Of a stretch of 64,000 nt of DNA, positions 1 to 64,000 are shown piece after piece. The notes below the pieces were generated by a model. That model was not told where the DNA came from. It worked only from the letters and a program-made list of their open reading frames with translations, and ran no database searches. Position numbers and translations under genes: made by a program. The stretch comes from Flavipsychrobacter stenotrophus (GTDB lineage: Bacteria; Bacteroidota; Bacteroidia; Chitinophagales; Chitinophagaceae). The DNA lies in contig NZ_PPSL01000001.1 in NCBI RefSeq assembly GCF_002954265.1, forward strand, positions 620,001 through 684,000. Direction: 5' to 3'. Every line of letters starts with the position of its first letter. Within the stretch, counting starts at the first letter, position 1.

Positions 1-718
1 CATCATTGGGCAGACCCATTTTTTGAAATGCTTTTACAATACCTGCAGTGTCTTCTACCATGCTTATGCTGCGGTCGCCCTCAAATACAATCTTCTTCTT
101 CTCGAAAACGTACTTCACCATGTCTCCATTCACATGGTGCACCACATTGTTTCTGCCGGGCACAAACTCTACCAAGCTCGCAAATGTATCGGCCGGCAGC
201 TCATAGGGCACTTTTACCAAAAGGAACTTATCTGATGCATATGCCTTCATAAAAAATGGTGCTACAGCTATGGTCATATCGGGCGCCCCTGCAAGAGATG
301 ATGGGTAATGGGGGAGCGCAGGCATTTTGTCTTTGGGCCCTTCGGGTGCGCCTTCCTTGGCCCATAGTGCCAGTACGTCTATTTCGTATTGGGTCAATAC
401 TCGCTGGCCTTTAAATTCGGTATAGTGCGGGTCGGCGGGCCATGGGGGCATCATCCGCTCTTTGGTAACAAATGCCATAGACCCGGCATATTGTTTGGCG
501 TCCTGGTAGGTAATGAAAGCAAAGTGAGCACCTCCGTTGGGCCGGTGACAAACTGTGCAGTTGTCATATAGTATTGGTGCTACATGCTCGGTAAAGTTGA
601 CATGCGCAGGCACTTTCCTGTCTTCATTAGCTGATACTTTCTTATCACCATTGCAGCTGCCCATAAGCGCCGCCATGATAATGAACACAAACGATAAAGC
701 ACTAGACCTCTTCTTCAT
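1..718 (-). CDS. Cytochrome c-like lipoprotein with copper-monooxygenase-like region (partial)
   Basis: The reading frame opens at 718 on the minus strand and runs off the left edge, so only about 239 N-terminal residues are present. The start gives a lipoprotein signal: basic MKKR, a hydrophobic stretch and the lipobox LMGSC with Cys22, so the mature protein should be membrane-anchored outside the cytoplasm. A haem-attachment motif CTVCH lies at residues 54-58 and a typical MMPPWP segment at 89-94. Further on, VVHHVN (His194-His195) resembles the paired-His copper site of type II ascorbate-dependent monooxygenases, which some Bacteroidota and planctomycete proteins join to an N-terminal cytochrome c domain. 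The substrate is unknown, and the C-terminal half that would test the copper assignment is missing. The gene overlaps the 3' end of the YihY gene by 17 bp, so the two are probably co-transcribed. Confidence 0.8.
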   Translation of the reverse strand, partial: MKKRSSALSFVFIIMAALMGSCNGDKKVSANEDRKVPAHVNFTEHVAPILYDNCTVCHRPNGGAHFAFITYQDAKQYAGSMAFVTKERMMPPWPADPHYTEFKGQRVLTQYEIDVLALWAKEGAPEGPKDKMPALPHYPSSLAGAPDMTIAVAPFFMKAYASDKFLLVKVPYELPADTFASLVEFVPGRNNVVHHVNGDMVKYVFEKKKIVFEGDRSISMVEDTAGIVKAFQKMGLPND

Positions 719-1640
719 AACTGGCATCCTGAGAGAGTTTACCTAATAATATACTTATGTTTAGCTCATAGCCCAGCAGAATGATCACCGTATTGAGCCA
801 CACCAACACCATGAAGGCGATCAATGTGCCTATAGAGCCATAAACCTTGTTGTAATTTAAGAAGTTGTTTACCAGGAAGAAAAATACCGAAGTGGCCAGC
901 ATAGACGCCAATGTAGCGAATACCGAACCTGCCGTAATAAACTTCAACTTGTGTTTGAGTGACGGGCCGTACCTGTAAATGAAGCAGAATGTAAAGAACA
1001 CGATCAGTATTAAAATGGTGATACTGAGTATCTTAACTGCTACCAGGTGAGGGAATATTTTAAGTAACAACTTGTTCAGGCTTTTGTTTTGCAGCACCAA
1101 TACCGCCAGTGTCAATACCGCCACCAGTATGAGCATGACGGTAAGCTTTATAGCCATCCACCGGCGCTGCAGGCCGGTTCTTTTCTTATATAATACCTCG
1201 CTACGGTCGAAACTTTTCATTAGCCCCATCATGCCATTGCTGGAGAAGAAGAGCACCATTAAGATACCTATAGACAACACATCGTGATGCTGCTTGCCCA
1301 TAAAATCTCTGATTATGCCACTTACACTGCTGTAAATACGTTGATTGGGAGTAACCAGTTTTAGTGTGGATAAGATGGTCTGCTGTACATTTTTCAGGGG
1401 TAGATAAGGTACCAGTGAAAAGATGAACAGGAAAGTTGGCGGCATGGCCATGATGAAATTATATGTAACTGCCGCAGCTCTTTCCGTCAACCTTACTTTC
1501 CTAATTTCCTGAACAAAGAACTTACTGACCTCATACAATGTTGCACCATCTACACCAGGCAATACCACACTGTGTGCCTTTTTGAACACATAGCGCACCG
1601 GGCGAAGTTTGTAAACATTTATGTCAGGTTGTTTTATCAT
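702..1640 (-). CDS. YihY/virulence factor BrkB family inner-membrane protein
   Basis: A 312-residue protein with a soluble N-terminus of about 55 residues followed by roughly six hydrophobic segments, including stretches around ITILILIVFFTF and IGTLIAFMVLVWLN. Near the first segment, RAAAVTYNFIMAMPP fits the conserved AAxxxYxxLxSxxP-type signature of the YihY/BrkB family (once called ribonuclease BN). Length and layout fit the family, whose molecular role is unsettled; some members have been linked to serum resistance or transport. The gene overlaps the downstream cytochrome c lipoprotein by 17 bp, suggesting one transcript. About 300 bp of repeat-bearing DNA separates it from the cysteine desulfurase gene upstream. 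The family call is fairly secure, but no specific function can be given. Confidence 0.85.
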   Translation of the reverse strand: MIKQPDINVYKLRPVRYVFKKAHSVVLPGVDGATLYEVSKFFVQEIRKVRLTERAAAVTYNFIMAMPPTFLFIFSLVPYLPLKNVQQTILSTLKLVTPNQRIYSSVSGIIRDFMGKQHHDVLSIGILMVLFFSSNGMMGLMKSFDRSEVLYKKRTGLQRRWMAIKLTVMLILVAVLTLAVLVLQNKSLNKLLLKIFPHLVAVKILSITILILIVFFTFCFIYRYGPSLKHKLKFITAGSVFATLASMLATSVFFFLVNNFLNYNKVYGSIGTLIAFMVLVWLNTVIILLGYELNISILLGKLSQDASYEEEV

Positions 1641-1939
1641 GCCCGGGTTCAGGACTCTATTTTTAGCTTGCGAAGGTAGTTATTGTAAGGTGCATTAGGT
1701 TGTAAGATCTGCTACGGATAAACCAGGCTGCCCTAATTTATAAGGGCCCGGCCTAACGGGCAATAGTATTGAGCAAAGAGAAAGCTGCTTATACAGACAT
1801 GCGATACCTTCGGCATCGGTGTTCCTTTCTATCTGTTTTTGCTATAGACATATGATGCCTTCGGCATCAATACAGTTCGTTCTATCCTATCTCTAACTTG
1901 CTTTCAAACCGTTGTCTGCTCTGTTCCTCCGCTCTCACC
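1641..1939. repeat. Intergenic stretch with paired GATACCTTCGGCATC-type palindromes
   Basis: No gene is seen here. At about 1797-1880 there are two short palindromes of the form GATACCTTCGGCATC / GATGCCTTCGGCATC, separated by a shared linker containing TTTTTGCTATAGACAT. The same two palindromes and linker recur at about 24028-24100 inside a larger inverted-repeat element, so this is a dispersed repeat family. Here the outer inverted arms of that element are not evident. Confidence 0.7.
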
Positions 1940-3073
1940 TTATATTAATTCCTTCAGCTTCTCTATCACCGCATCTACCTCTTCTTTAGTATTGTGCTTG
2001 CAGAAAGAGAAACGGATAGGCACCAGGCTGTCAGACTTGCCATTGTGCAGGGCCTTGATAACATGGCTTACAGAAGAAGCACCGCTTGTACAGGCACTAC
2101 CACCGCTTACACAGATACCGGCCATATCTAAGCTGAATAATAACAGGTCGGATTTTTCGGTACGCGGGAAAGAAACGTTCAATACGGTATACAGGCTACG
2201 GCCATTGGTGTCGCCATTGAATAATACGCCGGGGAATAACTCCTGCAAGCGTGTACCCATATAGGTTTTGAGTCCGTTGATGTGTGCACTGTCTTTTTCG
2301 TAAGTAGCGGTAGCCATTTCAAGGGCTTTGGCAAATCCTACGATACCATACAGGTTTTCGGTGCCTGCGCGCATATTACGCTCCTGGCTACCACCGTTGA
2401 TGTATGGCTTTATTTGTATGTTCTCGTTTACGTAGAGTATACCTACACCCTTAGGTCCGTGAAATTTATGACCGGCACCATTCAGGAAGTGGATATAGGT
2501 GTTCTTCAGATCGAAAGGATAGTGGCCTACGGTCTGTACAGTATCTGAATGGAAGATTGCGTCATACTTTCTGCACAATTCGCCAACAGCCTTGATATCC
2601 AGCAGATTGCCGATCTCATTGTTTGCATGCATGAGGGTGACCACCGTACGATCGGGGCTACCTGCCAGCAGTTCTTCCAGGTTGTTCATGTCTACATGAC
2701 CATTAGGGGTCAGGTTTACATAACTCAGTTTTGCCTGTCCGCTATGCGCCAGGTACTCTACAGTATGCAGGGTAGCGTGGTGCTCTATAGATGATGTAAT
2801 GATGTGCTTGCAACCCAGATCGCGGATGGCAGCATTGACAGCAGTATTAGTACTTTCTGTACCGCCCGAGGTAAAGAATATCTCACCCGGATTAGCATTG
2901 AGGATCTTTGCCACGCTCTTACGCGCATTTTCTATAGCCAGCTTTGTTTCCCTTCCGTAAGAATATACAGAAGACGGGTTACCAAACTTTTCAGTAAGAA
3001 AAGGCATCATTACGGTCAACACTTCAGGATCAAGAGAAGTAGTTGCGGCATTGTCAAAATAGATCCGGCTCAT
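1940..3073 (-). CDS. Cysteine desulfurase (IscS/NifS family)
   Basis: A PLP-dependent class V aminotransferase-fold enzyme of 377 residues that moves sulfur from L-cysteine to an enzyme persulfide, giving alanine, for Fe-S cluster or tRNA thiolation. Diagnostic features are the N-terminal YFDNAATT, TSGGTESTN at 68-76, the PLP lysine in GAGHKFHGPKG (Lys203), and the catalytic Cys328 in GGSACTSG on a short loop. Length matches the family (about 380-400). No IscU, SufB or ThiI partner lies nearby, so its sulfur acceptor cannot be told from context, and the symbol is left blank because iscS, nifS and csd-type paralogues cannot be separated here. A TATTTTTG -7-like element on the minus strand at 3108-3115 lies about 35 bp before the start. 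Confidence 0.93.
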   Translation of the reverse strand: MSRIYFDNAATTSLDPEVLTVMMPFLTEKFGNPSSVYSYGRETKLAIENARKSVAKILNANPGEIFFTSGGTESTNTAVNAAIRDLGCKHIITSSIEHHATLHTVEYLAHSGQAKLSYVNLTPNGHVDMNNLEELLAGSPDRTVVTLMHANNEIGNLLDIKAVGELCRKYDAIFHSDTVQTVGHYPFDLKNTYIHFLNGAGHKFHGPKGVGILYVNENIQIKPYINGGSQERNMRAGTENLYGIVGFAKALEMATATYEKDSAHINGLKTYMGTRLQELFPGVLFNGDTNGRSLYTVLNVSFPRTEKSDLLLFSLDMAGICVSGGSACTSGASSVSHVIKALHNGKSDSLVPIRFSFCKHNTKEEVDAVIEKLKELI

Positions 3074-3159
3074 TAATATTGTTTAGTTGTATTAGTTATT
3101 GGGAGTACAAAAATAACCTATTCTTTGAAATTATGGGTATTGGTGATGTAAATCAGGTG

Positions 3160-3900
3160 TTTTGGGGTGATTATGGATGGGGGATTTAACATTTCTTGTA
3201 TGTGTGGTGTGGGTGTTTGGTTGTGTTCAGTTGCTGTACCCAACCGCTTACTTACTTTTCTTTGTCCCCGAAGGATCGGGATGTACCAGCTGCCGTCCCG
3301 CAATAAGCGGGATAAACTCCGAAAGAAACAAAGAAAACGGGCATCCCGAAAGCTTTCGGGACGAACTGCTCCGCACGCAAAAGGAGCCAGGCTGCGCATT
3401 GTTGTGGTTGGCCAGACCGCTCTTCGCAAGCTCAGCCAACGCTTCTTGCTCAGCCGCCGTTGTCGTAAATTTTGAGTTAATGCCCGATGGAAATGAAAAT
3501 TTGAATCGGGCATGGGGATGATGTAATGTGTTGTTTTTCATGTGGTTGTGATTTTGTGGTATGCCCGATTGTGCCCGATGGGTGTTTGGTAGTGCTCAGC
3601 TGCTTTGTCCAACCGCTTACTTACTTTTCTTTGTGCTGCCGCAAAGAAAAGTAACAAAAGAAAGCGGGCACTTTTGCGAACTGCTCCGCACGCAAAAGGA
3701 GCCGGGCAGCGTGTTGTTGTGGTTGGCCAGACCGCTCTTCGCAAGTTCAGCCAACGCTTCTTGCTCACCTTCAGTTGTCTTGAAATTTGAGGTAATGCCC
3801 GATGGAAATGAAATTTGAATCGGGCATTGGTTTGGTGTAATGTGTTGTTATTCATTTGGTTGTGGTTTTTGGGGATGCCCGATTGTGCCCGATGGGAGTT
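3160..3900. repeat. Tandem intergenic repeat island, copy 1
   Basis: Two successive units (about 3160-3513 and 3514-3827) plus the start of a third. Each unit ends in a hairpin with perfect 9-bp arms ATGCCCGAT/ATCGGGCAT (3480-3513 and 3795-3827). Each carries a TTACTTTTCTTTG / CAAAGAAAAGTAA inverted segment or remnant and a conserved block containing GGTTGGCCAGACCGCTCTTC. The same unit occurs at 58250-58870. Several 60-130 codon open frames cross it on both strands, but they are repeat-encoded and lack credible starts or family features, so I do not call genes here. Confidence 0.8.
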
Positions 3901-3922
3901 TGGTGGGGATTTGCAATTTGCC

Positions 3923-3949
3923 CGTCATTGCGAGGAACGAAGCAATCTC
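3923..3949. repeat. Short dispersed palindromic repeat (CGTCATTGCGAGGAACGAAG type)
   Basis: A 27-bp sequence starting CGTCATTGCGAGGAACGAAG. A related element in the opposite orientation is at 20365-20393 (GATTGCTTCGCGAAGGGCTC and on). From memory, this repeat type is widespread between genes in Bacteroidota and other phyla. Confidence 0.6.
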
Positions 3950-4050
3950 ACATCGGGGTAGACGACGCCAAACACTGGTTTTTCGGGAATCGGGAGATTC
4001 CCTTCCGGTCGAACGTAGTCGGGAGACTTCGCTCAGCTGAGTTTTTGAGG

Positions 4051-4199
4051 GGTTTTCCGCCAATAGTGGTTTTTTGCGTTTCCGGCAGTTTTTTTTGGTG
4101 CGTTTCCTGTAGATAGCTGTGTGGATAGGGTTTTCAGAGGATTTTGAAAACCGCCAGTTTCCGCAGTTTTCCGCAGTTTTTTCGCCAATTTCCGCCGAA
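4051..4199. repeat. TTTCCGC-rich array, copy 1
   Basis: A T-rich stretch with at least five TTTCCG cores, several within TTTTCCGCCA or CCGCAGTTTTCCGCAG. Block 4051-4108 and block 4153-4181 are repeated nearly identically at 58966-59023 and 59068-59096, each time just after a copy of the repeat island. Function unknown. Confidence 0.6.
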
Positions 4200-4446
4200 C
4201 TACTTCTTTAGTTTTTCTATGTATGGGGCAAAATGATCGTGGTATGTCAGGGGTGGTTTATTGTTCCCATCATAGCTATTTGCTATTTCCGGGTGTAAAG
4301 TTGGGGCTTGTTTTGGTATGTTCCAAAAGAAGATATTCACAGAAAATGAGGGTTTTCGGGGTTAAGTGGTGGTGGATGAATGGGTTAGGAGCGGTTATTT
4401 GATGTGGATAAGATTTTTGGGGTTAATGTATTAATCGTAGATAAGG

Positions 4447-4500
4447 AAATTTGAAAATTGCCAACCGCTATGACGTAGTCGGAAGACTACGCCAAACATG
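4447..4500. repeat. Solitary REP element of the RAYT-associated family
   Basis: Two adjacent hairpins: AATTTGAAAATT next to TGCC, then GACGTAGTCGGAAGACTACG followed by CCAAACATGG. The same paired-hairpin layout and sequence flank the RAYT gene at 23132-23184 and 23774-23829. No transposase gene lies beside this copy. Confidence 0.75.
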
Positions 4501-4949
4501 GAAGCAATTATATTATAGTATAACTAGGTAGTAGGCTGTATTTTATATGTAAGGTATCATAATATTACAACGCGTCGATATGGAAAACTAAACTACATTT
4601 AAAGTGTATTATAATTGCAATATTTGTGCGCGTATTTGACATTTGTTGCTCGCTATTGTTCACTGTTGTATATAAATGTGTTTTTTTGTGACTTTTTGTG
4701 TCACTTTGTATCGCAAAGTTTGAGGAATGATACTTAATATGCTCGTAGTTCCTTTTAATGGCTTTTATAGGGTGTGTGTATTACACACCAAAATTGTTGA
4801 AAAAAAGTGCCTTAAAATGGCAAAATAATATTTGAAAAACAAAACTTTACAGAATATCTACTTATATTTGCTCTAAATGACAAAAGCCCACCGGATGAGG
4901 GCAGGCATTTGAAAAACTTAAGATTAAATCTTGGTTGTTTTTTGCACAA
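4501..4949. other. AT-rich gene-free stretch
   Basis: No gene, RNA or clear repeat is seen in these roughly 450 bases. Base composition is strikingly AT-rich and matches the phage-like islet that follows. If the promoter at 4950-4980 is active, this stretch would be its transcribed region; the longest ATG frame immediately downstream of it is only 11 codons. Confidence 0.4.
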
Positions 4950-4980
4950 CAAAGATACGACAATAAGTCGTATTGCCAAA
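4950..4980 (-). promoter_or_regulatory. Leftward Bacteroidota-type promoter with palindromic operator
   Basis: On the minus strand, TTTG (4977-4980), a spacer of exactly 19 bp, and TATCTTTG (4950-4957) match the Bacteroidota -33/-7 consensus perfectly. The perfect palindrome ATACGAC-N5-GTCGTAT (4955-4973) lies in the spacer and runs into the -7 box, as expected of a repressor site. It lies about 90 bp upstream of the Rha gene but points away from it. Confidence 0.55.
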
Positions 4981-5067
4981 TTTAATCCCACCTTTTTTAC
5001 TGGCTTTCCATTGTCCCTACGGTTCAGTTGTTTATAAATATTAATTTAATAATTAAAATTTTGAACA

Positions 5068-5823
5068 ATGGAATTAGTAATTAATTCAGGTGACAAGGTC
5101 ACAACCACATCAGTTATAGTAGCTGAAAAATTCGGAAAGAGACACGATAATGTCATAGGAGACATTGAAAAACTTGATATGCCAAGAGAATTTACCCTCC
5201 TCAATTTTAAGGAAGGTACTTATTCTACTAAAACAGGCAATCACAAAATGTACATAATGACTAGAGAGGGCTTCATGTCGTTAATGATGTCATTAACTGG
5301 CGCAAAGGCTGCAAAGTTTAGAGCTGATTTTATTAATGCCTTCACTATGATGGAGGAATTAATAAGAAAGCAAATAAAAGATCCATTAAATCATTATAGT
5401 AAAAGGATATTGGATGAGCCAACTAACAATTTGCCAGAAGTGTATTGGTCTGTATTTGACGAGAGCCACAGTGTGATGTTAAAGGTTGAAAAAGCAGTTG
5501 GGGTGTTTAGTCAGTTCGATTTAATAGATGGCAGCATAGGAAAGAGGTGGAAATCCCACCGAACTACTTCATCATTTGGGTTGGCTGAGATTGAGAACCC
5601 ATTCTCACCTAATCCGCCAAAAAAATGTATGCATTCATTTAAAGACAAACGAGGCAACATAGAATGTGCTTGCTACCACAATAGTGAAATTGTGGCGTTC
5701 AAAGGATGGCTAAAAAACACTTACACGAAAGAACATTTACCGAAATACCTGGAGACGAAATATGCTGACAATGTTGCAGTATTAGATAAGGTTAAACAAA
5801 TTTTCCCTAAACTATTAAAATGA
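5068..5823 (+). CDS. Rha family phage regulatory protein
   Basis: A 251-residue protein whose first ~110 residues fit the phage regulator Rha domain: SVIVAEKFGKRHDNVIGDIE near the N-terminus, then YIMTREGFMSLMMSLTGAKA and AAKFRADFINAFTMME. Rha proteins occur in temperate phages and were first described as blocking phage growth in hosts lacking IHF. The C-terminal half (from about residue 120) includes GWLKNTYTKEHLPKYLETKY and is not one I recognise; antirepressor-like proteins often carry such variable tails. Codon use is AT-rich compared with the surrounding chromosomal genes, pointing to acquisition from a phage. Upstream is a leftward promoter with a palindromic operator (4950-4980); downstream is a hairpin at 5855-5876. 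No structural phage genes or integrase are present, so this is a remnant or a small island. Confidence 0.85.
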   Translation: MELVINSGDKVTTTSVIVAEKFGKRHDNVIGDIEKLDMPREFTLLNFKEGTYSTKTGNHKMYIMTREGFMSLMMSLTGAKAAKFRADFINAFTMMEELIRKQIKDPLNHYSKRILDEPTNNLPEVYWSVFDESHSVMLKVEKAVGVFSQFDLIDGSIGKRWKSHRTTSSFGLAEIENPFSPNPPKKCMHSFKDKRGNIECACYHNSEIVAFKGWLKNTYTKEHLPKYLETKYADNVAVLDKVKQIFPKLLK

Positions 5824-5854
5824 TGTTGGTATACCTTAGGAATTATATAAACAA

Positions 5855-5876
5855 GTAGCCACCTTGTGGTGGCTAC
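5855..5876 (+). terminator. Hairpin after the Rha gene
   Basis: Perfect 9-bp stem GTAGCCACC/GGTGGCTAC with loop TTGT, 32 bp after the stop codon. There is no strong T run, so it may be a weak terminator or a processing site. Confidence 0.55.
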
Positions 5877-6021
5877 AGATAATTACTCGGAACTTTTACG
5901 GATGCCAGCTAACTGCGAATTAGCTTGTCAGATTTTAAACTGAATACAGGGTGTAACCTTGTATGCCTCCCATTTTTTGTACAAAACTAAAAACAATTTT
6001 TAAACTTCAAAATTTAACATA

Positions 6022-6162
6022 ATGTCTAAAGATAAAATAATATATATAAAGGCTGACCCGAAAAACCCTTCAAAGCCAGATCCAAAGGAATTGGGTAAAA
6101 TTAAAAAGAAAATGGAAGAAGATTTCATTAAATCTACAAGTAACATTTTCAAAAAAAGATAA
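6022..6162 (+). CDS. Small basic hypothetical protein (46 aa)
   Basis: A 46-codon frame opening MSKDKIIYIKADPKNPSKP and closing NIFKKR, very lysine-rich. It lies 31 bp ahead of the next small gene with the same AT-rich composition, so the two probably share a transcript. I do not recognise the family. Support comes from the clean ATG start after an A-rich leader, the codon pattern and the position within a run of small genes; a chance frame cannot be excluded. Confidence 0.45.
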   Translation: MSKDKIIYIKADPKNPSKPDPKELGKIKKKMEEDFIKSTSNIFKKR

Positions 6163-6192
6163 ATTATTAAACAATTTAAAATCAATATAGAA

Positions 6193-6432
6193 ATGGACGA
6201 TAAAATAAAAGAGTACAAACAATTTTTGCAATCAATTATTGATGAGCATAGCCCATTGCCATCTGGCGGCACGGTGCCCGCTATGCTTGAAAGAGTGACG
6301 GCATTTAAAAAATATATGGAGGATTTTAACGACCGTGGAACTTCAAAGGCAAATTCATTGAAAGCATCAGGCGTTTCTAAGGATGAGTTAATGCAGATAT
6401 CTAATGAGTATTTCCATAAGTTAACTATTTGA
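6193..6432 (+). CDS. Small hypothetical protein (79 aa) of the phage-like islet
   Basis: A 79-residue, probably alpha-helical, charged protein beginning MDDKIKEYKQFLQSIIDEH. No family recognised and no membrane or signal segment. It follows the 46-aa gene by 31 bp and is followed by a terminator-like hairpin at 6462-6489, consistent with the end of a short transcript. AT-rich codon use matches the Rha gene rather than the chromosome around it. An antisense frame of similar length (6000-6470) spans both small genes but has no independent support. Confidence 0.6.
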   Translation: MDDKIKEYKQFLQSIIDEHSPLPSGGTVPAMLERVTAFKKYMEDFNDRGTSKANSLKASGVSKDELMQISNEYFHKLTI

Positions 6433-6461
6433 TTCGTCAGAATGTCATAGACATTAAAAAC

Positions 6462-6490
6462 GAAACCCACATCTTACGGTGCGGGTTTCT
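6462..6490 (+). terminator. Terminator-like hairpin
   Basis: GAAACCC (6462-6468) pairs with GGGTTTC (6483-6489), 30 bp after the 79-aa gene. The T run is short, so strength is uncertain. Confidence 0.55.
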
Positions 6491-6523
6491 TACATTTATG
6501 TTGCGAAACTAAAATGTAATACT

Positions 6524-6703
6524 ATGAGTCAATTTAACTTTGAAAAGACATTAAAAGAAAATGTTGAGAAAGAGATAAGGAATAAAATAAGGAAGGCTTT
6601 CCCGCACATTACAAACTTCTCAGTTAAGTACGACGTAAAGAAACAGAAAGCATCTATTGACGGGCTGACACCTGAGCAGATTGATTTGATAATGAAACCT
6701 TGA
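6524..6703 (+). CDS. Small hypothetical protein (59 aa)
   Basis: A 59-residue protein starting MSQFNFEKTLKENVEKE and ending PEQIDLIMKP. The ATG at 6524 is chosen over an upstream GTG in the same frame because the GTG lies inside the terminator hairpin of the preceding gene. The protein is lysine-rich, with a mixed helix/strand pattern and no recognised family. It ends the AT-rich islet; the following 244 bases hold no gene. Confidence 0.5.
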   Translation: MSQFNFEKTLKENVEKEIRNKIRKAFPHITNFSVKYDVKKQKASIDGLTPEQIDLIMKP

Positions 6704-6947
6704 GTTCAAAGTTATACAAATCACCTACGAAGCACACAATTAACCAACCACCATACAAGTCGTAATTTTTTCCTGTCCAAAATAGGGTAAGCTGAATCTT
6801 TATTTTAATTCTGATCCTTTTCATAATCATAGTTTAGTTGCAGTAGGTTTATATATTCGACGATAGCCAAACCAAACAACGACACTTATCAGCCGATCGT
6901 TCGTATTCCCGACAGAAACATTAAATATCGTACCTTTATAACCAGTT

Positions 6948-7622
6948 ATGGACGAATATATTTCCTTTGAACAGATACCTTTTGGCAGTGATAATTTTGC
7001 TGATAACCCGGAGCCAAGGTGTCCCTGTGTACTCTTATTAGATACTTCTATTTCTATGGGTGGCCGGCCTATTGCCGAGCTGAATGAGGGTGTAAGAACC
7101 TTTAAGCAGGAGTTGATGCAGGACCATCTGGCTACCAAAAGGGTAGAGGTGGCGATCGTTACTTTTGGCCCGGTTACTGTAGAAGCCGATTTTCATACTG
7201 TACCCAATTTCCATCCCCGCGAACTGGACACTACAGGTGATACTCCATTGGGTGCAGCCATTAGCATGGGTGTAGATATGGTGGCCAGGAGGAAGAAGGA
7301 ATACAAAGAGCATGGTATCTCTTACTACAAGCCGTGGATCATACTGATAACTGATGGTGCGCCAACCGATGAATATAAGAAGGCGGCTATGCAGATAAAA
7401 GAGGGCGAGGCGGGTAAATCGTTCGCGTTCTTCGCTATAGGCGTAGAAGGTGCGAATATGGATATATTGAAAGAAATATCTGTGCGTGCCCCAATAAAGC
7501 TAAAGGGACTGATGTTCCGCGAATTTTTCCAATGGTTGTCGGCCTCTATGAAGATGGTGTCGAGCAAGAACCCCGGTAGCCAGGTAAACCTGTTACCACC
7601 AAGCGGCTGGTCTGAATTATGA
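6948..7622 (+). CDS. VWA-domain protein, YegL/TerY-like
   Basis: A 224-residue cytoplasmic protein that is essentially one von Willebrand factor A domain. The metal-ion (MIDAS) motif DTSIS sits at residues 32-36, with the supporting TTGDTPLGAA and LITDGAPTD segments further on. A CPC pair precedes the first strand. It belongs to the TerY/YegL group of bacterial VWA proteins. It overlaps the PP2C gene by 4 bp (ATGA), and a Ser/Thr-type kinase gene follows, reproducing the E. coli YegL (VWA), YegK (PP2C), YegI (kinase) set with very similar protein lengths. By analogy it may be a substrate-binding or scaffold partner of the kinase/phosphatase pair. It has no signal peptide or membrane segment. 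Confidence 0.88.
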   Translation: MDEYISFEQIPFGSDNFADNPEPRCPCVLLLDTSISMGGRPIAELNEGVRTFKQELMQDHLATKRVEVAIVTFGPVTVEADFHTVPNFHPRELDTTGDTPLGAAISMGVDMVARRKKEYKEHGISYYKPWIILITDGAPTDEYKKAAMQIKEGEAGKSFAFFAIGVEGANMDILKEISVRAPIKLKGLMFREFFQWLSASMKMVSSKNPGSQVNLLPPSGWSEL

Positions 7623-8380
7623 GGTGGAAAGCAATAGGGAAGAGCGTAATAGGTACGTCGCACGTAGCAGCAGGTAAGGGGTGTGAAGATGCGTTGCAAT
7701 ATATTGTAGAGAAAGACGCGCATGGCAATGAGGTGCTCATTTGCTGCGTAAGCGATGGTGCGGGTAGCGCGCAATATGCGGGCGAGGCATCGGCTTTTTG
7801 TACGGCGGAGGTGTTGTCATCTTTGTCGGCCTTAGCGACAGCGGGTGCGGCGCTTACAGAAGCGCATATCTACAGTCTGCTGGAAGATATCTATGACGAA
7901 TTGCAGACACAGGCCAATGCCAATGGTGCGGAGATCTATGACTATTCATGTACGCTGCTGGGGTGTTTTATTACCCAGACCCAGTCGGTATTTTTCCAGA
8001 TAGGTGATGGTGCTATTGTGCGTGATGATGCGGGTGGGGCGTATACCTATATATGGTGGCCTCATAATGGTGAATACCAGAATGTGACCGCGTTCCTGGT
8101 TGACGACAGGAATTTCGCCAATCTGAATGTGACGATCATTGATGAACGTATCAATGAGATCGCGTTGTTTACCGATGGTATACAAATGCTGGCGCTCAAT
8201 AATGAGCACAGGCAGGTGCATCAGCCATTTTTCATGAACCTGTTTCAGCATTTGCGTATGGCCGATCATGAGGAGAAGATCAATTTGTTGAACATAAAAT
8301 TGGAGGATTACCTGGGTGGTGATCGCATTAACCTGCGGACGGATGATGATAAGACGCTTTTTTTGGCAACGAGGTTGTAG
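7619..8380 (+). CDS. PP2C-family protein phosphatase, YegK-like
   Basis: A 253-residue metal-dependent Ser/Thr phosphatase. Candidate metal ligands are Asp24 in GCEDAL, Asp46-Gly47 in VSDGAGSA, Asp186 in FTDGIQ and the C-terminal TDDDKTLFLA. The opening MRWKAIGKSVIGTSHVAAG also fits the small stand-alone PP2C group that includes E. coli YegK, which is about the same length. It is translationally coupled to the VWA gene (4-bp overlap) and would remove phosphates placed by the kinase encoded at 9372. No regulatory or membrane domain is present. The gap to the kinase gene is almost 1 kb and consists of repeats, so the kinase may now be expressed separately. Confidence 0.9.
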   Translation: MRWKAIGKSVIGTSHVAAGKGCEDALQYIVEKDAHGNEVLICCVSDGAGSAQYAGEASAFCTAEVLSSLSALATAGAALTEAHIYSLLEDIYDELQTQANANGAEIYDYSCTLLGCFITQTQSVFFQIGDGAIVRDDAGGAYTYIWWPHNGEYQNVTAFLVDDRNFANLNVTIIDERINEIALFTDGIQMLALNNEHRQVHQPFFMNLFQHLRMADHEEKINLLNIKLEDYLGGDRINLRTDDDKTLFLATRL

Positions 8381-8597
8381 GTATTGATCAAGAGCAATGC
8401 AGTTGGTGTTGTTTCATCAGAAGTAGTTTGCTTAATCGGACATGCTATACTTCCGGCATCATTACCTGTCAGGTCATTTTATAGTAGTTATTGATGGCAT
8501 GCGGTCTGGTTGTAATTGGATGCGAACCTACGGCTCGCGGTGATGGAAGGGGGTGGTTGCTACAAACCTTTTGCACCTACGGCGCAATGACATGGAG
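8381..8597. other. Intergenic sequence before the tandem array
   Basis: No gene. It contains short palindromic pieces, such as GCACCTACGGCGCAA at the end, resembling the hairpins of the array that follows. It may be decayed repeat. Confidence 0.35.
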
Positions 8598-9290
8598 TTA
8601 AGGATTTTGTTGGTAGCATATATAGGAGTACGCCCCTACAGGGCTTTGTGATCGGGGTGTTTTCTACGTAGGGCTAACGCCCTACGCTATTGAGTTAGCC
8701 CTTTCAGGGCAATACGATTAGCGTATTAAAATCATTAAATCAATGATTTGACCTAACGGGGCAATGACATGGTGTTAAGGATTTTGTTGGTAGCATATAT
8801 AGGAGTGCGCCCCTACAGGGCTTTGAGATCGGGGTGTTTTCTACGTAGGGCTAACGCCCTACGCTATTGAGTTAGCCCTTTCAGGGCAATACGATTAGCG
8901 TATTAAAATCATTAAATCAATGGTTTGACTTAAAGGGGCAATGACATAGAATTAAGGATTTTGTTGGTAGCATATATAGGAGTGCGCCCCTACAGGGCTT
9001 TGTGATCGGGGTGTTTTCTACGTAGGGCTAACGCCCTACGCTATTGAGTTAGCCCTTTCAGGGCAATACGTTTAGGGTATTAAAATCACTAAATCAATGA
9101 TTTGACCTAACCCGGCAAGGACATGGAGTTAAGGATTTGCTGGTTACTAATAAAGTAGTTCCGCCCCTACAGCGCTTTGTTTTTTGTAAATTGTTTGACC
9201 GAGGGCTTCACCCCTGGCTATTATATTTCGCCCCTTCAGGGCTTGTTTAATGCTTAACTAAATGATACCACGACCTGAAGGTCGTGGCAA
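8598..9290. repeat. 177-bp tandem repeat array between PP2C and kinase genes
   Basis: The phrase TTAAGGATTT recurs at 8598, 8775, 8952 and 9129, giving an exact 177-bp period: three near-identical units and a diverged fourth. Each full unit carries four hairpins: GCCCCTACAGGGC, GTAGGGCTAACGCCCTAC, GCCCTTTCAGGGC, and AATCATT-N5-AATGATT. Although 177 is a multiple of three, every frame contains stops, so it is not protein-coding. The array ends in CTTAACTAAATGA and the palindrome ACGACCTGAAGGTCGT (about 9253-9286), which also forms the arms of the MITE-like element at 23972-24146. Confidence 0.9.
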
Positions 9291-9371
9291 CTATTTCCAG
9301 AATATTTTAAAGCCTAAAAAAGGTATAAGTAAATTTGCTTTTGGGTTTTAATTTTTGACTTTTAAGTTTTA

Positions 9372-11306
9372 ATGATATTCCACGGATCACATAGCGAACA
9401 ATACATAACGGGCAGGGAACTGGGCCGTGGTGGGGAGGGGACTGTGTATGAACTGCAGAATGATGGCAGCCGTGTGTTGAAGCAATACAATGAGCCATTG
9501 TCGCCACTGCAAATACAGAAGTTGCAGACCATGGTGGGTATGCGTAACCCGGCCATAGAGGCTTATGCTGCATGGCCATCGGCACTGGTGGCAGATGATA
9601 AGGGTACGGTTTGCGGCTTCATTATGAAAAAGTTGACGGGATTTGTGCCGCTGCATATGATCTTTAGTCCGCTGGACAGGAAGAAGATGTTTCCCGATAA
9701 GGGGTACAACTTCCTGGTGCATGTAGCCCGCAACCTGGCAACAGCATTTCATAAGCTACATGAAGCAGGGCTGGTAGTAGGTGATGTAAATGAGGGCAAT
9801 ATCCTTATTAATGCCAACGGTCTTGTATCCTTTATAGATTGCGATTCCTTCCAGGTAAAGAACGAAACCGGCTACTTCTTTTGCGAGGTAGGTGTGCCCA
9901 GGTATACGCCACCTGAGTTGCTGGCAAGGCAGAGTTTCGACAATGTGGTACGCACCACCAATACCGACAGCTTTTCACTTGCCATACTTATCTTTCAATT
10001 GTTGTTCCTGGGCAGGCATCCGTTTGCAGGTAGGAATAAATCGGCAATGGATATAGATGAAGAGACGGCCATAAAGCTGCATGAGTTTGCCTATTCGCTT
10101 ACTTCAAGGAAAAAAAAACTGTTTCCACCGTTCGATAGTTTTGATATCAACAATCTGACTCAGCCGCTGATGGACGCATTTCATAAAGCATTTGAGACAG
10201 AAAGCAGACCTGTACCTGCGGAATGGATAAAGGCGCTGGATGGGTTATTAACGGAAATGACTACCTGTAGTGTGTCTAGAATTCACTCCTATCCTGCTAA
10301 AATGGCTGAGTGTCCATGGTGTGCATTCAGGAAGGCAAAAGGGATCATGTATTTTCTGGATGATACCTATCTTCAGGCTGATGCACTGCTGTATGATATT
10401 GAGCAATTTGTCAATGGTTTCCGTATAGACAAGATGGAACTCAAGAACTGGAGCGGTAGTATGTTTGATGCTTCTGTAACAGCCAATAGTATTAGTGCGG
10501 AGTGGCATAAAGAGCGGGCAAAGGCGTTACTTGTTGCTGTGGTTTATGTTATATTATCACTTGTTTGTTTTGTTGTCGTACATCCTCTCTCGATACTTGC
10601 GGGTGGCGCATTACTACTGGCGTGGATGCACAGCGGACCTGTTGCTAAAAAGGTAAAACTGGAAAAACAACGTTTACTCAATAACTATGAACAAATACAC
10701 GGGCAAATGAATAAGCTTATTGCCGCGTATAACGATTCTCCAGATAAAGAATTGTATTTGATAGGTGTAAATAAATTAATGAAAAGTGTGGAGCGGTTTC
10801 GCGCTTTACCGGATGAAGGTGAGCGCCTGCGAAGGGAGATGGAGGAGCTTATATACAATGACAATCTGCAAATGTATCTCCGCCAGTTTGACATCAACAG
10901 CCACGCCATTGCATCGATCGGGCAAACCCGGAAAACTATATTACTTAATGCAGGAATAATGACGGCAGCTGATGTATCTATAAATCTACAGAAATTGGTA
11001 GGGATAGGCCCGAAGACGATTCAGATATTGCTTGACTGGCAAAGACAGATGTCGTTGGGCTTTGTTTATATACCTGATACCGCTAAACTTGCGATGGGAA
11101 TGCAACAGGTAGCCGCAGACGTAGCTACAATGAAAAGAGATCTGGAGCGCACAATAAGGCAAGATTATCAATCACTCAGTTATCATAAACTGAATGTTAC
11201 CAACCGGGCACTTGTGTTGGACCGGCAAATAAAAGATGCCGTAACCCAAAACACACAGGCAAAGCTGGATATGCAATCATTCTCGCGATTCAGCAGGTTT
11301 ATCTAA
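9372..11306 (+). CDS. Membrane-bound Ser/Thr-type protein kinase with C-terminal HhH, YegI-like
   Basis: A 644-residue protein with an N-terminal kinase domain (about 10-300). The glycine loop is GRGGEGTV at 18-25, a candidate ATP-binding lysine is Lys37, the catalytic loop reads GDVNEGN (Asp138, Asn143), and the usual DFG is DCD at 156-158. The His of the canonical HRD is absent, as in atypical kinases of this group. A Cys pair AECPWCAFRKA near residue 315 resembles half a zinc site. Two adjacent membrane segments lie at about 385-425, then a coiled coil, then a helix-hairpin-helix motif VGIGPKTIQIL near 541-551. Size, order and partners match E. coli YegI with YegK and YegL. A TAAATTTG -7-like box at 9330-9337 suggests it may have its own promoter. 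Confidence 0.88.
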   Translation: MIFHGSHSEQYITGRELGRGGEGTVYELQNDGSRVLKQYNEPLSPLQIQKLQTMVGMRNPAIEAYAAWPSALVADDKGTVCGFIMKKLTGFVPLHMIFSPLDRKKMFPDKGYNFLVHVARNLATAFHKLHEAGLVVGDVNEGNILINANGLVSFIDCDSFQVKNETGYFFCEVGVPRYTPPELLARQSFDNVVRTTNTDSFSLAILIFQLLFLGRHPFAGRNKSAMDIDEETAIKLHEFAYSLTSRKKKLFPPFDSFDINNLTQPLMDAFHKAFETESRPVPAEWIKALDGLLTEMTTCSVSRIHSYPAKMAECPWCAFRKAKGIMYFLDDTYLQADALLYDIEQFVNGFRIDKMELKNWSGSMFDASVTANSISAEWHKERAKALLVAVVYVILSLVCFVVVHPLSILAGGALLLAWMHSGPVAKKVKLEKQRLLNNYEQIHGQMNKLIAAYNDSPDKELYLIGVNKLMKSVERFRALPDEGERLRREMEELIYNDNLQMYLRQFDINSHAIASIGQTRKTILLNAGIMTAADVSINLQKLVGIGPKTIQILLDWQRQMSLGFVYIPDTAKLAMGMQQVAADVATMKRDLERTIRQDYQSLSYHKLNVTNRALVLDRQIKDAVTQNTQAKLDMQSFSRFSRFI

Positions 11307-11314
11307 CAAAAAAA

Positions 11315-12238
11315 TTACATAGACATGCTGCAGGGATCGTAACCGATAGTTACCTGCTTGCTGGCCCACACGCGGCTGCTTTCATCTTTTAGTTCTATGA
11401 AGTAATTGCCTTTCATGTCGTTGACGGAGTTGAATTCTACCCATACGGTGTGGCCATCTTTGTTGATCTCTTCGTGGCCGTCAATCTTTCTGTAAACGTC
11501 TCCGTTTTCCTTAAGAATTGTTACTCTCATGTGGCGCACATTCTCATTGTTCCACTTAATCGGGACGAAAAGTTTTGTGGCACCATTCTGTAATATGGCC
11601 GGTTGGTCGGGGCGATTGTTTTGTTCCAGCTCAGTAAATATTGTAGGTATTTTATACTTTTTAAGGTCGGCAATGTATTTGATCAGATTTTCTGATGCTG
11701 AAGGCTGCGAGTGATCGTAGACAGTGCTCAGACAGTGGCCGTTAGTAAACATCCATACGGCAGATTGGGCAAGGTGATTGCTGAAGTTGTTAGTCTTTAT
11801 ATAGCCCAGTGTGCGCACCATAGTGCTGTCGCCCTGCCGCCAGAATTTGTAATTAAGGTTCTTGCGCGGGCTGAGGGCATAACTTTTACCACAAAAAGAG
11901 CGGAGGTCAATATCTACTGTTGCGGAGGGTGCTATTGCAATTATTTCACTACCCAGAGTAACGAGGTTTTGGTAGGCAGTATCTTCCGGAACGAATATGA
12001 GCGCAGGATCTATGGTTACAGATAAGTTGTTGGCTGTGGTGTTGGTGATACTCAGTTTCATACAGTTGCCTGAGTGGCCACCCTTAGATACTGCTTTGAC
12101 GGTGAGTTGCTTGCTGAAGATGCCTCTTTTCAGCGTTGTGCGCTGGTCTGCAGCGAATGAGGAGCTAGTTACATGAGAAAGCAGTAGAATTGCGAATGCA
12201 ATTCTTGTAAAAAATAGCTTATTCATAAGTAGTTGCAT
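11315..12238 (-). CDS. Secreted hypothetical protein
   Basis: A 307-residue protein with an N-terminal signal peptide (hydrophobic IAFAILLLSHV, likely cut after SSSFAA). The start at 12238 is the longest; the ATG at 12226 gives the more usual MNKLFFTR opening and may be the real one. The mature part contains a repeated-looking beta-rich pattern with scattered cysteines (SGNCMKLSI, RSFCGKSY, TNGHCLSTV, YDPCSMSM) that could form disulfides after export. I recognise no domain. It converges with the kinase gene (8 bp between stops) and diverges from mfd. Confidence 0.65.
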   Translation of the reverse strand: MQLLMNKLFFTRIAFAILLLSHVTSSSFAADQRTTLKRGIFSKQLTVKAVSKGGHSGNCMKLSITNTTANNLSVTIDPALIFVPEDTAYQNLVTLGSEIIAIAPSATVDIDLRSFCGKSYALSPRKNLNYKFWRQGDSTMVRTLGYIKTNNFSNHLAQSAVWMFTNGHCLSTVYDHSQPSASENLIKYIADLKKYKIPTIFTELEQNNRPDQPAILQNGATKLFVPIKWNNENVRHMRVTILKENGDVYRKIDGHEEINKDGHTVWVEFNSVNDMKGNYFIELKDESSRVWASKQVTIGYDPCSMSM

Positions 12239-12316
12239 TTAATGGTTAATGTAAATTAAGAAAAAGAATTCTACAATACAAATTTTTTAGAGCCCGTTTT
12301 GCGGTTGCTTTTTCAC

Positions 12317-12324
12317 TAATTTTG
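12317..12324 (+). promoter_or_regulatory. -7-like element of the mfd promoter
   Basis: TAATTTTG matches TAnnTTTG and ends 8 bp before the mfd start codon, which would give an almost leaderless transcript. No good -33 box at 19-bp spacing is seen, so this is tentative. Confidence 0.3.
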
Positions 12325-12331
12325 CGCACCA

Positions 12332-15300
12332 ATGAACCTGGAAGCATTACAGGGATTATACCAGAATGATATACGGCTAAAACAGATAGCTGCCGGGATG
12401 CTTATGCCCGGCCACAAACTGAGAGTATATTTAGACAACCTTCGCGGATCATCCATCAATTTTGTAGCAACGGCCTTATGGCAACTGACAGATGCCAATC
12501 ATGTCTTTATTCTTAACGATAAAGAAGAGGCGGCATACTTTCATAATGATATTGAGCATCTGACCAAGGCGCTGGATATTTGTTTCTTTCCGGATTCGTT
12601 CAAACGAACCGGTGCATTTAACGAGCTGAACAGCAGCCATGTGATGTTACGTACTGAAGCACTGACCAAATTTGCAGGTAACAAACCGAGGAAGAAAGTG
12701 CTGGTCACTTATCCTGAAGCGTTGTTTGAGAAGGTGGTCAATCCATCGTCATTATCTACCAATATGATACACATAAAGGTGGGTGAAGACCTGAAGGTAG
12801 ATGACCTGATGGCGCAGTTCGTGACACTAGGTTTTAAGCGCGAGGACTTTGTATATGAGCCCGGACAGTTTGCCATGCGAGGTGGCATACTGGATATTTA
12901 TTCATTTGGTAATGAGCATCCGTATCGTATAGAATTGTTTGATACTGAGGTAGATAGCATACGCATCTTCAACCCCGAGACGCAGTTGTCTGAGCGGAAA
13001 TTGCTACAGGTATCTATACTGCCCAATATTGAAACCCGCTTTGATGCGAAAGAGAAAATATCACTACTTGACTTCCTGCCAAGTAATACTATAGTATGGG
13101 CCAAAGACCTGCAGTTTGTAATTGGCAGGATAGAGAAGATGATCGGTGATCTACCGGAAAGAATGGATCTTGGTCAGGTGGCTATAGACCATGAGGAGGA
13201 GATGCTGAAGGAAATATCGCGGGCAGATTTTGAAACGCCGGGAGAATGGCAGGAAAAGATAAAACAAATGCACCTGATAGAGTGGTATAACCATTCTATT
13301 GAAAAGATAACGGGTGATGCCATGGATGCAACCTTCCTGTTTGCAACGGAAGAGCAGCCGGTATTTAACAGGCAGTTCAACATGCTAATAGCCGATATGC
13401 AGAAACGCATAGCGCAGAAGTATGTGGTATATATGTTTGCCGAAAACCCCAAGCAATTAGAAAGACTACGAAGTGTATTTGATGACCTGGATGCCAAGAT
13501 AGAATTTGTGCCTGTGGCTACGGCTATCAGCAAGGGGTTTATAGATCATGATAAGAAGGCGATATGCTATACCGATCACCAGATATTTCAGCGGTATCAC
13601 AAATACAATTTAAAGCAAGCGTATAGCAAGGGTAAGGCATTGACCATGCGTGCGCTGCGCGAACTGCAGCCCGGCGACTATGTTACCCATATAGACCATG
13701 GAGTAGGTAAGTATAGTGGACTACAGAAAATAGAAGTGAATGGCAATATGCAGGAGGCCATCCGCATATTGTATAAGGATAATGATGTGCTGTATGTGAA
13801 TGTAAATTCGCTGCATAAGATCACCAAGTTTACCGGAAAGGAAGGAACTATACCCAAGGTGAATAAGCTGGGCAGTGATGCATGGCAGAAGCTGAAGAAC
13901 AAGACCAAGAAGCAGGTAAAGGATATTGCGGCTGACCTGATAAGGTTGTACGCCAAGCGTAAAGCATCGGAAGGGTTTGCGTTCTCGCCGGATAGTTATA
14001 TGCAGACGGAGCTGGAAGCATCATTCTTTTATGAAGATACACCTGATCAGGGTAAGGCTACGGCTGATGTGAAGCGGGATATGGAATCTGCATCGCCAAT
14101 GGACAGGCTGGTGTGTGGTGACGTGGGCTTTGGAAAGACGGAAATAGCGGTGCGTGCTGCATTCAAGGCCGTGGCTGACAGCAAGCAGGCTGCGATACTG
14201 GTGCCTACTACCATATTGGCGTACCAGCACTATAATACATTCAAGGAGCGATTGAAAGACTTCCCTTGTACGGTGGATTATGTGAACCGATTCAAATCGG
14301 CTAAGGATAAGAAAGAGACATTTAAGCGCCTTGAAGAAGGTAAGATAGATATACTGATAGGCACGCACGGTATATTGGGTAAGGATGTGAAGTTCAAAGA
14401 CCTGGGTATCCTGATCATAGATGAAGAGCAGAAGTTTGGGGTAGGTGCTAAGGAGAAATTGAGGGAGCTGAAGGCCAATGTGGATACGTTGACATTGACA
14501 GCAACCCCGATTCCACGTACCCTCCAATTCTCTTTGATGAATGCGCGTGACCTGAGCATCATCAACACACCTCCGCCCAACAGGCAGCCTGTGCATACTG
14601 AGGTAATGACGTTTGACGAATATGCTATACGTGATGCACTCTACTATGAAACAGAGCGTGGCGGACAGGTGTACTTTGTACATAACCGCGTGCAGAGCCT
14701 GCCTGAGATGGTGACCTTGCTGCGTGGTTTGTGCCCTGACCTGAGTATAGGCATGGCACATGGACAGATGGAAGGTAATCACCTGGAAGAGGCGCTGATG
14801 AAATTCATTGAGAAGAAGTTTGACGTGCTTTGCTGTACCAATATTGTAGAGAGTGGCGTAGATATATCTAATGCCAATACCATGATCGTGAATAATGCGC
14901 ATCAGTTTGGGTTGAGTGATCTGCACCAGTTGAGGGGAAGGGTAGGGCGTAGTAATAAGAAGGCGTTCTGCTACCTGCTGGCACCGCCAATGAGTTTATT
15001 GCCTAATGACAGTCGTAAAAGATTGCAGACATTAGAGCAGTTCAATGAACTTGGCAGTGGTTTCCAGATATCTATGCGCGACCTGGATATACGTGGCGCG
15101 GGTAACCTGCTGGGTGGTGAGCAGAGTGGTTTTATTACCGATATTGGTTTCGAGATGTATCAGAAGATACTGGCAGAGGCTATGCGCGAGCTGAAGAGCA
15201 GCGACTTTAAGGAAGTATTTAAGGATGAGCTGAACCGTAAGAAGGATTATGTAAGCGACTGTACCATAGATACAGACCTGGAGATACTGATTCCGGATAC

Positions 15301-15718
15301 CTATATAGAGAACATCACCGAGCGCCTGTCTATCTATACCCAGCTGGATGATATAGATAATGATGAGGAACTGGAGAAGTTTGGCAAAGAGATGCAGGAC
15401 CGTTTCGGGCCGATACCATCGCAGGTAAATGACCTATTTACTACTATCCGCTGCCGTACTGTGGCGTGTGAGCTGGGCTTTGAGAAGCTGATATTGAAGA
15501 ATGAGCAAATGCGCCTGTACTTTGTAAGTAATCCTGAATCGCCCTATTTTGAATCTGACACCTTCAACCATATACTCGACTACATACAAACCAAAACCCG
15601 CAATGCCCGCCTGAAGCAGGTAGGAAAGAACTTTATGCTGGTAGTAGATAGGGTGAAGAAGATGAAGGATGTGCTGTTCTTTTTGGAGGGTATGGTGATG
15701 AAGGAGGGGAAGGTGTAG
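12332..15718 (+). CDS. mfd: Transcription-repair coupling factor Mfd
   Basis: A full-length 1128-residue Mfd, which displaces stalled RNA polymerase at DNA lesions and recruits the UvrABC excision machinery. The N-terminal third is UvrB-like (YEPGQFAMRGGILDIYSF near 170-190). The RNA polymerase-binding CarD-like domain begins with GDYVTHIDHGVGKYSG near 445. The SF2 translocase has Walker A GDVGFGKTE near 593, a DEEQ box near 697, TATPIPRTL, and the TRG-type region GRVGRSNKKAFCYLL. The C-terminal TRCF domain is present. Length and order of domains match the family. It stands alone between a divergent secreted-protein gene and a lipoprotein gene. Confidence 0.97.
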   Translation: MNLEALQGLYQNDIRLKQIAAGMLMPGHKLRVYLDNLRGSSINFVATALWQLTDANHVFILNDKEEAAYFHNDIEHLTKALDICFFPDSFKRTGAFNELNSSHVMLRTEALTKFAGNKPRKKVLVTYPEALFEKVVNPSSLSTNMIHIKVGEDLKVDDLMAQFVTLGFKREDFVYEPGQFAMRGGILDIYSFGNEHPYRIELFDTEVDSIRIFNPETQLSERKLLQVSILPNIETRFDAKEKISLLDFLPSNTIVWAKDLQFVIGRIEKMIGDLPERMDLGQVAIDHEEEMLKEISRADFETPGEWQEKIKQMHLIEWYNHSIEKITGDAMDATFLFATEEQPVFNRQFNMLIADMQKRIAQKYVVYMFAENPKQLERLRSVFDDLDAKIEFVPVATAISKGFIDHDKKAICYTDHQIFQRYHKYNLKQAYSKGKALTMRALRELQPGDYVTHIDHGVGKYSGLQKIEVNGNMQEAIRILYKDNDVLYVNVNSLHKITKFTGKEGTIPKVNKLGSDAWQKLKNKTKKQVKDIAADLIRLYAKRKASEGFAFSPDSYMQTELEASFFYEDTPDQGKATADVKRDMESASPMDRLVCGDVGFGKTEIAVRAAFKAVADSKQAAILVPTTILAYQHYNTFKERLKDFPCTVDYVNRFKSAKDKKETFKRLEEGKIDILIGTHGILGKDVKFKDLGILIIDEEQKFGVGAKEKLRELKANVDTLTLTATPIPRTLQFSLMNARDLSIINTPPPNRQPVHTEVMTFDEYAIRDALYYETERGGQVYFVHNRVQSLPEMVTLLRGLCPDLSIGMAHGQMEGNHLEEALMKFIEKKFDVLCCTNIVESGVDISNANTMIVNNAHQFGLSDLHQLRGRVGRSNKKAFCYLLAPPMSLLPNDSRKRLQTLEQFNELGSGFQISMRDLDIRGAGNLLGGEQSGFITDIGFEMYQKILAEAMRELKSSDFKEVFKDELNRKKDYVSDCTIDTDLEILIPDTYIENITERLSIYTQLDDIDNDEELEKFGKEMQDRFGPIPSQVNDLFTTIRCRTVACELGFEKLILKNEQMRLYFVSNPESPYFESDTFNHILDYIQTKTRNARLKQVGKNFMLVVDRVKKMKDVLFFLEGMVMKEGKV

Positions 15719-15802
15719 GGAAAGCGCAAAATTGTAATTACAATAGCAAATTTTACAGTTATTGGTGGAAGATTTTATATCTTCCGATTACAATTTTCGA
15801 CC

Positions 15803-16420
15803 ATGCACTCTAAATCACTAGGACTTTTTATGGGAAAACTCTTTTTTTTGTCTTCTTTGTTTTCGCAACTATCCTGCAATAATAGTGTGCCACCCAAATA
15901 TGATCAGCTAAAAGAATCTGATTATAAAAAGAAGACAGACACAATTGATGGCGAAGTAGTCAATTCTAAAGAGGCAATAGTTAAAGAAATTGATCAACAA
16001 ATCACCAATTTAAATAGTGAACAGGAACGTCGTGTAGAAAGGGAAATGATGAAAGCAGGTACTTTACTTAAAGAACACCTGAAAGGGATAAGTATCAATA
16101 ACTATACAGCTTCGTCGTTAGATGATCTTGTTGATCTATGGAATAATGATAATTCAAAATTCAATTGCTCACAAGATGAATTCATGAATACCGTTGGTTT
16201 CGCTTTCGGTCAATACCTTGTTAACACACATGGAATGAAATGGAAAATAGTAAATGATGAATACGGAGAGGACTACGCAATTATGTTCGAAAACTCAACA
16301 CTCATTAATTATCCACTAAGCTCCGTTGATAAAGCAATAAGGGAACATAGAGTTGGTTCATTGAATTCGATTTCATTGCTTGATACGAAAGCGATAGCAG
16401 AACTAAAATCGGGTAAATAA
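15803..16420 (+). CDS. Lipoprotein with DUF3806-like domain
   Basis: A 205-residue protein with a lipoprotein signal (hydrophobic LFFLSSLFS, lipobox QLSC). The middle is a charged helical linker; the C-terminal ~90 residues (FMNTVGFAFGQYLVNTHG, MKWKIVNDEYGEDYAIMF, LINYPLSSVDKAI) resemble DUF3806, a domain of unknown function found in small bacterial proteins. The 5' region contains an 11-bp inverted repeat AAAATTGTAAT (15728-15738)/ATTACAATTTT (15787-15797) enclosing the hairpin GGAAGAT-N5-ATCTTCC. That structure covers the leader just before the ATG at 15803 and could terminate mfd transcription or regulate this gene. Confidence 0.7.
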   Translation: MHSKSLGLFMGKLFFLSSLFSQLSCNNSVPPKYDQLKESDYKKKTDTIDGEVVNSKEAIVKEIDQQITNLNSEQERRVEREMMKAGTLLKEHLKGISINNYTASSLDDLVDLWNNDNSKFNCSQDEFMNTVGFAFGQYLVNTHGMKWKIVNDEYGEDYAIMFENSTLINYPLSSVDKAIREHRVGSLNSISLLDTKAIAELKSGK

Positions 16421-16425
16421 TACTG

Positions 16426-16560
16426 TCATTTTTCAATCTCCCCCAACCCCATATCCATCAGTTCATAACCCTTATCATTTGGCCAGGTGTAATGCCACCA
16501 CTCCGTAGTTAGTGATTTGAATCCATATTTTTCCATGGTGGTTCTTATGAAGGTATACGG
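16426..16560 (-). pseudogene. Decayed 3' fragment of a VanX-type dipeptidase gene
   Basis: Read on the minus strand, this stretch encodes TTMEKYGFKSLTTEWWHYTW followed by PNDKGYELMD and a stop at 16426-16428. It matches the last ~40 residues of the intact dipeptidase at 18242-18916, including the zinc-site EWWHY. Upstream of TTMEK the match skips about eleven codons and resumes briefly at YTF before homology ends near 16560. There is no start or N-terminal part. It is in the same orientation as the intact gene and on the other side of the T9SS gene. Confidence 0.85.
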
Positions 16561-16637
16561 CAATTATTTATTTATCACCTCTCACCCAAGTATATGGCAA
16601 ATAATTACGTCTTATAGGTAGACCTAATTTTTTTGCT

Positions 16638-18224
16638 ATGAAATACATTGCTTTTCTGTCTTGTTGTTTGTGTGCCATAGTTGCAAATGGGCAGCCGGCT
16701 ACCAGATTTTTTTATGAAGATACAAATTACGGGCGCCATGCAGATTATGCTTACTCACACCCCATCCTTACCCTTTCTGATGGAGGGCATTTGTTGCGCT
16801 TTGAAAGATATGCATCCAGAGATTATGATCTGACCGGTGGAATAATAACCAACATTAAAATCGATAGCAATTTCAATCCTCAATGGCAGGATTCTATTCA
16901 GGTGATTGGTACATTTCAAGGCAAGTTATTGTCTACATCAATGACCGGCAGTAGTAAATTTGCCGTGCATTTGCAGGATGCGGATGCCACAGTTAATTGG
17001 TCAAGTATATTTGACATGGGATCTGATATAATAGTGCCTTATGAGGCAATTACTGTTGGCGGACGAATAAAAGTTCTTTGCCGGCACACTCACTTTGATA
17101 CTACCGGCTTTGGTGGAGGGTTTTCTATAGCTACCTATGCCCTGCTGGTAGAGTTGGATAGTACCGGTACAGTGGTTTCGGCCGATACATTTGTGTATGG
17201 CACCCGCGATGTACATATTTACTCTGGAACAGGAAATGATTATTATGTTGTGCAGAAGAAAATAGGTGGCAATGCCAGTAACCTTATAAGTCATTTGAAC
17301 GCAGATAATAGTGTTATATGGAGCCGGAACATTACTTTTTCGGGTAATGGGAATTACATAACCGGCGGGCTGGCTACAAGCAGTGGGTTTGTTATGGCAG
17401 GCAATATCTTCAGTATTAGCCCTTTGGGTTTATACTCGAGTGATATGTTCATTTGTAAGTTGTCGTCAGCCGGCAATATAGCCTGGCAAAAAGTGAGCGA
17501 CAGGAAAGAAAGTGGGGCGCAAATGGCATTGCTTGCTGATGGGAATATCGGCATTTATTCGGGCGGTGCAGGATTTTATATGTGGTCAGCTCCCGGAATT
17601 AACGACTTCATGAAAATGGACACTTCCGGCAATGTGCTTATGTGTCGGAGTATGCAGCCCAATTTAGTATCGTGGCCGTACTACAAAGCAATGAGTGCGC
17701 CTTATACAGGTCGCGATAATTCTCTTTATTTTGCTGCTGTAGCCGTAACGCCATTCGCACCAATGATCTTACACACTGATAGTGTAGCTGATGATAACTG
17801 CAGGTCGGTAGCTGTTCCCATGCACTTACAGGATAGTGTTATGTTCACTTCAATAACCGATACTGTCAGATTGAATAATTTCCCGATTGTCAACTCAATT
17901 ACCACAATGGTCTTACCTATTCGCGCTGTGGCATATGACGACGGATGTGACTACCACTGGCCCGTTGGCGTTAATGAAGAAAAGCAACCTGTTCAGTGTT
18001 TTATATATCCCAACCCAACATCTGGAATAACCACACTTGAAGTATTGGCAAGCAACTTACCATGTACGCTTACCATAACTGACCTGCTGGGCAGGTGTAT
18101 GCAAGCCACAGTGGTAAATAGTCAGAATGTAACGGTTGACTGTAATTATAGTCCCGGCACATATATATTGACATTACGTTCTTCCTCGGGTATTCAGGTT
18201 CAAAAGTTGGTTGTAGAGAATTAA
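16638..18224 (+). CDS. Secreted protein with type A T9SS sorting domain
   Basis: A 528-residue protein with a signal peptide (MKYIAFLSCCLCAIVANG, cut before QPATR) and a C-terminal type IX secretion sorting domain of about 80 residues: IYPNPTSGITTLEV, LTITDLLGRCMQATVV, GTYILTLRSSSG, QKLVVEN. The middle is beta-rich with repeated W-containing strands (WSRNITFSG, IAWQKVSDR) like beta-propeller surface proteins of Bacteroidota; no enzyme motif is seen. It should cross the outer membrane by T9SS and be released or anchored. It is flanked by an intact VanX-type gene and a fragment of the same gene, both on the opposite strand, suggesting a past duplication or insertion. Confidence 0.85.
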   Translation: MKYIAFLSCCLCAIVANGQPATRFFYEDTNYGRHADYAYSHPILTLSDGGHLLRFERYASRDYDLTGGIITNIKIDSNFNPQWQDSIQVIGTFQGKLLSTSMTGSSKFAVHLQDADATVNWSSIFDMGSDIIVPYEAITVGGRIKVLCRHTHFDTTGFGGGFSIATYALLVELDSTGTVVSADTFVYGTRDVHIYSGTGNDYYVVQKKIGGNASNLISHLNADNSVIWSRNITFSGNGNYITGGLATSSGFVMAGNIFSISPLGLYSSDMFICKLSSAGNIAWQKVSDRKESGAQMALLADGNIGIYSGGAGFYMWSAPGINDFMKMDTSGNVLMCRSMQPNLVSWPYYKAMSAPYTGRDNSLYFAAVAVTPFAPMILHTDSVADDNCRSVAVPMHLQDSVMFTSITDTVRLNNFPIVNSITTMVLPIRAVAYDDGCDYHWPVGVNEEKQPVQCFIYPNPTSGITTLEVLASNLPCTLTITDLLGRCMQATVVNSQNVTVDCNYSPGTYILTLRSSSGIQVQKLVVEN

Positions 18225-18241
18225 ACTTCAGACATAGGCAA

Positions 18242-18916
18242 CTAATTATTAATTTCCTCAAAACTGATATCTATCAATTCGTAACCGCCATTATTCGGCC
18301 ATGAATAGTGCCACCATTCTGTATTTAGTGATTTGAACCCATGTTTTTCCATGGTGGCCTTCAGGCGTTTTCTGTTGATCAGCACTTGTTGGTCTAGTTT
18401 TTTGAAGGTATGGGCTGCGGTATCGGTGAAATTATCAAAATCGGTACCCATGTTCAATCCAGTATTTTCCTTTCCCATTATTGAGATGATAGATACATCA
18501 ACTGATAAGCCTCTGTTGTGGCCGCTGCCGTTGGTGGGGTTGGCAGCATAGCGGCTGTCGTGAACGTGATCCCAGATTTTTTGCGTTACAGATAATGGAC
18601 GGTAAGCATCATATATGATGAGCCGAAGTCCTCGTTTGTTGAGTGCTGCCTGTACTTTTTTGAGTGCATCGGCAGCGGGTTTTCGGAGATAGGGTATTGG
18701 GTTGGTGTAGAGTATTTGATGGGTAAAGTTATTGGTAGTGGCATAGCGGATATCGAGAGTGATGCCGGGGATGTAGGTGGAGAGGTTGATGAGGGTTTTG
18801 TTGGGGTTGTTTTTTAGTGATGCGAGTAGTTCTGTTTTGGTACGGATGATTGTTTTCTGTTGGGCATGGGTGGTTAGGGAAAGAAGGAAGACGAGGGGTA
18901 CGAGGATTGCTTTCAT
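18242..18916 (-). CDS. D-alanyl-D-alanine dipeptidase (VanX/DdpX family)
   Basis: A zinc-dependent M15-type peptidase that splits D-Ala-D-Ala, acting in cell-wall turnover or peptide use. Family motifs are YDAYRPLSVTQKIWDHV, the zinc-binding SGHNRGLSVDVSI (His and Asp) and the C-terminal TEWWHYSW (catalytic Glu and zinc His). The ATG at 18916 is preferred because it starts directly with a signal peptide (MKAILVPLVFLLSLTTHAQ); an ATG at 18952 adds twelve residues and abuts the stop of the upstream lipoprotein gene. No VanA/VanH ligase genes are nearby, so a resistance role is not implied. It likely shares a transcript with the two lipoprotein genes upstream. Confidence 0.9.
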   Translation of the reverse strand: MKAILVPLVFLLSLTTHAQQKTIIRTKTELLASLKNNPNKTLINLSTYIPGITLDIRYATTNNFTHQILYTNPIPYLRKPAADALKKVQAALNKRGLRLIIYDAYRPLSVTQKIWDHVHDSRYAANPTNGSGHNRGLSVDVSIISIMGKENTGLNMGTDFDNFTDTAAHTFKKLDQQVLINRKRLKATMEKHGFKSLNTEWWHYSWPNNGGYELIDISFEEINN

Positions 18917-18952
18917 TTGCGTATTGATTTGATGGTCAGATACCATTCTCAT

Positions 18953-19504
18953 TTATCGCGTAATATCGAAATTACCCGTTATTACCTGCCTGTCAACAGA
19001 GCCACCAGGGTAGCCTACGAGAAAGAAATTGGCCTTCATATTATTTTGCTTTCCCTTCGTAAATTCTGTAACATGCACATAAGAGACGTCGGACATAGGC
19101 GACCAGCTATATGAACTTCCTGATTGCATATCGCTAAACCAAAAGTCACCATAATAGTATCCACCTATTGTGCCCACATAGTAAATGCCTGTATCTTGTA
19201 TCTCATCGAGTTTGTGAGCAAATATGCTTATGCCCACGTTAACGTGATCCGTTAGATAAATTCTTAGATGCTTTGTGAAGAGTGTATTACTATCAGATGC
19301 TATACTTCCCTGGCTAATAGAAAATCCAAGTAAGGTATCCTTCGCATTCAATTTATAGCTATGGTCTAATCCCATCCAGTTGATAAGGAGATTGCCACTC
19401 ACTGTATCTTTTGTGGGTGCAACTACTACCGTGCTTGATTTTTTACAAGAAATGGTTTGCATTCCAATAAACAGAATGCTTGTATATAAAAGGACTCTTT
19501 TCAT
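18953..19504 (-). CDS. Hypothetical lipoprotein
   Basis: A 183-residue protein with a lipoprotein signal (LLYTSILFIGM, lipobox TISC, then KKSS). The rest is predicted beta-rich, ending GSVDRQVITGNFDITR. The neighbouring lipoprotein at 19550 ends similarly (KRVIGSFKMKR), so the two may be distant paralogues of a beta-barrel or lipocalin-like family common in Bacteroidota. No binding motif is visible. Its stop abuts the longest start of the dipeptidase gene, and 45 bp separate it from the upstream lipoprotein, consistent with a three-gene transcript. Confidence 0.65.
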   Translation of the reverse strand: MKRVLLYTSILFIGMQTISCKKSSTVVVAPTKDTVSGNLLINWMGLDHSYKLNAKDTLLGFSISQGSIASDSNTLFTKHLRIYLTDHVNVGISIFAHKLDEIQDTGIYYVGTIGGYYYGDFWFSDMQSGSSYSWSPMSDVSYVHVTEFTKGKQNNMKANFFLVGYPGGSVDRQVITGNFDITR

Positions 19505-19549
19505 AATTTCCGCTAATGATAAGATTTAGTTGATAAAGATATTGCTGAA

Positions 19550-20086
19550 TTAGTGGTCGCTTCTTTTCATTTTAAAGGAGCCTATTACACGTTTATGGGG
19601 ATTTGCGGAACCACTATTTTTAAATACAGCATTGAATGATCCTTCAAAATAGTCGGTACCCAAGTGAGTAATTATTACAGTACCTGTTGGATGGCTATAC
19701 ATCTGAAAATTTGAATTGAAATAGTAGGGATCGGTAGCCATCATAGTAGCAAATTGATTCAGCGAGTCTATGCGGAATGAGTTATCCGGCATCCTGTAAA
19801 AATAGAAAGAGATGTTGGAAATGTCTGAGGTGCCATTGCTTGTCATAAGGTAAAACCGGCAGCCACTGTCGTCGGGATATCGGCTAACGCTCATGCTTAC
19901 CAGGGCGTATTTAGATAGTGTTGATTCCCTTAGATGGTAGTGGATGTAGTCTTTATCAAGATCGCAGTAATAGCCTGTGTACGTAGTGTCGGTATTGGTG
20001 GTAGGGCCACTATTCTTGCTTTTAGAACAGGCTGTGAACATACATACTGCAAGTATAAGCAATAGAAGTAAGTAATATTTTTTCAT
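19550..20086 (-). CDS. Hypothetical lipoprotein
   Basis: A 178-residue protein with a clear lipoprotein signal (MKKYYLLLLLILAVCMF, lipobox FTAC, then SKSKNSG). Beta-rich with many Tyr/Phe residues and a C-terminal YFEGSFNAVFKNSG...IGSFKMKR pattern shared with the next lipoprotein. No function can be assigned. It is probably the first gene of a short operon with 18953-19504 and the dipeptidase. The 5' side is a 500-bp repeat-bearing spacer. Confidence 0.65.
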   Translation of the reverse strand: MKKYYLLLLLILAVCMFTACSKSKNSGPTTNTDTTYTGYYCDLDKDYIHYHLRESTLSKYALVSMSVSRYPDDSGCRFYLMTSNGTSDISNISFYFYRMPDNSFRIDSLNQFATMMATDPYYFNSNFQMYSHPTGTVIITHLGTDYFEGSFNAVFKNSGSANPHKRVIGSFKMKRSDH

Positions 20087-20598
20087 AATAATATAGCTTT
20101 AGGTAAAGGCTCTGCAAATATATATTGCCAGTTTAAGATTGTCAAGTAAAATGTTGGGATAAACGAGCACAGCGTTTATGTGCTGTATTTCTTTTTTCTC
20201 AAAGAGAATCGGCCCGATGTGCCGGTCGGGAGACCGGCTACCGCTCGAGCGTAGTCAGAGACTAACGCTCAGCAGAGTAGTATGGTCGGTTTCATTGTAT
20301 TTGGTTTACTATTCGAATTTGCCAAGTCTGGATACGATTACAAAACGAATACGTCCCGATACTAGATTGCTTCGCGAAGGGCTCGCAATGACGGCTTTTT
20401 TGCGTTCGGAAACAACTTCTGTAGAGACGCAATTATGCATCTCTACCACTGACATGTTACCTGGCAGAGAGGTACAAAACGAATATCTCCTGTGCGAATG
20501 CCGCGGTTCACTTAGACAAGCTCTGTGTAAACTTGGGCGTCACCGTGACAATCTTTGACAGCGTAAACAGAGTTTATACTCAGCGCGCTTCTTTTTGT
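20087..20598. repeat. Intergenic patch of several palindromic repeat types
   Basis: No credible gene. It holds a REP-like block at about 20222-20277 (GGTCGGGAGACCGGCTACC, then GCGTAGTCAGAGACTAACGC). It also holds the GATTGCTTCGCGAAGGGCTC-type repeat at 20365-20393 and the palindrome GTAGAGACGCAATTATGC...CTCTAC at 20421-20446. The last 150 bases show nothing recognisable. A 126-codon plus-strand frame crosses the patch but is built from these repeats. Confidence 0.7.
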
Positions 20599-21012
20599 TT
20601 AGTAGCCTATCCCCATGTACTCTTGCAGCATCATTACAGCAGCAACGGCATCAATAAGTTCCTTCTTTTCGCGGTCTTTTTTCTTTAGCCCCATTCCGGA
20701 TATTTCGCGGCTGGCCATTTTGGAGGTCATGCGTTCGTCTACTTGTATTACCGGCATAGAGGGGAAGACGTTGGCGAATTTTTTGATGAATTTTTCAACG
20801 AGTGGGGTGGCATCGGTAGGGGTGTCGTCCATGTTGAGGGGATAGCCGATGATGATCTTTTCGACGGGTTCGGCGGCAATGTACTTCTTGAGGTAGCCTA
20901 TCAGTTCGTTGGAATCAACCGTGTCAAGCGCCGAGGCAATGATCTGTAATGGATCTGAGACCGCGATGCCTGTACGTTTTTTCCCGAAGTCGAGTGCTAC
21001 TATTCTGCCCAA
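20599..21012 (-). CDS. ruvX: Putative pre-16S rRNA nuclease / Holliday junction resolvase-like RuvX (YqgF)
   Basis: A 137-residue RNase H-fold protein of the YqgF family, which finishes 16S rRNA 5' processing and has been proposed as a Holliday junction resolvase. Signatures are the N-terminal IVALDFGKKRTGIAVSD, the IIIGYPLNMD segment, and VDERMTS with the family's acidic residue. Length fits. The only plausible start is TTG at 21012, four bases after the dnaG stop codon, so translation is probably coupled to dnaG. Such pairing with primase is not the usual neighbourhood but is compact and likely operonic. Confidence 0.9.
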   Translation of the reverse strand: MGRIVALDFGKKRTGIAVSDPLQIIASALDTVDSNELIGYLKKYIAAEPVEKIIIGYPLNMDDTPTDATPLVEKFIKKFANVFPSMPVIQVDERMTSKMASREISGMGLKKKDREKKELIDAVAAVMMLQEYMGIGY

Positions 21013-21016
21013 AATG

Positions 21017-22996
21017 TTATTTGCTTTTTAGTGATTTGAATACTACCTGTTGATGCCTTTTTAATATTTCCCGTTCCATTTTTCGCAGTTCCATAAACTT
21101 CATCATCATGCGCTGCTGCTTGGCAGGGTCTTGTTCGGTATGTAGTAATTGTGTCAACTGATCTTGTATCGCCAATATTTTTTTCAGCTCGAAGTAAGAC
21201 ATCGTACTGTCTACATCAACTACATAATTCATTGGTCCTGATACACTATCAATGCCATACTTCTCTTTCCAGTTAGGACTTATGTCGGCATTCAGGTGCA
21301 GCAATGTTGCCATCCTGGTGCGTATATCAGGTTCCGGGTGGTTGATGAAATAATGTATCTCGGGAATAGATCCGAAGTGGGTGAAGTGGTCAAAGTATTC
21401 GTTGTAGAGCTTGCCAACCAACTGATTTTCGATCATGGCGGTGTCCACTCTTTCTTCTATCATTTTGGCTACTGATTCAAATCCATCATATGCCAGATGT
21501 CCGTATTCTATCAATATTCTCAGCAATGCCCATTCCTGTGGTTCATCTTTGGCAATGGGCTTGGCCATTATCAGCTCAGGTTCACCTTCTCCGTAGGCCG
21601 CGGCCATGGCCAAGTCTTCTTCGCTTATGTTGGCCGGTGCTGCAGCTTCTTCCTTACGCTGTTTATGGCGACTGTCATTATCTATCCTGTCGCGGATATA
21701 CTTATTGACAAGGTTAACCAGGCCGGTCTCATCTACCTGCAGCTTGGCTGATGCGGTCTTAATATAATGTTCTTGTAGTGCAAAATCTTCGGCCTTGTTG
21801 ATGCGCGAAATACTTTCAGCTATCTCATTGACCAGTTTAGATTTCTTTACAGGATCGCTACCTACATCGATAAGTCCTATCTGTAAGCGGAAGCTGATGA
21901 CATCCTGCTTATGTTCTTTTACAAATTCGTGGAAGCGGGTTACGCCCGACTTCTGTATGAAGCTATCGGGGTCTTCGCCATCGGGTAGGAGCACCAACTG
22001 CACGTTGAAGCTCTGGCCCAGGGCCATATCCAATCCGCGCAGTGCTGCCTTGATACCGGCTGCGTCACCATCATATAGGATGGTAAGATTACGGGTAAGC
22101 TGACCAATAAGCCTTAGCTGATCTTCGGTAAGTGATGTGCCGCTACTGGCTACTACATTCTCTACACCGCCCTGATGCAAAGAGATAACGTCGGTATATC
22201 CCTCCACCAGGAAGCACTCGTCCTGCTTGCCAATGGCAGTACGGCTCTGGTACATACCATAGAGGATCTTACTTTTCAGGTAAAGCTCGTTCTCAGGTGT
22301 GTTGATGTACTTAGGCGCCTTCTCATTGCTTTTGAGGATACGCGCACCAAAACCGAGGATACGACCGGTCATGCTCTGGATAGGGAATATTACCCTTCCC
22401 CGATACACATCATGATAGATGCCGTTACGGTTCTTGATTAGCCCCGCTTTTTCCAGCAGGTCTTTATTATGTCCCTTGGCTACGGAAGTCTGGAAGAACT
22501 GATCGTTATACTCAGCATTATACCCCAGCCGGAAGCGCTCTATTATTTCCTTTCTGAAGCCGCGCTGTTTGAAGTACGACAGGCCTATCAGCTGACCCTC
22601 TTCGCTATTCAAGAGGAAATCATGAAAGTAATTGGCTGCATACTCATTGAGTATGCGGAGTGCCTCACCAGCCTGCTGCTGTTGCTGCTGCTCGGGAGTA
22701 CGTTCGGTTTCTTGCAGGGCTATTTTGTAATAGTCTGCCAGCCACCTGATAGATTCGGGGTAAGTCAGCTTTTCGTGTTCCTGGATGAATGAGACCACAT
22801 TACCCGCCTTACCACAGCCAAAGCATTTATATATCCCCTTTGCCGGAGATACATTGAATGAAGGTGATTTTTCATTGTGAAAAGGACAATTGGCCATATA
22901 ATTGGCTCCTCTTTTCTTCAAACGCACAAATTGCCCAATCACGTCGACAATGTCGGCGCGGCTCATCACTTCGTTTATGGAGGCTGGTGCGATCAC
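21017..22996 (-). CDS. dnaG: DNA primase DnaG
   Basis: A 659-residue bacterial primase that makes RNA primers at the replication fork. The N-terminal zinc-binding domain has CPFHNEKSPSF and CFGCGKAGN; the RNA polymerase core includes RVIFPIQ, GFGAR and the TOPRIM signature EGYTDVISLHQ with DGDAAGIKAA; a helicase-binding-type C-terminus follows. I chose GTG at 22996 (protein opening MIAPASINEV). The longer TTG at 23005 falls within a TAATTTTG -7-like promoter box (23003-23010 on the minus strand), so it may not be transcribed. ruvX follows after 4 bp. Confidence 0.95.
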   Translation of the reverse strand: MIAPASINEVMSRADIVDVIGQFVRLKKRGANYMANCPFHNEKSPSFNVSPAKGIYKCFGCGKAGNVVSFIQEHEKLTYPESIRWLADYYKIALQETERTPEQQQQQQAGEALRILNEYAANYFHDFLLNSEEGQLIGLSYFKQRGFRKEIIERFRLGYNAEYNDQFFQTSVAKGHNKDLLEKAGLIKNRNGIYHDVYRGRVIFPIQSMTGRILGFGARILKSNEKAPKYINTPENELYLKSKILYGMYQSRTAIGKQDECFLVEGYTDVISLHQGGVENVVASSGTSLTEDQLRLIGQLTRNLTILYDGDAAGIKAALRGLDMALGQSFNVQLVLLPDGEDPDSFIQKSGVTRFHEFVKEHKQDVISFRLQIGLIDVGSDPVKKSKLVNEIAESISRINKAEDFALQEHYIKTASAKLQVDETGLVNLVNKYIRDRIDNDSRHKQRKEEAAAPANISEEDLAMAAAYGEGEPELIMAKPIAKDEPQEWALLRILIEYGHLAYDGFESVAKMIEERVDTAMIENQLVGKLYNEYFDHFTHFGSIPEIHYFINHPEPDIRTRMATLLHLNADISPNWKEKYGIDSVSGPMNYVVDVDSTMSYFELKKILAIQDQLTQLLHTEQDPAKQQRMMMKFMELRKMEREILKRHQQVVFKSLKSK

Positions 22997-23131
22997 GGGG
23001 GACAAAATTAAGCTAATTAGCGGTGTGTTTTATTTTGTTTTCCTGTGGGAGGTGTTTTGCCTGTTTCGTGCAAAGGGTGTAGTGGTCACTTTGATAATGC
23101 AAAAAATTGATGCGGGCTGCTACCTTCAGTT

Positions 23132-23184
23132 GGGCGTAGTCTTCAGACTACGTCCTTGCGGCAGGCAATTTTCAAATTGCCGTA
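23132..23184. repeat. REP element, left flank of RAYT
   Basis: Two hairpins: GGCGTAGTCTTCAGACTACG, then GGCAATTTTCAAATTGCC. It is the inverted counterpart of the element at 23774-23829. Confidence 0.85.
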
Positions 23185-23217
23185 AACAATATTAAATTAG
23201 CCTATAAACTAAATCCC

Positions 23218-23769
23218 ATGAGCACAGGCTTCCAGATAACAGACCAATACGCTACTTACTTCATCACTCCAACTATTGTTGATTGGGTAGATATTTATTC
23301 CAGGAAGGTATATAGAGACATAGTTATTGATAGTCTCAATCATTGCATTGCGGATAAAGGTCTGGTGGTGTATGGGTATGTGGTTATGACCAATCATATG
23401 CATATGATTGTAAGGGGTAAGGATGGTAATATTTCGGGTATCCTCCGCGATTTCAAAAAGTACACTGCGTATAAGATGCTCACAGCTATAAAGGAAGAGC
23501 CGGAAAGCAGGCGGGAGTGGTTGTTGCACAGGTTTGAATGGAATGCGTCGACCAATGAACGCAGCAGTAATTATCAGGTGTGGATGCATGATAATCATGC
23601 AGAAGGTGTTTATTCAGAAGATTTTTTCAATCAAAAGCTCAATTATATTCATAATAATCCTGTTCGGGCGGGATGGGTAGAGCATCCAGAGGAGTATGTT
23701 TTTAGTAGTGCTAAAGCGCTATTGCAGCAGGTGCCTGGCCTCGTGGCGGTAACTCCGTGGGGTTTTTAG
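23218..23769 (+). CDS. REP-associated tyrosine transposase (RAYT)
   Basis: A 183-residue single-domain HUH/Y1 transposase related to IS200/IS605 TnpA. The HUH metal-binding pair is NHMHMI (His60, His62), and a candidate catalytic tyrosine is Tyr143 in QKLNYIHNNPVRAGWV, the family's characteristic C-terminal segment. It is flanked by inverted REP hairpin pairs (23132-23184, 23774-23829), the standard layout of a RAYT locus, and related solitary REPs occur elsewhere in the window. RAYTs are usually single-copy, vertically inherited enzymes thought to move or maintain REP sequences. The catalytic residues look intact, so it is probably functional. Confidence 0.92.
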   Translation: MSTGFQITDQYATYFITPTIVDWVDIYSRKVYRDIVIDSLNHCIADKGLVVYGYVVMTNHMHMIVRGKDGNISGILRDFKKYTAYKMLTAIKEEPESRREWLLHRFEWNASTNERSSNYQVWMHDNHAEGVYSEDFFNQKLNYIHNNPVRAGWVEHPEEYVFSSAKALLQQVPGLVAVTPWGF

Positions 23770-23773
23770 TTTA

Positions 23774-23829
23774 TACGGCAATCTGAAGATTGCCAACCGT
23801 TATGACGTAGTCTGAAGACTACGCCAAAC
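23774..23829. repeat. REP element, right flank of RAYT
   Basis: Hairpins GGCAATCTGAAGATTGCC and GACGTAGTCTGAAGACTACG followed by CCAAACATGGG. Inverted relative to the left-flank element. Confidence 0.85.
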
Positions 23830-23843
23830 ATGGGTAATTTTTC

Positions 23844-23890
23844 GCAAGCGGGAGGCTTGCATGTGCGAGGACGAAGCAGGACGCTTCGTC
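23844..23890. repeat. Two further short hairpins
   Basis: GCAAGC-N4-GGCTTGC type hairpin at 23844-23860, then GACGAAGC/GCTTCGTC at 23870-23890. A degraded relative of the second lies near 24181-24203. Confidence 0.6.
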
Positions 23891-23971
23891 CAGTGTGAGA
23901 CTGAAGACTATGCCAAACATTGGTCGCGTTAGGGGAATTTCCGCTAAAGCCTTTTTTTAATTACTCTTGAT

Positions 23972-24146
23972 CCACGACCTGAAGGTTAATGTCATTTAGT
24001 TAAGGGAAGTTTGCTTAATTAAACATCCGATACCTTCGGCATCGTTTCCCATTTTGTGTCTGATTTTGCTATAGACATCTGATACCTTCGGCATCATGAC
24101 ATCTAATTTGTATCTTAACTAAATGACATTGACCTGAAGGTCGTTG
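23972..24146. mobile_element. MITE-like element with ~33-bp inverted repeats
   Basis: The arms 23972-24004 and 24114-24146 are inverted copies of each other: the inner 17 bp (AATGTCATTTAGTTAAG / CTTAACTAAATGACATT) are perfect and the outer CGACCTGAAGGT part nearly so. The 109-bp centre holds two GATACCTTCGGCATC palindromes and the TTTTGCTATAGACAT linker also found at 1797-1880. No coding capacity. A single arm is found at 9253-9286. Confidence 0.75.
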
Positions 24147-24441
24147 CAACTGATAAGATACCTGTAGCTGGGAATTGTCTGGACGAAGCGGGACGCGTCG
24201 ACCAGGTGCTCGTTTTGGTGTGGAGATTAAATTATCGTAAACAATTCTACAAGATAAATTTTGTTGGTTTTCAGTTATTTGGTAGTGAAAATTCTTTTTG
24301 CGGATGAAATTTTATTATTTTTGTTTAGATAATTTTCTTAATATTTAAAATGGTATTTATTTATATTACCAACTTATGCTGAGAAAGTAACGTCTATTAA
24401 AATACGTCTATTTAATCTTATTACACATAACACTCAACCCA
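24147..24441. other. Spacer before the large secreted protein gene
   Basis: Contains a degraded REP-like hairpin near 24181-24203, then an AT-rich leader. No gene seen. Confidence 0.4.
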
Positions 24442-27400
24442 ATGAGGAAAATCTTCACTTCGATCACTTTTATAGCGTTTTTGGCGGTATTAGGTCATAA
24501 TCCATATGCATTAGCCCAGGAAACGCAGTTTCATGCGAAAAATGGCATGAATGCAGCAATAAGGAATTATACAAAATTCACATCCTATCCTAAAGACAAG
24601 GGGTACCATGTTATAGAGAACAATAAGGGTTATGAAAACCATCCCGAGCTTGGGCTGAAATATGCGGAAACGCCTTGTGATAATTGTTATGAACTAATAG
24701 GAGAGCGTACTGAGCAATCTAAGACCTATGTAAAAAAAGGCGAGAAAGCAGCTGATGGCGGCAGGGATATATTTAAGCAAACGTCTACACACTCCATGCA
24801 TTATCGTGACGAGGCAGGAAACTGGCGTACTATTAAGACACAGTTGGCACCCGGCTCAAAAGCTGGTGTCTATTCTGCCACTGAACAGCCTTCTCCTATT
24901 ATTGTCAATACGGCTAATCGCTATACATCTATTGGTAAGGCCGGTGAAAGTTTTACTTTTAACAATGATCTGGAGTTGATCTACGTTCAACCAGGTGGCA
25001 AAGAAGTATCTCTGGGCAAGGCTGTCTGGTCTGATCATACAGCAGGTGATGACGGCATCTATGTAAAGAATGCCTGGCAGGGAGTTGATATAGAAATATA
25101 TACTATTCGCGGAGCAACTAAAACAAATTTCTACATCAACCATGCTATGCCGCAGTATGCTGATGGCCAGTTGTTGGTAAGGGATCACATGCAAATGGAC
25201 AAGGGATTGTCGTTGTATAGTGAAGGTAAATCAAAGTTTACAGGTAATCTGGCAATAAAGAATGCTGAGGGGTACAACTTGTTTTATGTTTCTGCTGCTA
25301 CTGCAATGGAGAAAGATAATATCAAATCTACCCTGCAGATGTTGCAATACTATATAAATGGTAATACAGTTGACATAGCATTGCCAGGCAATTTCCTGAA
25401 CAGGCCTTCTACATCTTATCCTGTGATCATTGATCCCCTTGTTACACAGGCTACTAATACTGCTGTTACCGGGTCTACTTATAGTGCGGCATGGACAGTG
25501 CCATGTGTTTATGCAAACGCAGCAACTGTTCCGGCAAATTGTACTATCACCGATATTCAATGGACATTTAATTACATTACCAGCGGCGGTGCTGCAATGT
25601 GGGATGGATCTGTTGATTTTAGAAGAGGTACTTGCCGTAGCCCTACAGGTCCTACCGGTGCCGGCGGTTTTTACTGGTTTTGTAACACATTCCTGACCGG
25701 TACCTGCACAGGGTCTAATATTTCTATTTTTGCAGATCTGTCTGCATGTATACCTGCTCCTCAGTGTCCGTCTTACAATCTGAATATGACGATGGATTTT
25801 TACCAGAATTATCTGTCAACTGCTGCATGTGCAATCACTTATATCAGCGCAGCAATTCCATTGACCATTACTGTTATTGGTCATACAGTAGAAAGTAATG
25901 GAGTGATTAATGCCGGTTCCTCTACAATCTGTGCGGGCCAGTCTACAACTCTTTCTACTTCGGCGGTATATGGTGTGCCACCATATACATTCTCATGGAT
26001 GCCGGGTGGATTGGTAGGCACCCCTGTAACCGTGTCGCCAACTTCCACAACAACTTATACGGCTACCGTTACCGACGCTTGTGGCATAACGGCAACAGCA
26101 ACTACCACAGTAACGGTGAATCCACTAACACCAATAACGGGTACATTATCTGTATGTGTTGGTGGAACGACCACCCTTAGCAATGCTACGGGTGGCGGTA
26201 CATGGAGTAGCAGCAACACTGCGGTCGCAACTGTTGGTTCCTCATCCGGAGTTGTTTATGGGGTGAGTCCCGGTGTTACCACTATTACCTATCTTACTGC
26301 AACAGGATGTTCTGCAACTGCCACGGTTACGGTAACACTATTGTCGGGCATAACCGGCACGAATAGCTGTTGCGTAAACGCTACATCAACGTTAGGTAAT
26401 TCTACGGCGGGTGGTACGTGGTCAAGCAGTAATACTGCTATCGCGACAGTAGACCCTGCAACAGGTGTTGTTACCGGCGTTTCTGCAGGTAATGTAACAA
26501 TCACCTATTCAACCTGCGGCGGATGTTCTACAACTATTGCCTTTACCGTCAATCCTTTACCTGCTGCAATCGGAGGACCTACGGCTGTATGTGTTGGTGC
26601 AACTGTATCATTGACCAACTCATCGCCAACAGGGACCTGGACAAGTTCTGTGCCGGGTGTTGCAACTATAGCTTCCACTAGTGGTGCAGCAGGTGGTGTA
26701 GCAGCAGGAGTAACTACAATTACCTATACATTGCCAACTGGCTGCCTGATAACAAGACCATTAATTGTCAACCCTATTTACAGCACATCTTTTAGTGTTG
26801 TAATCTGTGCTGGCGCGTCGGTTTCATTTGCAGGTACTTATTATAACGCTACTGGTGTGTATCCACATTTGTTTACATCAATTGCGGGCTGCGACTCGGT
26901 TGCGGCATTGAATCTTACCGTAACACCGGTAACCCACACTACAGTAAATGACAGTATCTGTATCGGTTCTACCTATTCATTTGGAGGCGGGGTATACTTT
27001 ACAACAGGTACATACAATCACACCTTTGCCAATATTATCGGCTGCGACTCTATGGTGACGCTTAACCTGTTCGTTAAGCCGCTGCCATTAGCCCCGCTTA
27101 CCGCCAATATTGATCTATGTCAGAATGCATCTCCTGTATTCCCGCTTACGGCAGTGGGTACAAATCTGCTTTGGTATAATGTTGCCACCGGAGGAGTGGG
27201 TAACCCTACCGCACCTGTTCCGTCAACAACAACTCCGGGACCTTTAACATGGTATGTAAGCCAGGTAGTATTGGGTTGTGAAGGGCCAAGGTCACCGCTG
27301 AATGTGTTGGTACACAATAAACCAAACTATACAATAGTGCCGGGTAAACCCTATGAGTGTCAGTATGATACGATCAGCCTGAATTATAATGGTCCAATGT

Positions 27401-28386
27401 TTCCCGGAGCGATATTCTCATGGACGGTTCCAAACTATTCTACCATCACCGCCGGGACTGTAGCTACCGACCCATCTATTATTGTTCGGTTTGATACATC
27501 ATTGGGAAATAATACAGTATACCTGACGGTAGGCGATGGTTATGTGCCATGTAATTCAACTGTTCCTTACAATGTTCCTGTATTCCTTACAGCTCCGCCG
27601 GCATTCTTTAATCACAATCCTAACGTATGTGCCGGTGATTCCATACTGGTAGCACTGACTTACACCAGCCCCGGCATCAATGATTATATCTGGAATTTTG
27701 ATGGCGGTAATATTGTCGTTGCCTCTTCAGACCACGGTGGCCCTTACAAAGTAGTATGGTCAACACCGGGAGTGCATGTTATTACACTTAATGCTGTGAC
27801 CAATCCAAATTGTCCTGCAAGTACCATTAAGGATACGGTTCATGTGCAACCACGCCCTGATGCAAGAATTGCACAGTTTGTATTGCTGAATGGCAAAACG
27901 TCGGTTTGTATGGGCGATAGTTTAATATTCAGTCCACTGAATTTCGATAGCCGTTATTCTTACTTCTGGTCTCCGGAGCATTATTTTACTCAGGATAATG
28001 CTACCCGCCAGTACGGTGTGATAGACAATGCGGGTTATGTAAAGCTTACAGTTAAGACGCCATTTGGTTGCGTGGCTATAGATAGTACGCTGGTAGATGC
28101 ACAACCATGCTGCACCATTTCATTCCCTACGGCCTTTACACCAAATGGCGATGGTAAGAATGATGTGTTCCGACCAATAACCGATGGTAATCATAAGATC
28201 CATTTCTTCCGAATTGCTAACCGTTGGGGGCAGAATGTATTTGAGTCGCTTGAAGATGGCGCAGGTGCATGGGATGGTACTTACAATGATGTGAAGCAGG
28301 ATATGGACGTTTATTACTACTTTATCAGCTATGATTGCAGCGGAAAGAAAGTGGTACAGAAAGGTGAAGTAACACTGATAAGGTAA
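24442..28386 (+). CDS. Large T9SS-exported Ig-repeat protein with gliding-motility C-terminal domain
   Basis: A 1314-residue surface or secreted protein. A signal peptide (IFTSITFIAFLAVLGHN, cut after ALAQ) precedes an unrecognised N-terminal region of about 420 residues. Then come several Ig-like units: Big2-like repeats starting near residues 566, 634 and 709 (each with GTWSSSNTAVAT-like text), and a pair of 50-residue repeats near 783 and 832 that share GCDS. PKD-like beta domains follow. The last ~90 residues are the CHU_C/gliding-motility-associated domain (FPTAFTPNGDGKNDVF, IANRWGQNVFES, GAWDGTYN), a type B T9SS signal. It is probably an adhesin or cell-surface scaffold. It is a single transcription unit with a strong terminator at 28409-28440. 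Confidence 0.88.
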   Translation: MRKIFTSITFIAFLAVLGHNPYALAQETQFHAKNGMNAAIRNYTKFTSYPKDKGYHVIENNKGYENHPELGLKYAETPCDNCYELIGERTEQSKTYVKKGEKAADGGRDIFKQTSTHSMHYRDEAGNWRTIKTQLAPGSKAGVYSATEQPSPIIVNTANRYTSIGKAGESFTFNNDLELIYVQPGGKEVSLGKAVWSDHTAGDDGIYVKNAWQGVDIEIYTIRGATKTNFYINHAMPQYADGQLLVRDHMQMDKGLSLYSEGKSKFTGNLAIKNAEGYNLFYVSAATAMEKDNIKSTLQMLQYYINGNTVDIALPGNFLNRPSTSYPVIIDPLVTQATNTAVTGSTYSAAWTVPCVYANAATVPANCTITDIQWTFNYITSGGAAMWDGSVDFRRGTCRSPTGPTGAGGFYWFCNTFLTGTCTGSNISIFADLSACIPAPQCPSYNLNMTMDFYQNYLSTAACAITYISAAIPLTITVIGHTVESNGVINAGSSTICAGQSTTLSTSAVYGVPPYTFSWMPGGLVGTPVTVSPTSTTTYTATVTDACGITATATTTVTVNPLTPITGTLSVCVGGTTTLSNATGGGTWSSSNTAVATVGSSSGVVYGVSPGVTTITYLTATGCSATATVTVTLLSGITGTNSCCVNATSTLGNSTAGGTWSSSNTAIATVDPATGVVTGVSAGNVTITYSTCGGCSTTIAFTVNPLPAAIGGPTAVCVGATVSLTNSSPTGTWTSSVPGVATIASTSGAAGGVAAGVTTITYTLPTGCLITRPLIVNPIYSTSFSVVICAGASVSFAGTYYNATGVYPHLFTSIAGCDSVAALNLTVTPVTHTTVNDSICIGSTYSFGGGVYFTTGTYNHTFANIIGCDSMVTLNLFVKPLPLAPLTANIDLCQNASPVFPLTAVGTNLLWYNVATGGVGNPTAPVPSTTTPGPLTWYVSQVVLGCEGPRSPLNVLVHNKPNYTIVPGKPYECQYDTISLNYNGPMFPGAIFSWTVPNYSTITAGTVATDPSIIVRFDTSLGNNTVYLTVGDGYVPCNSTVPYNVPVFLTAPPAFFNHNPNVCAGDSILVALTYTSPGINDYIWNFDGGNIVVASSDHGGPYKVVWSTPGVHVITLNAVTNPNCPASTIKDTVHVQPRPDARIAQFVLLNGKTSVCMGDSLIFSPLNFDSRYSYFWSPEHYFTQDNATRQYGVIDNAGYVKLTVKTPFGCVAIDSTLVDAQPCCTISFPTAFTPNGDGKNDVFRPITDGNHKIHFFRIANRWGQNVFESLEDGAGAWDGTYNDVKQDMDVYYYFISYDCSGKKVVQKGEVTLIR

Positions 28387-28408
28387 ATTGATATTTATAG
28401 AACGAATG

Positions 28409-28440
28409 AGCCGTCCCGAAAATTCCGGGACGGCTTTATT
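28409..28440 (+). terminator. Rho-independent terminator
   Basis: Stem AGCCGTCCCG/CGGGACGGCT followed by TTTATTTAT, 22 bp after the preceding stop codon. Confidence 0.85.
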
Positions 28441-28573
28441 TATAGCTGGGGTTAATAATGGTTAAAAAAGGATCGAGGTGATATATGTTTCACTACTTTT
28501 AATCCGTTAGTAGCTTCATTAATATTTCAGTTTTATTTTCGCTGAATGTGCTACTAATAGTGGAGAGATAGTT

Positions 28574-28581
28574 TATTTTTG
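28574..28581 (+). promoter_or_regulatory. -7-like element upstream of YfhO gene
   Basis: TATTTTTG matches TAnnTTTG, 19 bp before the ATG at 28601. No clear -33 partner at standard spacing. Confidence 0.3.
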
Positions 28582-28600
28582 TTCCGATTAAAAAGATATT

Positions 28601-31036
28601 ATGCAGTTTGATTTCAAAAAGATAAGATTAGATCTTTTGGCAATAGTAGTATTTGCCGTCCTTTCATTATTGTATTGTATGCCTCAGCTGCAAGGCAAAA
28701 AATTGAGTCAGCATGATAATATCTCATGGCAGGGTGCTGCGCATGAGGGTATGGCTTATCACGATTCTACCGGTAAAGATGTGCTATGGAGCAATAGTAT
28801 GTTTGGCGGTATGCCCAGCTACACTGTATATGTAGGTACTGCCAATTTTAATTATTCCAGCTATGTACAGACCGTTTTACAGGCGGTAGGTAAGCCAGCG
28901 TACTTCTTCTTCATTGCGATGGTGTGCTTCTACATACTGATGCGCGTGCTGAAAGTGAATCATTGGCTGAGTATGGTCGGGGCATTTGCTTACGCGTTCT
29001 CTTCTTACAATGCTATTATAATAAGCGTAGGTCACGAAACAAAGATGCTGACGATGGGTTATATACCTGCTGCAATAGCCGGTCTGTACCTTATTTACAG
29101 GCAAAAATGGTTGCCGGGTGCGGCTTTGTGGGGTGTCGCCGTGTGCCTGATGACGATGAATAATCACTTCCAGGTCATTTACTACTACCTGTTTATCTTC
29201 TTCAGTATGGGCATTGTTATGTTGTTCATAGCAATAAAAGAAGGGAAGATCAAGGAGTTTTTGATATCATCTGTTATCGCAATTGTCGTTGGCTTACTGG
29301 GTGTTGGTCCTTCAATGCCCTCGATATTGACCAGTGCGGAATATGCTAAGGAAACCATGCGTGGTGGAGAGAGTGAGCTGTCGGGTAAGGAAAAGAAAGC
29401 CAATGGCGGATTGGATAAAGAATATGCGTTCCGCTGGAGTAATGGAATAGGGGAGACCTTCTGTATCATGATCCCTTATTTGTATGGTGGTGCATCGGGA
29501 GAGCCGGCAGAAATGGCACCTAAGACCCGCGAAGTAGTGGGTGACCGTGCTGATAAATTACCTCTGTATTGGGGACCTCAGCCATTCCTGAGCGGTCCGG
29601 TTTACTTTGGTGCTATCATTTGTTTCCTCTTTGTATTGGGTACAATAGTTGTAAAGTCGCCACATAAGTGGTGGATCATAGCAGCAAGCTTCTTAGGTAT
29701 TATGTTGTCGTGGGGTAAGAATTTTGAAGGCGTTAACTACTTCCTTTTTGATCACCTGCCTATGCTGAACAAGTTTAGAACACCATCAATGGCACTGGTG
29801 ATACCGCAGTTCCTGTTCCCGTTGCTGGGTTTCTGGGGCGTGCAGGAGTATATATCAGGAAAGACAAGCAAGGAAGAATTATTGAAAGCGCTGAAAATAG
29901 CAGCAGGTATCACAGCTGGCTTATGCATAGTGTTGGGCCTTGGTGGTAGTATGTTCTTCAGCTTTACAGGAGTGGAAGATGCAGGGTACCAGGCAGAATT
30001 AGTGAACCTGTTGAAACAAGACCGTGCTTCTCTGGCCATGTCAAGCAGCCTGAAGAGTGCGGCATTCATATTGGCCGCAGCCGCATTGCTCTGGGCATTG
30101 GTAACTGAGAAGATAAAGCCGGTGATGATGATAGGCGGTTTGGGCTTGCTTATTGCCATAGATATGTTGCCTGTGTCTCGTGACTACCTGAATGAAAGCA
30201 ACTATGAAGATGCATCAGAGTTTGACGCCACCTTCCAGCCAAGGCCTGTTGACGAACAGATACTGAAAGATAAGGACCCGTATTACAGGGTGCTTGACCT
30301 GTCAAGAAACACTTATAACGATGCGGTACAGGCATATTTCCACAAGTGTGTAGGTGGTTATTCTCCAGCTAAGATGGAAATGTACCAAGACCTGATAGAC
30401 CGCCATATGAGCAAGGGCTATAATGGTGAAGTGCTGAACATGCTGAATACTAAATACATTATAGTAGGCGGACAGAAGAGCGCACCACAGGTAATTCCTA
30501 ATCCTAACGCATGTGGCAATGCATGGTTTGTAGATGAGGTAAAGCTGGTTAACACCGCAGATGAAGAGATCAACGGGTTGACCGCGCCGCAGTTGGGTGA
30601 TACCACAATAGTACCGGGTGCATTCCAGCCAAAGAAGACTGCCATCATCCGTAATACATTTAAGAACGACCTGGGTAATGGTGCAATAGGTAAGGATAGT
30701 GCCGCATTTGTGAAGCTTACTAAATATGGATTGGATGAACTGTCATTCGCGTCAAATAACAGTAAAGATGGTCTGGCAGTGTTCTCTGATATCTATTATG
30801 CCAAGGGCTGGAAAGCCTATGTAGATGGCAAGGAAACACCGATCGTGAAGGCGGATTATGTTTTGAGAGCGATAAAAATACCTGCAGGACCGCACAAAAT
30901 AGAGTTCCAATTCAAGCCTGATAGTTTCTATAAAGGCAAAACAGTGGCTATGGCCAGCAGCATCCTCATACTATTATTGTGTGTTGCTGCGTTTATACCT
31001 GTGTTCAAAGGTTCAAATAAAAACGAGCAGGCATGA
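28601..31036 (+). CDS. YfhO family multi-spanning membrane protein
   Basis: An 811-residue integral membrane protein with about a dozen hydrophobic segments over the first ~540 residues and a C-terminal extracytoplasmic domain. The family signature shows in the early loop (SQHDNISWQGAAHEG, FGGMPSYTVYVG), FRTPSMALVIPQFL, and the C-terminal FSDIYYAKGWKAYVDGKE with HKIEFQFKPDSF, which ends before a last membrane helix. YfhO proteins are GT-C-like membrane proteins; in Gram-positives they have been tied to glycosylation of lipoteichoic acid or other envelope polymers, but the substrate in Bacteroidota is unknown. It overlaps the acyltransferase gene by 4 bp and heads an envelope-related operon. 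Confidence 0.9.
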   Translation: MQFDFKKIRLDLLAIVVFAVLSLLYCMPQLQGKKLSQHDNISWQGAAHEGMAYHDSTGKDVLWSNSMFGGMPSYTVYVGTANFNYSSYVQTVLQAVGKPAYFFFIAMVCFYILMRVLKVNHWLSMVGAFAYAFSSYNAIIISVGHETKMLTMGYIPAAIAGLYLIYRQKWLPGAALWGVAVCLMTMNNHFQVIYYYLFIFFSMGIVMLFIAIKEGKIKEFLISSVIAIVVGLLGVGPSMPSILTSAEYAKETMRGGESELSGKEKKANGGLDKEYAFRWSNGIGETFCIMIPYLYGGASGEPAEMAPKTREVVGDRADKLPLYWGPQPFLSGPVYFGAIICFLFVLGTIVVKSPHKWWIIAASFLGIMLSWGKNFEGVNYFLFDHLPMLNKFRTPSMALVIPQFLFPLLGFWGVQEYISGKTSKEELLKALKIAAGITAGLCIVLGLGGSMFFSFTGVEDAGYQAELVNLLKQDRASLAMSSSLKSAAFILAAAALLWALVTEKIKPVMMIGGLGLLIAIDMLPVSRDYLNESNYEDASEFDATFQPRPVDEQILKDKDPYYRVLDLSRNTYNDAVQAYFHKCVGGYSPAKMEMYQDLIDRHMSKGYNGEVLNMLNTKYIIVGGQKSAPQVIPNPNACGNAWFVDEVKLVNTADEEINGLTAPQLGDTTIVPGAFQPKKTAIIRNTFKNDLGNGAIGKDSAAFVKLTKYGLDELSFASNNSKDGLAVFSDIYYAKGWKAYVDGKETPIVKADYVLRAIKIPAGPHKIEFQFKPDSFYKGKTVAMASSILILLLCVAAFIPVFKGSNKNEQA

Positions 31037-31566
31037 GTGAAGTAGTAGGTGGTCTTAAGCGCATGTTTGGCATGCGTCCTGAAATGAGTTTCAGCTTTTA
31101 CATAAGAGATTTCGTTTTCCGGAAGCTCTTGCGTAATAATGCTAAGACCACATGGGCCATACACCATTCTACTACCATACATAGCCCTGAGCGGATAACC
31201 CGGGGTAAGAATTGCTACCCCGGAGATTCAGCCGGTATTTACATTAATGCACGGAATGGCATCATATTGGGCGATTATACGAACATAGCTCCCAATGCCG
31301 GGCTGATATCGGCCAATCATGACCCGATAGACAATGATAAGCATTTGCCGGGACCACCAATGGAGATCGGTAAGTTTTGCTGGATAGCGATGAATGTTGT
31401 CATTCTTCCGGGTGTAAAGCTGGGTGATTTTACTGTGGTAGGAGCCGGTGCTATTGTTACCAAGAGTTTCCCGGAAGGGTATTGCGTAATAGTTGGTAAC
31501 CCTGCGAAGATAGTCAAATACCTAAACAAGGAGGAATGCGATGCCTTTGCCAAAACTAAACAGTAA
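31033..31566 (+). CDS. Hexapeptide-repeat (left-handed beta-helix) acyltransferase
   Basis: A 177-residue acyltransferase of the LbetaH type, likely O- or N-acetylating a sugar. Hexapeptide-like turns run from GAGIYINARNGIILGDYTNI through NHDPIDND, FCWIAMNVVILPGVKLGDF and VVGAGAIVTKSFPEGYCVIV to GNPAKIVKYL, the classic end of maa/WbbJ/colanic acid-type enzymes. It starts inside the YfhO stop (ATGA) and its 3' end overlaps the flippase gene by 26 bp. Context suggests it modifies a surface polysaccharide exported by the flippase. Confidence 0.88.
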   Translation: MSEVVGGLKRMFGMRPEMSFSFYIRDFVFRKLLRNNAKTTWAIHHSTTIHSPERITRGKNCYPGDSAGIYINARNGIILGDYTNIAPNAGLISANHDPIDNDKHLPGPPMEIGKFCWIAMNVVILPGVKLGDFTVVGAGAIVTKSFPEGYCVIVGNPAKIVKYLNKEECDAFAKTKQ

Positions 31567-32989
31567 CTCCTTATTCAGTAATTCAGTATTCATCTTCCTT
31601 ATCAGGTTCTTCCCCTCTGTGGCTAACCTGTTGGTGCTGTTATACTATTCCCGACACCTTGACAAGCCCACCTATGGTACTTACCAGAACTTCTGGACCC
31701 AGTTGTATTTTATCTATCCATTGGCCTGTTTTGGTATACATGTGCTTATCACTACTTATGCACCAGGCACCATTTTAAAGCTGGCTAAGACAGTTTCCAT
31801 TAAGCAGTATTTACTGTATGGCATGTGGCTATGCCTGCTTAGTGGTGGCTTTGCATGGCTTCAGGTTGATTCCCTACAGGCCGGGTGGCTTATACCACTA
31901 TTGTTTATGATCACCTTTGCAATGGGTATTATTACTGAGTCGTTTCTGATCGTTTTTAAGAATATTAAAGGCCTGCTCATTATAAATTCGGGCTATGCAC
32001 TAGGTTATCTCGCCATTCATAAAATGGTTCTGGATAATGCATTTACTCAGCGTGGTGTATTCTTATACTTGCTGATATTGAATTGTTTACGACTTGTGTC
32101 CTCACTTATTATGTTAGGTGTAAGTGCAAGACAATTGGAGAAGGATGATACTGAAGAGATAAGAACTGTAAAAGAAATAAGAACGCTTTGGCTGCATATG
32201 GGCTTTTATGATATTCTGCAGAGTGTTTCTTCGTGGATAGACAAGTTCCTTGTTTCAATATTACTTACAGCCGCGGCATCTGCCATATACTTTAACGGCA
32301 CGCAAAATGTACCTTTCCTGCCACTCATCTTAAGTGCATCGGGTAGTGCGGTGTTGATACAAATGAATAGGGTGAAGGCAAAGGATGAAAATACCAACCT
32401 GATGCAGTTAATGAATCATTCGGCTAGGTATCTTTCCAATATCGTGTTCCCGCTTATGTTCTTCCTCATGTTTTTCAGGTATGAGTTGTTTGCGGTTTTA
32501 CTGCCCGGTTACCAGGAAGCTGTACCGGTGTTTTTTGTTATGCTGTTCATCTTGCCGTTTCGTACTTATAGCTTTATTACAGTATTCCAGAAGCTGCATA
32601 AGGGTCATTTAAGTACTACGGGGGCTGTCGGCGAATTGGTGTTGGCCTGCCTGCTGATGTACCCGCTCTACAAATGGCTGGGGCTACCGGGGTTAGCGTT
32701 GAGTTTTATCATCTCCAGTTATACGCAGTTTGTTTATTATTTCTATCACATCAGCCGGTTGTTGAAAACCAAGGCATATAACCTTGTGCCTTTAAGTAAC
32801 TGGGCCGTTAAGCTTTTAATATTCATTCCTTTGTTCGCATTTCTGCATTATTTGGTAACTTCATTTTTTCAAACCAGGGTCAGTTTGTTATTGGGCATAG
32901 TAGCCATGATAGTAACAATACTAGTTGCTCTTTTTGTAGAGATCAGGAACAGTAAAAATGGCGACATCGCACAACAAAACGAAATTTAA
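31541..32989 (+). CDS. Polysaccharide/lipid-linked oligosaccharide flippase-like protein
   Basis: A 482-residue membrane protein with about twelve hydrophobic segments and the MOP/MATE-like fold pattern of Wzx-type flippases (FIFLIRFFPSVANLLVLLYY opening, then long loops between paired helices). It would move lipid-linked sugars across the inner membrane. The ATG at 31541 is supported by an AAGGAGG Shine-Dalgarno ending about 8 bp upstream, unusual here because most genes in the window lack one. It overlaps the acyltransferase by 26 bp and the potassium channel by 32 bp, implying tight co-expression. Confidence 0.82.
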   Translation: MPLPKLNSNSLFSNSVFIFLIRFFPSVANLLVLLYYSRHLDKPTYGTYQNFWTQLYFIYPLACFGIHVLITTYAPGTILKLAKTVSIKQYLLYGMWLCLLSGGFAWLQVDSLQAGWLIPLLFMITFAMGIITESFLIVFKNIKGLLIINSGYALGYLAIHKMVLDNAFTQRGVFLYLLILNCLRLVSSLIMLGVSARQLEKDDTEEIRTVKEIRTLWLHMGFYDILQSVSSWIDKFLVSILLTAAASAIYFNGTQNVPFLPLILSASGSAVLIQMNRVKAKDENTNLMQLMNHSARYLSNIVFPLMFFLMFFRYELFAVLLPGYQEAVPVFFVMLFILPFRTYSFITVFQKLHKGHLSTTGAVGELVLACLLMYPLYKWLGLPGLALSFIISSYTQFVYYFYHISRLLKTKAYNLVPLSNWAVKLLIFIPLFAFLHYLVTSFFQTRVSLLLGIVAMIVTILVALFVEIRNSKNGDIAQQNEI

Positions 32990-33941
32990 GGATATAAGCA
33001 ATACCGGATTTGGTGCCAATAGTAGTGTGGAAGGTGGCAGACTGGTAAATGCCGACGGATCTAACAACCTGCGTAAAACAGGGTTGCCGTTTTACGAGCG
33101 CATCAGCATCTATCACTCTTTGCTGCGGATGAGTCGTATGAACTTTACACTTACCATCTTTGCTTTCTATACGGCGATTAACCTGTTTTTCGCCGTTATT
33201 TACTTTACTATTGGCGTAGATCACCTGGAGGGTATTGATGTACATGCACCGTTGTACATCCGTTTTCTCAATGCCTTTTTCTTTAGCTCGCAAACACTCA
33301 CCACTGTGGGTTATGGCCACGTAGCACCATCGGGTATTCTTACCAATTTTGTTGCTTCTACAGAATCTTTGATAGGTATTCTGGCATTTGCCGTGGTAAC
33401 CGGTCTTATCTACGGTCGTTTTTCGCGTCCGCGTGCTTACATACTGTTTAGTAACAATCTGATAGTAGCACCTCACAAGGGTGGTAAAGCACTGATGGCT
33501 CGTATAGCCACTTATAAGAATAACCACCTTACAGATGCGGAAGCCCAATTGACCGTAGCGCTTCATGTAAACGAGAATGGTAAGATGATCACGCGCTTTT
33601 ATCAATTACCGTTGGAGATAAGTAAAGTCACCTCACTGGCGCTGAGTTGGACAATAGTACACCCGATAAATGAAGATAGCCCGATAGCTAATTTTACAGA
33701 TGAACAATTGAGGGATGCCAGGATGGAAGTGATACTGGGCATCAAAGCTTTTGATGATCACTTCTCTAACACAGTGCAACAGCGTACGTCTTACAGCCAT
33801 CCACAATTGGTCTATGGTGCTAAGTTCGAGCCGATGTTTGAGCGTTCACCGGAGGGTAACTATACACTACTGGAACTGGATAAGATCAGCCACCATACAA
33901 GGGTGCCACTAGAGGAGCAGGTAGTGGCGAGTCAGAATTAA
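32958..33941 (+). CDS. Inward-rectifier type potassium channel (KirBac-like)
   Basis: A 327-residue channel subunit. A cytoplasmic N-terminus (~60 residues, with a slide-helix-like YERISIYHSLLRMS) leads to TM1 (FAFYTAINLFFAVIYF), a pore helix and the selectivity filter TTVGYGHVAP (about 116-120), TM2 (GILAFAVVTGLIYGRF), and a C-terminal immunoglobulin-like Kir domain (LMARIATYKNNHLTDAEAQL). Length matches KirBac channels. It should conduct K+ in the inner membrane, gated by ligands or lipids. Its start lies 32 bp inside the flippase gene in another frame; such coupling of an ion channel to an envelope glycan operon is unexpected. Confidence 0.93.
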   Translation: MATSHNKTKFKDISNTGFGANSSVEGGRLVNADGSNNLRKTGLPFYERISIYHSLLRMSRMNFTLTIFAFYTAINLFFAVIYFTIGVDHLEGIDVHAPLYIRFLNAFFFSSQTLTTVGYGHVAPSGILTNFVASTESLIGILAFAVVTGLIYGRFSRPRAYILFSNNLIVAPHKGGKALMARIATYKNNHLTDAEAQLTVALHVNENGKMITRFYQLPLEISKVTSLALSWTIVHPINEDSPIANFTDEQLRDARMEVILGIKAFDDHFSNTVQQRTSYSHPQLVYGAKFEPMFERSPEGNYTLLELDKISHHTRVPLEEQVVASQN

Positions 33942-34032
33942 TGTAGTCTGACGATCATTTAACTTTATGTGTACCTGTTATAAAATATAAGTTCCAACTT
34001 CTTTTATAATTTTGCCCAAAATCTGATATTAC

Positions 34033-34917
34033 TTGGCTGCACTATTGTTTTATCTCATCCTTCCGTTCATTTATCTGCTATCTATACTGCCATTTCCTGT
34101 ATTGTATGTGATATCGTATGGGGTTTACGGCTTGTTGTTTCATATAATAGGGTACCGTAAAGAAGTGGTGTTTGGTAATCTGCGCCGATCATTCCCCGAT
34201 AAGAGCGAGGCTGAGATACAACAGATAGGTAAAGCTTTTTACCGTTACCTGTGCGATATGTTCATTGAAACATTTAAGACACTCACAATAAGCAAGAGGG
34301 CTATGCTGAAGCATTGCTACTTTGGGCCGGGGTCGCTGGAGTTGTTCAATAAACTAGCAGATGAGCAAAAGAGTGTGGTGCTGGTATTGGGCCACTATGG
34401 CAACTGGGAATGGGCGGGTAATACTTTCAGCCTGTTGTGCAAGCAGCAATTGTATGTGATCTATCATCCGTTGGCGAATAAGCAGTTTGATCAACTGATG
34501 TACGATATGCGGTCGCGTTTTGGTACGAAGCTCATTGAAATGAAGAACACTTTTAAGGAGATGTTGTCGAACAAAAGTGAGATCAATACTACTGCTTTCA
34601 TTGCCGACCAGACACCATCTAATCAGAATGCTTACTGGACCACCTTCCTGCACCAGGACACACCAGTGTTCAGAGGTACGGAGATCATAGCCAAGAAGCT
34701 CAACAGAACTGTGGTGTATATGTCGATAGACAAGGTGAAGAGAGGGTATTATGAAATGAATGCCGAAGTACTCTGCGATCAGCCGGGGTCAACTATAGAA
34801 GGACAGATATCTGAAATGCATACCAAGCGCCTTGAAAAAGACATCATAGCCCACCCCGAAACATGGTTATGGTCGCACAGGAGGTGGAAGCATAAAAGGC
34901 CTGTGGAGGGTGCGTAG
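34033..34917 (+). CDS. LpxL/HtrB-like lysophospholipid (lipid A) acyltransferase
   Basis: A 294-residue membrane-associated acyltransferase. The N-terminal hydrophobic helix (LLFYLILPFIYLLSILPF) precedes the catalytic HYGNWEWAG motif (HX4E) and later DQTPSNQNAYWTTF and FRGTEIIAKKLNRTVVY segments typical of LpxL-type enzymes, which add secondary acyl chains to lipid A. No ATG is available at the right place: an in-frame stop lies 9 bp upstream, so TTG at 34033 is taken as the start. A TAATTTTG -7-like box at 34007-34014 suggests its own promoter, although it follows the envelope operon. Confidence 0.9.
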   Translation: MAALLFYLILPFIYLLSILPFPVLYVISYGVYGLLFHIIGYRKEVVFGNLRRSFPDKSEAEIQQIGKAFYRYLCDMFIETFKTLTISKRAMLKHCYFGPGSLELFNKLADEQKSVVLVLGHYGNWEWAGNTFSLLCKQQLYVIYHPLANKQFDQLMYDMRSRFGTKLIEMKNTFKEMLSNKSEINTTAFIADQTPSNQNAYWTTFLHQDTPVFRGTEIIAKKLNRTVVYMSIDKVKRGYYEMNAEVLCDQPGSTIEGQISEMHTKRLEKDIIAHPETWLWSHRRWKHKRPVEGA

Positions 34918-34968
34918 TGGTTCTTCGCAAGGTAGTGATTACAGGTGCTGCTTGGTGAGCAACAGTTG

Positions 34969-35337
34969 CTATTTATAATATGCCTCCGGCCAATCCTCTA
35001 TCCGACCTATACTTTCAATGTAAGCTACTTTTCGGTTGTTGAAAACGATCACTACAAAACAATCAATGTTGCAGCTATTGCATTTCCCGTAGCAACACTC
35101 AGAAACTGTCGGCTCACTGGTTGACACAATTACATTTCCTTGTGCCCAGTCGTTATAAACAGGGGTGTCTTTGTCAAACCAAGGCATTGTGTCACCTAAC
35201 TCATAAGTGTGGTCGTGAAATCTATCTGAGCCTGGTCCATCATAGCTTGAAGCAATGTGTGTCTGGCATCTGATAGTGCTGCAGTTGCCGCAATTGGGAC
35301 ACTGCGCAATAAGTACGATCCAATTAAAAGCACCCAT
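34969..35337 (-). CDS. Cys-rich hypothetical protein
   Basis: A 122-residue protein with two cysteine clusters: CPNCGNCSTIRC near the N-terminus and CCYGKCNSCNIDC around residues 82-94, together able to bind zinc or form disulfides. The N-terminal MGAFNWIVLIAQ is only weakly hydrophobic, and no clear signal peptide is seen. The final segment FVVIVFNNRKVAYIESIGR looks like a small beta hairpin. I do not recognise it. It is transcribed opposite to the acyltransferase gene and separated from the RRM gene by a terminator. Confidence 0.55.
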   Translation of the reverse strand: MGAFNWIVLIAQCPNCGNCSTIRCQTHIASSYDGPGSDRFHDHTYELGDTMPWFDKDTPVYNDWAQGNVIVSTSEPTVSECCYGKCNSCNIDCFVVIVFNNRKVAYIESIGRIEDWPEAYYK

Positions 35338-35382
35338 GCGTGAGCGGTTGAACTACCCGGATAAGAGTTGTGTATAAATACA

Positions 35383-35420
35383 AAATACCACCTCCATAAA
35401 ATAATACGGAGGTGGTATTT
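35383..35420 (-). terminator. Terminator of the RRM gene
   Basis: 13-bp perfect stem AAATACCACCTCC/GGAGGTGGTATTT, 18 bp beyond the RRM stop codon on the minus strand, followed there by TTTTGTATTTAT. Confidence 0.8.
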
Positions 35421-35437
35421 GATCTATTTAAATACTA

Positions 35438-35833
35438 TTAGTAATTCCTATTAAAGTTGCTTTTGTAGCCGCCTTCGCTATTTGCATTATTGTATCCACC
35501 ACTGTTGCCACCTGGTCTAGGGATTCTTGGCTTGAACGGACGGCCGCCAGGGCTTGTACCATAGGCAGGCTTTTGAGATCCACGGGTGTTAGTGCTTTGC
35601 TTAGCTTCCTTTACCGAAATAATGTTGCCTTCAAAATAGCTCATGTCCAGGTTGTCAATAGCATCCTGCGAGCATCCAAGGCTGCTCATTTCAACGAATC
35701 CGAAGCCACGGGACAGGCCTGTGGCGTTATCAAAGATCACTTTACTAGACATGATCTCACCAAACTCTGCAAATAGAATGCGGAGTGCTTCTGCGGTGGT
35801 TTCCGGGTTAAGATTTCCAACGAAAATGTTCAT
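35438..35833 (-). CDS. RRM-domain RNA-binding protein
   Basis: A 131-residue protein with a single RNA recognition motif (residues 1-80): RNP2 IFVGNL at the N-terminus and RNP1 RGFGFVEM near 47. A disordered Gly/Asn/Arg-rich tail follows (GGRPFKPRIPRPGGNSGGY). It resembles the small glycine-rich RRM proteins of cyanobacteria and Bacteroidota, often cold- or stress-responsive, that bind RNA. A promoter on the minus strand at 35889-35919 overlaps a palindrome, and a strong terminator follows, so it is a single-gene unit with its own control. Confidence 0.92.
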   Translation of the reverse strand: MNIFVGNLNPETTAEALRILFAEFGEIMSSKVIFDNATGLSRGFGFVEMSSLGCSQDAIDNLDMSYFEGNIISVKEAKQSTNTRGSQKPAYGTSPGGRPFKPRIPRPGGNSGGYNNANSEGGYKSNFNRNY

Positions 35834-35888
35834 ACGTTTATATAGATAAACTAATGGTTAGGTAAAAAAGTGTAAAAAAGAGTTACTT

Positions 35889-35919
35889 CAAATTTAACGC
35901 ATTTTGCGCGTTAAATAAA
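35889..35919 (-). promoter_or_regulatory. RRM gene promoter overlapped by a palindrome
   Basis: On the minus strand TTTA (35916-35919), a 19-bp spacer and TAAATTTG (35889-35896) fit the Bacteroidota consensus with one mismatch. The palindrome TTTAACGC-N7-GCGTTAAA (35893-35915) covers the spacer and half of the -7 box, as an operator would. It predicts a leader of roughly 50 nt. Confidence 0.5.
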
Positions 35920-35936
35920 ATAAATAGCCTGATCTT

Positions 35937-35960
35937 TTTACAGATCAGGCCTCAAAATAA
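35937..35960 (-). terminator. Terminator after the LytTR regulator gene
   Basis: GCCTGATC/GATCAGGC stem with an 8-nt loop, about 80 bp past the regulator's stop on the minus strand; followed there by TATTTATTTTA. Confidence 0.6.
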
Positions 35961-36039
35961 AGGAATAAACTACAATTAGAAAAGTGATTGGCGTTATAAC
36001 TATTAGAAAATAGCACGAAACTGCGCAGATCATAGCTTT

Positions 36040-36777
36040 TTACCAACCCAAAACTGTCTTTAGCTTGGCCATTCCGCTTTTACTTACCAGTGCTTTTGCA
36101 CCGCAATGCAGCAGTGCTACATGACTTTCCTTTTCATAAGGTTCAATTCTTGAGAGCTGACTTACCGGTATGAGGTAAGAACGGTGCACTCTTATAAACT
36201 GCTGCGGATCGAGCGACTGTTCGATATGCGATAGCGTGCTCTTTTTAAGGTAGGTGCCATCTTTGGTAACTATCTTCACATAGTCATCGCTGGCTTCAAT
36301 ATAGAAGATATCCTGTGCCGGGATGATGCGGATAAAACCATTATCCTTTACTACTATCCTGTGCTGATAACCTTCATTCACATTGTTTTCTATAATTGGG
36401 GCTACAGATGGCAACTTCTTGTCGGTAGCCTGCTGCAGCCATTTCTGCATAGCCTTGTCAAACCTGTCGCGGGTTACAGGTTTAAGAATATAGTCTATGG
36501 CATGTGTTTCAAATGCTTTCAGCGCATACTCATCAAATGCTGTAGTGAATATTACTGATGGGGGAGTGTCTAATAACTCCAGCATCTCAAACCCATTGAC
36601 ACGGGGCATTTGTATGTCCAGGAATATAAGATCAGGCTTTAGCTCTTGTATGGCCTTAAATCCTTCAAACCCGTCGGCGCACTCAGCAACTATTTCTATT
36701 TGGGTATAAGGTTGTAATAAAGAGCGGATCAGTTGCCTGGCCAGCTGTTCATCGTCTATAAGTATTACTTTATACAT
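36040..36777 (-). CDS. LytTR-family response regulator
   Basis: A 245-residue two-domain regulator. The receiver (1-120) has the acidic pair in LIDDEQ, the phospho-acceptor Asp54 in IFLDIQMP, and TTAFDEYALKAFE. The C-terminal LytTR DNA-binding domain (about 139-245) includes FYIEASDDYVKIVTKDG and FIRVHRSYLIPVSQLSRIE. It overlaps the sensor gene by 8 bp, so the two form a LytS/LytR-like pair. Its targets are probably envelope or stress genes; the LiaF-like gene upstream is the obvious candidate. No extra domains. Confidence 0.94.
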   Translation of the reverse strand: MYKVILIDDEQLARQLIRSLLQPYTQIEIVAECADGFEGFKAIQELKPDLIFLDIQMPRVNGFEMLELLDTPPSVIFTTAFDEYALKAFETHAIDYILKPVTRDRFDKAMQKWLQQATDKKLPSVAPIIENNVNEGYQHRIVVKDNGFIRIIPAQDIFYIEASDDYVKIVTKDGTYLKKSTLSHIEQSLDPQQFIRVHRSYLIPVSQLSRIEPYEKESHVALLHCGAKALVSKSGMAKLKTVLGW

Positions 36778-37810
36778 GGCTTTGTGGTATTTTCAGTATT
36801 GTCGTAAAATTTTGTTCGTCGTTGGTTGTTTCCAGCAGGTCGGTACGGGCATATAACAAATATAATCTTCTCCCTACACCCTTCAATCCAAATCCTGTTC
36901 CCTTAGGCGGCTGGAAATTACTGTCGAATGGGTTGGTTACTTTTAGCACCAGCATAGCATCGTCTTCCTTGATGTCGATATTGATCTGTACTTTTCCGGT
37001 CTTTCCATACAGGCCAAATTTTATGGCATTTTCCAGTATTGGCTGAAAAAGGAAAGGAGGTATGGTAGCCTTGTCGCTAAAGTCTTTGTCAAAAGAAATA
37101 CTCAGACGGTCTCCGAATCGTACCGATTCGATAGCCAGGTAGGATTCGATGTATACAATTTCTTCATTTACTGATATGATATCTTCTCCTTCACGTTTTA
37201 CCGACCCTCTTAGAAAATCAGATAATTTACCTATCATTTCCTGTGCTCTATCGGGCGATATCAACACCAACGCATTGATAGAATTAAGGCTGTTGTACAG
37301 AAAGTGTGGTTGTAACTGCTGTCTTAGCTTGAACAATTCCGCCTCTTTAAGCAGTTCCGCGGCGTCGTTATGTTGTTGAAACCGGTTGTTTATTGCCAGC
37401 ATATTCTTCCGAAGCGCTGCATTGGTAGACATCCAGGTATAGAATGTGAGGATCAATATGAACCTGATGGGCAGTGTTGTGCGTAACCATGTGAAATAGG
37501 GTGCACTGTTGGCATCCTTCTTTACTATCCATGTAAGTAACTGAACTTCACCAAAGGTGGAAATAATGGCCAGCGCAATGGCAATAAGTACAGCGTAAGA
37601 GAAGAGGGTTACTTTAGTAGGGTAGGCCTTTATTAATAACAGTATGCTCCAGACCGAAAGGCTGATGGCCAGCATATTGCATACAGCATCATTAATGGCG
37701 ATATTCCAGGTGAAACCAAAGATATCGTGCAATATAAACACGTGTTTTACCGCTCCAATGAGTGCAAGGATAGGTATAATAAAGTGAATATATTTAGTGA
37801 ATAAACGCAA
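36770..37810 (-). CDS. LytS-type sensor histidine kinase
   Basis: A 346-residue membrane kinase. Four hydrophobic segments occupy residues ~10-130, then the His_kinase domain with QLQPHFLYNSLNSINAL (His169) and an HATPase region with FLFQPILENAIKF and GTGFGLKGVGRRLYLLY. It lacks a periplasmic sensor domain, so the signal is probably sensed within the membrane. The start is TTG at 37810: no ATG is nearby and the frame before it is AT-rich non-coding repeat. Translation overlaps the regulator gene by 8 bp. It is preceded by the LiaF-like and DUF4288 genes on the same strand. Confidence 0.92.
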   Translation of the reverse strand: MRLFTKYIHFIIPILALIGAVKHVFILHDIFGFTWNIAINDAVCNMLAISLSVWSILLLIKAYPTKVTLFSYAVLIAIALAIISTFGEVQLLTWIVKKDANSAPYFTWLRTTLPIRFILILTFYTWMSTNAALRKNMLAINNRFQQHNDAAELLKEAELFKLRQQLQPHFLYNSLNSINALVLISPDRAQEMIGKLSDFLRGSVKREGEDIISVNEEIVYIESYLAIESVRFGDRLSISFDKDFSDKATIPPFLFQPILENAIKFGLYGKTGKVQINIDIKEDDAMLVLKVTNPFDSNFQPPKGTGFGLKGVGRRLYLLYARTDLLETTNDEQNFTTILKIPQSHV

Positions 37811-38000
37811 ATTGAAAAATTAAAAGTCAAAACTAAAAAGTAAAAATCTTCATTTTCTTTGCTGCAAGACATAAACATAAATTAATGAATGTTTGGTCAT
37901 CTGGCGCAGCTTTGTGAGGTGAACTAAAGTATACATTAAAAAGTAAAAACTGGAAGGCTCATCAACCGGTTTTTACTTTTTAACTTTAAGTTTTTACTTT

Positions 38001-38297
38001 TTAAGCTGTCCAGAGAGGAGCGGCTACCATTTCAGGCTCGTGTACCATGGAAAAGAGCAATCCACCATTTTTAAGTTCAATTGGCTGCAGGTCTTTTACA
38101 GCCAACATACGCCAGCAGATAGTGCGGCCATGCCTGTCTATAAAAGTAGCTTCTTCGCCCATGCCTGCTTTTCTTGCTTCCGTAAGTGCAGTATCTCTGC
38201 TTTCGGCATAGACCAGCCTCCACTGTTCTTCATATTGGTCTGTAGGCAGTCCTTCGCATTCTATTCTGTAAATGATCTGTGCTGTAAATGATTGCAT
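38001..38297 (-). CDS. DUF4288-like protein
   Basis: A 98-residue soluble protein starting MQSFTAQIIYRIECEGLP, with the EEQWRLVYAESRDTALTEAR stretch typical of DUF4288, a small domain of unknown function found in Bacteroidota and others. It lies 35 bp downstream of the LiaF-like gene and 190 bp upstream of the LytS-type kinase, all on the same strand, so it probably belongs to the same transcript. An AT-rich short repeat fills the spacer before the kinase gene. No catalytic residues can be proposed. Confidence 0.7.
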   Translation of the reverse strand: MQSFTAQIIYRIECEGLPTDQYEEQWRLVYAESRDTALTEARKAGMGEEATFIDRHGRTICWRMLAVKDLQPIELKNGGLLFSMVHEPEMVAAPLWTA

Positions 38298-38332
38298 ATG
38301 TGTGTGTTTGAGTGGTTATGTGTGTTTTCAGT

Positions 38333-39091
38333 TTAATAAGATTTGATCTCTACATTGCCAAAGGAGCATGAACCGCGAAGGATGAGTGTCTTCTTAACTT
38401 CTGTATTTTGCGCTGTTTGTATGGTACGCTCGTCTTCTACATTGCCAAACGACGGGCTTATCTCGTTTTGTATATGCCAGTGAGATGGTACAATTATCTC
38501 TACACCACCAAATGACACCCGTAGATCTAATATTGCAGTGCCTTCAATATCAGCCTGCATGAAGTTCAGTTCACAACCTCCGAATGTTACGGATACGGTA
38601 CCTCCTTTAAAGTCTTTGGAAGTAACCATTTCCTTTCTACCGCCAAAGGTGGTGTCTATATTCAGGTTGTTTTCGGCAGTTACAGAATTATTTACTTTGA
38701 AGTTGGGTGCACAACCTTTTCTTTTTGGTCTCAACGCTATAGCTAATCCGCCAATGATCAATGCCGCCGGCCATATATAATCGTTGTACTGCGGGTAATA
38801 GTCATCTATGAGGTTGGCGCCACCAATGATACAAAGTATCCACCATGCCGAATTTCGGAATCCGTTCTTTACACCTATTAATAAACCTACTATGATCATT
38901 ATGAATGGCCATTCCGTCATCCAGTCGAACGGGATATGTAATGCCAGTTTCATTATCCATAGCAACCCAAGTATTGCCACCCCTATACCGAAGAAAGCTC
39001 TACCTTTCTGTCTGCGTTCAATATGTTCCTTCATTTGTTCCTGCCATTGCGGGTCGTTCCAATCACGATCTCTAAAATTACGTTTGCGCAT
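38333..39091 (-). CDS. LiaF-like membrane protein
   Basis: A 252-residue protein with a charged N-terminus, four hydrophobic segments (about 30-125: FFGIGVAILGLLWIMKL, FIMIIVGLLIGV, WWILCIIGGANLI, WPAALIIGGLAIAL) and a C-terminal beta-rich domain with repeated FGG/FGN turns (TTFGGRKEMV, VSFGGVEIIVP, SCSFGNVEIKSY). This matches LiaF/DUF5668-type proteins, which in Firmicutes inhibit a two-component system sensing cell-envelope stress. It heads a probable operon with DUF4288 and a LytS/LytTR pair, driven by a promoter at 39109-39139. Confidence 0.85.
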   Translation of the reverse strand: MRKRNFRDRDWNDPQWQEQMKEHIERRQKGRAFFGIGVAILGLLWIMKLALHIPFDWMTEWPFIMIIVGLLIGVKNGFRNSAWWILCIIGGANLIDDYYPQYNDYIWPAALIIGGLAIALRPKRKGCAPNFKVNNSVTAENNLNIDTTFGGRKEMVTSKDFKGGTVSVTFGGCELNFMQADIEGTAILDLRVSFGGVEIIVPSHWHIQNEISPSFGNVEDERTIQTAQNTEVKKTLILRGSCSFGNVEIKSY

Positions 39092-39108
39092 ATACTTTTA
39101 TTATGACC

Positions 39109-39139
39109 CAAAAGTAGTTACAGCAAATTCCGTGCGAAA
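39109..39139 (-). promoter_or_regulatory. Promoter of the LiaF-LytTR gene cluster
   Basis: On the minus strand TTTC (39136-39139), a 19-bp spacer, and TACTTTTG (39109-39116), 17 bp before the start codon. One mismatch to the -33 TTTG. Confidence 0.45.
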
Positions 39140-39367
39140 GTCTAATTAGGCGAAAAAAATATAAGGGTCGGTAAGCGGTCCATATTTGTCGGTGAGTACT
39201 GTAGTGGATAAATATTTATTTTATACATTTGGTAGTTTGCGCAAAAATGATCAATTCATAATATTAATTCTGCGAAATGATAAGAAGAATTTAATTAATT
39301 ATATAAATAACTGAATTTGATAATTCGTACTTTTGCGCTGCCTTCGAAAACACACACATCACTTTCT

Positions 39368-41425
39368 ATGATCCGAGACACACCATGTCGCAGGTTATCT
39401 GTTTATTTTTTTGCCTTTTTTTTAATACAGCTTGTTGTATTTACCTCCTGCAATTTTTCAAAAAAAGTAGCAGATAATTCCCGCTATTTCGACAGTGTAC
39501 TGAATGCCGCAAATTCAAGATATGATGTTAAGCATATTGACCTGATTTGCTCATTTGTTGATTCGGCGTGGGATGCATTTCCCAATCGGGGTCCGCACGA
39601 TATGTTTAAAAAATATCAATGGCGGTCATCAATATATTCCGGGTTATTCAACTATGCCGCTGCATTGCGAAATATAGATAGTGCCATTGGTTTTATTAAC
39701 AGCGATCCTGAACGTTATAAATATGATTATGCTGAGGCGATGTTTGTAAAGGGTAATTTGTTGTTGAACCTAAATGAATATGATAAGTCTTTCAGGCAGT
39801 TATATAAAGGCAAACAGTTTGTAGAGCAGTATCTTGATACCTGCGCCTACGCCCGTTACAACAGTTGCCTGGCATCTGTATCTTTTATACAGAATAAGCC
39901 AAGGGAGGCCATCAAATATCTGCAGGAAGCATTTGATCAGGCCGGGAAGTGCAAGGAAACAGATTTTAAATGGGCATTTGGTGAGCGGCAAGGTGAGCTG
40001 GATAACATAGGTGTATGCTACGAGATATTGGGTATATATGATACTGCTATTATCTATTACAACAAAGCACTTAGATTTATTGATAGTAATGAGCATAGAT
40101 TTCCAAAAGAGAAAGATGATATAAGGGTCTGCAGGGCCGTAATAAAAGGAAACCTTGGTGGCGTATATGTTAAAAACGGCAATCTCAAAGAGGCCGAAGC
40201 ATTGCTAAAAGAAAATATTGCTGAGAACGACAGACACGAAAGTAATAGCCAGGACGCAAGGCTCACATTAATGAAACTTTCCCGTCTTTACATGAAACAG
40301 GGACGGTTCAACGAAGCATTCAAAATAGTGACGGATGTGCGCCGCCAGATGGATACGATACAAACAACCGATGAGATTACCTGGCTGAAACTAGCGGCTG
40401 ATTATTATGACACAACAAATGATGTTGTACATGCATATCCGTTGTTTAAAAAGTTTATATCATTAAGAGATTCGGGCGAAGCTACCAGAAAAGAGCTGCC
40501 GGGGGCCGATTTCAATAAGACCTTTGATCACCTGGACCAGGCGGTAGAGATAGCCTCACTGAAAAAAGAAAAGACCTACGCCAACAGAGTACTATTTGTT
40601 TCTGTAGTACTATCTGTAATGGCCATAATTATCATATACCTGGTATGGAATAACTATCGCCAATCTAAACAGAATCTGGAGCGCCAGAAAACCCTGAACA
40701 AGCAGATAAGCACATACAATGTAACTATGCAGAAAACATTGAATGCACTGGAGCAAAGTCAGCAGAACAATACCCGGATGATGAGGGTAGTAGCCCATGA
40801 TCTGCACAACCCTGTATCTGCAATGGTAAGCCTTATAGACCTGCTACGCGATGGTGACTATGATGAAGAGCAACAAGAAATGTTCCAGATGCTGGCAACA
40901 TCAGGAACCAATGCACTGAAACTGATAGGCGATATATTACATGCCAAGCCGGCTATGGATATGGAGCGGTTGGAGCTGAGTGAGCTGCTTACCTATAGTG
41001 TAGGCTTAATGCAATACAGGGCCAATGAAAAGAATCAATCTTTAATACTACATGTAGTACCTGTCACGGTAATGGCCGATCGTGAAAAAATATGGAGGGT
41101 GATCAACAACCTGATCGTGAATGCCATAAAGTTCAGCTATGAAGGCAAGTCTATAGAAGTAACGCTGCAAAAGAAGGGTGATGTTGCTTTGTTAAGCGTG
41201 AAAGATGAAGGTGTGGGTATGTCTCCAATACTAAGTGGTGAAATTTTTCAGCATTTTGCATTGGGTGGAAGAGCGGGAACGTCCGGGGAAGAATCCTTTG
41301 GCTTGGGCTTGTCTATTTCCAAACAGATCATAGATGCGCATGGTGGGAAGATATGGTTTGAATCGGCAGTAGGAAAGGGCACTACTTTTTATGTGGAACT
41401 GAAGTTAGTTGGAGATGAAATTTAA
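39368..41425 (+). CDS. TPR-containing sensor histidine kinase
   Basis: A 685-residue hybrid of tetratricopeptide repeats and a histidine kinase. I start it at the ATG at 39368 (MIRDTPCRRLSVYF) rather than an upstream in-frame TTG because it gives a lipoprotein-like leader (lipobox VFTSC). TPR-like helices fill about 60-390, a single membrane helix lies near 415-435 (VLFVSVVLSVMAIIIIYLVW), then a coiled coil, the H box VVAHDLHNP (His near 477), N box INNLIVNAIKFSYEG, DEGVGMSP, and GLGLSISKQI. No receiver or DNA-binding domain is attached and no regulator gene is adjacent, so its partner is unknown. Confidence 0.92.
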   Translation: MIRDTPCRRLSVYFFAFFLIQLVVFTSCNFSKKVADNSRYFDSVLNAANSRYDVKHIDLICSFVDSAWDAFPNRGPHDMFKKYQWRSSIYSGLFNYAAALRNIDSAIGFINSDPERYKYDYAEAMFVKGNLLLNLNEYDKSFRQLYKGKQFVEQYLDTCAYARYNSCLASVSFIQNKPREAIKYLQEAFDQAGKCKETDFKWAFGERQGELDNIGVCYEILGIYDTAIIYYNKALRFIDSNEHRFPKEKDDIRVCRAVIKGNLGGVYVKNGNLKEAEALLKENIAENDRHESNSQDARLTLMKLSRLYMKQGRFNEAFKIVTDVRRQMDTIQTTDEITWLKLAADYYDTTNDVVHAYPLFKKFISLRDSGEATRKELPGADFNKTFDHLDQAVEIASLKKEKTYANRVLFVSVVLSVMAIIIIYLVWNNYRQSKQNLERQKTLNKQISTYNVTMQKTLNALEQSQQNNTRMMRVVAHDLHNPVSAMVSLIDLLRDGDYDEEQQEMFQMLATSGTNALKLIGDILHAKPAMDMERLELSELLTYSVGLMQYRANEKNQSLILHVVPVTVMADREKIWRVINNLIVNAIKFSYEGKSIEVTLQKKGDVALLSVKDEGVGMSPILSGEIFQHFALGGRAGTSGEESFGLGLSISKQIIDAHGGKIWFESAVGKGTTFYVELKLVGDEI

Positions 41426-41484
41426 TTGCTCCTTATGTCTTTTGTGCCGGTGGCAACAGTTACATTTATACACAATAATTTTCA

Positions 41485-42621
41485 ATGCCTTTAGTTACTG
41501 ATGCCTCCCGATCAGATCTTAACATAAAACGCTTGCCCGCACTGGATATGCTCAGATGTGTGGCAATAATCATAGTATTTTTCTGGCATTACCACCAATA
41601 TGGCAGCCCTTCATGGGTCGCCGCTGTGGGCAGGTTCGGATGGAGTGGTGTTGATCTCTTCTTTGTACTCAGTGGCTTTCTAATTGGTAGCCAGTTGATG
41701 CAGGAAGCCGCAAAAGGAAACGGCATCCGTTTCAAAGATTTTTACCTTCGAAGAGCATTCCGTATCCTGCCCTCGTTCCTTCTGGTGCTGGGCATTTATT
41801 ATTTTGTACCACAGTTCAGAGAAAGAGAAGGGCTTGCACCCTTATGGCGATACCTCACCTTTACGCAGAACTTTGGCCTTGATCTGAGAACCAACGGCAC
41901 GTTCTCCCATGCCTGGTCTTTGTGCATAGAAGAGCAGTTCTATTTGTTTCTCCCGTTGTTGTTATTATTCGTATCTACCCTCAGGCTGAACAAACTGGTG
42001 CCGTGGCTGTTGTTGGGCATATTTTTATCAGGGTTTGTACTGAGATATTACAGCTGGACGCACTTTGTGGCACCGGCGATCAATACCGAACAAAACGGAG
42101 GTATTGAATACTATCGATACATCTATTACCCCACCTACAACAGGCTCGACGGTTTGCTGGCGGGTGTCACTATTGCAGCGATCATGAAGTTTCGTCCGCT
42201 ATTGTGGAAAGGCCTGAATCGTTTTGCAAACCTTATACTTGCAGGCGGACTGTTCCTTCTTGGGTATGCCTATATCATGTGTGCCGATAAGGTTAGTCTA
42301 AAGGTTGCTGTGTTTGGTTACCCGTTGGTATCTGTTGCATATGGTTTGATAGTATTGGCCGCAGTGAGCACAGAAAGTGTATTGTCAAGAATTCGTACCC
42401 CATTATTCGGCCTGCCTTCTACGTTGGCCTACTGCATTTATCTCACCCACAAACAGCTAAATCATATTGTAAGAAGGGCATTAAGTGATAAAATTGATGA
42501 CGAGGGAAATCTTATGTTTTTGATTTGTATCGTAGTTGGAATTGCTGGTGGTTGGCTGCTGCACAGTGCAATAGAAAAGCCATTTTTATTGTTGAGAGAT
42601 AAAATATTAAAACAGAAATAA
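41485..42621 (+). CDS. Acyltransferase 3 (OafA-like) family membrane protein
   Basis: A 378-residue protein with about ten hydrophobic helices. The family's N-terminal signature is intact: LPALDMLRCVAIIIVFFWHY, RFGWSGVDLFFVLSGFLIG, FYLRRAFRILPSF and SHAWSLCIEEQFYLFLP. Such enzymes transfer acyl groups to surface polysaccharides, peptidoglycan or lipids at the inner membrane. It starts 60 bp after the histidine kinase gene on the same strand and may be co-transcribed. Target unknown. Confidence 0.93.
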   Translation: MPLVTDASRSDLNIKRLPALDMLRCVAIIIVFFWHYHQYGSPSWVAAVGRFGWSGVDLFFVLSGFLIGSQLMQEAAKGNGIRFKDFYLRRAFRILPSFLLVLGIYYFVPQFREREGLAPLWRYLTFTQNFGLDLRTNGTFSHAWSLCIEEQFYLFLPLLLLFVSTLRLNKLVPWLLLGIFLSGFVLRYYSWTHFVAPAINTEQNGGIEYYRYIYYPTYNRLDGLLAGVTIAAIMKFRPLLWKGLNRFANLILAGGLFLLGYAYIMCADKVSLKVAVFGYPLVSVAYGLIVLAAVSTESVLSRIRTPLFGLPSTLAYCIYLTHKQLNHIVRRALSDKIDDEGNLMFLICIVVGIAGGWLLHSAIEKPFLLLRDKILKQK

Positions 42622-42765
42622 ATATTATATATAACAAACTTATGCATGAGTTATCCACATTGTTGGAAAGGCTGGATGCAGGAGATACTGTTTTACCAAA
42701 AAAATGGTACTTTGCAGTATAAAAATACGTTAACCAGAAAAGCTAACCTTTAAAAATCAAACAAA

Positions 42766-42972
42766 ATGGACACAAGTAAAATGATCAAGGCATATTGCCT
42801 TAAGACTAAAGAAAAGAATGTACCTATGCAAGATGCGGTTATCACAAAGACTGCAAAGGGTGGTTTTATGGCTGGTGGACATGATGGTAAAGGAAACAAA
42901 ATGGCTGCTATCATGAGCGAAGCTAAAGCTATGCAAGCTATAGCTGATGGCGTTGCTACTAAAGGATTCTAA
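42766..42972 (+). CDS. Small conserved-looking hypothetical protein (68 aa)
   Basis: A 68-residue basic protein opening MDTSKMIKAYCLKTKEKNVP and closing ATKGF. The KAYCLKTKEKNVPM segment reminds me of the small DUF5679-type proteins, though it lacks their second cysteine pair, so I do not claim the family. It is preceded by an A-rich leader and followed by a strong intrinsic terminator at 42994-43033, the layout of an independently and perhaps highly expressed gene. It sits between an acyltransferase and a thioredoxin-fold protein with no shared pathway evident. Confidence 0.7.
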   Translation: MDTSKMIKAYCLKTKEKNVPMQDAVITKTAKGGFMAGGHDGKGNKMAAIMSEAKAMQAIADGVATKGF

Positions 42973-42993
42973 TCTAAACATTGCAAAGATACT

Positions 42994-43033
42994 AGTCCCT
43001 GTTCCTGCAAAGGAACAGGGACTTTCTTTTTTT
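42994..43033 (+). terminator. Strong intrinsic terminator
   Basis: 12-bp perfect stem AGTCCCTGTTCC/GGAACAGGGACT with a 6-nt loop, then TTCTTTTTTT. Confidence 0.9.
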
Positions 43034-43120
43034 AGACATTGTCGGCCACATTACATTCTAAGAAATGGCACCTAGGTAATTTTGATTGGTAATTAAATTA
43101 TCAACCAAATCAACACGAAA

Positions 43121-43720
43121 ATGAACAAGTTTAAAGCGTTATTTTTTATAAGTCTGGCAGCCGTGGGTTTTGCCAATCTGTCCTTTGCTCAAACAGTGAC
43201 ATCCGGGCAACTAAAAGTGGGTAGCACAGCTCCCTCCTTTACAGCAAAAGATTATAGAGGTAGAAATGTAGACCTGAAGGCAATGACGCAAAAGGGGAAA
43301 GTAATATTGGTATTCTATCGCGGACAATGGTGTCCTTACTGCAACAGATATCTCAGTTCGTTGCAAGATAGTATGCAGTTGATAGCGGGCAAGGGTGCTA
43401 CAGTAGTAGCAATTTCGCCGGAGATGCCCGATAATGCCGAGAAAACTGCCGCCAAGACAAAAGTGTCTTTTCCGATAATCTCAGATGCAGGCAACAGGTT
43501 ATTGAAAATGTATAAGACCGGTTATACTCTAGAGGATGCTACATTAAAGCAATACAAAGCCTATGGTATTGATCTTAGTAAAGCCAATGGCAATAATGAA
43601 AATATGTTGCCTGTTCCCGCAACGTACATCATTGATCAGAATATGAAAATTTCGGCTGTTTTCTATGATGCCGATTATAGAAACAGACCATCAGTCAGGC
43701 AATTGGTGAATGAGCTATAA
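43121..43720 (+). CDS. Exported peroxiredoxin-like thioredoxin-fold protein
   Basis: A 199-residue AhpC/TSA-type protein. A signal peptide (ALFFISLAAVGFANLSFA) sends it to the periplasm. The active-site region is FYRGQWCPYCNRYLSSL (Cys71, Cys74), a CPYC pair rather than the single peroxidatic TxxC of typical peroxiredoxins, as in the redoxin/thiol-disulfide group. Further family features are VAISPEMPDNAEKTA and the ATYIIDQNMKISAVFYD stretch. It could reduce peroxides or handle thiols. It stands alone; the terminator at 43745-43770 closes it. Confidence 0.87.
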   Translation: MNKFKALFFISLAAVGFANLSFAQTVTSGQLKVGSTAPSFTAKDYRGRNVDLKAMTQKGKVILVFYRGQWCPYCNRYLSSLQDSMQLIAGKGATVVAISPEMPDNAEKTAAKTKVSFPIISDAGNRLLKMYKTGYTLEDATLKQYKAYGIDLSKANGNNENMLPVPATYIIDQNMKISAVFYDADYRNRPSVRQLVNEL

Positions 43721-43744
43721 ATTCAGAGTGGTTAAAAATGTGAA

Positions 43745-43780
43745 GGGTGTCCTGTTTCTACAGGACACCCAATTATTTTT
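43745..43780. terminator. Bidirectional terminator between the thioredoxin-like gene and glyA
   Basis: 10-bp perfect stem GGGTGTCCTG/CAGGACACCC between convergent genes, with ATTATTTTT on the plus-strand side. Confidence 0.8.
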
Positions 43781-43798
43781 AGATAATGTTATTATTCC

Positions 43799-45076
43799 TT
43801 ACAGTTCAGGGTAAAGCGGGAAGCTTTTCATGTATTCGTTCACTTCGCCCTTAACAGTTGCCAATGTAGTTTCGTTATCGGCATCCATCAATACGCGGTC
43901 TATCCAGTTTACGATCTGTGGCATGTCTGTTTCCTTCATGCCACGGGTAGTTACTGCAGGCACACCCACTCTTATGCCCGATGTAATGAATGGAGACTTG
44001 TCATCAAACGGTACCATGTTCTTATTGATGGTGATATCAGCCTTTACCAACGTATTTTCAGATTTCTTGCCGCTAATGCCCTTATTGCGGAGGTCTATAA
44101 GCAGAAGGTGATTGTCAGTGCCGCCCGATACAATGTCATATCCCTTGCTGTTAAATGCTGTTGCCAATGCCTGCGCATTGCTGATCACCTGCTTTGCATA
44201 AGTTGTAAATCCGTCAGACAATATCTCATGAAATGCTACTGCCTTGGCTGCAATAACGTGCTCCAGCGGACCGCCCTGTGTGCCGGGGAATACAGCCAGG
44301 TCTATCATCTGGCTCAGCATACGTGTTTCGCCTTTAGGGCCTTTTACGCCCCATGTGTTCTCAAAATCATTACGCATCATTATCAAACCTCCACGAGGGC
44401 CACGTAAAGTTTTGTGTGTAGTTGTTGTTACAAAATGGCAATGATCGAATGGATCGTTAAGAATGCCCTTGGCAATTAGGCCTGCAGGGTGAGAAATATC
44501 CGCCATTACCAATGCGCCAACCTTGTCGGCGATAGCTCGGATACGAGCATAATCCCAATCGCGGCTGTAAGCCGATGCGCCACAGATGATAAGCTTAGGC
44601 TTATGTTCGTTGGCTTGCTTTTCCATCATGTCGTAATCTACAAGTCCGGTTTCTTTATGAACACCGTAATGAACTGCTTTATACAACTTTCCGGAGAAGT
44701 TAACCGGTGAACCATGTGTAAGATGCCCGCCCATGCTTAGATCAAGGCCAAGGATCGTATCACCCGGTTGTAACAGTGCAAGCATTAACGCTGCATTGGC
44801 CTGTGCGCCACTATGTGGCTGCACATTGGCATAAGTAGCACCAAATATTTCCTTGACCCTGTCTATTGCCAGCTGTTCACTTTTATCTACTACCTCACAA
44901 CCGCCATAATAGCGTTTCCCAGGATATCCTTCAGCATATTTGTTGGTCATAACACCACCCATCGCCTGCATTACCTGCAGACTGGTGAAGTTTTCAGAGG
45001 CTATCAATTCCAGTCCGTGGCGCTGGCGTTGCAGTTCTTCATTTATGAGGTCAAATATGGCGGTATCTCGTGTCAT
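43799..45076 (-). CDS. glyA: Serine hydroxymethyltransferase
   Basis: A 425-residue PLP enzyme that interconverts serine and glycine while charging tetrahydrofolate with a one-carbon unit. The start is set at the ATG at 45076 ([18 protein letters not shown]), the normal family N-terminus; a longer frame from 45121 would include the promoter. Motifs: [40 protein letters not shown], and the PLP lysine in [14 protein letters not shown] (Lys222). A TACCTTTG -7-like box (45093-45100, minus strand) lies just upstream. It is monocistronic. Confidence 0.97.
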
Positions 45077-45259
45077 GTCTTGAATTTTTGCGCAAAGGTA
45101 ATTGTTTAATGGCGCAATCACTCAATGGCATTACGGTAAGCTTATTACTTTATTGTTGACACTTAAGAATGAACTTGCCTGATGTCACACACAAAACAGT
45201 AGGCTTTGTCGAATTGTCAAATTGCCGAATTGGCTCATTAATTCTTATTTTGCAGGTCA

Positions 45260-46513
45260 ATGACAGCTACTACTAAAAACAATCGCTTTACATTATATAT
45301 AATCATTGCCATGGCATTGGGTATAGCTCTCGGGTTTATACTCAATACCAATATAGAAAGCAAGGCTATTGCGGCACCCGATAAGGTGCTGGAGCCATTC
45401 GCTCTGGCGGCAGATGTATTCCTGCGATTGATAAAGATGATCGTATCGCCGCTTGTTTTTACCACTCTTGTAGTAGGTGTAGCCAAGCAGGGTAATATAA
45501 ACGCGGTAGGCAGAATAGGGGGCAAGACAATGCTTTGGTTTGTATGTGGCTCATTGCTAAGCCTGGTGCTAGGTATGGTGCTGGTCAATTTTTTCAGGCC
45601 GGGTGAGGGTATGAACCTGCCAATGCCTACAGAGTTACCTGGCTCTATCGCCCATGCGTCACTCAATTTGAAAGACTTTGTGTACCACATATTCCCGACC
45701 AGCATTTTTGAGTCGATGGCTAAAAATGAGATACTACAGGTAGTAGTGTTCTCTCTATTCTTTGGGGTGGCCGCCGCCGGCGTTGGTGAGAAGGCCGATA
45801 TTGTTATAAAGATGCTTGACTCTGCCGCACACATCATATTGAAAATGACCGGCTACATCATGAATCTTGCTCCTATAGCGGTGTTTGGCGCAATGACCAA
45901 TGTTATTGCCAGGCAAGGATTAGGTATACTGGGTACCTTCTCTAAATTTATTGGTGAGTTTTACCTCGGGCTTTTTATACTGGCAGCATTATTGTTGTCT
46001 GTAGCCTATCTGTTTATCAGGCAGCGTGTTTTTACAATGCTCAGGCACATAAAAGAACCTGCGCTTATAGCCTTTTCCACCAGTAGCAGTGAGGCCGCTT
46101 TTCCTAAGCTAATGATGGAACTGGAACGTTTCGGATGTGATGAGAAGATAGTGAGCTTTGTATTGCCATTGGGTTACTCTTTTAATCTCGATGGGTCAAT
46201 GATGTACATGACCTTTGCATCCTTATTCATCGCCCAGACCTATGGCATACATCTGGATACCGGCACGCAGATAAGTATGCTGCTGGTGTTGATGTTGACC
46301 AGTAAGGGCATAGCGGGCATTCCACGTGCATCACTGGTAGTAATAGCAGGTACTCTGGCTACGTTCAAGATACCCGAGGCTGGCCTTGCGCTGCTGCTGG
46401 GCATAGATCCATTGTTAGATATGGGCCGCTCTGCTATGAATGTGGTAGGTAATAGTATTGCCACAGTTGTTGTTTCAAAGATGGAAGGGCAGCTGAAGAA
46501 TGGGACAAATTGA
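45260..46513 (+). CDS. Dicarboxylate/amino acid:cation symporter (DAACS, GltP/DctA-like)
   Basis: A 417-residue membrane transporter of the glutamate/C4-dicarboxylate family. It has six N-terminal helices, the serine-rich hairpin AFSTSSSEAAFPKL, the LPLGYSFNLDGSMMYM segment with the NxDG-like substrate and cation site, and a second hairpin GIAGIPRASLVVIAGTLATF with C-terminal DMGRSAMNVVGNSIAT. It would import glutamate, aspartate or C4-dicarboxylates with H+ or Na+; specificity cannot be told from the sequence. It stands alone between glyA (divergent) and the acyl-CoA ligase gene. Confidence 0.94.
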   Translation: MTATTKNNRFTLYIIIAMALGIALGFILNTNIESKAIAAPDKVLEPFALAADVFLRLIKMIVSPLVFTTLVVGVAKQGNINAVGRIGGKTMLWFVCGSLLSLVLGMVLVNFFRPGEGMNLPMPTELPGSIAHASLNLKDFVYHIFPTSIFESMAKNEILQVVVFSLFFGVAAAGVGEKADIVIKMLDSAAHIILKMTGYIMNLAPIAVFGAMTNVIARQGLGILGTFSKFIGEFYLGLFILAALLLSVAYLFIRQRVFTMLRHIKEPALIAFSTSSSEAAFPKLMMELERFGCDEKIVSFVLPLGYSFNLDGSMMYMTFASLFIAQTYGIHLDTGTQISMLLVLMLTSKGIAGIPRASLVVIAGTLATFKIPEAGLALLLGIDPLLDMGRSAMNVVGNSIATVVVSKMEGQLKNGTN

Positions 46514-46698
46514 TCATTCTGCAACGTCAAATAGATTGAGTGAATGGTACAATAGATTTGTACAACATCAACAATTTAATACGCCCCAGATAAAACTTAG
46601 AGTCAATAACAGCCTCATCGATATGTTCACGGTAAAATCATTTGTAGAATCATTTTAGAAATCAGTACGCTATTGGGATAATTTTTTTAAATTAGCTA

Positions 46699-48480
46699 AT
46701 GATTCAGCGTCTTTTTGATATTGTGGAACTGCGCAGCAAGCAGGCTCCTGATGCAGTAATGCTAGCGGCTAAAGAGAATGGTGCGTGGCGCACTTATAGC
46801 TGCAAAGATGTGTGGGATACTTCGGTAAGTTTATCTGCCGGTCTGTTGGCGCTAGGTCTTGCTAATCTTGAGCTGACTGCTGAAAAGCAGGAGAAGATAG
46901 CCATAGTTTCTCCTAATAGGCCTGAATGGGTTATGACCGATATTGGTGCCCAGCTTACGGGTGGGGTATTAACACCCATCTATCCTACCATCAGCCCCGA
47001 TGAAATAACTTATGTGCTGAATGAGGCAGAGGCTAAAATAGTATTTGTAGCCAATGCAGATATATACGAACGATTTAAAAGCGCATTTGCAGCTCTACCT
47101 AATCTTAAATATGTTTTCTCATTTGATGAGATACACGGTGTGCGCAATTGGAAAGAACTACTTGTGCCCAATGCTGTGCCAGATGAAGGTGTCATCAGCC
47201 GCATAATGCCTGAAACTCTTGCTACCATTATCTATACTTCAGGTACTACAGGTAACCCTAAGGGTGTAATGCTAACGCATAGGAATATTGCCAGCAATGT
47301 GCAGGACTCTATGCCGGCATTTACTTTTGCAGATAATGGTAGCAAGGCATTGAGCTTTTTGCCCCTGAATCACATTTTCGAGCGCATGGTTACCTACATC
47401 TACCTGCAAGCGGGTGTGAGTATCTATTATGCTGAAAGCATGGATACGATCGGCTTAAATCTTAAAGAAGTAAAGCCACTGGTATTTACCACCGTTCCCC
47501 GACTATTGGAGAAGGTATACGAACGTATCATGAATACGGGTATGGAGTTAACCGGCATAAAAAAGGCTATGTTCTTCTGGGCGTTGGGATTGGGTAAACG
47601 GTACGATAACCACATCAAAGGTAACCCTTGGTATCAGCTGCAACTGGCTATAGCCAATATGCTGGTATTCAGTAAGTGGAGAGAAGCACTAGGTGGTAAT
47701 GTAAAGGCTATAGTAGTGGGTAGTGCGGCAACTCAGGAGCGACTGGTACGCATATTTACCGCAGCTAAGATCGTTATCATGGAAGGATACGGGCTTACCG
47801 AAACATCGCCAGTGGTATCTGTAAACAGGTATGAAAGCGAGAATAGAAGGGTTGGTACTATTGGCCCGCTTATACAGAATGTACAAGTGATATTGGCTGA
47901 AGATGGAGAGATCCTCACTAAGGGTGCCAACGTCACATCAGGGTACTTCAAGCATCCAGAATTGCATGATGCGGCGTTTGACAGTGATGGCTGGTTTCAC
48001 ACCGGTGATATAGGTACGTGGGTAGATGGCCGATTCCTTAAAATAACTGACAGAAAGAAGGAGATATTCAAAACATCGGGCGGTAAGTATGTAGCGCCAC
48101 AGGTTGTTGAAAATAAGATGAAGGAAAGTCCATTCATTGAGCAGATGATGGTAGTAGGAGATGGTCAGAAATTTGTGAGCGCGCTTATAGTTCCGTCGTT
48201 CGCTCAACTGCGCAAATTCCTTCGCGATAACAACCCAGATATCATTATCCCCGAGAAGAACGAAGAACTGATTAAGATGAAAGAAGTGCTGGCGCAAATG
48301 CAAAAGCAAGTGGACAAATTCAATCCTATGTTCAGCCATCCCGAGCAGGTGAAGAAGATCGCACTACTGGCGAATGAATGGACCATTGATACCGGCGAAC
48401 TAACACCGTCGCTGAAGATAAAGCGTAAAGTAATTATGCAGAAGTATGCCGCTCAGGTAGCATATCTATATGCTGAATAA
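46699..48480 (+). CDS. Long-chain fatty acid-CoA ligase (AMP-forming)
   Basis: A 593-residue ANL-superfamily ligase that activates fatty acids through acyl-AMP. Core motifs: ATP-binding YTSGTTGNPKGVMLTH near residue 179, FLPLNHIFERMVTYIY, GYGLTETSPVVSVN, DGWFHTGDIG, and the hinge DRKKEIFKTSGGKYVAPQ with the C-terminal lysine region SLKIKRKVI. Length and layout match FadD/FACS (FAA1-like) enzymes. It is a single-gene unit ending in a strong terminator at 48504-48540. Confidence 0.94.
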   Translation: MIQRLFDIVELRSKQAPDAVMLAAKENGAWRTYSCKDVWDTSVSLSAGLLALGLANLELTAEKQEKIAIVSPNRPEWVMTDIGAQLTGGVLTPIYPTISPDEITYVLNEAEAKIVFVANADIYERFKSAFAALPNLKYVFSFDEIHGVRNWKELLVPNAVPDEGVISRIMPETLATIIYTSGTTGNPKGVMLTHRNIASNVQDSMPAFTFADNGSKALSFLPLNHIFERMVTYIYLQAGVSIYYAESMDTIGLNLKEVKPLVFTTVPRLLEKVYERIMNTGMELTGIKKAMFFWALGLGKRYDNHIKGNPWYQLQLAIANMLVFSKWREALGGNVKAIVVGSAATQERLVRIFTAAKIVIMEGYGLTETSPVVSVNRYESENRRVGTIGPLIQNVQVILAEDGEILTKGANVTSGYFKHPELHDAAFDSDGWFHTGDIGTWVDGRFLKITDRKKEIFKTSGGKYVAPQVVENKMKESPFIEQMMVVGDGQKFVSALIVPSFAQLRKFLRDNNPDIIIPEKNEELIKMKEVLAQMQKQVDKFNPMFSHPEQVKKIALLANEWTIDTGELTPSLKIKRKVIMQKYAAQVAYLYAE

Positions 48481-48503
48481 TAGGCGACAGATCATAGTTG
48501 AGG

Positions 48504-48540
48504 AAGGCGATTGTTATTTAATGACAATCGCCTTTTTTTA
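48504..48540 (+). terminator. Intrinsic terminator of the acyl-CoA ligase gene
   Basis: AAGGCGATTGT/ACAATCGCCTT stem followed by a T run, 24 bp after the stop codon. Confidence 0.88.
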
Positions 48541-48590
48541 TGCTCAAGGAAATTTATCCAATGGAATTTTGCTGGTAACATCTTATTCAT

Positions 48591-48624
48591 AGATTTGACA
48601 ACTTTCTAAAAAGTTGTCAAATCT
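48591..48624. repeat. Isolated 14-bp hairpin
   Basis: Perfect inverted repeat AGATTTGACAACTT-N6-AAGTTGTCAAATCT between the acyl-CoA ligase and HU terminators. It looks like a small repeat element rather than a terminator, because each gene already has one. Confidence 0.6.
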
Positions 48625-48651
48625 GATCTGGTAATTGGAGGCTGATAAAAT

Positions 48652-48690
48652 AGAAAAGGGGAAATCAACATAATTGATTTCCCCTTTTCT
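48652..48690 (-). terminator. Terminator of the HU gene
   Basis: 17-bp perfect stem (AGAAAAGGGGAAATCAA and complement) with a 5-nt loop, 15 bp after the HU stop on the minus strand. Confidence 0.85.
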
Positions 48691-48704
48691 ATGATAATAC
48701 AAAA

Positions 48705-48986
48705 TTACTTTTTGCTAGCGATCTTAGTTGAAAACTCCTTACCAGCTTTGAACTTAGGAACTTTACGTGCCTTGATCTTGATAACAGCACCAGTCTGAGG
48801 ATTGCGGCCATTACGTGCAGCGCGCTCAGATACAGAGAATGTACCGAAGCCTACCAATGTTACGCGATCTCCTTTCTTAAGAGTAGTAACAACTGCATTC
48901 ATGAAAGAATCCAGACATTCGTTAGCCTGCGTCTTAGTTACGCCAGCATCTTTCGAAATTTTGTCAATTAATTCTGCTTTGTTCAT
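48705..48986 (-). CDS. HU-family DNA-binding protein
   Basis: A 93-residue nucleoid protein of the HU/IHF fold. The N-terminal helices read MNKAELIDKISKDAGVTKTQ; the flexible arm carries the signature GFGTFSVSERAARNGRNPQT, and the C-terminus FKAGKEFSTKI is typical. It binds and bends DNA as a dimer and compacts the nucleoid. Length fits HU rather than the longer Bacteroidota HU-like variants. It has an exemplary promoter at 49032-49062 and a strong terminator, fitting high, independent expression. Confidence 0.97.
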   Translation of the reverse strand: MNKAELIDKISKDAGVTKTQANECLDSFMNAVVTTLKKGDRVTLVGFGTFSVSERAARNGRNPQTGAVIKIKARKVPKFKAGKEFSTKIASKK

Positions 48987-49031
48987 AACGTTTGCTTTTT
49001 GAGATAAAATGATTTTGTTTGAGTGTTATGA

Positions 49032-49062
49032 CAAAAATACTCACCTTTCCAACACTACCAAA
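49032..49062 (-). promoter_or_regulatory. HU gene promoter
   Basis: On the minus strand TTTG (49059-49062), a 19-bp spacer and TATTTTTG (49032-49039), an exact match to the Bacteroidota -33/-7 consensus. The start codon is about 45 bp downstream. Confidence 0.7.
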
Positions 49063-49276
49063 TATTTAATAAAATAAATTTTAGCTAAACCCTTGCCTGT
49101 TGCCGCTTCTACTACTTTTTGCCAGCCCCGTTTGTTAACGGATAATTTTGCAAATTCCTCTGAAAGTGGCCACAGTGGCTGTTTTTGGCTGTTTTTGTGC
49201 GTGTTTGTCGTAAATGTGCGCGATTTTATAAGTTAATTGTTGGTTATATGGCCATTTCTGTAGATGATTATTTTTT

Positions 49277-49579
49277 TCAGATCACCTCCATAATAGTGCG
49301 GAAAGCAACAAATTTTCCTCCGAAAGCCTTGTTGGCCCGCTCACGCATAATAGTAGCATATTCATCAATATACTTGTTGTATTCGGCCATGCTGTTGCAA
49401 AAATACTGGGCAACAAATGTGGCTCCGTCTTCTTCCTGTTGTTCCAGCAGGCGACACAGTTTGGCATCTGTAAAAAGGCCGGTGGCCAGCAGTTCAGGTA
49501 TATGTATACCTTTCATCCAGGTTACCCAATTGGCAACTACATCGTGTTCTACTTTGATGGTTACGTTATAGATTATCAT
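49277..49579 (-). CDS. DUF4286 family protein
   Basis: A 100-residue soluble protein: MIIYNVTIKVEHDVVANWVT at the N-terminus and YNKYIDEYATIMRERANKAF toward the end, matching DUF4286, a small ferredoxin-like-fold family common in Bacteroidota with no known function. It starts immediately after an AT-rich repeat (49580-49612). The rsgA gene lies upstream on the same strand with a 131-bp gap, so co-transcription is possible but not shown. Confidence 0.85.
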   Translation of the reverse strand: MIIYNVTIKVEHDVVANWVTWMKGIHIPELLATGLFTDAKLCRLLEQQEEDGATFVAQYFCNSMAEYNKYIDEYATIMRERANKAFGGKFVAFRTIMEVI

Positions 49580-49710
49580 AAAAATTAAAAACTAAAAAGT
49601 AAAAAATTAAAAGATTGTTGTTGTTATCTCTTTTTAAGGTAGTCGTCCGGTTTGGTTATGATAAGAAGAAATGTGGTGAGCTCTTTTGAGTTTTTACTTT
49701 TAAGTTCTCA

Positions 49711-50664
49711 CTAATATTTATCCTCAATACTATCCAATATTCCCCTATAGCTTATGTATCTGTCATCAGATATTTCACCTTGCTCTACAGCCTCTATTAT
49801 AGCACATCCCGGCTCGTTCACATGCAGGCAGTTGTTGAACTTGCAGTCATTGATCCTTGCGCGCATTTCGGGGAAATAATGGGATAGTTCCTGTTTTTCA
49901 AAGTCTATCAACCCAAACTCTTTTACACCCGGCGTATCAATGATACGGCCACCACCCGGAAGGTCAAAAATTTCTGCGAAGGTAGTAGTATGTTGCCCCT
50001 TACCACTCCAGCCCGATACCTGTTGTGTCTTAATAGACTTGCCAGGAATAAGTTGGTTAATAAGTGTACTCTTACCCACGCCAGAGTGGCCGCTGAATAG
50101 GGTAGTCCGGTCTTTTAGTCTGTCTTTCAGCGCGGCTAGTGTCTCAGGTTGTGTAGCTATTACAGGGTAAATGTCATAACCTGCGCGCACATAAATTTCT
50201 TTCCATTGCTCCAGTATAGCTACGTGCTTTGGCTTAAGTATGTCGGTCTTGTTTACAGCTATGATGGCAGGTATATGATAGGCTTCAGCAGTTATCAAAA
50301 ATCGGTCTATAAAGCCGGTAGACGTGCGTGGGTCATTGATCGTTACAACGAGCAATGCAAAGTCTAGATTGGACGCTATTATGTGCTTCTGGTTCTTGTT
50401 ATGTGGCGATACGCGGACAATGTAATTGTTGCGGTCTTTGACCAGTTTTATCTGGGCTGTCTTTACATCTTCATCCTCCACGTCAAATATTACCCTGTCA
50501 CCAACTGCTATTGGGTTAGTCGATGAGATGTTCTCATCAATCTTCATTTTTCCCTTTATACGGGCTTTCCAGAATGTCTGCTCATCGTCTTGCACAATAT
50601 ACCAGCTACCGGTAGATTTATATACCAGTCCCTCTTTCTCTACAGCATTTATATCATTGCTCAT
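49711..50664 (-). CDS. rsgA: Ribosome small-subunit maturation GTPase RsgA
   Basis: A 317-residue circularly permuted GTPase that checks late 30S subunit assembly. The permuted order is visible: NKTD (138-141, G4) comes before GHSGVGKST (192-200, G1) and DTPG (243-246, G3). An N-terminal OB fold (about 10-70) and a C-terminal zinc site (Cys274, Cys279, His281, Cys287) complete the family layout. Downstream on the same strand is DUF4286; upstream, 94 bp away, is the ABC permease gene on the same strand. Confidence 0.95.
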   Translation of the reverse strand: MSNDINAVEKEGLVYKSTGSWYIVQDDEQTFWKARIKGKMKIDENISSTNPIAVGDRVIFDVEDEDVKTAQIKLVKDRNNYIVRVSPHNKNQKHIIASNLDFALLVVTINDPRTSTGFIDRFLITAEAYHIPAIIAVNKTDILKPKHVAILEQWKEIYVRAGYDIYPVIATQPETLAALKDRLKDRTTLFSGHSGVGKSTLINQLIPGKSIKTQQVSGWSGKGQHTTTFAEIFDLPGGGRIIDTPGVKEFGLIDFEKQELSHYFPEMRARINDCKFNNCLHVNEPGCAIIEAVEQGEISDDRYISYRGILDSIEDKY

Positions 50665-50758
50665 TCTGTTGTTCCTGTATACATTTTAAAACACACTTGG
50701 CCATTTCGCGAATAGGAAAGGTTTTGACTTTTTACTTTTAAGTTTTGACTTAGCAAGG

Positions 50759-52003
50759 CTATTCATATCTGAGCGCCACAATAGGATCGAGTTTTGATGC
50801 TTTTATAGCAGGGTATATACCTGAAATTACACCAACAATAGCACACAGGCCTACGCCAAGCAATATCCATAGCCAGGGTACTACAAAGCCTACATGGAAG
50901 ATGAGCCCGACTATGTTACCCATCAGCACACCCACTATCACACCTGCAGCACCACCCATCAGGCTGATCAATACCGCTTCGGTAAGGAACTGTCCCCTAA
51001 TGTAGGAAGAACGCGCACCCAATGCCTTACTAACGCCGATCTCACGAGTTCGTTCAGATACCGACTCCAGCATTATATTCATCAATCCAATAATAGAATT
51101 AAGCAAGGTAATAATGCAAATAACTATAGCCGCAACTTGTATATAGGTAGTATTTTCTATCACCATATTCACCAGGTCGCTGTTTTGTGCTATGCTGAAG
51201 TTGTTCTCTGTATTGAGTGGCAGTCTGCGTATTACCCTGAAGATACCTTCGGCTTCTTCCGCGGCAAATGCTTTCATACCTATCATGGGTACCGATACGC
51301 TGATGAGGTAAGAGTTCTCTCCGCCATATATCTGCCTTGCGGTGTTCAACGGTATGATCACATTGTTGTCGCTGTTCATGAACATGCTCGACCCTTTCGA
51401 CGCCATTATGCCAATAACCTTGCACCTTATACCACCAATAGTTACTTCTTTATCTATGGCGCTCGCCATGCGGTTCTTAAACAGTTTTTTTGCAACGCCA
51501 TCGCCAAGCATGCATACATAAGTGCCCGACTGCACCTCGCTTGCAGTAAAGTTTCTGCCGGCAAATAATTTGGTGTCATTTACTGCCAGGTATGCTTCAT
51601 CGGCTCCTGTTATATTGGTATTCGGATTTGTCTTTTCACTACCGTATACCACCGTGGCTATCTGGCTACCACTCATAGATATTCCTACTGTAGCCGGAAA
51701 TTTATATCGTTCCTTAAACAGCTTTGCCTCGGTATAGGTAATGCTCGATCCCTCTGTATAAGATATGTTTACACCGCCATTATGTCTCTTTTTCTTTATC
51801 ACATCGCTGGTCAGCTGGAAGCTGTTTACCCCCATGCTACTGAAACTGGAGCTGATGGCTACTTTCATTACCTGTATGCCCGTAAGAATGCCTACAAGTG
51901 CGGTAATGCCCAATCCAATTACCGCAATGGTTATGCCCGACCGCAACTTATTAGTGCTTATAGCCCTAAGGGCAAGAATGATGTTGAACAGCAGGTTACG
52001 CAT
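50759..52003 (-). CDS. MacB/FtsX-type ABC transporter permease
   Basis: A membrane permease of about 414 residues with one N-terminal helix (ALRAISTNKLRSGITIAVIG), a ~220-residue periplasmic MacB-type domain, and three C-terminal helices with the FtsX signature VSERTREIGVSKALGARSSYI. Such permeases work with a separate ATPase in lipoprotein or drug export. The ATG at 52003 (MRNLLFNIILAL) is preferred to a TTG at 52015 that lies inside a TACCTTTG -7-like box (52013-52020, minus strand). No ATPase gene is adjacent, so its partner must be elsewhere. A (TC)16 tract lies about 100 bp upstream. Confidence 0.9.
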   Translation of the reverse strand: MRNLLFNIILALRAISTNKLRSGITIAVIGLGITALVGILTGIQVMKVAISSSFSSMGVNSFQLTSDVIKKKRHNGGVNISYTEGSSITYTEAKLFKERYKFPATVGISMSGSQIATVVYGSEKTNPNTNITGADEAYLAVNDTKLFAGRNFTASEVQSGTYVCMLGDGVAKKLFKNRMASAIDKEVTIGGIRCKVIGIMASKGSSMFMNSDNNVIIPLNTARQIYGGENSYLISVSVPMIGMKAFAAEEAEGIFRVIRRLPLNTENNFSIAQNSDLVNMVIENTTYIQVAAIVICIITLLNSIIGLMNIMLESVSERTREIGVSKALGARSSYIRGQFLTEAVLISLMGGAAGVIVGVLMGNIVGLIFHVGFVVPWLWILLGVGLCAIVGVISGIYPAIKASKLDPIVALRYE

Positions 52004-52102
52004 ACGTTGTGCCAAAGGTAGTCAATTCAGCTATTTGATAATTCGACAATTTAGCTATCAATCGATTCAGAAATTAGGGACAATATCAATATTTCTCGGC
52101 AT

Positions 52103-52140
<38 letters not shown>

Positions 52141-52143
52141 GAA

Positions 52144-54243
52144 TTATTTCTTCGCCTTCTTCCTCAGCTTCTCAGCAAACTCATCCTTTACAGTATAGCC
52201 CACGCTCCTGGCCATCTGAACATATTTATAGGCCGCAGCGGCGTTGCCTACAGAATCGTAGGCTACTGATAGGTTGTAAGATGCCGATTGCTGTATTTCT
52301 TTCGATGGCATTTTTACTGCTGTTTCCCAGTCTTCAATGGCCAGTTTCATTTTGTTCTTGCTAAACTCCGCTACGCCGCGATAGAAATAGTAATAGGGGT
52401 TCGACGTGCTTATCTTCAATAATACATTGTATTGCAGTATGGCTGCATCGTTTTGGCCTGCCTGCACACTCTTAAATGCGGTCTCAGCATAGGTCTTTTC
52501 CACAGTTGTGTTATACCGTAGCGCTTGTATATATTGCTTAAATGCATTGATACTATCGCCGGTTCGGGTGAAGTTCAATGAACTGTCCAGGTGCACTTGG
52601 AACTGAGGGTCAATAGGTCTGTTGGTGGCATTTACCGGAATCATTCCTCCCGCAGTGCCGCTTTTCAATAGGTTGATCTGGTCGATTTTAGCATTTACTC
52701 TTTTGTCATTCATGTGCAGGGTCACCAACACGTTGTAGTTATCCATGGCTTTGTCTAATTCGCCTTTATCGAAATAGTAGTTGCCCAGCCATTTGTAGGA
52801 AAGCAATGCACGGTATGGATATTTGGCTATCGCATCGGACAGCAGTGTTTCTGCATCGTGCCATACAAAGGTGCGCTCATAGCACAGTTTACCGAGCAGC
52901 ACTGAAGCTACCAATACTGTTGCAATAATTATCTGTTTAAATGATGGTGCTTTTTTTGTGAGCTGAATTATTGACATTATCAGAAGGAGCAAAAGGCCAA
53001 TATAAGTTGCGTTGGAATATTCGTTCAACGAAAGAGAAAAACGCTCGTAGCACAGCTTGATCAGTATTGCAGAATATGCTGTGGCCGCAACACTAATTAT
53101 CCACTTTTTAGATGGGATTATCCTTATGGCTTCGTTTATTAAAAAGGCCAATAAGAAAAGCAATCCTATATACGCTACATATGAATACCTGTCTGACATG
53201 ATAGCTGCGCCAACTGATATGAATTGCAATACAAACATCACATTCACCACAAAGAACCCTATGCCAAAAGCAACCACAGGGAAGTATTCCCTGTATGTCT
53301 TCCAGGTGATGACCAATGGAAGCGTTACAAAAGCAATAGATATGAACGGTGCCAGGTAAAATATAGAAGGCAGATACCCCGATGTAAACCTGTAGGGATA
53401 AGGGTAGAAGGTAGACAGGTAAGTAGGGTTAAACAGCTTGGACAGGTACATAACAAAGCCATAAGAGGCATACATGAACCGCTCTTGTATACTTAGTGTG
53501 CTGAACGCAGCCACGGCCCCTGTCTTATTCTGAGTATAAAATGCAAAGCCGCCGCATAAAAGAGATATGGCAAAGAAGATGACCTTTTCAAGCACCAGTT
53601 TCTGTGAAAATTTCCTTTTGGCCAGCACATCTATACAAAGCAGCGACATAGGGAACACTACCGCCATAGGCTTAGAAAGGCAGGATGCAATAAATGCCAG
53701 CAGCGTTAACCAGTACCATTTCTTATGGCCCTCATTAATAAACCTGAGGTAGGCGAGCAACCCTAACACGTAAAAGAATGCATAGAGTACGTCTTTACGT
53801 TCGGCGATCCAGGCTACAGACTCCACGTGCATCGGGTGTATGCCGAACCACAAGGCGCCAAAACCGGCTATGAAGAGTTTACCCTTATCAGATACCTTTA
53901 TTAGTGAACAGAGCCCCCAGAAAAGAAAGAAAACCAATACTACGTTGGCAATGTGTATGAATATACTGGTGAGGTAGTAAGATTCTGGATTGAGGCCCGA
54001 GAAGTAATAGTTGAATGCCAGCGATAGCATACAAAGCGGGTGGTAGTTGTTCTTCGTGATGTCTTCGGTGAAGATCACCTTCAGGTTATCCCACGTCAAT
54101 GCCTTTATGTATGGGTCATTGGTTACATAGTAATCATCATCCCAATTGGTAAACTGGTTATGCCGGGTATAACTAAAGCAGATAAAAGTAACAATACATA
54201 GGACGGCTATAATTATCGCCTTCTTATTAAACAGAGCATTCAT
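52144..54243 (-). CDS. TMTC-like TPR membrane protein (GT-C type)
   Basis: A 699-residue protein with about a dozen hydrophobic helices over residues 10-455 and tetratricopeptide-like repeats in the C-terminal ~210 residues (ALLSYKWLGNYYFDKGELDK, YYFYRGVAEFSKNKMKLAIE). The first loop has NWDDDYYVTNDPYI, an acidic DDD-like motif expected of GT-C glycosyltransferases of the TMTC/PMT kind, and later HPMHVESVAWIAERKDVLY is typical of this group. It may glycosylate proteins outside the cytoplasm using a lipid-linked sugar. It is leftward like its neighbours. A TAAATTTG -7-like box lies at 54269-54276 (minus strand). Confidence 0.85.
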   Translation of the reverse strand: MNALFNKKAIIIAVLCIVTFICFSYTRHNQFTNWDDDYYVTNDPYIKALTWDNLKVIFTEDITKNNYHPLCMLSLAFNYYFSGLNPESYYLTSIFIHIANVVLVFFLFWGLCSLIKVSDKGKLFIAGFGALWFGIHPMHVESVAWIAERKDVLYAFFYVLGLLAYLRFINEGHKKWYWLTLLAFIASCLSKPMAVVFPMSLLCIDVLAKRKFSQKLVLEKVIFFAISLLCGGFAFYTQNKTGAVAAFSTLSIQERFMYASYGFVMYLSKLFNPTYLSTFYPYPYRFTSGYLPSIFYLAPFISIAFVTLPLVITWKTYREYFPVVAFGIGFFVVNVMFVLQFISVGAAIMSDRYSYVAYIGLLFLLAFLINEAIRIIPSKKWIISVAATAYSAILIKLCYERFSLSLNEYSNATYIGLLLLLIMSIIQLTKKAPSFKQIIIATVLVASVLLGKLCYERTFVWHDAETLLSDAIAKYPYRALLSYKWLGNYYFDKGELDKAMDNYNVLVTLHMNDKRVNAKIDQINLLKSGTAGGMIPVNATNRPIDPQFQVHLDSSLNFTRTGDSINAFKQYIQALRYNTTVEKTYAETAFKSVQAGQNDAAILQYNVLLKISTSNPYYYFYRGVAEFSKNKMKLAIEDWETAVKMPSKEIQQSASYNLSVAYDSVGNAAAAYKYVQMARSVGYTVKDEFAEKLRKKAKK

Positions 54244-54447
54244 TGAACTGGATTTACTTGTCGCGAACCAAATTTAATAACTAATAATAAACTGCCACTA
54301 ATTTTATTGTCAACTATTAATGCAATACTTGTAGGGGCTGAGCTTACCCCCGCACGGCACCGGGGTGTATTTGTTTACTACTCACTCAAACGATCCTTAT
54401 TTTCCTTTTATCCTGACCATCCGGATTCAGACAAACTGCGAAGACAA

Positions 54448-54476
54448 AAAAGAGGCGGGCACCGCCCGCCTCTTTT
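54448..54476 (-). terminator. Terminator of the M16 operon
   Basis: 13-bp perfect GC-rich stem AAAAGAGGCGGGC/GCCCGCCTCTTTT with a 3-nt loop, 24 bp past the stop of the second M16 gene; followed by T-rich sequence on the minus strand. Confidence 0.9.
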
Positions 54477-54499
54477 CAAACTAAATTTAATAGCTGCTG

Positions 54500-56590
54500 C
54501 TATTTAAACTCAGTTGCAGGTATGTTCTTGTTTACTTCTACGCTCTTTACAGTTGCGTCAAAGGTTTGTCCGCCGGCAGTTTGGCTGATCTTGTAAGCTA
54601 CCTTGTAACCATTGGTGCCAGGTACTTCTTTGTAATCATCATAATCTGTCATTTCCTGCTTTTCACCTTCGCCTGATATCTTTCTTACCAACAGGTTGGT
54701 AGCAGCATCATAATACTCAGTTGATTTCTTACCTTTCTTATCTACAATGTTCAGCACATAAGTTTCCTTGCCCTTAACATTTTCCATGCCTTTCAGCGTG
54801 CGCTTGATGCCATATTTAGCATCGTGCAGGTCAGCGGCAATATCAGCACTCTGCTTTACATCTTCAAGATCATCACCGGTGATGTCGTTCTTCTTGCCTT
54901 GTGATTCGCCATATCCCTTAGTGCCATCAAATACTTGCTTCTGTACTACCATGCTATTTTCGCCCATGCTAATAGAGATAGTTTGCTTGTACATGTTAGG
55001 TGCTTTCTTTGCTTCAACGATAGTCAATGGAGTACCCTGTATTTCAGCCGTCATGGTCAGCTTGATATCTTTGATGCCATTGATAGCTTTTTCACCACCT
55101 ATAGCCGCTATATATTTCTTATATACGTCAGCTGCTGTGACATTAGCAGGAACTGCCTTTGTTTCAGAAGGGGTAACCGGGTTACCAACATTGTCATAAT
55201 AATCGATCTTGCCATCGGCAGAGAAACGAGCCAACTTAGGCGCTACATCGTCTTTGCTACCCGCTACAACTATGTTAGCATGGTCAGGGCGAATGTACTT
55301 CTTAGCTACGGCCATTACATCATCTGCAGTTACTGCGCTCAGGTTCTTCAGGTAGTTCTGATAGAAATCTTTTGGCATATTGTAACGCTCAATGTTGATA
55401 GCATACTGTGCAACACGCTTAGGATCTTCCAAACCTATTGCGAAACCACCTGACAGGTAAGTGATTGAATTCTGCAAAGCAGTATCAGGTACACGCATTG
55501 TCTGCATAGACTTCATTTCGTCAAGCAAGGCTTCTACCGAGCTGTCAGATACTATGTTGCGGCACTTTACAGTTGCAGAAAAAGTACCCATCAGGTTATC
55601 TTCCTGCAAAGAAGAGTACGCACCATAAGTCCATGCGTGCTTCTCACGAAGATCAAGGAACAGACGGCCCTGTGAACCGCCACCCAATACGGTGTTAGCT
55701 ACACGAGCCTTGATAGCATCAGCAGAACCCGGCTTCAGGTCTACAGGGTAAGTAACGCTTACTACGCTTTGCACAGCTGCAGTACGTGGTGCAAAAGATA
55801 CCTTCGTCAGCTTAGTAGTAGCAATTTCGGGGATAGTATATGCACTAACAGGAACGTCCTGCTTGGCCCATCCGCCAAAATACTTCTCTATGATCGGCTT
55901 AATTTCTGCTACAGTTACGTCGCCTACAATTGCCATATAGGCTACGTTAGGACGGAAGTAAGTCTGGTAGTAGCGGTTTACGCGATCCAGCGATATTTTG
56001 CTGATCGTTGCTTCATTAGCTACTTCACCATAAGGGTGATTCTTACCAAAGTTCACAACAGCGCTTACGTTATTTACCATTGCATCACCATCGTTCTTCT
56101 GTGTTTCCAGGCCCGATAGTGCTTTCTTCTTTTCGGCATCCAGTTCGCTCTGCGGGATAGATGCATTCATAGCCACGTCGGCCATCAATTCAAATATCTT
56201 ATCCTGGTACTTCTTCAATCCGCTACCAGATATGCCTTCTGAATTAACGTTGATGTTCGCACCCATCTTGTCGATCTCGGCATTCAGCTGATCTTTTGTG
56301 CGTGTTTTTGTGCCTGACAATAATAGCTCAGACATCATATCGCGGTATCCGGCCATGTCGCCTTCCAGCTCAGGCTTAATATCCAGCTGAATGCTGCAAG
56401 AGATAACCGGCAATTTGTGGTTTTCAACCACATATACCTTCATGCCATTAGGTAGTGTGAAGCTCTCTGTCTTTCCCAGTTTTATTTCCGGAGCCGGACC
56501 GGGCTTCGGCTTAATACTGCGATCAAGCTGCTGTGCCCACGTAGCACCGCAAAGTGCTATAGAGAGTATGCTTAATGTTACTTTTTTCAT
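54500..56590 (-). CDS. M16 peptidase-like subunit lacking the zinc motif, with LolA-like tail
   Basis: A 696-residue exported protein (signal peptide MKKVTLSILSIALCGATWA) with two M16 halves over about 30-470. The zinc motif HxxEH is not present: the equivalent region reads AGYRDMMSELLLSGT. The substrate-binding Arg/Tyr motif is kept (LREKHAWTYGAYS). This is the non-catalytic R/Y partner of the heterodimeric M16 type. The last ~210 residues (AADVYKKYIAAIGGEKAING to the end) look like the beta-rich lipoprotein-localisation (LolA/LolB-like) fold. Its gene starts 41 bp after the catalytic subunit gene, so they form an operon. Confidence 0.88.
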   Translation of the reverse strand: MKKVTLSILSIALCGATWAQQLDRSIKPKPGPAPEIKLGKTESFTLPNGMKVYVVENHKLPVISCSIQLDIKPELEGDMAGYRDMMSELLLSGTKTRTKDQLNAEIDKMGANINVNSEGISGSGLKKYQDKIFELMADVAMNASIPQSELDAEKKKALSGLETQKNDGDAMVNNVSAVVNFGKNHPYGEVANEATISKISLDRVNRYYQTYFRPNVAYMAIVGDVTVAEIKPIIEKYFGGWAKQDVPVSAYTIPEIATTKLTKVSFAPRTAAVQSVVSVTYPVDLKPGSADAIKARVANTVLGGGSQGRLFLDLREKHAWTYGAYSSLQEDNLMGTFSATVKCRNIVSDSSVEALLDEMKSMQTMRVPDTALQNSITYLSGGFAIGLEDPKRVAQYAINIERYNMPKDFYQNYLKNLSAVTADDVMAVAKKYIRPDHANIVVAGSKDDVAPKLARFSADGKIDYYDNVGNPVTPSETKAVPANVTAADVYKKYIAAIGGEKAINGIKDIKLTMTAEIQGTPLTIVEAKKAPNMYKQTISISMGENSMVVQKQVFDGTKGYGESQGKKNDITGDDLEDVKQSADIAADLHDAKYGIKRTLKGMENVKGKETYVLNIVDKKGKKSTEYYDAATNLLVRKISGEGEKQEMTDYDDYKEVPGTNGYKVAYKISQTAGGQTFDATVKSVEVNKNIPATEFK

Positions 56591-56631
56591 TTCGAATATT
56601 TTAAAGCCCGCAGGCTGATTAATTGTTGTGA

Positions 56632-58041
56632 TTATTTCTTTTTTGGTGCTGCCTTATCTGTTGTTACAGGTGCCTTTGTTGAGGCTTTAGGAGTTCCTGT
56701 GTCCTTGCCCTTGTTCTCTTCGCTCTTAGGCAGGTAGTAAACTACCAGGCGGTTTTCCTTGGTCAGGTACTTGTTGGCAACTCTCTTTATATCTTCCTTA
56801 GTTACTTTCTTATAGCGGTCCAGCTCTGTATTGATCAGGTTAGCATCGCCCTGGAAAGTATAATAAGTAGCCAGGTTAGTAGCCACACCAATATCTTTCT
56901 GGTTCTGGCTGATGAAATCACTTTCGGCCTGGTTCTGCAACTTTATGTACTCTTCTTCTGTGATACCGTCTTTCTTTACTTTTTCTATTTCCGCAAGCAT
57001 AGACTGCTCCAGGTCTGCTGCCTTGATACCTACGTTAGCAATACCCAGCATTATGTTCAGGCCCGGTGCTTCATTGCCCAGATCGAACGCTGCTGCCTGT
57101 ACGGCTTTCTGCTGCTTGTCTACTATTTCCTTTTCAAAGCGTGAGCTCTTACCCTGAGATAACAACTGAGTCAACAGCTGTATAGCATAGTAATCGTCAG
57201 TGCCCTGCTTAGGGGTGTGGTAAGCCACTATAACTGCAGGCAACTGAACGTTATCATAGAAGTTAACGCGCTTTTCAGCTTTCTGCTCCGGCTCTACAAC
57301 AGTAGGGCGGGGTATAGCCATAGTACCCTTAGGTATATCGCCATAGTACTTAGCTATCAGGTTCTTTGCCTGCTCTTCGGTGAAATCACCTGAGATAACC
57401 AATACCGCATTGTTAGGTACATAGAACGTCTTGTAGAAGTTCATGAACTCGCCCAGTGTAGCCTGGTCTATATATTGTTCCTTACCAATAGGGCTCCATT
57501 TGTAAGGGTAGGTAGTGTAAGCGTTTTCGAAGATCACATTGATCAACTGGCCATACGGACGGTTGTCATAGCTCTGCTTCTTTTCTTCCTTTACTACTTT
57601 ACGCTGTGTTTCCACACCAATATCATCGATCTTGGCATGCAGCATGCGCTCAGACTCCATCCACAAAGCCATTTCCAGCTGGTTAGATGGCAATATTTCA
57701 AAATAGAACGTACGATCCTGCGTTGTGTTGGCGTTCAACTGGCCACCGGCTGCCTGAATGAATTTCATGTATTCACCACGCTTGATGTTATCACTACCTT
57801 CGAACAACAGGTGCTCAAAGAAGTGAGCGAAACCCGTGCGCTGCGGATCTTCGTTTTTAGAACCTACATGGTACATAACCGAAACCGCTACTATAGGTGT
57901 AGAGTGGTCTTCCTGTAGGATCACGTGAAGCCCGTTGGGCAAATTGTATTCGGTAAATTTAATGGTGGCTTTAGCTTGCTGTGCACTCATGGTGAGCATA
58001 GAAGCTCCCAACAGCAGGCTATAAAAAGCATTTCGCTTCAT
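56632..58041 (-). CDS. M16 family zinc peptidase, catalytic subunit
   Basis: A 469-residue exported metallopeptidase (signal peptide around YSLLLGASMLTMSAQQA, cleaved near AKA). The inverted zinc motif is intact in HFFEHLLFEG (His73, Glu76, His77) with the supporting glutamate in VVKEEKKQ. It pairs with the zinc-less subunit encoded next, as in two-chain processing peptidases; the complex would degrade peptides in the periplasm. The C-terminal Lys/Thr/Pro-rich tail (KDTGTPKASTKAPVTT) is low-complexity. A TATTTTTG -7-like box lies at 58061-58068 (minus strand), about 20 bp upstream of the start. Confidence 0.93.
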   Translation of the reverse strand: MKRNAFYSLLLGASMLTMSAQQAKATIKFTEYNLPNGLHVILQEDHSTPIVAVSVMYHVGSKNEDPQRTGFAHFFEHLLFEGSDNIKRGEYMKFIQAAGGQLNANTTQDRTFYFEILPSNQLEMALWMESERMLHAKIDDIGVETQRKVVKEEKKQSYDNRPYGQLINVIFENAYTTYPYKWSPIGKEQYIDQATLGEFMNFYKTFYVPNNAVLVISGDFTEEQAKNLIAKYYGDIPKGTMAIPRPTVVEPEQKAEKRVNFYDNVQLPAVIVAYHTPKQGTDDYYAIQLLTQLLSQGKSSRFEKEIVDKQQKAVQAAAFDLGNEAPGLNIMLGIANVGIKAADLEQSMLAEIEKVKKDGITEEEYIKLQNQAESDFISQNQKDIGVATNLATYYTFQGDANLINTELDRYKKVTKEDIKRVANKYLTKENRLVVYYLPKSEENKGKDTGTPKASTKAPVTTDKAAPKKK

Positions 58042-58249
58042 AATTTGTTGAAATTTGCGTCAAAAATAGTCATTGGCGGCATATGTAGGTGGTATCACCC
58101 TAAAAATTCCCCCTATTTTTCACTTTGGTGGGTTGAACTGTCTGAACTGTGATGGCAGTGATTGAATGATGGGCTATGAATTAATGAGGGGTATAGCAAA
58201 GAACGCAAAGGCTATTAGGTTTTGGAGCGCGCCAAGATTTGATGTTTAT

Positions 58250-58870
58250 TTCCCGGTAACTTGCCCGATGGGTTGTCTGAACCATGATTTATAGGATTTA
58301 AGGATGCCCGATTGATGCTTTTTTAAAGAGGACCGGTCCGATGGCTGTTAGTCAGAAGACACAACAGCGGCGAACGCGGAGGTGATTCGTGGGTGATGCC
58401 CGATGGAAATGAAATTCTAATCGGGCATTGGGGTTGTGTAAGTTGTTGGTTGTCATTTGGTTGTGGTTTTGGGTTATGCCCGATTGTGCCCGATGGGTGT
58501 TTGGTTGTGCTCAGTTGCTTTATCCAACCGCTTATTTTCTTTCTTTGTGCAGCCGTCCCGCAATAAGCGGGATAAACTCCAAAAGAAACAAACCTGCCTG
58601 CCGGCAGGCAGGGAAAGCGGCATCCCGAAGGCTTTCGATAAACTCAGGATGACAAGCTCCGCACGCAAAAGGAGCCAGGCTGCGCATTGTTGTGGTTGGC
58701 CAGACCGCTCTTCGCAAGCTCAGCCAACGCTTCTAGTTCGGCCGCCGTTGTCTTGAAATTTATGGTGATGCCCGATGGAAATGAAATTTTAATCGGGCAT
58801 CGGTTTGGTGTAAGTTGTTGTTTTTCATGTGGTTGTGATTTTGGGGGATGCCCGATCGTGCCCGATAAAA
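58250..58870. repeat. Tandem intergenic repeat island, copy 2
   Basis: A second copy of the island at 3160-3900. It has a partial unit, a full unit (about 58429-58800) and the start of another. Hairpins with ATGCCCGAT/ATCGGGCAT arms lie at 58396-58428 and 58768-58800, and the GGTTGGCCAGACCGCTCTTC block is conserved. Several overlapping open frames on both strands are products of the repeat. Confidence 0.8.
58593..58612. repeat. 20-bp perfect palindrome
   Basis: CCTGCCTGCCGGCAGGCAGG, inserted in the variable part of the island 2 unit and absent from the corresponding place in island 1. Confidence 0.8.
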
Positions 58871-58965
58871 TGAGGGCTGGGAGCGAAAGTGCGGAGAGCG
58901 ATTTGGTGGGCTATGAACTATTGTGTTGCATTAGATTTTTTATTGATTGTCTGGTGTTGTTGGGT

Positions 58966-59120
58966 GGTTTTCCGCCAATGTGTGTTTTTTGCGTTTCCGG
59001 CAGTTTTTTTTGGTGCGTTTCCTACCTGTTTCTTTGTGGTAGGGTGTTTCCGCTGTTTTCAGAAATTGCCAGTTTCCGCAGTTTTCCGCAGTTTTTCTGC
59101 ACTTTTCCGCCAGTTCTTGC
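58966..59120. repeat. TTTCCGC-rich array, copy 2
   Basis: Matches 4051-4199 in two long blocks (58966-59023 and 59068-59096) with TTTTCCGCCA and CCGCAGTTTTCCGCAG motifs. Sits just after repeat island 2, as copy 1 sits after island 1. Confidence 0.6.
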
Positions 59121-59398
59121 TAGTTTGAGACAATAATTTTCAAGTGAAAGGAACAGCTTGATGCCTTATTAGACGCATAAAGTGATTGTTGGTATCGGGT
59201 GCAATTTACAATGGCATTGTAATATGGAAAAGAACATTAACAAAATGTGGATATCTTTAGGAAAGTTGGCTGATGGGCATGTGGTTTGTAATTATATTGG
59301 TAACTTGTTTAGGGGAATCGCGAGATTTCTTACCAGTCGAGCTAAGTCGGTAGACTTTGCTCAGCATACCGGTGTGATGCGCGTTTTGTATTTTACAG
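59121..59398. other. Gene-free sequence after the array
   Basis: Nothing clear except a degraded REP-like piece near 59330-59375 (GAGCTAAGTCGGTAGACTTTG). A 78-codon frame here has no supporting features. Confidence 0.35.
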
Positions 59399-59836
59399 TC
59401 ACCTTACGATTAAGTTAAAGTTGGGCGCTCTATAACATATACTATCGCCAGGTTTAAGTACCATAATATTTTCGAAGAACAAATGACTTCGCTCTGCCAG
59501 GTTTATTTGCTCTATCAATTGCTTGGGAATCAAGTTGCCATCAATGATTTGGCCGGGTACATAATTACCATGGCCGACCAAGTGCGAAAGTTCATAATAG
59601 CCAACTTTGCTTCGGTTGTCTGGAGAAAGTACGACTAAGCCGTTTAAAACATCTTTAATGAAGTCCTGTCTGGTGCATTCAACATCAAAACCAGATAGCC
59701 GAACCGTTAGTGAACTGTCTATGTCATTGTGATGTCTTGGGGGACCGTGAAATTTTGTTTCAGGGAGCTTCTTTGGTTGTGCAATGACTACAATATACAC
59801 GAGACACAACAACACAATAATGTGAACAATTTTCAT
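59399..59836 (-). CDS. Small exported hypothetical protein
   Basis: A 145-residue protein with a signal peptide (MKIVHIIVLLCLVYIVVIA, cut before QPKK). The mature part has no recognised domain: a His-rich GPPRHHNDID near the start, one cysteine in FDVECTRQDF and one in DSICYRAPN that could form a disulfide, and GHGNYVPGQ in the middle. It stands alone between REP-like sequence and a HAD phosphatase gene on the other strand. Function unknown. Confidence 0.6.
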   Translation of the reverse strand: MKIVHIIVLLCLVYIVVIAQPKKLPETKFHGPPRHHNDIDSSLTVRLSGFDVECTRQDFIKDVLNGLVVLSPDNRSKVGYYELSHLVGHGNYVPGQIIDGNLIPKQLIEQINLAERSHLFFENIMVLKPGDSICYRAPNFNLIVR

Positions 59837-60006
59837 AACGTGAATCTACATACTTTTCGCTCACGAAAATTACCCCTCCCCAGCTCGACGTAGTCTATTC
59901 ACAAAAAACAAATGAAACGGATGCTAAGCGAAGAGTATTGACTTCGGTCAGCATAGCAATTCAATATTGTCTTTATGATGTTAGGTTACAAAGTAGATTT
60001 TTAACT

Positions 60007-60037
60007 TTTACCATACCACCATTACCACCTATTTTTG
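60007..60037 (+). promoter_or_regulatory. Promoter of the HAD phosphatase gene
   Basis: TTTA (60007-60010), a 19-bp spacer and TATTTTTG (60030-60037), one mismatch from consensus. The ATG at 60045 follows after only 7 bp, so the transcript would be nearly leaderless. Confidence 0.5.
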
Positions 60038-60044
60038 CAGCGAA

Positions 60045-60698
60045 ATGATCACTACAGTTATATATGATATGGATGGCCTGTTACTGGATACGGAGCCACT
60101 ATGGGGAGAGAGTATGCTGCGCATAGCAGGTAACAACAATATTAATATTACCGCCAAACAGTTTAAAGAAACTACCGGGCTGCGCATATACGAGGTTACC
60201 GACCATTGGGCCATACATTATCCCTGGGAGGGTAAGACCGCCCGGGAAGTTGCTGATGAGATATTAGAAGATATTATAGACTCTTCTAAAAAGCACGGTA
60301 TTGTGCTGAAGGGAGTAGAGCAATCATTACAATTATTGAGGGCCAATAATTATAAGATAGGCCTGGCATCATCGTCGGCCAGGCGTATGATAGATGAACT
60401 GATTGCTCATTTCGGGCTTACTCATTATTTTGATGTGATCACTTCTGCAGATGCGGTGGAGTTGGGCAAGCCTCACCCGGCTGTGTTTCTTCATTGTGCG
60501 CAATTGCTTGATTCTAAACCACATGAGTGCCTTGTGCTGGAAGATTCTGTAAATGGTATGATAGCAGGTAAGGCCGCACGTATGAAGGTTGTAGTAGTTC
60601 CCGATGCGCTACATTTCAATGATCCCCGTTTCTCCATAGCTGATGCTAAACTGAACAGCCTGGAGGAATTTGATATGGATTTTGTGAAGGGATTTTGA
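60045..60698 (+). CDS. HAD-family sugar-phosphate phosphatase (HxpB-like)
   Basis: A 217-residue haloacid dehalogenase hydrolase of subfamily IA. Motif I YDMDGLLLDTEPLW has the catalytic Asp8 and Asp10; a helical cap (about 18-85) follows. Motif II is in GLASSSARRM, motif III in ELGKPHPAVFL (Lys), and motif IV is LEDSVNGMIAGKAA. The LLLDTEPLW start and the SVNG block match hexitol/2-deoxyglucose-6-phosphate phosphatases (YniC/HxpB) more than beta-phosphoglucomutase, but substrate cannot be fixed by sequence alone. It stands alone and ends in a palindromic element. Confidence 0.92.
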   Translation: MITTVIYDMDGLLLDTEPLWGESMLRIAGNNNINITAKQFKETTGLRIYEVTDHWAIHYPWEGKTAREVADEILEDIIDSSKKHGIVLKGVEQSLQLLRANNYKIGLASSSARRMIDELIAHFGLTHYFDVITSADAVELGKPHPAVFLHCAQLLDSKPHECLVLEDSVNGMIAGKAARMKVVVVPDALHFNDPRFSIADAKLNSLEEFDMDFVKGF

Positions 60699-60736
60699 GG
60701 GCAAAATTCAACCGCAACGGTAATCAAACTACTCTG

Positions 60737-60852
60737 GTAGAGAAGCATAATTGCGTCTCCTAAGCGGTAGGGAACTGTATCTACATTATATACATCAGTA
60801 AAGCGTCCATCACCAATTGTGCTATGTGGAGACGCAATTATGCAATCTCTAC
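60737..60852. repeat. Inverted-repeat element between convergent genes
   Basis: About 24-bp near-perfect inverted arms (GTAGAGAAGCATAATTGCGT at left; GACGCAATTATGCAATCTCT within the right) enclose 66 bp without coding potential. The arm sequence also occurs as a compact palindrome at 20421-20446. It lies between the ends of the HAD and adhesin genes and could serve as a terminator for both. Confidence 0.75.
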
Positions 60853-60865
60853 GTGCTTGTTGCTA

Positions 60866-63800
60866 TTACCTCAGCAATGTCAGATTACCCTGGTGATGTT
60901 CTTTCTGGCCATCTTTGAATGTGGCGTCAATGGAGTAGACAAATACACCTTCGGGTTGTGGTTCGTTGTTATACATGCCATCCCATCCGCGGCCATCTAC
61001 GCTGGTAGTTTCAAAGATCAGGTTGCCCCAACGGTTATAGATGCCCATTCTGAATTGTGTCAACCCTCTTGAAAGCAGTTCACGTGGCAGGAAGTAATCA
61101 TTGATACCGTCGCCATTAGGAGAGAATACATTCGGGATATTCAGATAGCAATCGTTGCCGATATTTACATCGTCAGATGATTCGCAACCACCAATATTTA
61201 CTGTGGCGGTATAGGTGCCTGGCTCTGCTATTGATATTTGCGGAGTGGTCTCACCGGTGTTCCACACCCAACGAGCATTAGGGTTCATGGCATTGCGGTA
61301 ATCATATAATACCAGCGGTATACTAGCACCCAGGCATATGGCAGTATCGGGGCCAAGGTCTATCAGCGGGTACGGTATCACGTTGATCTTAATGCTTGCT
61401 GTAGTATCAGGGCATGCGCGATACATGGCCTTAATGGTAACGGTAAACACGCCTGCATTCTCGTAAGAGTGTGTAACAGGGTTTACATCGCGGATACTAT
61501 CTGTATTGCTGAATGTCCATAATACGCCTGTGTTACCTTGCGCGTCATACTGACCTACAAATGTTATAGCGCCTCCTTTACATAGCACGCTATCGCTGGA
61601 TGCCAGACCAACACCGCTTATAGGGTCTACTTCCAGTACCTTACTGGCAGTATCAAAGCAAGGAACAAAATTAGAAACGGCAAGCACTACATTATAGATG
61701 CCAGGGGTAGTGTAGGTGTGTATATAATTAGTTGCGCCAGATGTAGTACCATCGCCAAACACCCAATTGTAATTGAGCGATGTACCCAAAGAGGTGTTGG
61801 TGAAAGTAACAGGCCTGCCTATACAAACGAAACTGTCGGGGTTAGCAGTGAAGTGTGCATTGACAAGGTTGTCGAGGTTAATTGACTTTGTGATGCTATC
61901 TATACACCTGGTGTTGGTGATGACCAGCTTTATATCATATACGCCCGGAGTAGTGTATACGTGAGTAGGATTAGTTGCTGTACTTGTAGTGCCATCGCCC
62001 CAATACCACGTATAGGTAAGGTCTGATGCCGGCCATGAGGTGTTCGTACAAACGATGGTATCGCCCTTACAATTTTTCGTGAGCACATAATTAAAGCCGG
62101 GAATAATAGGCGGGGCATCTAATGTGTCGTGACCAAAGGTTGCAGATACGCAGGCAGCAGTTGTATAGGCGAAAATATTTGAATAGATGCCTTCACAAAG
62201 ATTAGGAATAACTACAGTGCTATCTGATGGGATGTTCACGCTGATAAGCGGCTGAGGTACACCATTCAAGGAGTATTTGATCGTGTCTATTTGTGATGGA
62301 TGTAAACCCAATAAAGTAATGGTTCCGTCGCAGAATCCGCACTTAGTAGGATCGGTATAGGTAACCTTGCGTAGTGTAAATGGCGGATTGACCAATGTGA
62401 ATGGACCTACGGTAGCAGTAGCGCATGTACTGAATACTGCAAATATATTACTGTATACGCCCTGATCCAGACCGGTCAACACTACGGTGCCTGCTGCGGA
62501 AACCAACAATACTATAGGTGGTTGAGGCACTCCGTTCAATGTGTACTTAATCGTGTCCGCATCGCCTGGATAAAGATTGCTTATTGTTATTTTACCGTCA
62601 CGTGCAGCGCAATAGCTTGGGTTGGTGAATGTGGCCGTTGGAATGAGTAGCGGAGGATTGGTGAGGGTGATCGGTCCGATAGGAGTGGTCACACAATTGG
62701 CATAGGTGGCAGTGATGTTTGTGTACACACCTGCGCCAAGTCCGGTTAAGGTTACAGTACCGGCGGCAGATACAACAAAAGTCTGGAAGGGTTGCAAGAT
62801 ACCGTTCTTATAGAATTTGATGGTATCGAGATCACCCGGATGCAGGTTGCTGATCGTTATGGTTCCGTCAAAGTGACCGCAATAACTTGGGTTGGTGAAT
62901 GTACCTGATGTAGCCAGTATGGGTGGATTAACCAATGTATAAGGGCCAATAGCAGGGGTAGCACATGGGCCGTAGGTAGTGATGATGTTGGTATAAACAC
63001 CCGCACCAAGTCCGGTTATTGTTACAGTACCCGATGCTGATACGGTGAGCACTACAAATGGCTGTAGTACACCATTCAGGTAATATTTTACAGTATCGGC
63101 ATCGCCCGCATGTAGTCCGCTAATGGTAATGCTGCCATCGTTATGCCCGCAATAACTAGGGTTGATGAATGTTGCAGTTGGTACAGGTATTGGTGGGTTA
63201 ACTAATGTTACAGGTCCCAAAGGTGTGGTAACACATGGTCCGAAAGTAGCCGTAATGTTAGTGTATAATCCTGCGCCAAGGTTTGGTATGACAATGCTGC
63301 CGGCAGCATTTACAGTGAGTATCAATACAGGTTGCAATACGCCATTGAGGAAATACCTGATGGTATCTGCATCGCCGGGGTGTAGGTTACTTACAGTTAT
63401 ACTTCCGTCATAATGACCACAATAGCTTGGGTTAACGAAAGTAAATGTAGGCGTAGGGATGGGTGGATTTACCAAGGTTACAGGACCTACCGGGCTTGAA
63501 GCACACTGGCCATATGTGGCTGATATATTGGTGTAAACACCGGCATATAGGTTCACAATTGTAACGGTAGAGTCAGCGGCTACGGTGAATATTTGTGGTG
63601 GTTGTATGATGCCATTGTAGGTAAACTTGATGGTATCTACATATCCGGGGTGAAGGTGATAGATCTTAATGGTTCCATCATTGTGTCCGCAATAAGTAGG
63701 GTTTGTGAAGGTTACTGTTATTGGTGGAACAGGTGGATTGGCCAACAGGAATGGTCCTATAGGTGTTGACAGGCAATTGCCGTAAGTGATAATGAAATCG

Positions 63801-64000
63801 CTGTATACACCGGACAATAAGCCGGTGAGCACAACTATGCCACCTGCCGTTGCTGTTCTTACAATGGATGGCTGTAAAGCTCCGTTAAGCGTATAGCTTA
63901 TAGATACTGTAGCGCTGGCAGCAATGCCAGACAGCGTAATTGTTCCATTGGCTAATCCGCAATAGGTGGGATTGGTAAATGTACCAGTAATAGCCGGTGC
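60866..64000 (-). CDS. Giant repeat adhesin with PKD and gliding-motility C-terminal domains (partial)
   Basis: The frame is open to the right edge, so the N-terminus and signal peptide lie outside; 1044 residues are visible. The N-terminal visible part is seven tandem 90-residue repeats, each with a TFTNPSYCGHxDGTITI-like opening and a GAGVYTNITATYG-like end. They are followed by PKD-like domains (YTWYWGDGTTS, YNWVFGDGTTS), further beta domains, and a CHU_C type B T9SS signal (IPNVFSPNGDGINDYF, IYNRWGNLIFETT, GWDGMYN). It is probably a cell-surface adhesin. The repeats are identical in length without a single indel, suggesting recent expansion or strong constraint. Confidence 0.9.
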   Translation of the reverse strand, partial: APAITGTFTNPTYCGLANGTITLSGIAASATVSISYTLNGALQPSIVRTATAGGIVVLTGLLSGVYSDFIITYGNCLSTPIGPFLLANPPVPPITVTFTNPTYCGHNDGTIKIYHLHPGYVDTIKFTYNGIIQPPQIFTVAADSTVTIVNLYAGVYTNISATYGQCASSPVGPVTLVNPPIPTPTFTFVNPSYCGHYDGSITVSNLHPGDADTIRYFLNGVLQPVLILTVNAAGSIVIPNLGAGLYTNITATFGPCVTTPLGPVTLVNPPIPVPTATFINPSYCGHNDGSITISGLHAGDADTVKYYLNGVLQPFVVLTVSASGTVTITGLGAGVYTNIITTYGPCATPAIGPYTLVNPPILATSGTFTNPSYCGHFDGTITISNLHPGDLDTIKFYKNGILQPFQTFVVSAAGTVTLTGLGAGVYTNITATYANCVTTPIGPITLTNPPLLIPTATFTNPSYCAARDGKITISNLYPGDADTIKYTLNGVPQPPIVLLVSAAGTVVLTGLDQGVYSNIFAVFSTCATATVGPFTLVNPPFTLRKVTYTDPTKCGFCDGTITLLGLHPSQIDTIKYSLNGVPQPLISVNIPSDSTVVIPNLCEGIYSNIFAYTTAACVSATFGHDTLDAPPIIPGFNYVLTKNCKGDTIVCTNTSWPASDLTYTWYWGDGTTSTATNPTHVYTTPGVYDIKLVITNTRCIDSITKSINLDNLVNAHFTANPDSFVCIGRPVTFTNTSLGTSLNYNWVFGDGTTSGATNYIHTYTTPGIYNVVLAVSNFVPCFDTASKVLEVDPISGVGLASSDSVLCKGGAITFVGQYDAQGNTGVLWTFSNTDSIRDVNPVTHSYENAGVFTVTIKAMYRACPDTTASIKINVIPYPLIDLGPDTAICLGASIPLVLYDYRNAMNPNARWVWNTGETTPQISIAEPGTYTATVNIGGCESSDDVNIGNDCYLNIPNVFSPNGDGINDYFLPRELLSRGLTQFRMGIYNRWGNLIFETTSVDGRGWDGMYNNEPQPEGVFVYSIDATFKDGQKEHHQGNLTLLR

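Follow-up and report, generated by a model that had tools for sequence, protein, structure and literature searches.

A YegL-PphC-YegI-like set of VWA protein, PP2C phosphatase and membrane kinase in a Bacteroidota genome

Few Ser/Thr kinases are known in E. coli; YegI is one of them, and two reports describe its function in vivo as unknown (PMC8463566, PMC7535926). A third report describes YegI as a membrane-bound kinase that autophosphorylates on serine and is dephosphorylated by PphC (PMC13232886). TerY-P triads, as portrayed in PMC11090510, combine a TerY-like VWA protein, a PP2C phosphatase and a Ser/Thr kinase with a C-terminal zinc ribbon. We analysed a 64,000-nucleotide stretch of Flavipsychrobacter stenotrophus DNA (the window) which encodes the same three protein classes. 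Judged from its sequence, this set belongs to the YegL-PphC-YegI module and represents it in Bacteroidota; the module in turn forms a stand-alone branch within the broader TerY-P class. The genes and an upstream block are located as follows.

6868..6947 (edges approximate), + strand: possible promoter or leader, a block just 5' of the VWA start conserved in the near relative L003 (alignment)
6948..7622, + strand: YegL-type VWA protein, 224 aa (Pfam; YegL comparison)
7619..8380, + strand: PphC/YegK-type PP2C phosphatase, 253 aa (Pfam PP2C_2; PphC comparison)
9372..11306, + strand: YegI-type membrane kinase, 644 aa (YegI comparison)

A first-pass annotation had proposed these three frames, and an ORF check bore out their coordinates, plus strand, order and lengths. 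Pfam detected a VWA domain (PF00092, 6.8e-11), PP2C_2 (PF13672, 7.7e-44) and Pkinase (PF00069, 1.2e-11) in the respective proteins. The start of the PP2C gene overlaps the VWA stop by 4 bp, and 991 bp separate the PP2C and kinase genes; thus, the order VWA, PP2C, kinase stands but a single compact operon does not. The upstream block came from aligning window positions 6700-6960 with L003, and it may act as a promoter; a promoter and terminator scan was uninformative. The kinase is the sole match to its own sequence in its genome at E <= 0.001, and a scan of the genome contigs found one locus.

The kinship with YegL, YegK/PphC and YegI extends over the full length of each protein, and the E. 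coli lengths given in the annotation are correct. The window VWA protein is 59% identical to E. coli K-12 YegL over 217 aa (E 2e-91), the PP2C protein 34% identical to PphC/YegK over 251 aa (E 8e-45), and the kinase 31% identical to YegI over 650 columns (E 3e-97). The K-12 YegL-PphC(YegK)-YegI set has the same gene order and near-identical protein lengths, and YegI shares the Cys/His residues and their spacing, the helix-hairpin-helix (HhH) region and the hydrophobic stretch of the window kinase. The PP2C-kinase junction is broken in both, in K-12 by 725 bp containing yegJ and in the window by repeats rather than yegJ. The flanking genes differ from those of K-12; for example, a TRCF gene lies downstream of the window triad. 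The E. coli locus is core and chromosomal, with at least 80% of its DNA found in 5342 of 5426 complete genomes, a figure which counts DNA coverage and not intact frames.

The kinase can be divided into five regions.

9405..10256, + strand: kinase domain, aa 12-295, edges approximate (alignment; AF2 model)
10266..10322, + strand: C299-H305-C314-C317, putative zinc knuckle (alignment; metal binding presumed)
10512..10631, + strand: hydrophobic hairpin, about aa 381-420, putative membrane anchor (hydropathy; AF2 model)
10638..10880, + strand: long helices or coiled coil, aa 423-503 (AF2 model)
10893..11054, + strand: tandem HhH region, aa 508-561 (alignment, AF2 model, PDB sequence comparison)

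K37, D138, D156 and D158 are invariant in all 32 kinases of an alignment in which one row, L037, is a shortened copy from an E. coli plasmid, and the AF2 model of the domain has PknB and BRAF among its kinase matches. From these invariant residues we assume kinase activity, despite an atypical kinase loop and the absence of several canonical motifs. The HRD His is missing, as annotated, but the Arg is missing too and the motif reads V-G-D. The key Asn which the annotation regarded as kept is present in the window kinase (N143); family-wide this canonical residue occurs in only 21 of 32 kinases, E. coli YegI having Ser in its place, and the Asn conserved across the family is N140 (31/32). The four residues C299, H305, C314 and C317 after the kinase domain, which the annotation did not mention, are invariant in 32/32, with an H-C spacing one residue shorter in three kinases (L034, L038 and L040). 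The AF2 model is weak here (pLDDT about 61 for residues 301-320).

The description of the protein as a membrane kinase is backed by a hydrophobic stretch at residues 381-419 (window hydropathy), between the kinase domain and the HhH region, which the AF2 model folds into two helices (370-398 and 405-421). A stretch occurs at this position in 30 of 31 members at the cut-off used, the exception being L048. The proposed HhH tail fared less evenly. Its hairpin glycines align family-wide (G517 in 30, G544 in 29 and G546 in 31 of the 32 kinases), but Pfam made no HhH call in the window kinase; among ten relatives scanned, an HhH-type model appeared in seven, each time below its cut-off, and was absent from three. 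In one subclade the tail is extended by Zn_ribbon_Top1, a topoisomerase-type C4 zinc ribbon of Pfam (L071, 1.1e-10; L032, 8.3e-08). A PDB sequence search with the HhH fragment gave 19 matches, all with E >= 0.01, which include ComE operon protein 1, DNA helicase II, UvrC, Pol IV and eL32 as well as unrelated proteins. Foldseek matches to the fragment (50 of 124 listed, all with E >= 0.44) mix HhH DNA-binding proteins, polymerases, RAD51 and RNA polymerase alpha CTD with SAM domains, so that the nucleic-acid contact through the HhH suggested in the annotation is still a hint. PDB sequence searches for solved relatives of the triad returned generic kinase matches (60 of 179 listed) as well as VWA and PP2C matches.

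In the VWA protein D32, S34, S36, T99 and D136, which we take to be the MIDAS metal site, are invariant in 13/13 sequences (alignment A2). The metal-binding Asp residues of the PP2C protein (D24, D46, D130, D186 and D243) are likewise invariant in 13/13 (alignment A3). Mean column identity in the family alignments is 67% for VWA, 47% for PP2C and 40% for the kinase, and dN/dS against L003 is 0.011, 0.050 and 0.063, respectively. These ratios are low, so all three genes look maintained. By these sequence measures the VWA protein is under much the strongest constraint, and its conservation is what leads us to infer that it may be the hub of the module.

We examined whether the genes travel together. 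At thresholds of E <= 1e-20 for kinase and VWA and 1e-15 for PP2C, strict enough that distant partial sets would escape, the genomes with the kinase and those with PP2C are one identical set of 18 among 157 of the same family, and VWA is found in those 18 plus one distant match (G334). Across a phylum-wide sample the same 5 of 296 genomes carry all three. Three of the 18 (G375, G299 and G391) have the genes apart, yet all three are present; G375 also has a second, weaker PP2C at another place. Kept or absent together in the related genomes covered, even when separated, the three genes look like a single unit of signalling, and its kind is one already described. That a second phylum keeps the whole set, even after gene separation, suggests one functional unit on grounds other than operon adjacency, and points to VWA as the most constrained part.

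All three genes stand in order at 29 of 32 loci, with a PP2C-kinase gap of no more than 50 bp in 26 of those 29. The order is conserved and the three trees agree, which together with the E. coli searches favours the kinship proposed in the first-pass annotation. Neither outcome named there as speaking against it was seen: best matches did not fall in unrelated VWA, PP2C or kinase clades, and the neighbours are conserved in related genomes. The trees of 31 triads (leaving out L037) have no conflicting supported splits, with distance correlations of 0.93-0.95, and two groupings that unite Bacteroidota with Pseudomonadota are common to them. Tree agreement adds little beyond these cross-phylum groupings because it is expected of co-inherited neighbours. 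The window, L003, G375, G299 and G391 group, as expected, with support 76 in the PP2C tree and 87 in the kinase tree, and this grouping was not recovered in the VWA tree. What we say of Pseudomonadota is drawn from E. coli, plasmids and viral contigs. The plasmid collection has 47 records with a kinase match (of the 40 listed, at least 3 are chromosome-sized), and the triad is on four IMG/VR contigs, with one partial match (L072); these contigs are viral by collection label.

Clustering of neighbouring ORFs gave no non-triad cluster in more than 3 of 35 loci, and a hidden fourth gene was rejected on this ground. Of the 35 loci, the ORF picker found VWA at 28 and PP2C at 30, one or both genes being truly elsewhere in three; since its recovery is incomplete, small or overlapping genes may go unseen.

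The PP2C-kinase interval of the window contains repeats.

8570..9180, + strand: 3.5 tandem copies of a 177-bp repeat (Tandem Repeats Finder)
8667..8711, + strand: Acido-Lenti-1-like palindrome, copy 1 (32.9 bits, below the gathering score of 37)
8844..8888, + strand: Acido-Lenti-1-like palindrome, copy 2 (32.9 bits, below gathering)
9021..9065, + strand: Acido-Lenti-1-like palindrome, copy 3 (32.9 bits, below gathering)
9199..9243, + strand: Acido-Lenti-1 (RF01687) match (40.5 bits, above gathering)

A 40-base core of the repeat has five more sites in the window genome with 2-3 mismatches. In L003 the corresponding gap is 799 bp with other repeats. These two repeat-bearing gaps, and the split genes of G375, G299 and G391 (14 of 18 family members are still compact), would fit a decaying locus in which repeat invasion severed the kinase and the module is being lost from the window lineage. 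We consider this highly improbable: dN/dS is low for all three genes, and every split genome retains the full set. Scarcely more probable is a role in a Ter-type metal or tellurite stress response, the connection raised in the annotation. One IncHI2 plasmid ter cluster does include genes for VWA proteins, a PP2C and a kinase. This kinase has a Cys-rich stretch in the corresponding position and aligns with that of the triad (E 4e-11), as do the VWA proteins with theirs (26-31%). However, the window genome (G000) has no TerD, and TerD and triad coincide in only 3 of 157 genomes (18 with triad, 14 with TerD; Fisher p = 0.20), where they lie far apart. TerY_C (PF15616) was not reported at E <= 1 in the window VWA but is found in one of the three ter-plasmid VWAs (3.3e-53), and these three form their own clade with support 100, well apart from the window VWA. 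An association with Ter in the window family is not supported, given the absence of TerD here and the p value, and we argue against interpreting the YegL-PphC-YegI branch as a Ter system. The window set does resemble TerY-P triads in its three protein classes and the Cys-rich stretch right after the kinase domain, where the Cys/His residues are invariant but only putatively a zinc ribbon, the TerY-P kinase trait. It differs in its hydrophobic hairpin, coiled coil and HhH tail, in lacking TerY_C and a genomic TerD, and in that no shared nuclease or restriction neighbour was found among the 35 clustered loci.

The main rival is an anti-phage defence module of the TerY-P kind, in which infection would shift the kinase/phosphatase balance and trigger a protective response. 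Published work reports that PAO1 gained protection from Autographiviridae phages through TerY-P cloned from P. aeruginosa isolates (PMC10889362), that TerY-P-like modules with an OB-fold kinase are stand-alone defences (PMC11090510, citing Gao 2020), and that P. aeruginosa ATCC 27853 has COG4245 and COG4248 locus tags near a type I restriction gene (PMC5467263). The patchy spread in the phylum sample, the plasmid-collection records and viral contigs, and the two cross-phylum groupings are also in its favour, as is an ORF upstream of the triad (5068-5823) which matches the phage-defence protein BstA (1.8e-16). Nevertheless we regard defence as unlikely. The E. coli locus is core and chromosomal, and no defence-island context was evident among 62 nearest neighbours at 16 Bacteroidota loci, a set to which L003, L060, the window itself and the three split loci did not contribute. 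These neighbours matched 43 PADLOC models (including ShosA, PsyrA, BrxHI and DpdF), but among the 25 listed none had more than one protein matched, and the neighbour Pfam families were mostly metabolic or housekeeping among 25 of 102 listed. PADLOC gave no match for the window VWA; this silence is uninformative because at 1e-5 it was equally silent on four ter-plasmid triad proteins and three E. coli proteins.

The triad is most likely a membrane-tethered reversible phosphorylation switch. We think it probable that this Bacteroidota YegL-PphC-YegI module, a branch of the TerY-P class, couples a membrane-anchored kinase, a VWA hub and a PP2C reset to an output on a host process. The hairpin would anchor the kinase in the inner membrane, with the N-terminal catalytic domain and the C-terminal coiled-coil/HhH tail facing the cytoplasm. 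The tail or the Cys/His knuckle may receive a signal that sets how strongly the kinase autophosphorylates. As a cytoplasmic hub and the likely output carrier, the VWA protein would dock by its Mg2+-dependent face on the kinase in its phosphorylated form or on a shared target, and the PP2C protein would reset both kinase and VWA. Because no dedicated target gene was found travelling with the module, we expect its output to be directed at some conserved process of the host. A more speculative reading, which we doubt, has the membrane-tethered kinase sensing nucleic acid at the inner membrane face: the tandem HhH tail would bind DNA or RNA near the membrane and turn the kinase on, and VWA and PP2C would convert this into a reversible cell-wide signal. 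If true, nearly every E. coli strain would carry an unrecognised nucleic-acid surveillance kinase. C299/H305/C314/C317, N140 and the HhH glycines offer precise targets for tests of the module.

A similar triad is carried by the Rhodococcus ruber plasmid pmega_2, with VWA (38%) and PP2C (26%) next to a kinase that lacks annotation (32% over residues 14-321). This kinase shares the C-H-C-C residues of the window kinase but, judged by eye, differs in having one hydrophobic segment and another C-terminus without HhH. In two of nine plasmid regions opened, hxsABC genes adjoin the triad.

The three genes, relatives of E. coli yegL, pphC (yegK) and yegI, lie in the window as the first-pass annotation had described them:

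6948-7622, plus strand, VWA protein
7619-8380, plus strand, PP2C phosphatase
9372-11306, plus strand, kinase

The start of the PP2C gene overlaps the VWA stop by 4 bp, and the kinase gene starts 991 bp beyond PP2C. The kinase has one match in its own genome (5.43 Mb, 21 contigs), in which the window spans C14:620001-684000. K-12 MG1655 has the same gene order (yegL, pphC, yegI), with yegJ between pphC and yegI in opposite orientation. By BLASTP, the window proteins are identical at 128 of 217 positions with YegL (59%), 86 of 251 with PphC (34%) and 201 of 650 with YegI (31%), and their lengths are 224, 253 and 644 aa as against 219, 253 and 648 aa in E. coli, so the likeness and the lengths given in the first-pass annotation were correct. 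A passage of PMC13232886 states that YegI autophosphorylates and is dephosphorylated by PphC in E. coli.

The best-supported reading of the triad is a membrane-anchored reversible phosphorylation switch, for which the direct basis is residues, conservation and joint retention. In such a switch the kinase would be anchored in the membrane and receive its signal through its tail, the Cys/His residues following its kinase domain would bind zinc, and the VWA protein would act as the hub. Residues D32, S34, S36, T99 and D136 of the VWA protein and the Asp set of PP2C were invariant (13/13 in each case). Mean column identity was highest for VWA (67%), followed by PP2C (47%) and the kinase (40%). The nearest named relative, a Chitinophagaceae MAG (L003) to whose family the window probably belongs, shares 98, 88 and 87% identity with the window VWA, PP2C and kinase proteins, respectively. 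The dN/dS values between the two are 0.011, 0.050 and 0.063, compared to 0.013 for the adjoining TRCF gene, and because of these ratios all three triad genes look maintained.

In an alignment of 32 kinases, K37, D138, D156 and D158 are invariant, the HRD position reads (V/I/M/A)-G-D and the DFG position D-(C/S/A)-D. The kinase had been called atypical with the key Asp and Asn kept. The Asp residues hold throughout, but N143, at the canonical position five residues past D138, is Asn in only 21 of the 32 (Ser in YegI), although all 19 kinases of the own-family set plus L003 have Asn there; N140 is retained in 31 of 32. Glu is nowhere the common residue in the helix C region of the aligned kinases, where K50 is invariant. 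These aberrant or absent motifs (HRD, DFG, Asn and helix-C Glu) agree with a title cited in PMC13232886, which describes YegI as a kinase "lacking conserved motifs".

Immediately past the kinase domain, C299, H305, C314 and C317 are invariant (32/32). Their spacing is C-x5-H-x8-C-x2-C in the window kinase and YegI, and H-to-C is one residue shorter in three of the 32. Since a ter-plasmid kinase is also Cys-rich at the matching position, and kinases of TerY-P, the wider class of TerY-like VWA/PP2C/kinase triads, carry a C-terminal zinc ribbon according to a passage of PMC11090510, we read the four residues as a putative zinc knuckle. One kinase subclade has an additional Top1-type zinc ribbon past HhH. 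Of 31 kinase members, 30 have a hydrophobic stretch near residues 381-420. In the AF2 model (mean pLDDT 76.7, pTM 0.49) this stretch forms two helices, after which come long helices, the HhH region and one last helix; with two helices, both kinase termini would face the cytoplasm. On a Rhodococcus ruber plasmid (L081:7577-9911), an unannotated ORF beyond VWA and PP2C is a kinase which has the C-H-C-C residues in common with the window kinase but differs at the C-terminus.

Joint retention was examined with strict cut-offs, so that distant relatives fall outside the counts. In the phylum sample (kinase and VWA E <= 1e-20, PP2C E <= 1e-10), each triad protein was present in the same 5 of 296 genomes. 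In the own-family sample, kinase and PP2C occur in the same 18 of 157 genomes, and VWA in these as well as in G334, a 79% complete genome with a 41% match. The triad is compact in 14 of the 18, has the 991-bp gap in the window and is split in three. VWA is on a different contig from PP2C and kinase in G375, while in G299 and G391 VWA and PP2C share a contig and the kinase lies on a second. These three genomes each carry a single triad-type copy of VWA and of PP2C. On the kinase side of G375 and at both G299 loci, other genes occupy the places of the missing ones, which makes a break in the assembly improbable there. Retention of all three genes after separation is evidence of joint function independent of adjacency. 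G375 also has a weaker PP2C elsewhere.

Trees of the three proteins were built from 31 triads of Bacteroidota, Pseudomonadota and Deinococcota plasmids, and E. coli. There are 12, 12 and 11 splits at support of at least 95, with 7 to 9 common to each pair of trees and none in conflict, and distance correlations between the proteins are 0.95, 0.93 and 0.95. In all three trees, a Sphingobium plasmid joins G020 and G157, from the window's phylum (support 100/100/100), and a Cupriavidus plasmid joins G252 (99/97/100). Most simply, the triad may have crossed phyla as one unit at least twice; the assemblies involved have a stated contamination of 1%. The plasmid collection gave 47 records with a kinase match, eight covering at least 80% of the query, and at least three of the 40 matches listed are chromosome-sized records. 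VWA, PP2C and kinase are closely packed in this order in all nine plasmid regions examined, including an E. coli MS 198-1 plasmid (L037:5914-7596) where the YegI relative is shortened to a 560-aa open part whose HhH region deviates from that of related kinases.

The main rival is that the triad serves anti-phage defence, as other TerY-P modules do according to passages of PMC11090510 and PMC10889362; PMC5467263 also tabulates, for a P. aeruginosa strain, a COG4245/COG4248 pair near a type I restriction gene. Against defence as the main role, the E. coli locus is core chromosomal, with at least 80% of it in 5342 of 5426 complete genomes, and the Bacteroidota neighbours are ordinary. Some of the 62 nearest neighbours at 16 Bacteroidota loci match PADLOC models, each model matching at most one protein (best 25 of 43), and their Pfam families are mostly metabolic or housekeeping (best 25 of 102). 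Around 35 triads or kinases, no ORF cluster beyond the triad occurred in more than three loci. PADLOC is uninformative on the triad itself because it also found no match for the ter-plasmid and E. coli triad proteins. The suggested link to Ter systems is not supported: TerD is found in 14 of 157 family genomes and 3 of 18 triad genomes, never near the triad (P = 0.20), and E. coli, part of the control panel, was absent from the control genomes with TerD. Useful additions are retention after separation, the invariant Cys/His, the shifted conserved Asn and the absent Ter link; no paper on the Bacteroidota triad was found in a partial literature collection of titles, abstract openings and passages.

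The PP2C-kinase junction has acquired differing insertions, with repeats in the window and yegJ in E. coli, and is broken entirely in G299 and G391. The 991-bp gap contains 3.5 copies of a 177-bp unit with three Acido-Lenti-1-like palindromes (RF01687), each of which, at 32.9 bits, falls short of the gathering score (37). A fourth at 9199-9243 scores 40.5 bits and is the sole Rfam match at gathering in the window. The 40-base repeat core recurs at five further genome sites, and Acido-Lenti-1 is above gathering in the 3-kb loci around three of them. L003 has other repeats at this junction and no Acido-Lenti-1 match at gathering. The 8570-9243 array resembles a spreading REP-like repeat more than a small RNA confined to one locus. 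In K-12, yegJ is at L002:11186-11647; among 10 E. coli records sampled down the ranking it was present in four, absent in five and a small match in one, which disagrees with the restriction to K strains given in a passage of PMC13232886.

A block of about 2.4 kb upstream of the triad (about 4500-6868, edges judged by eye) is absent from L003. An ORF in this block (5068-5823) combines a pRha N-terminus with a C-terminal match (1.8e-16) to the phage-defence protein BstA. Beside an aminotransferase gene, at 3210-3904, are direct repeats of 56-140 nt. On two rhizobial plasmids (L036:1278-4377 and L040:9778-12883), the His-Xaa-Ser genes hxsA, hxsB and hxsC adjoin the triad, on either side.
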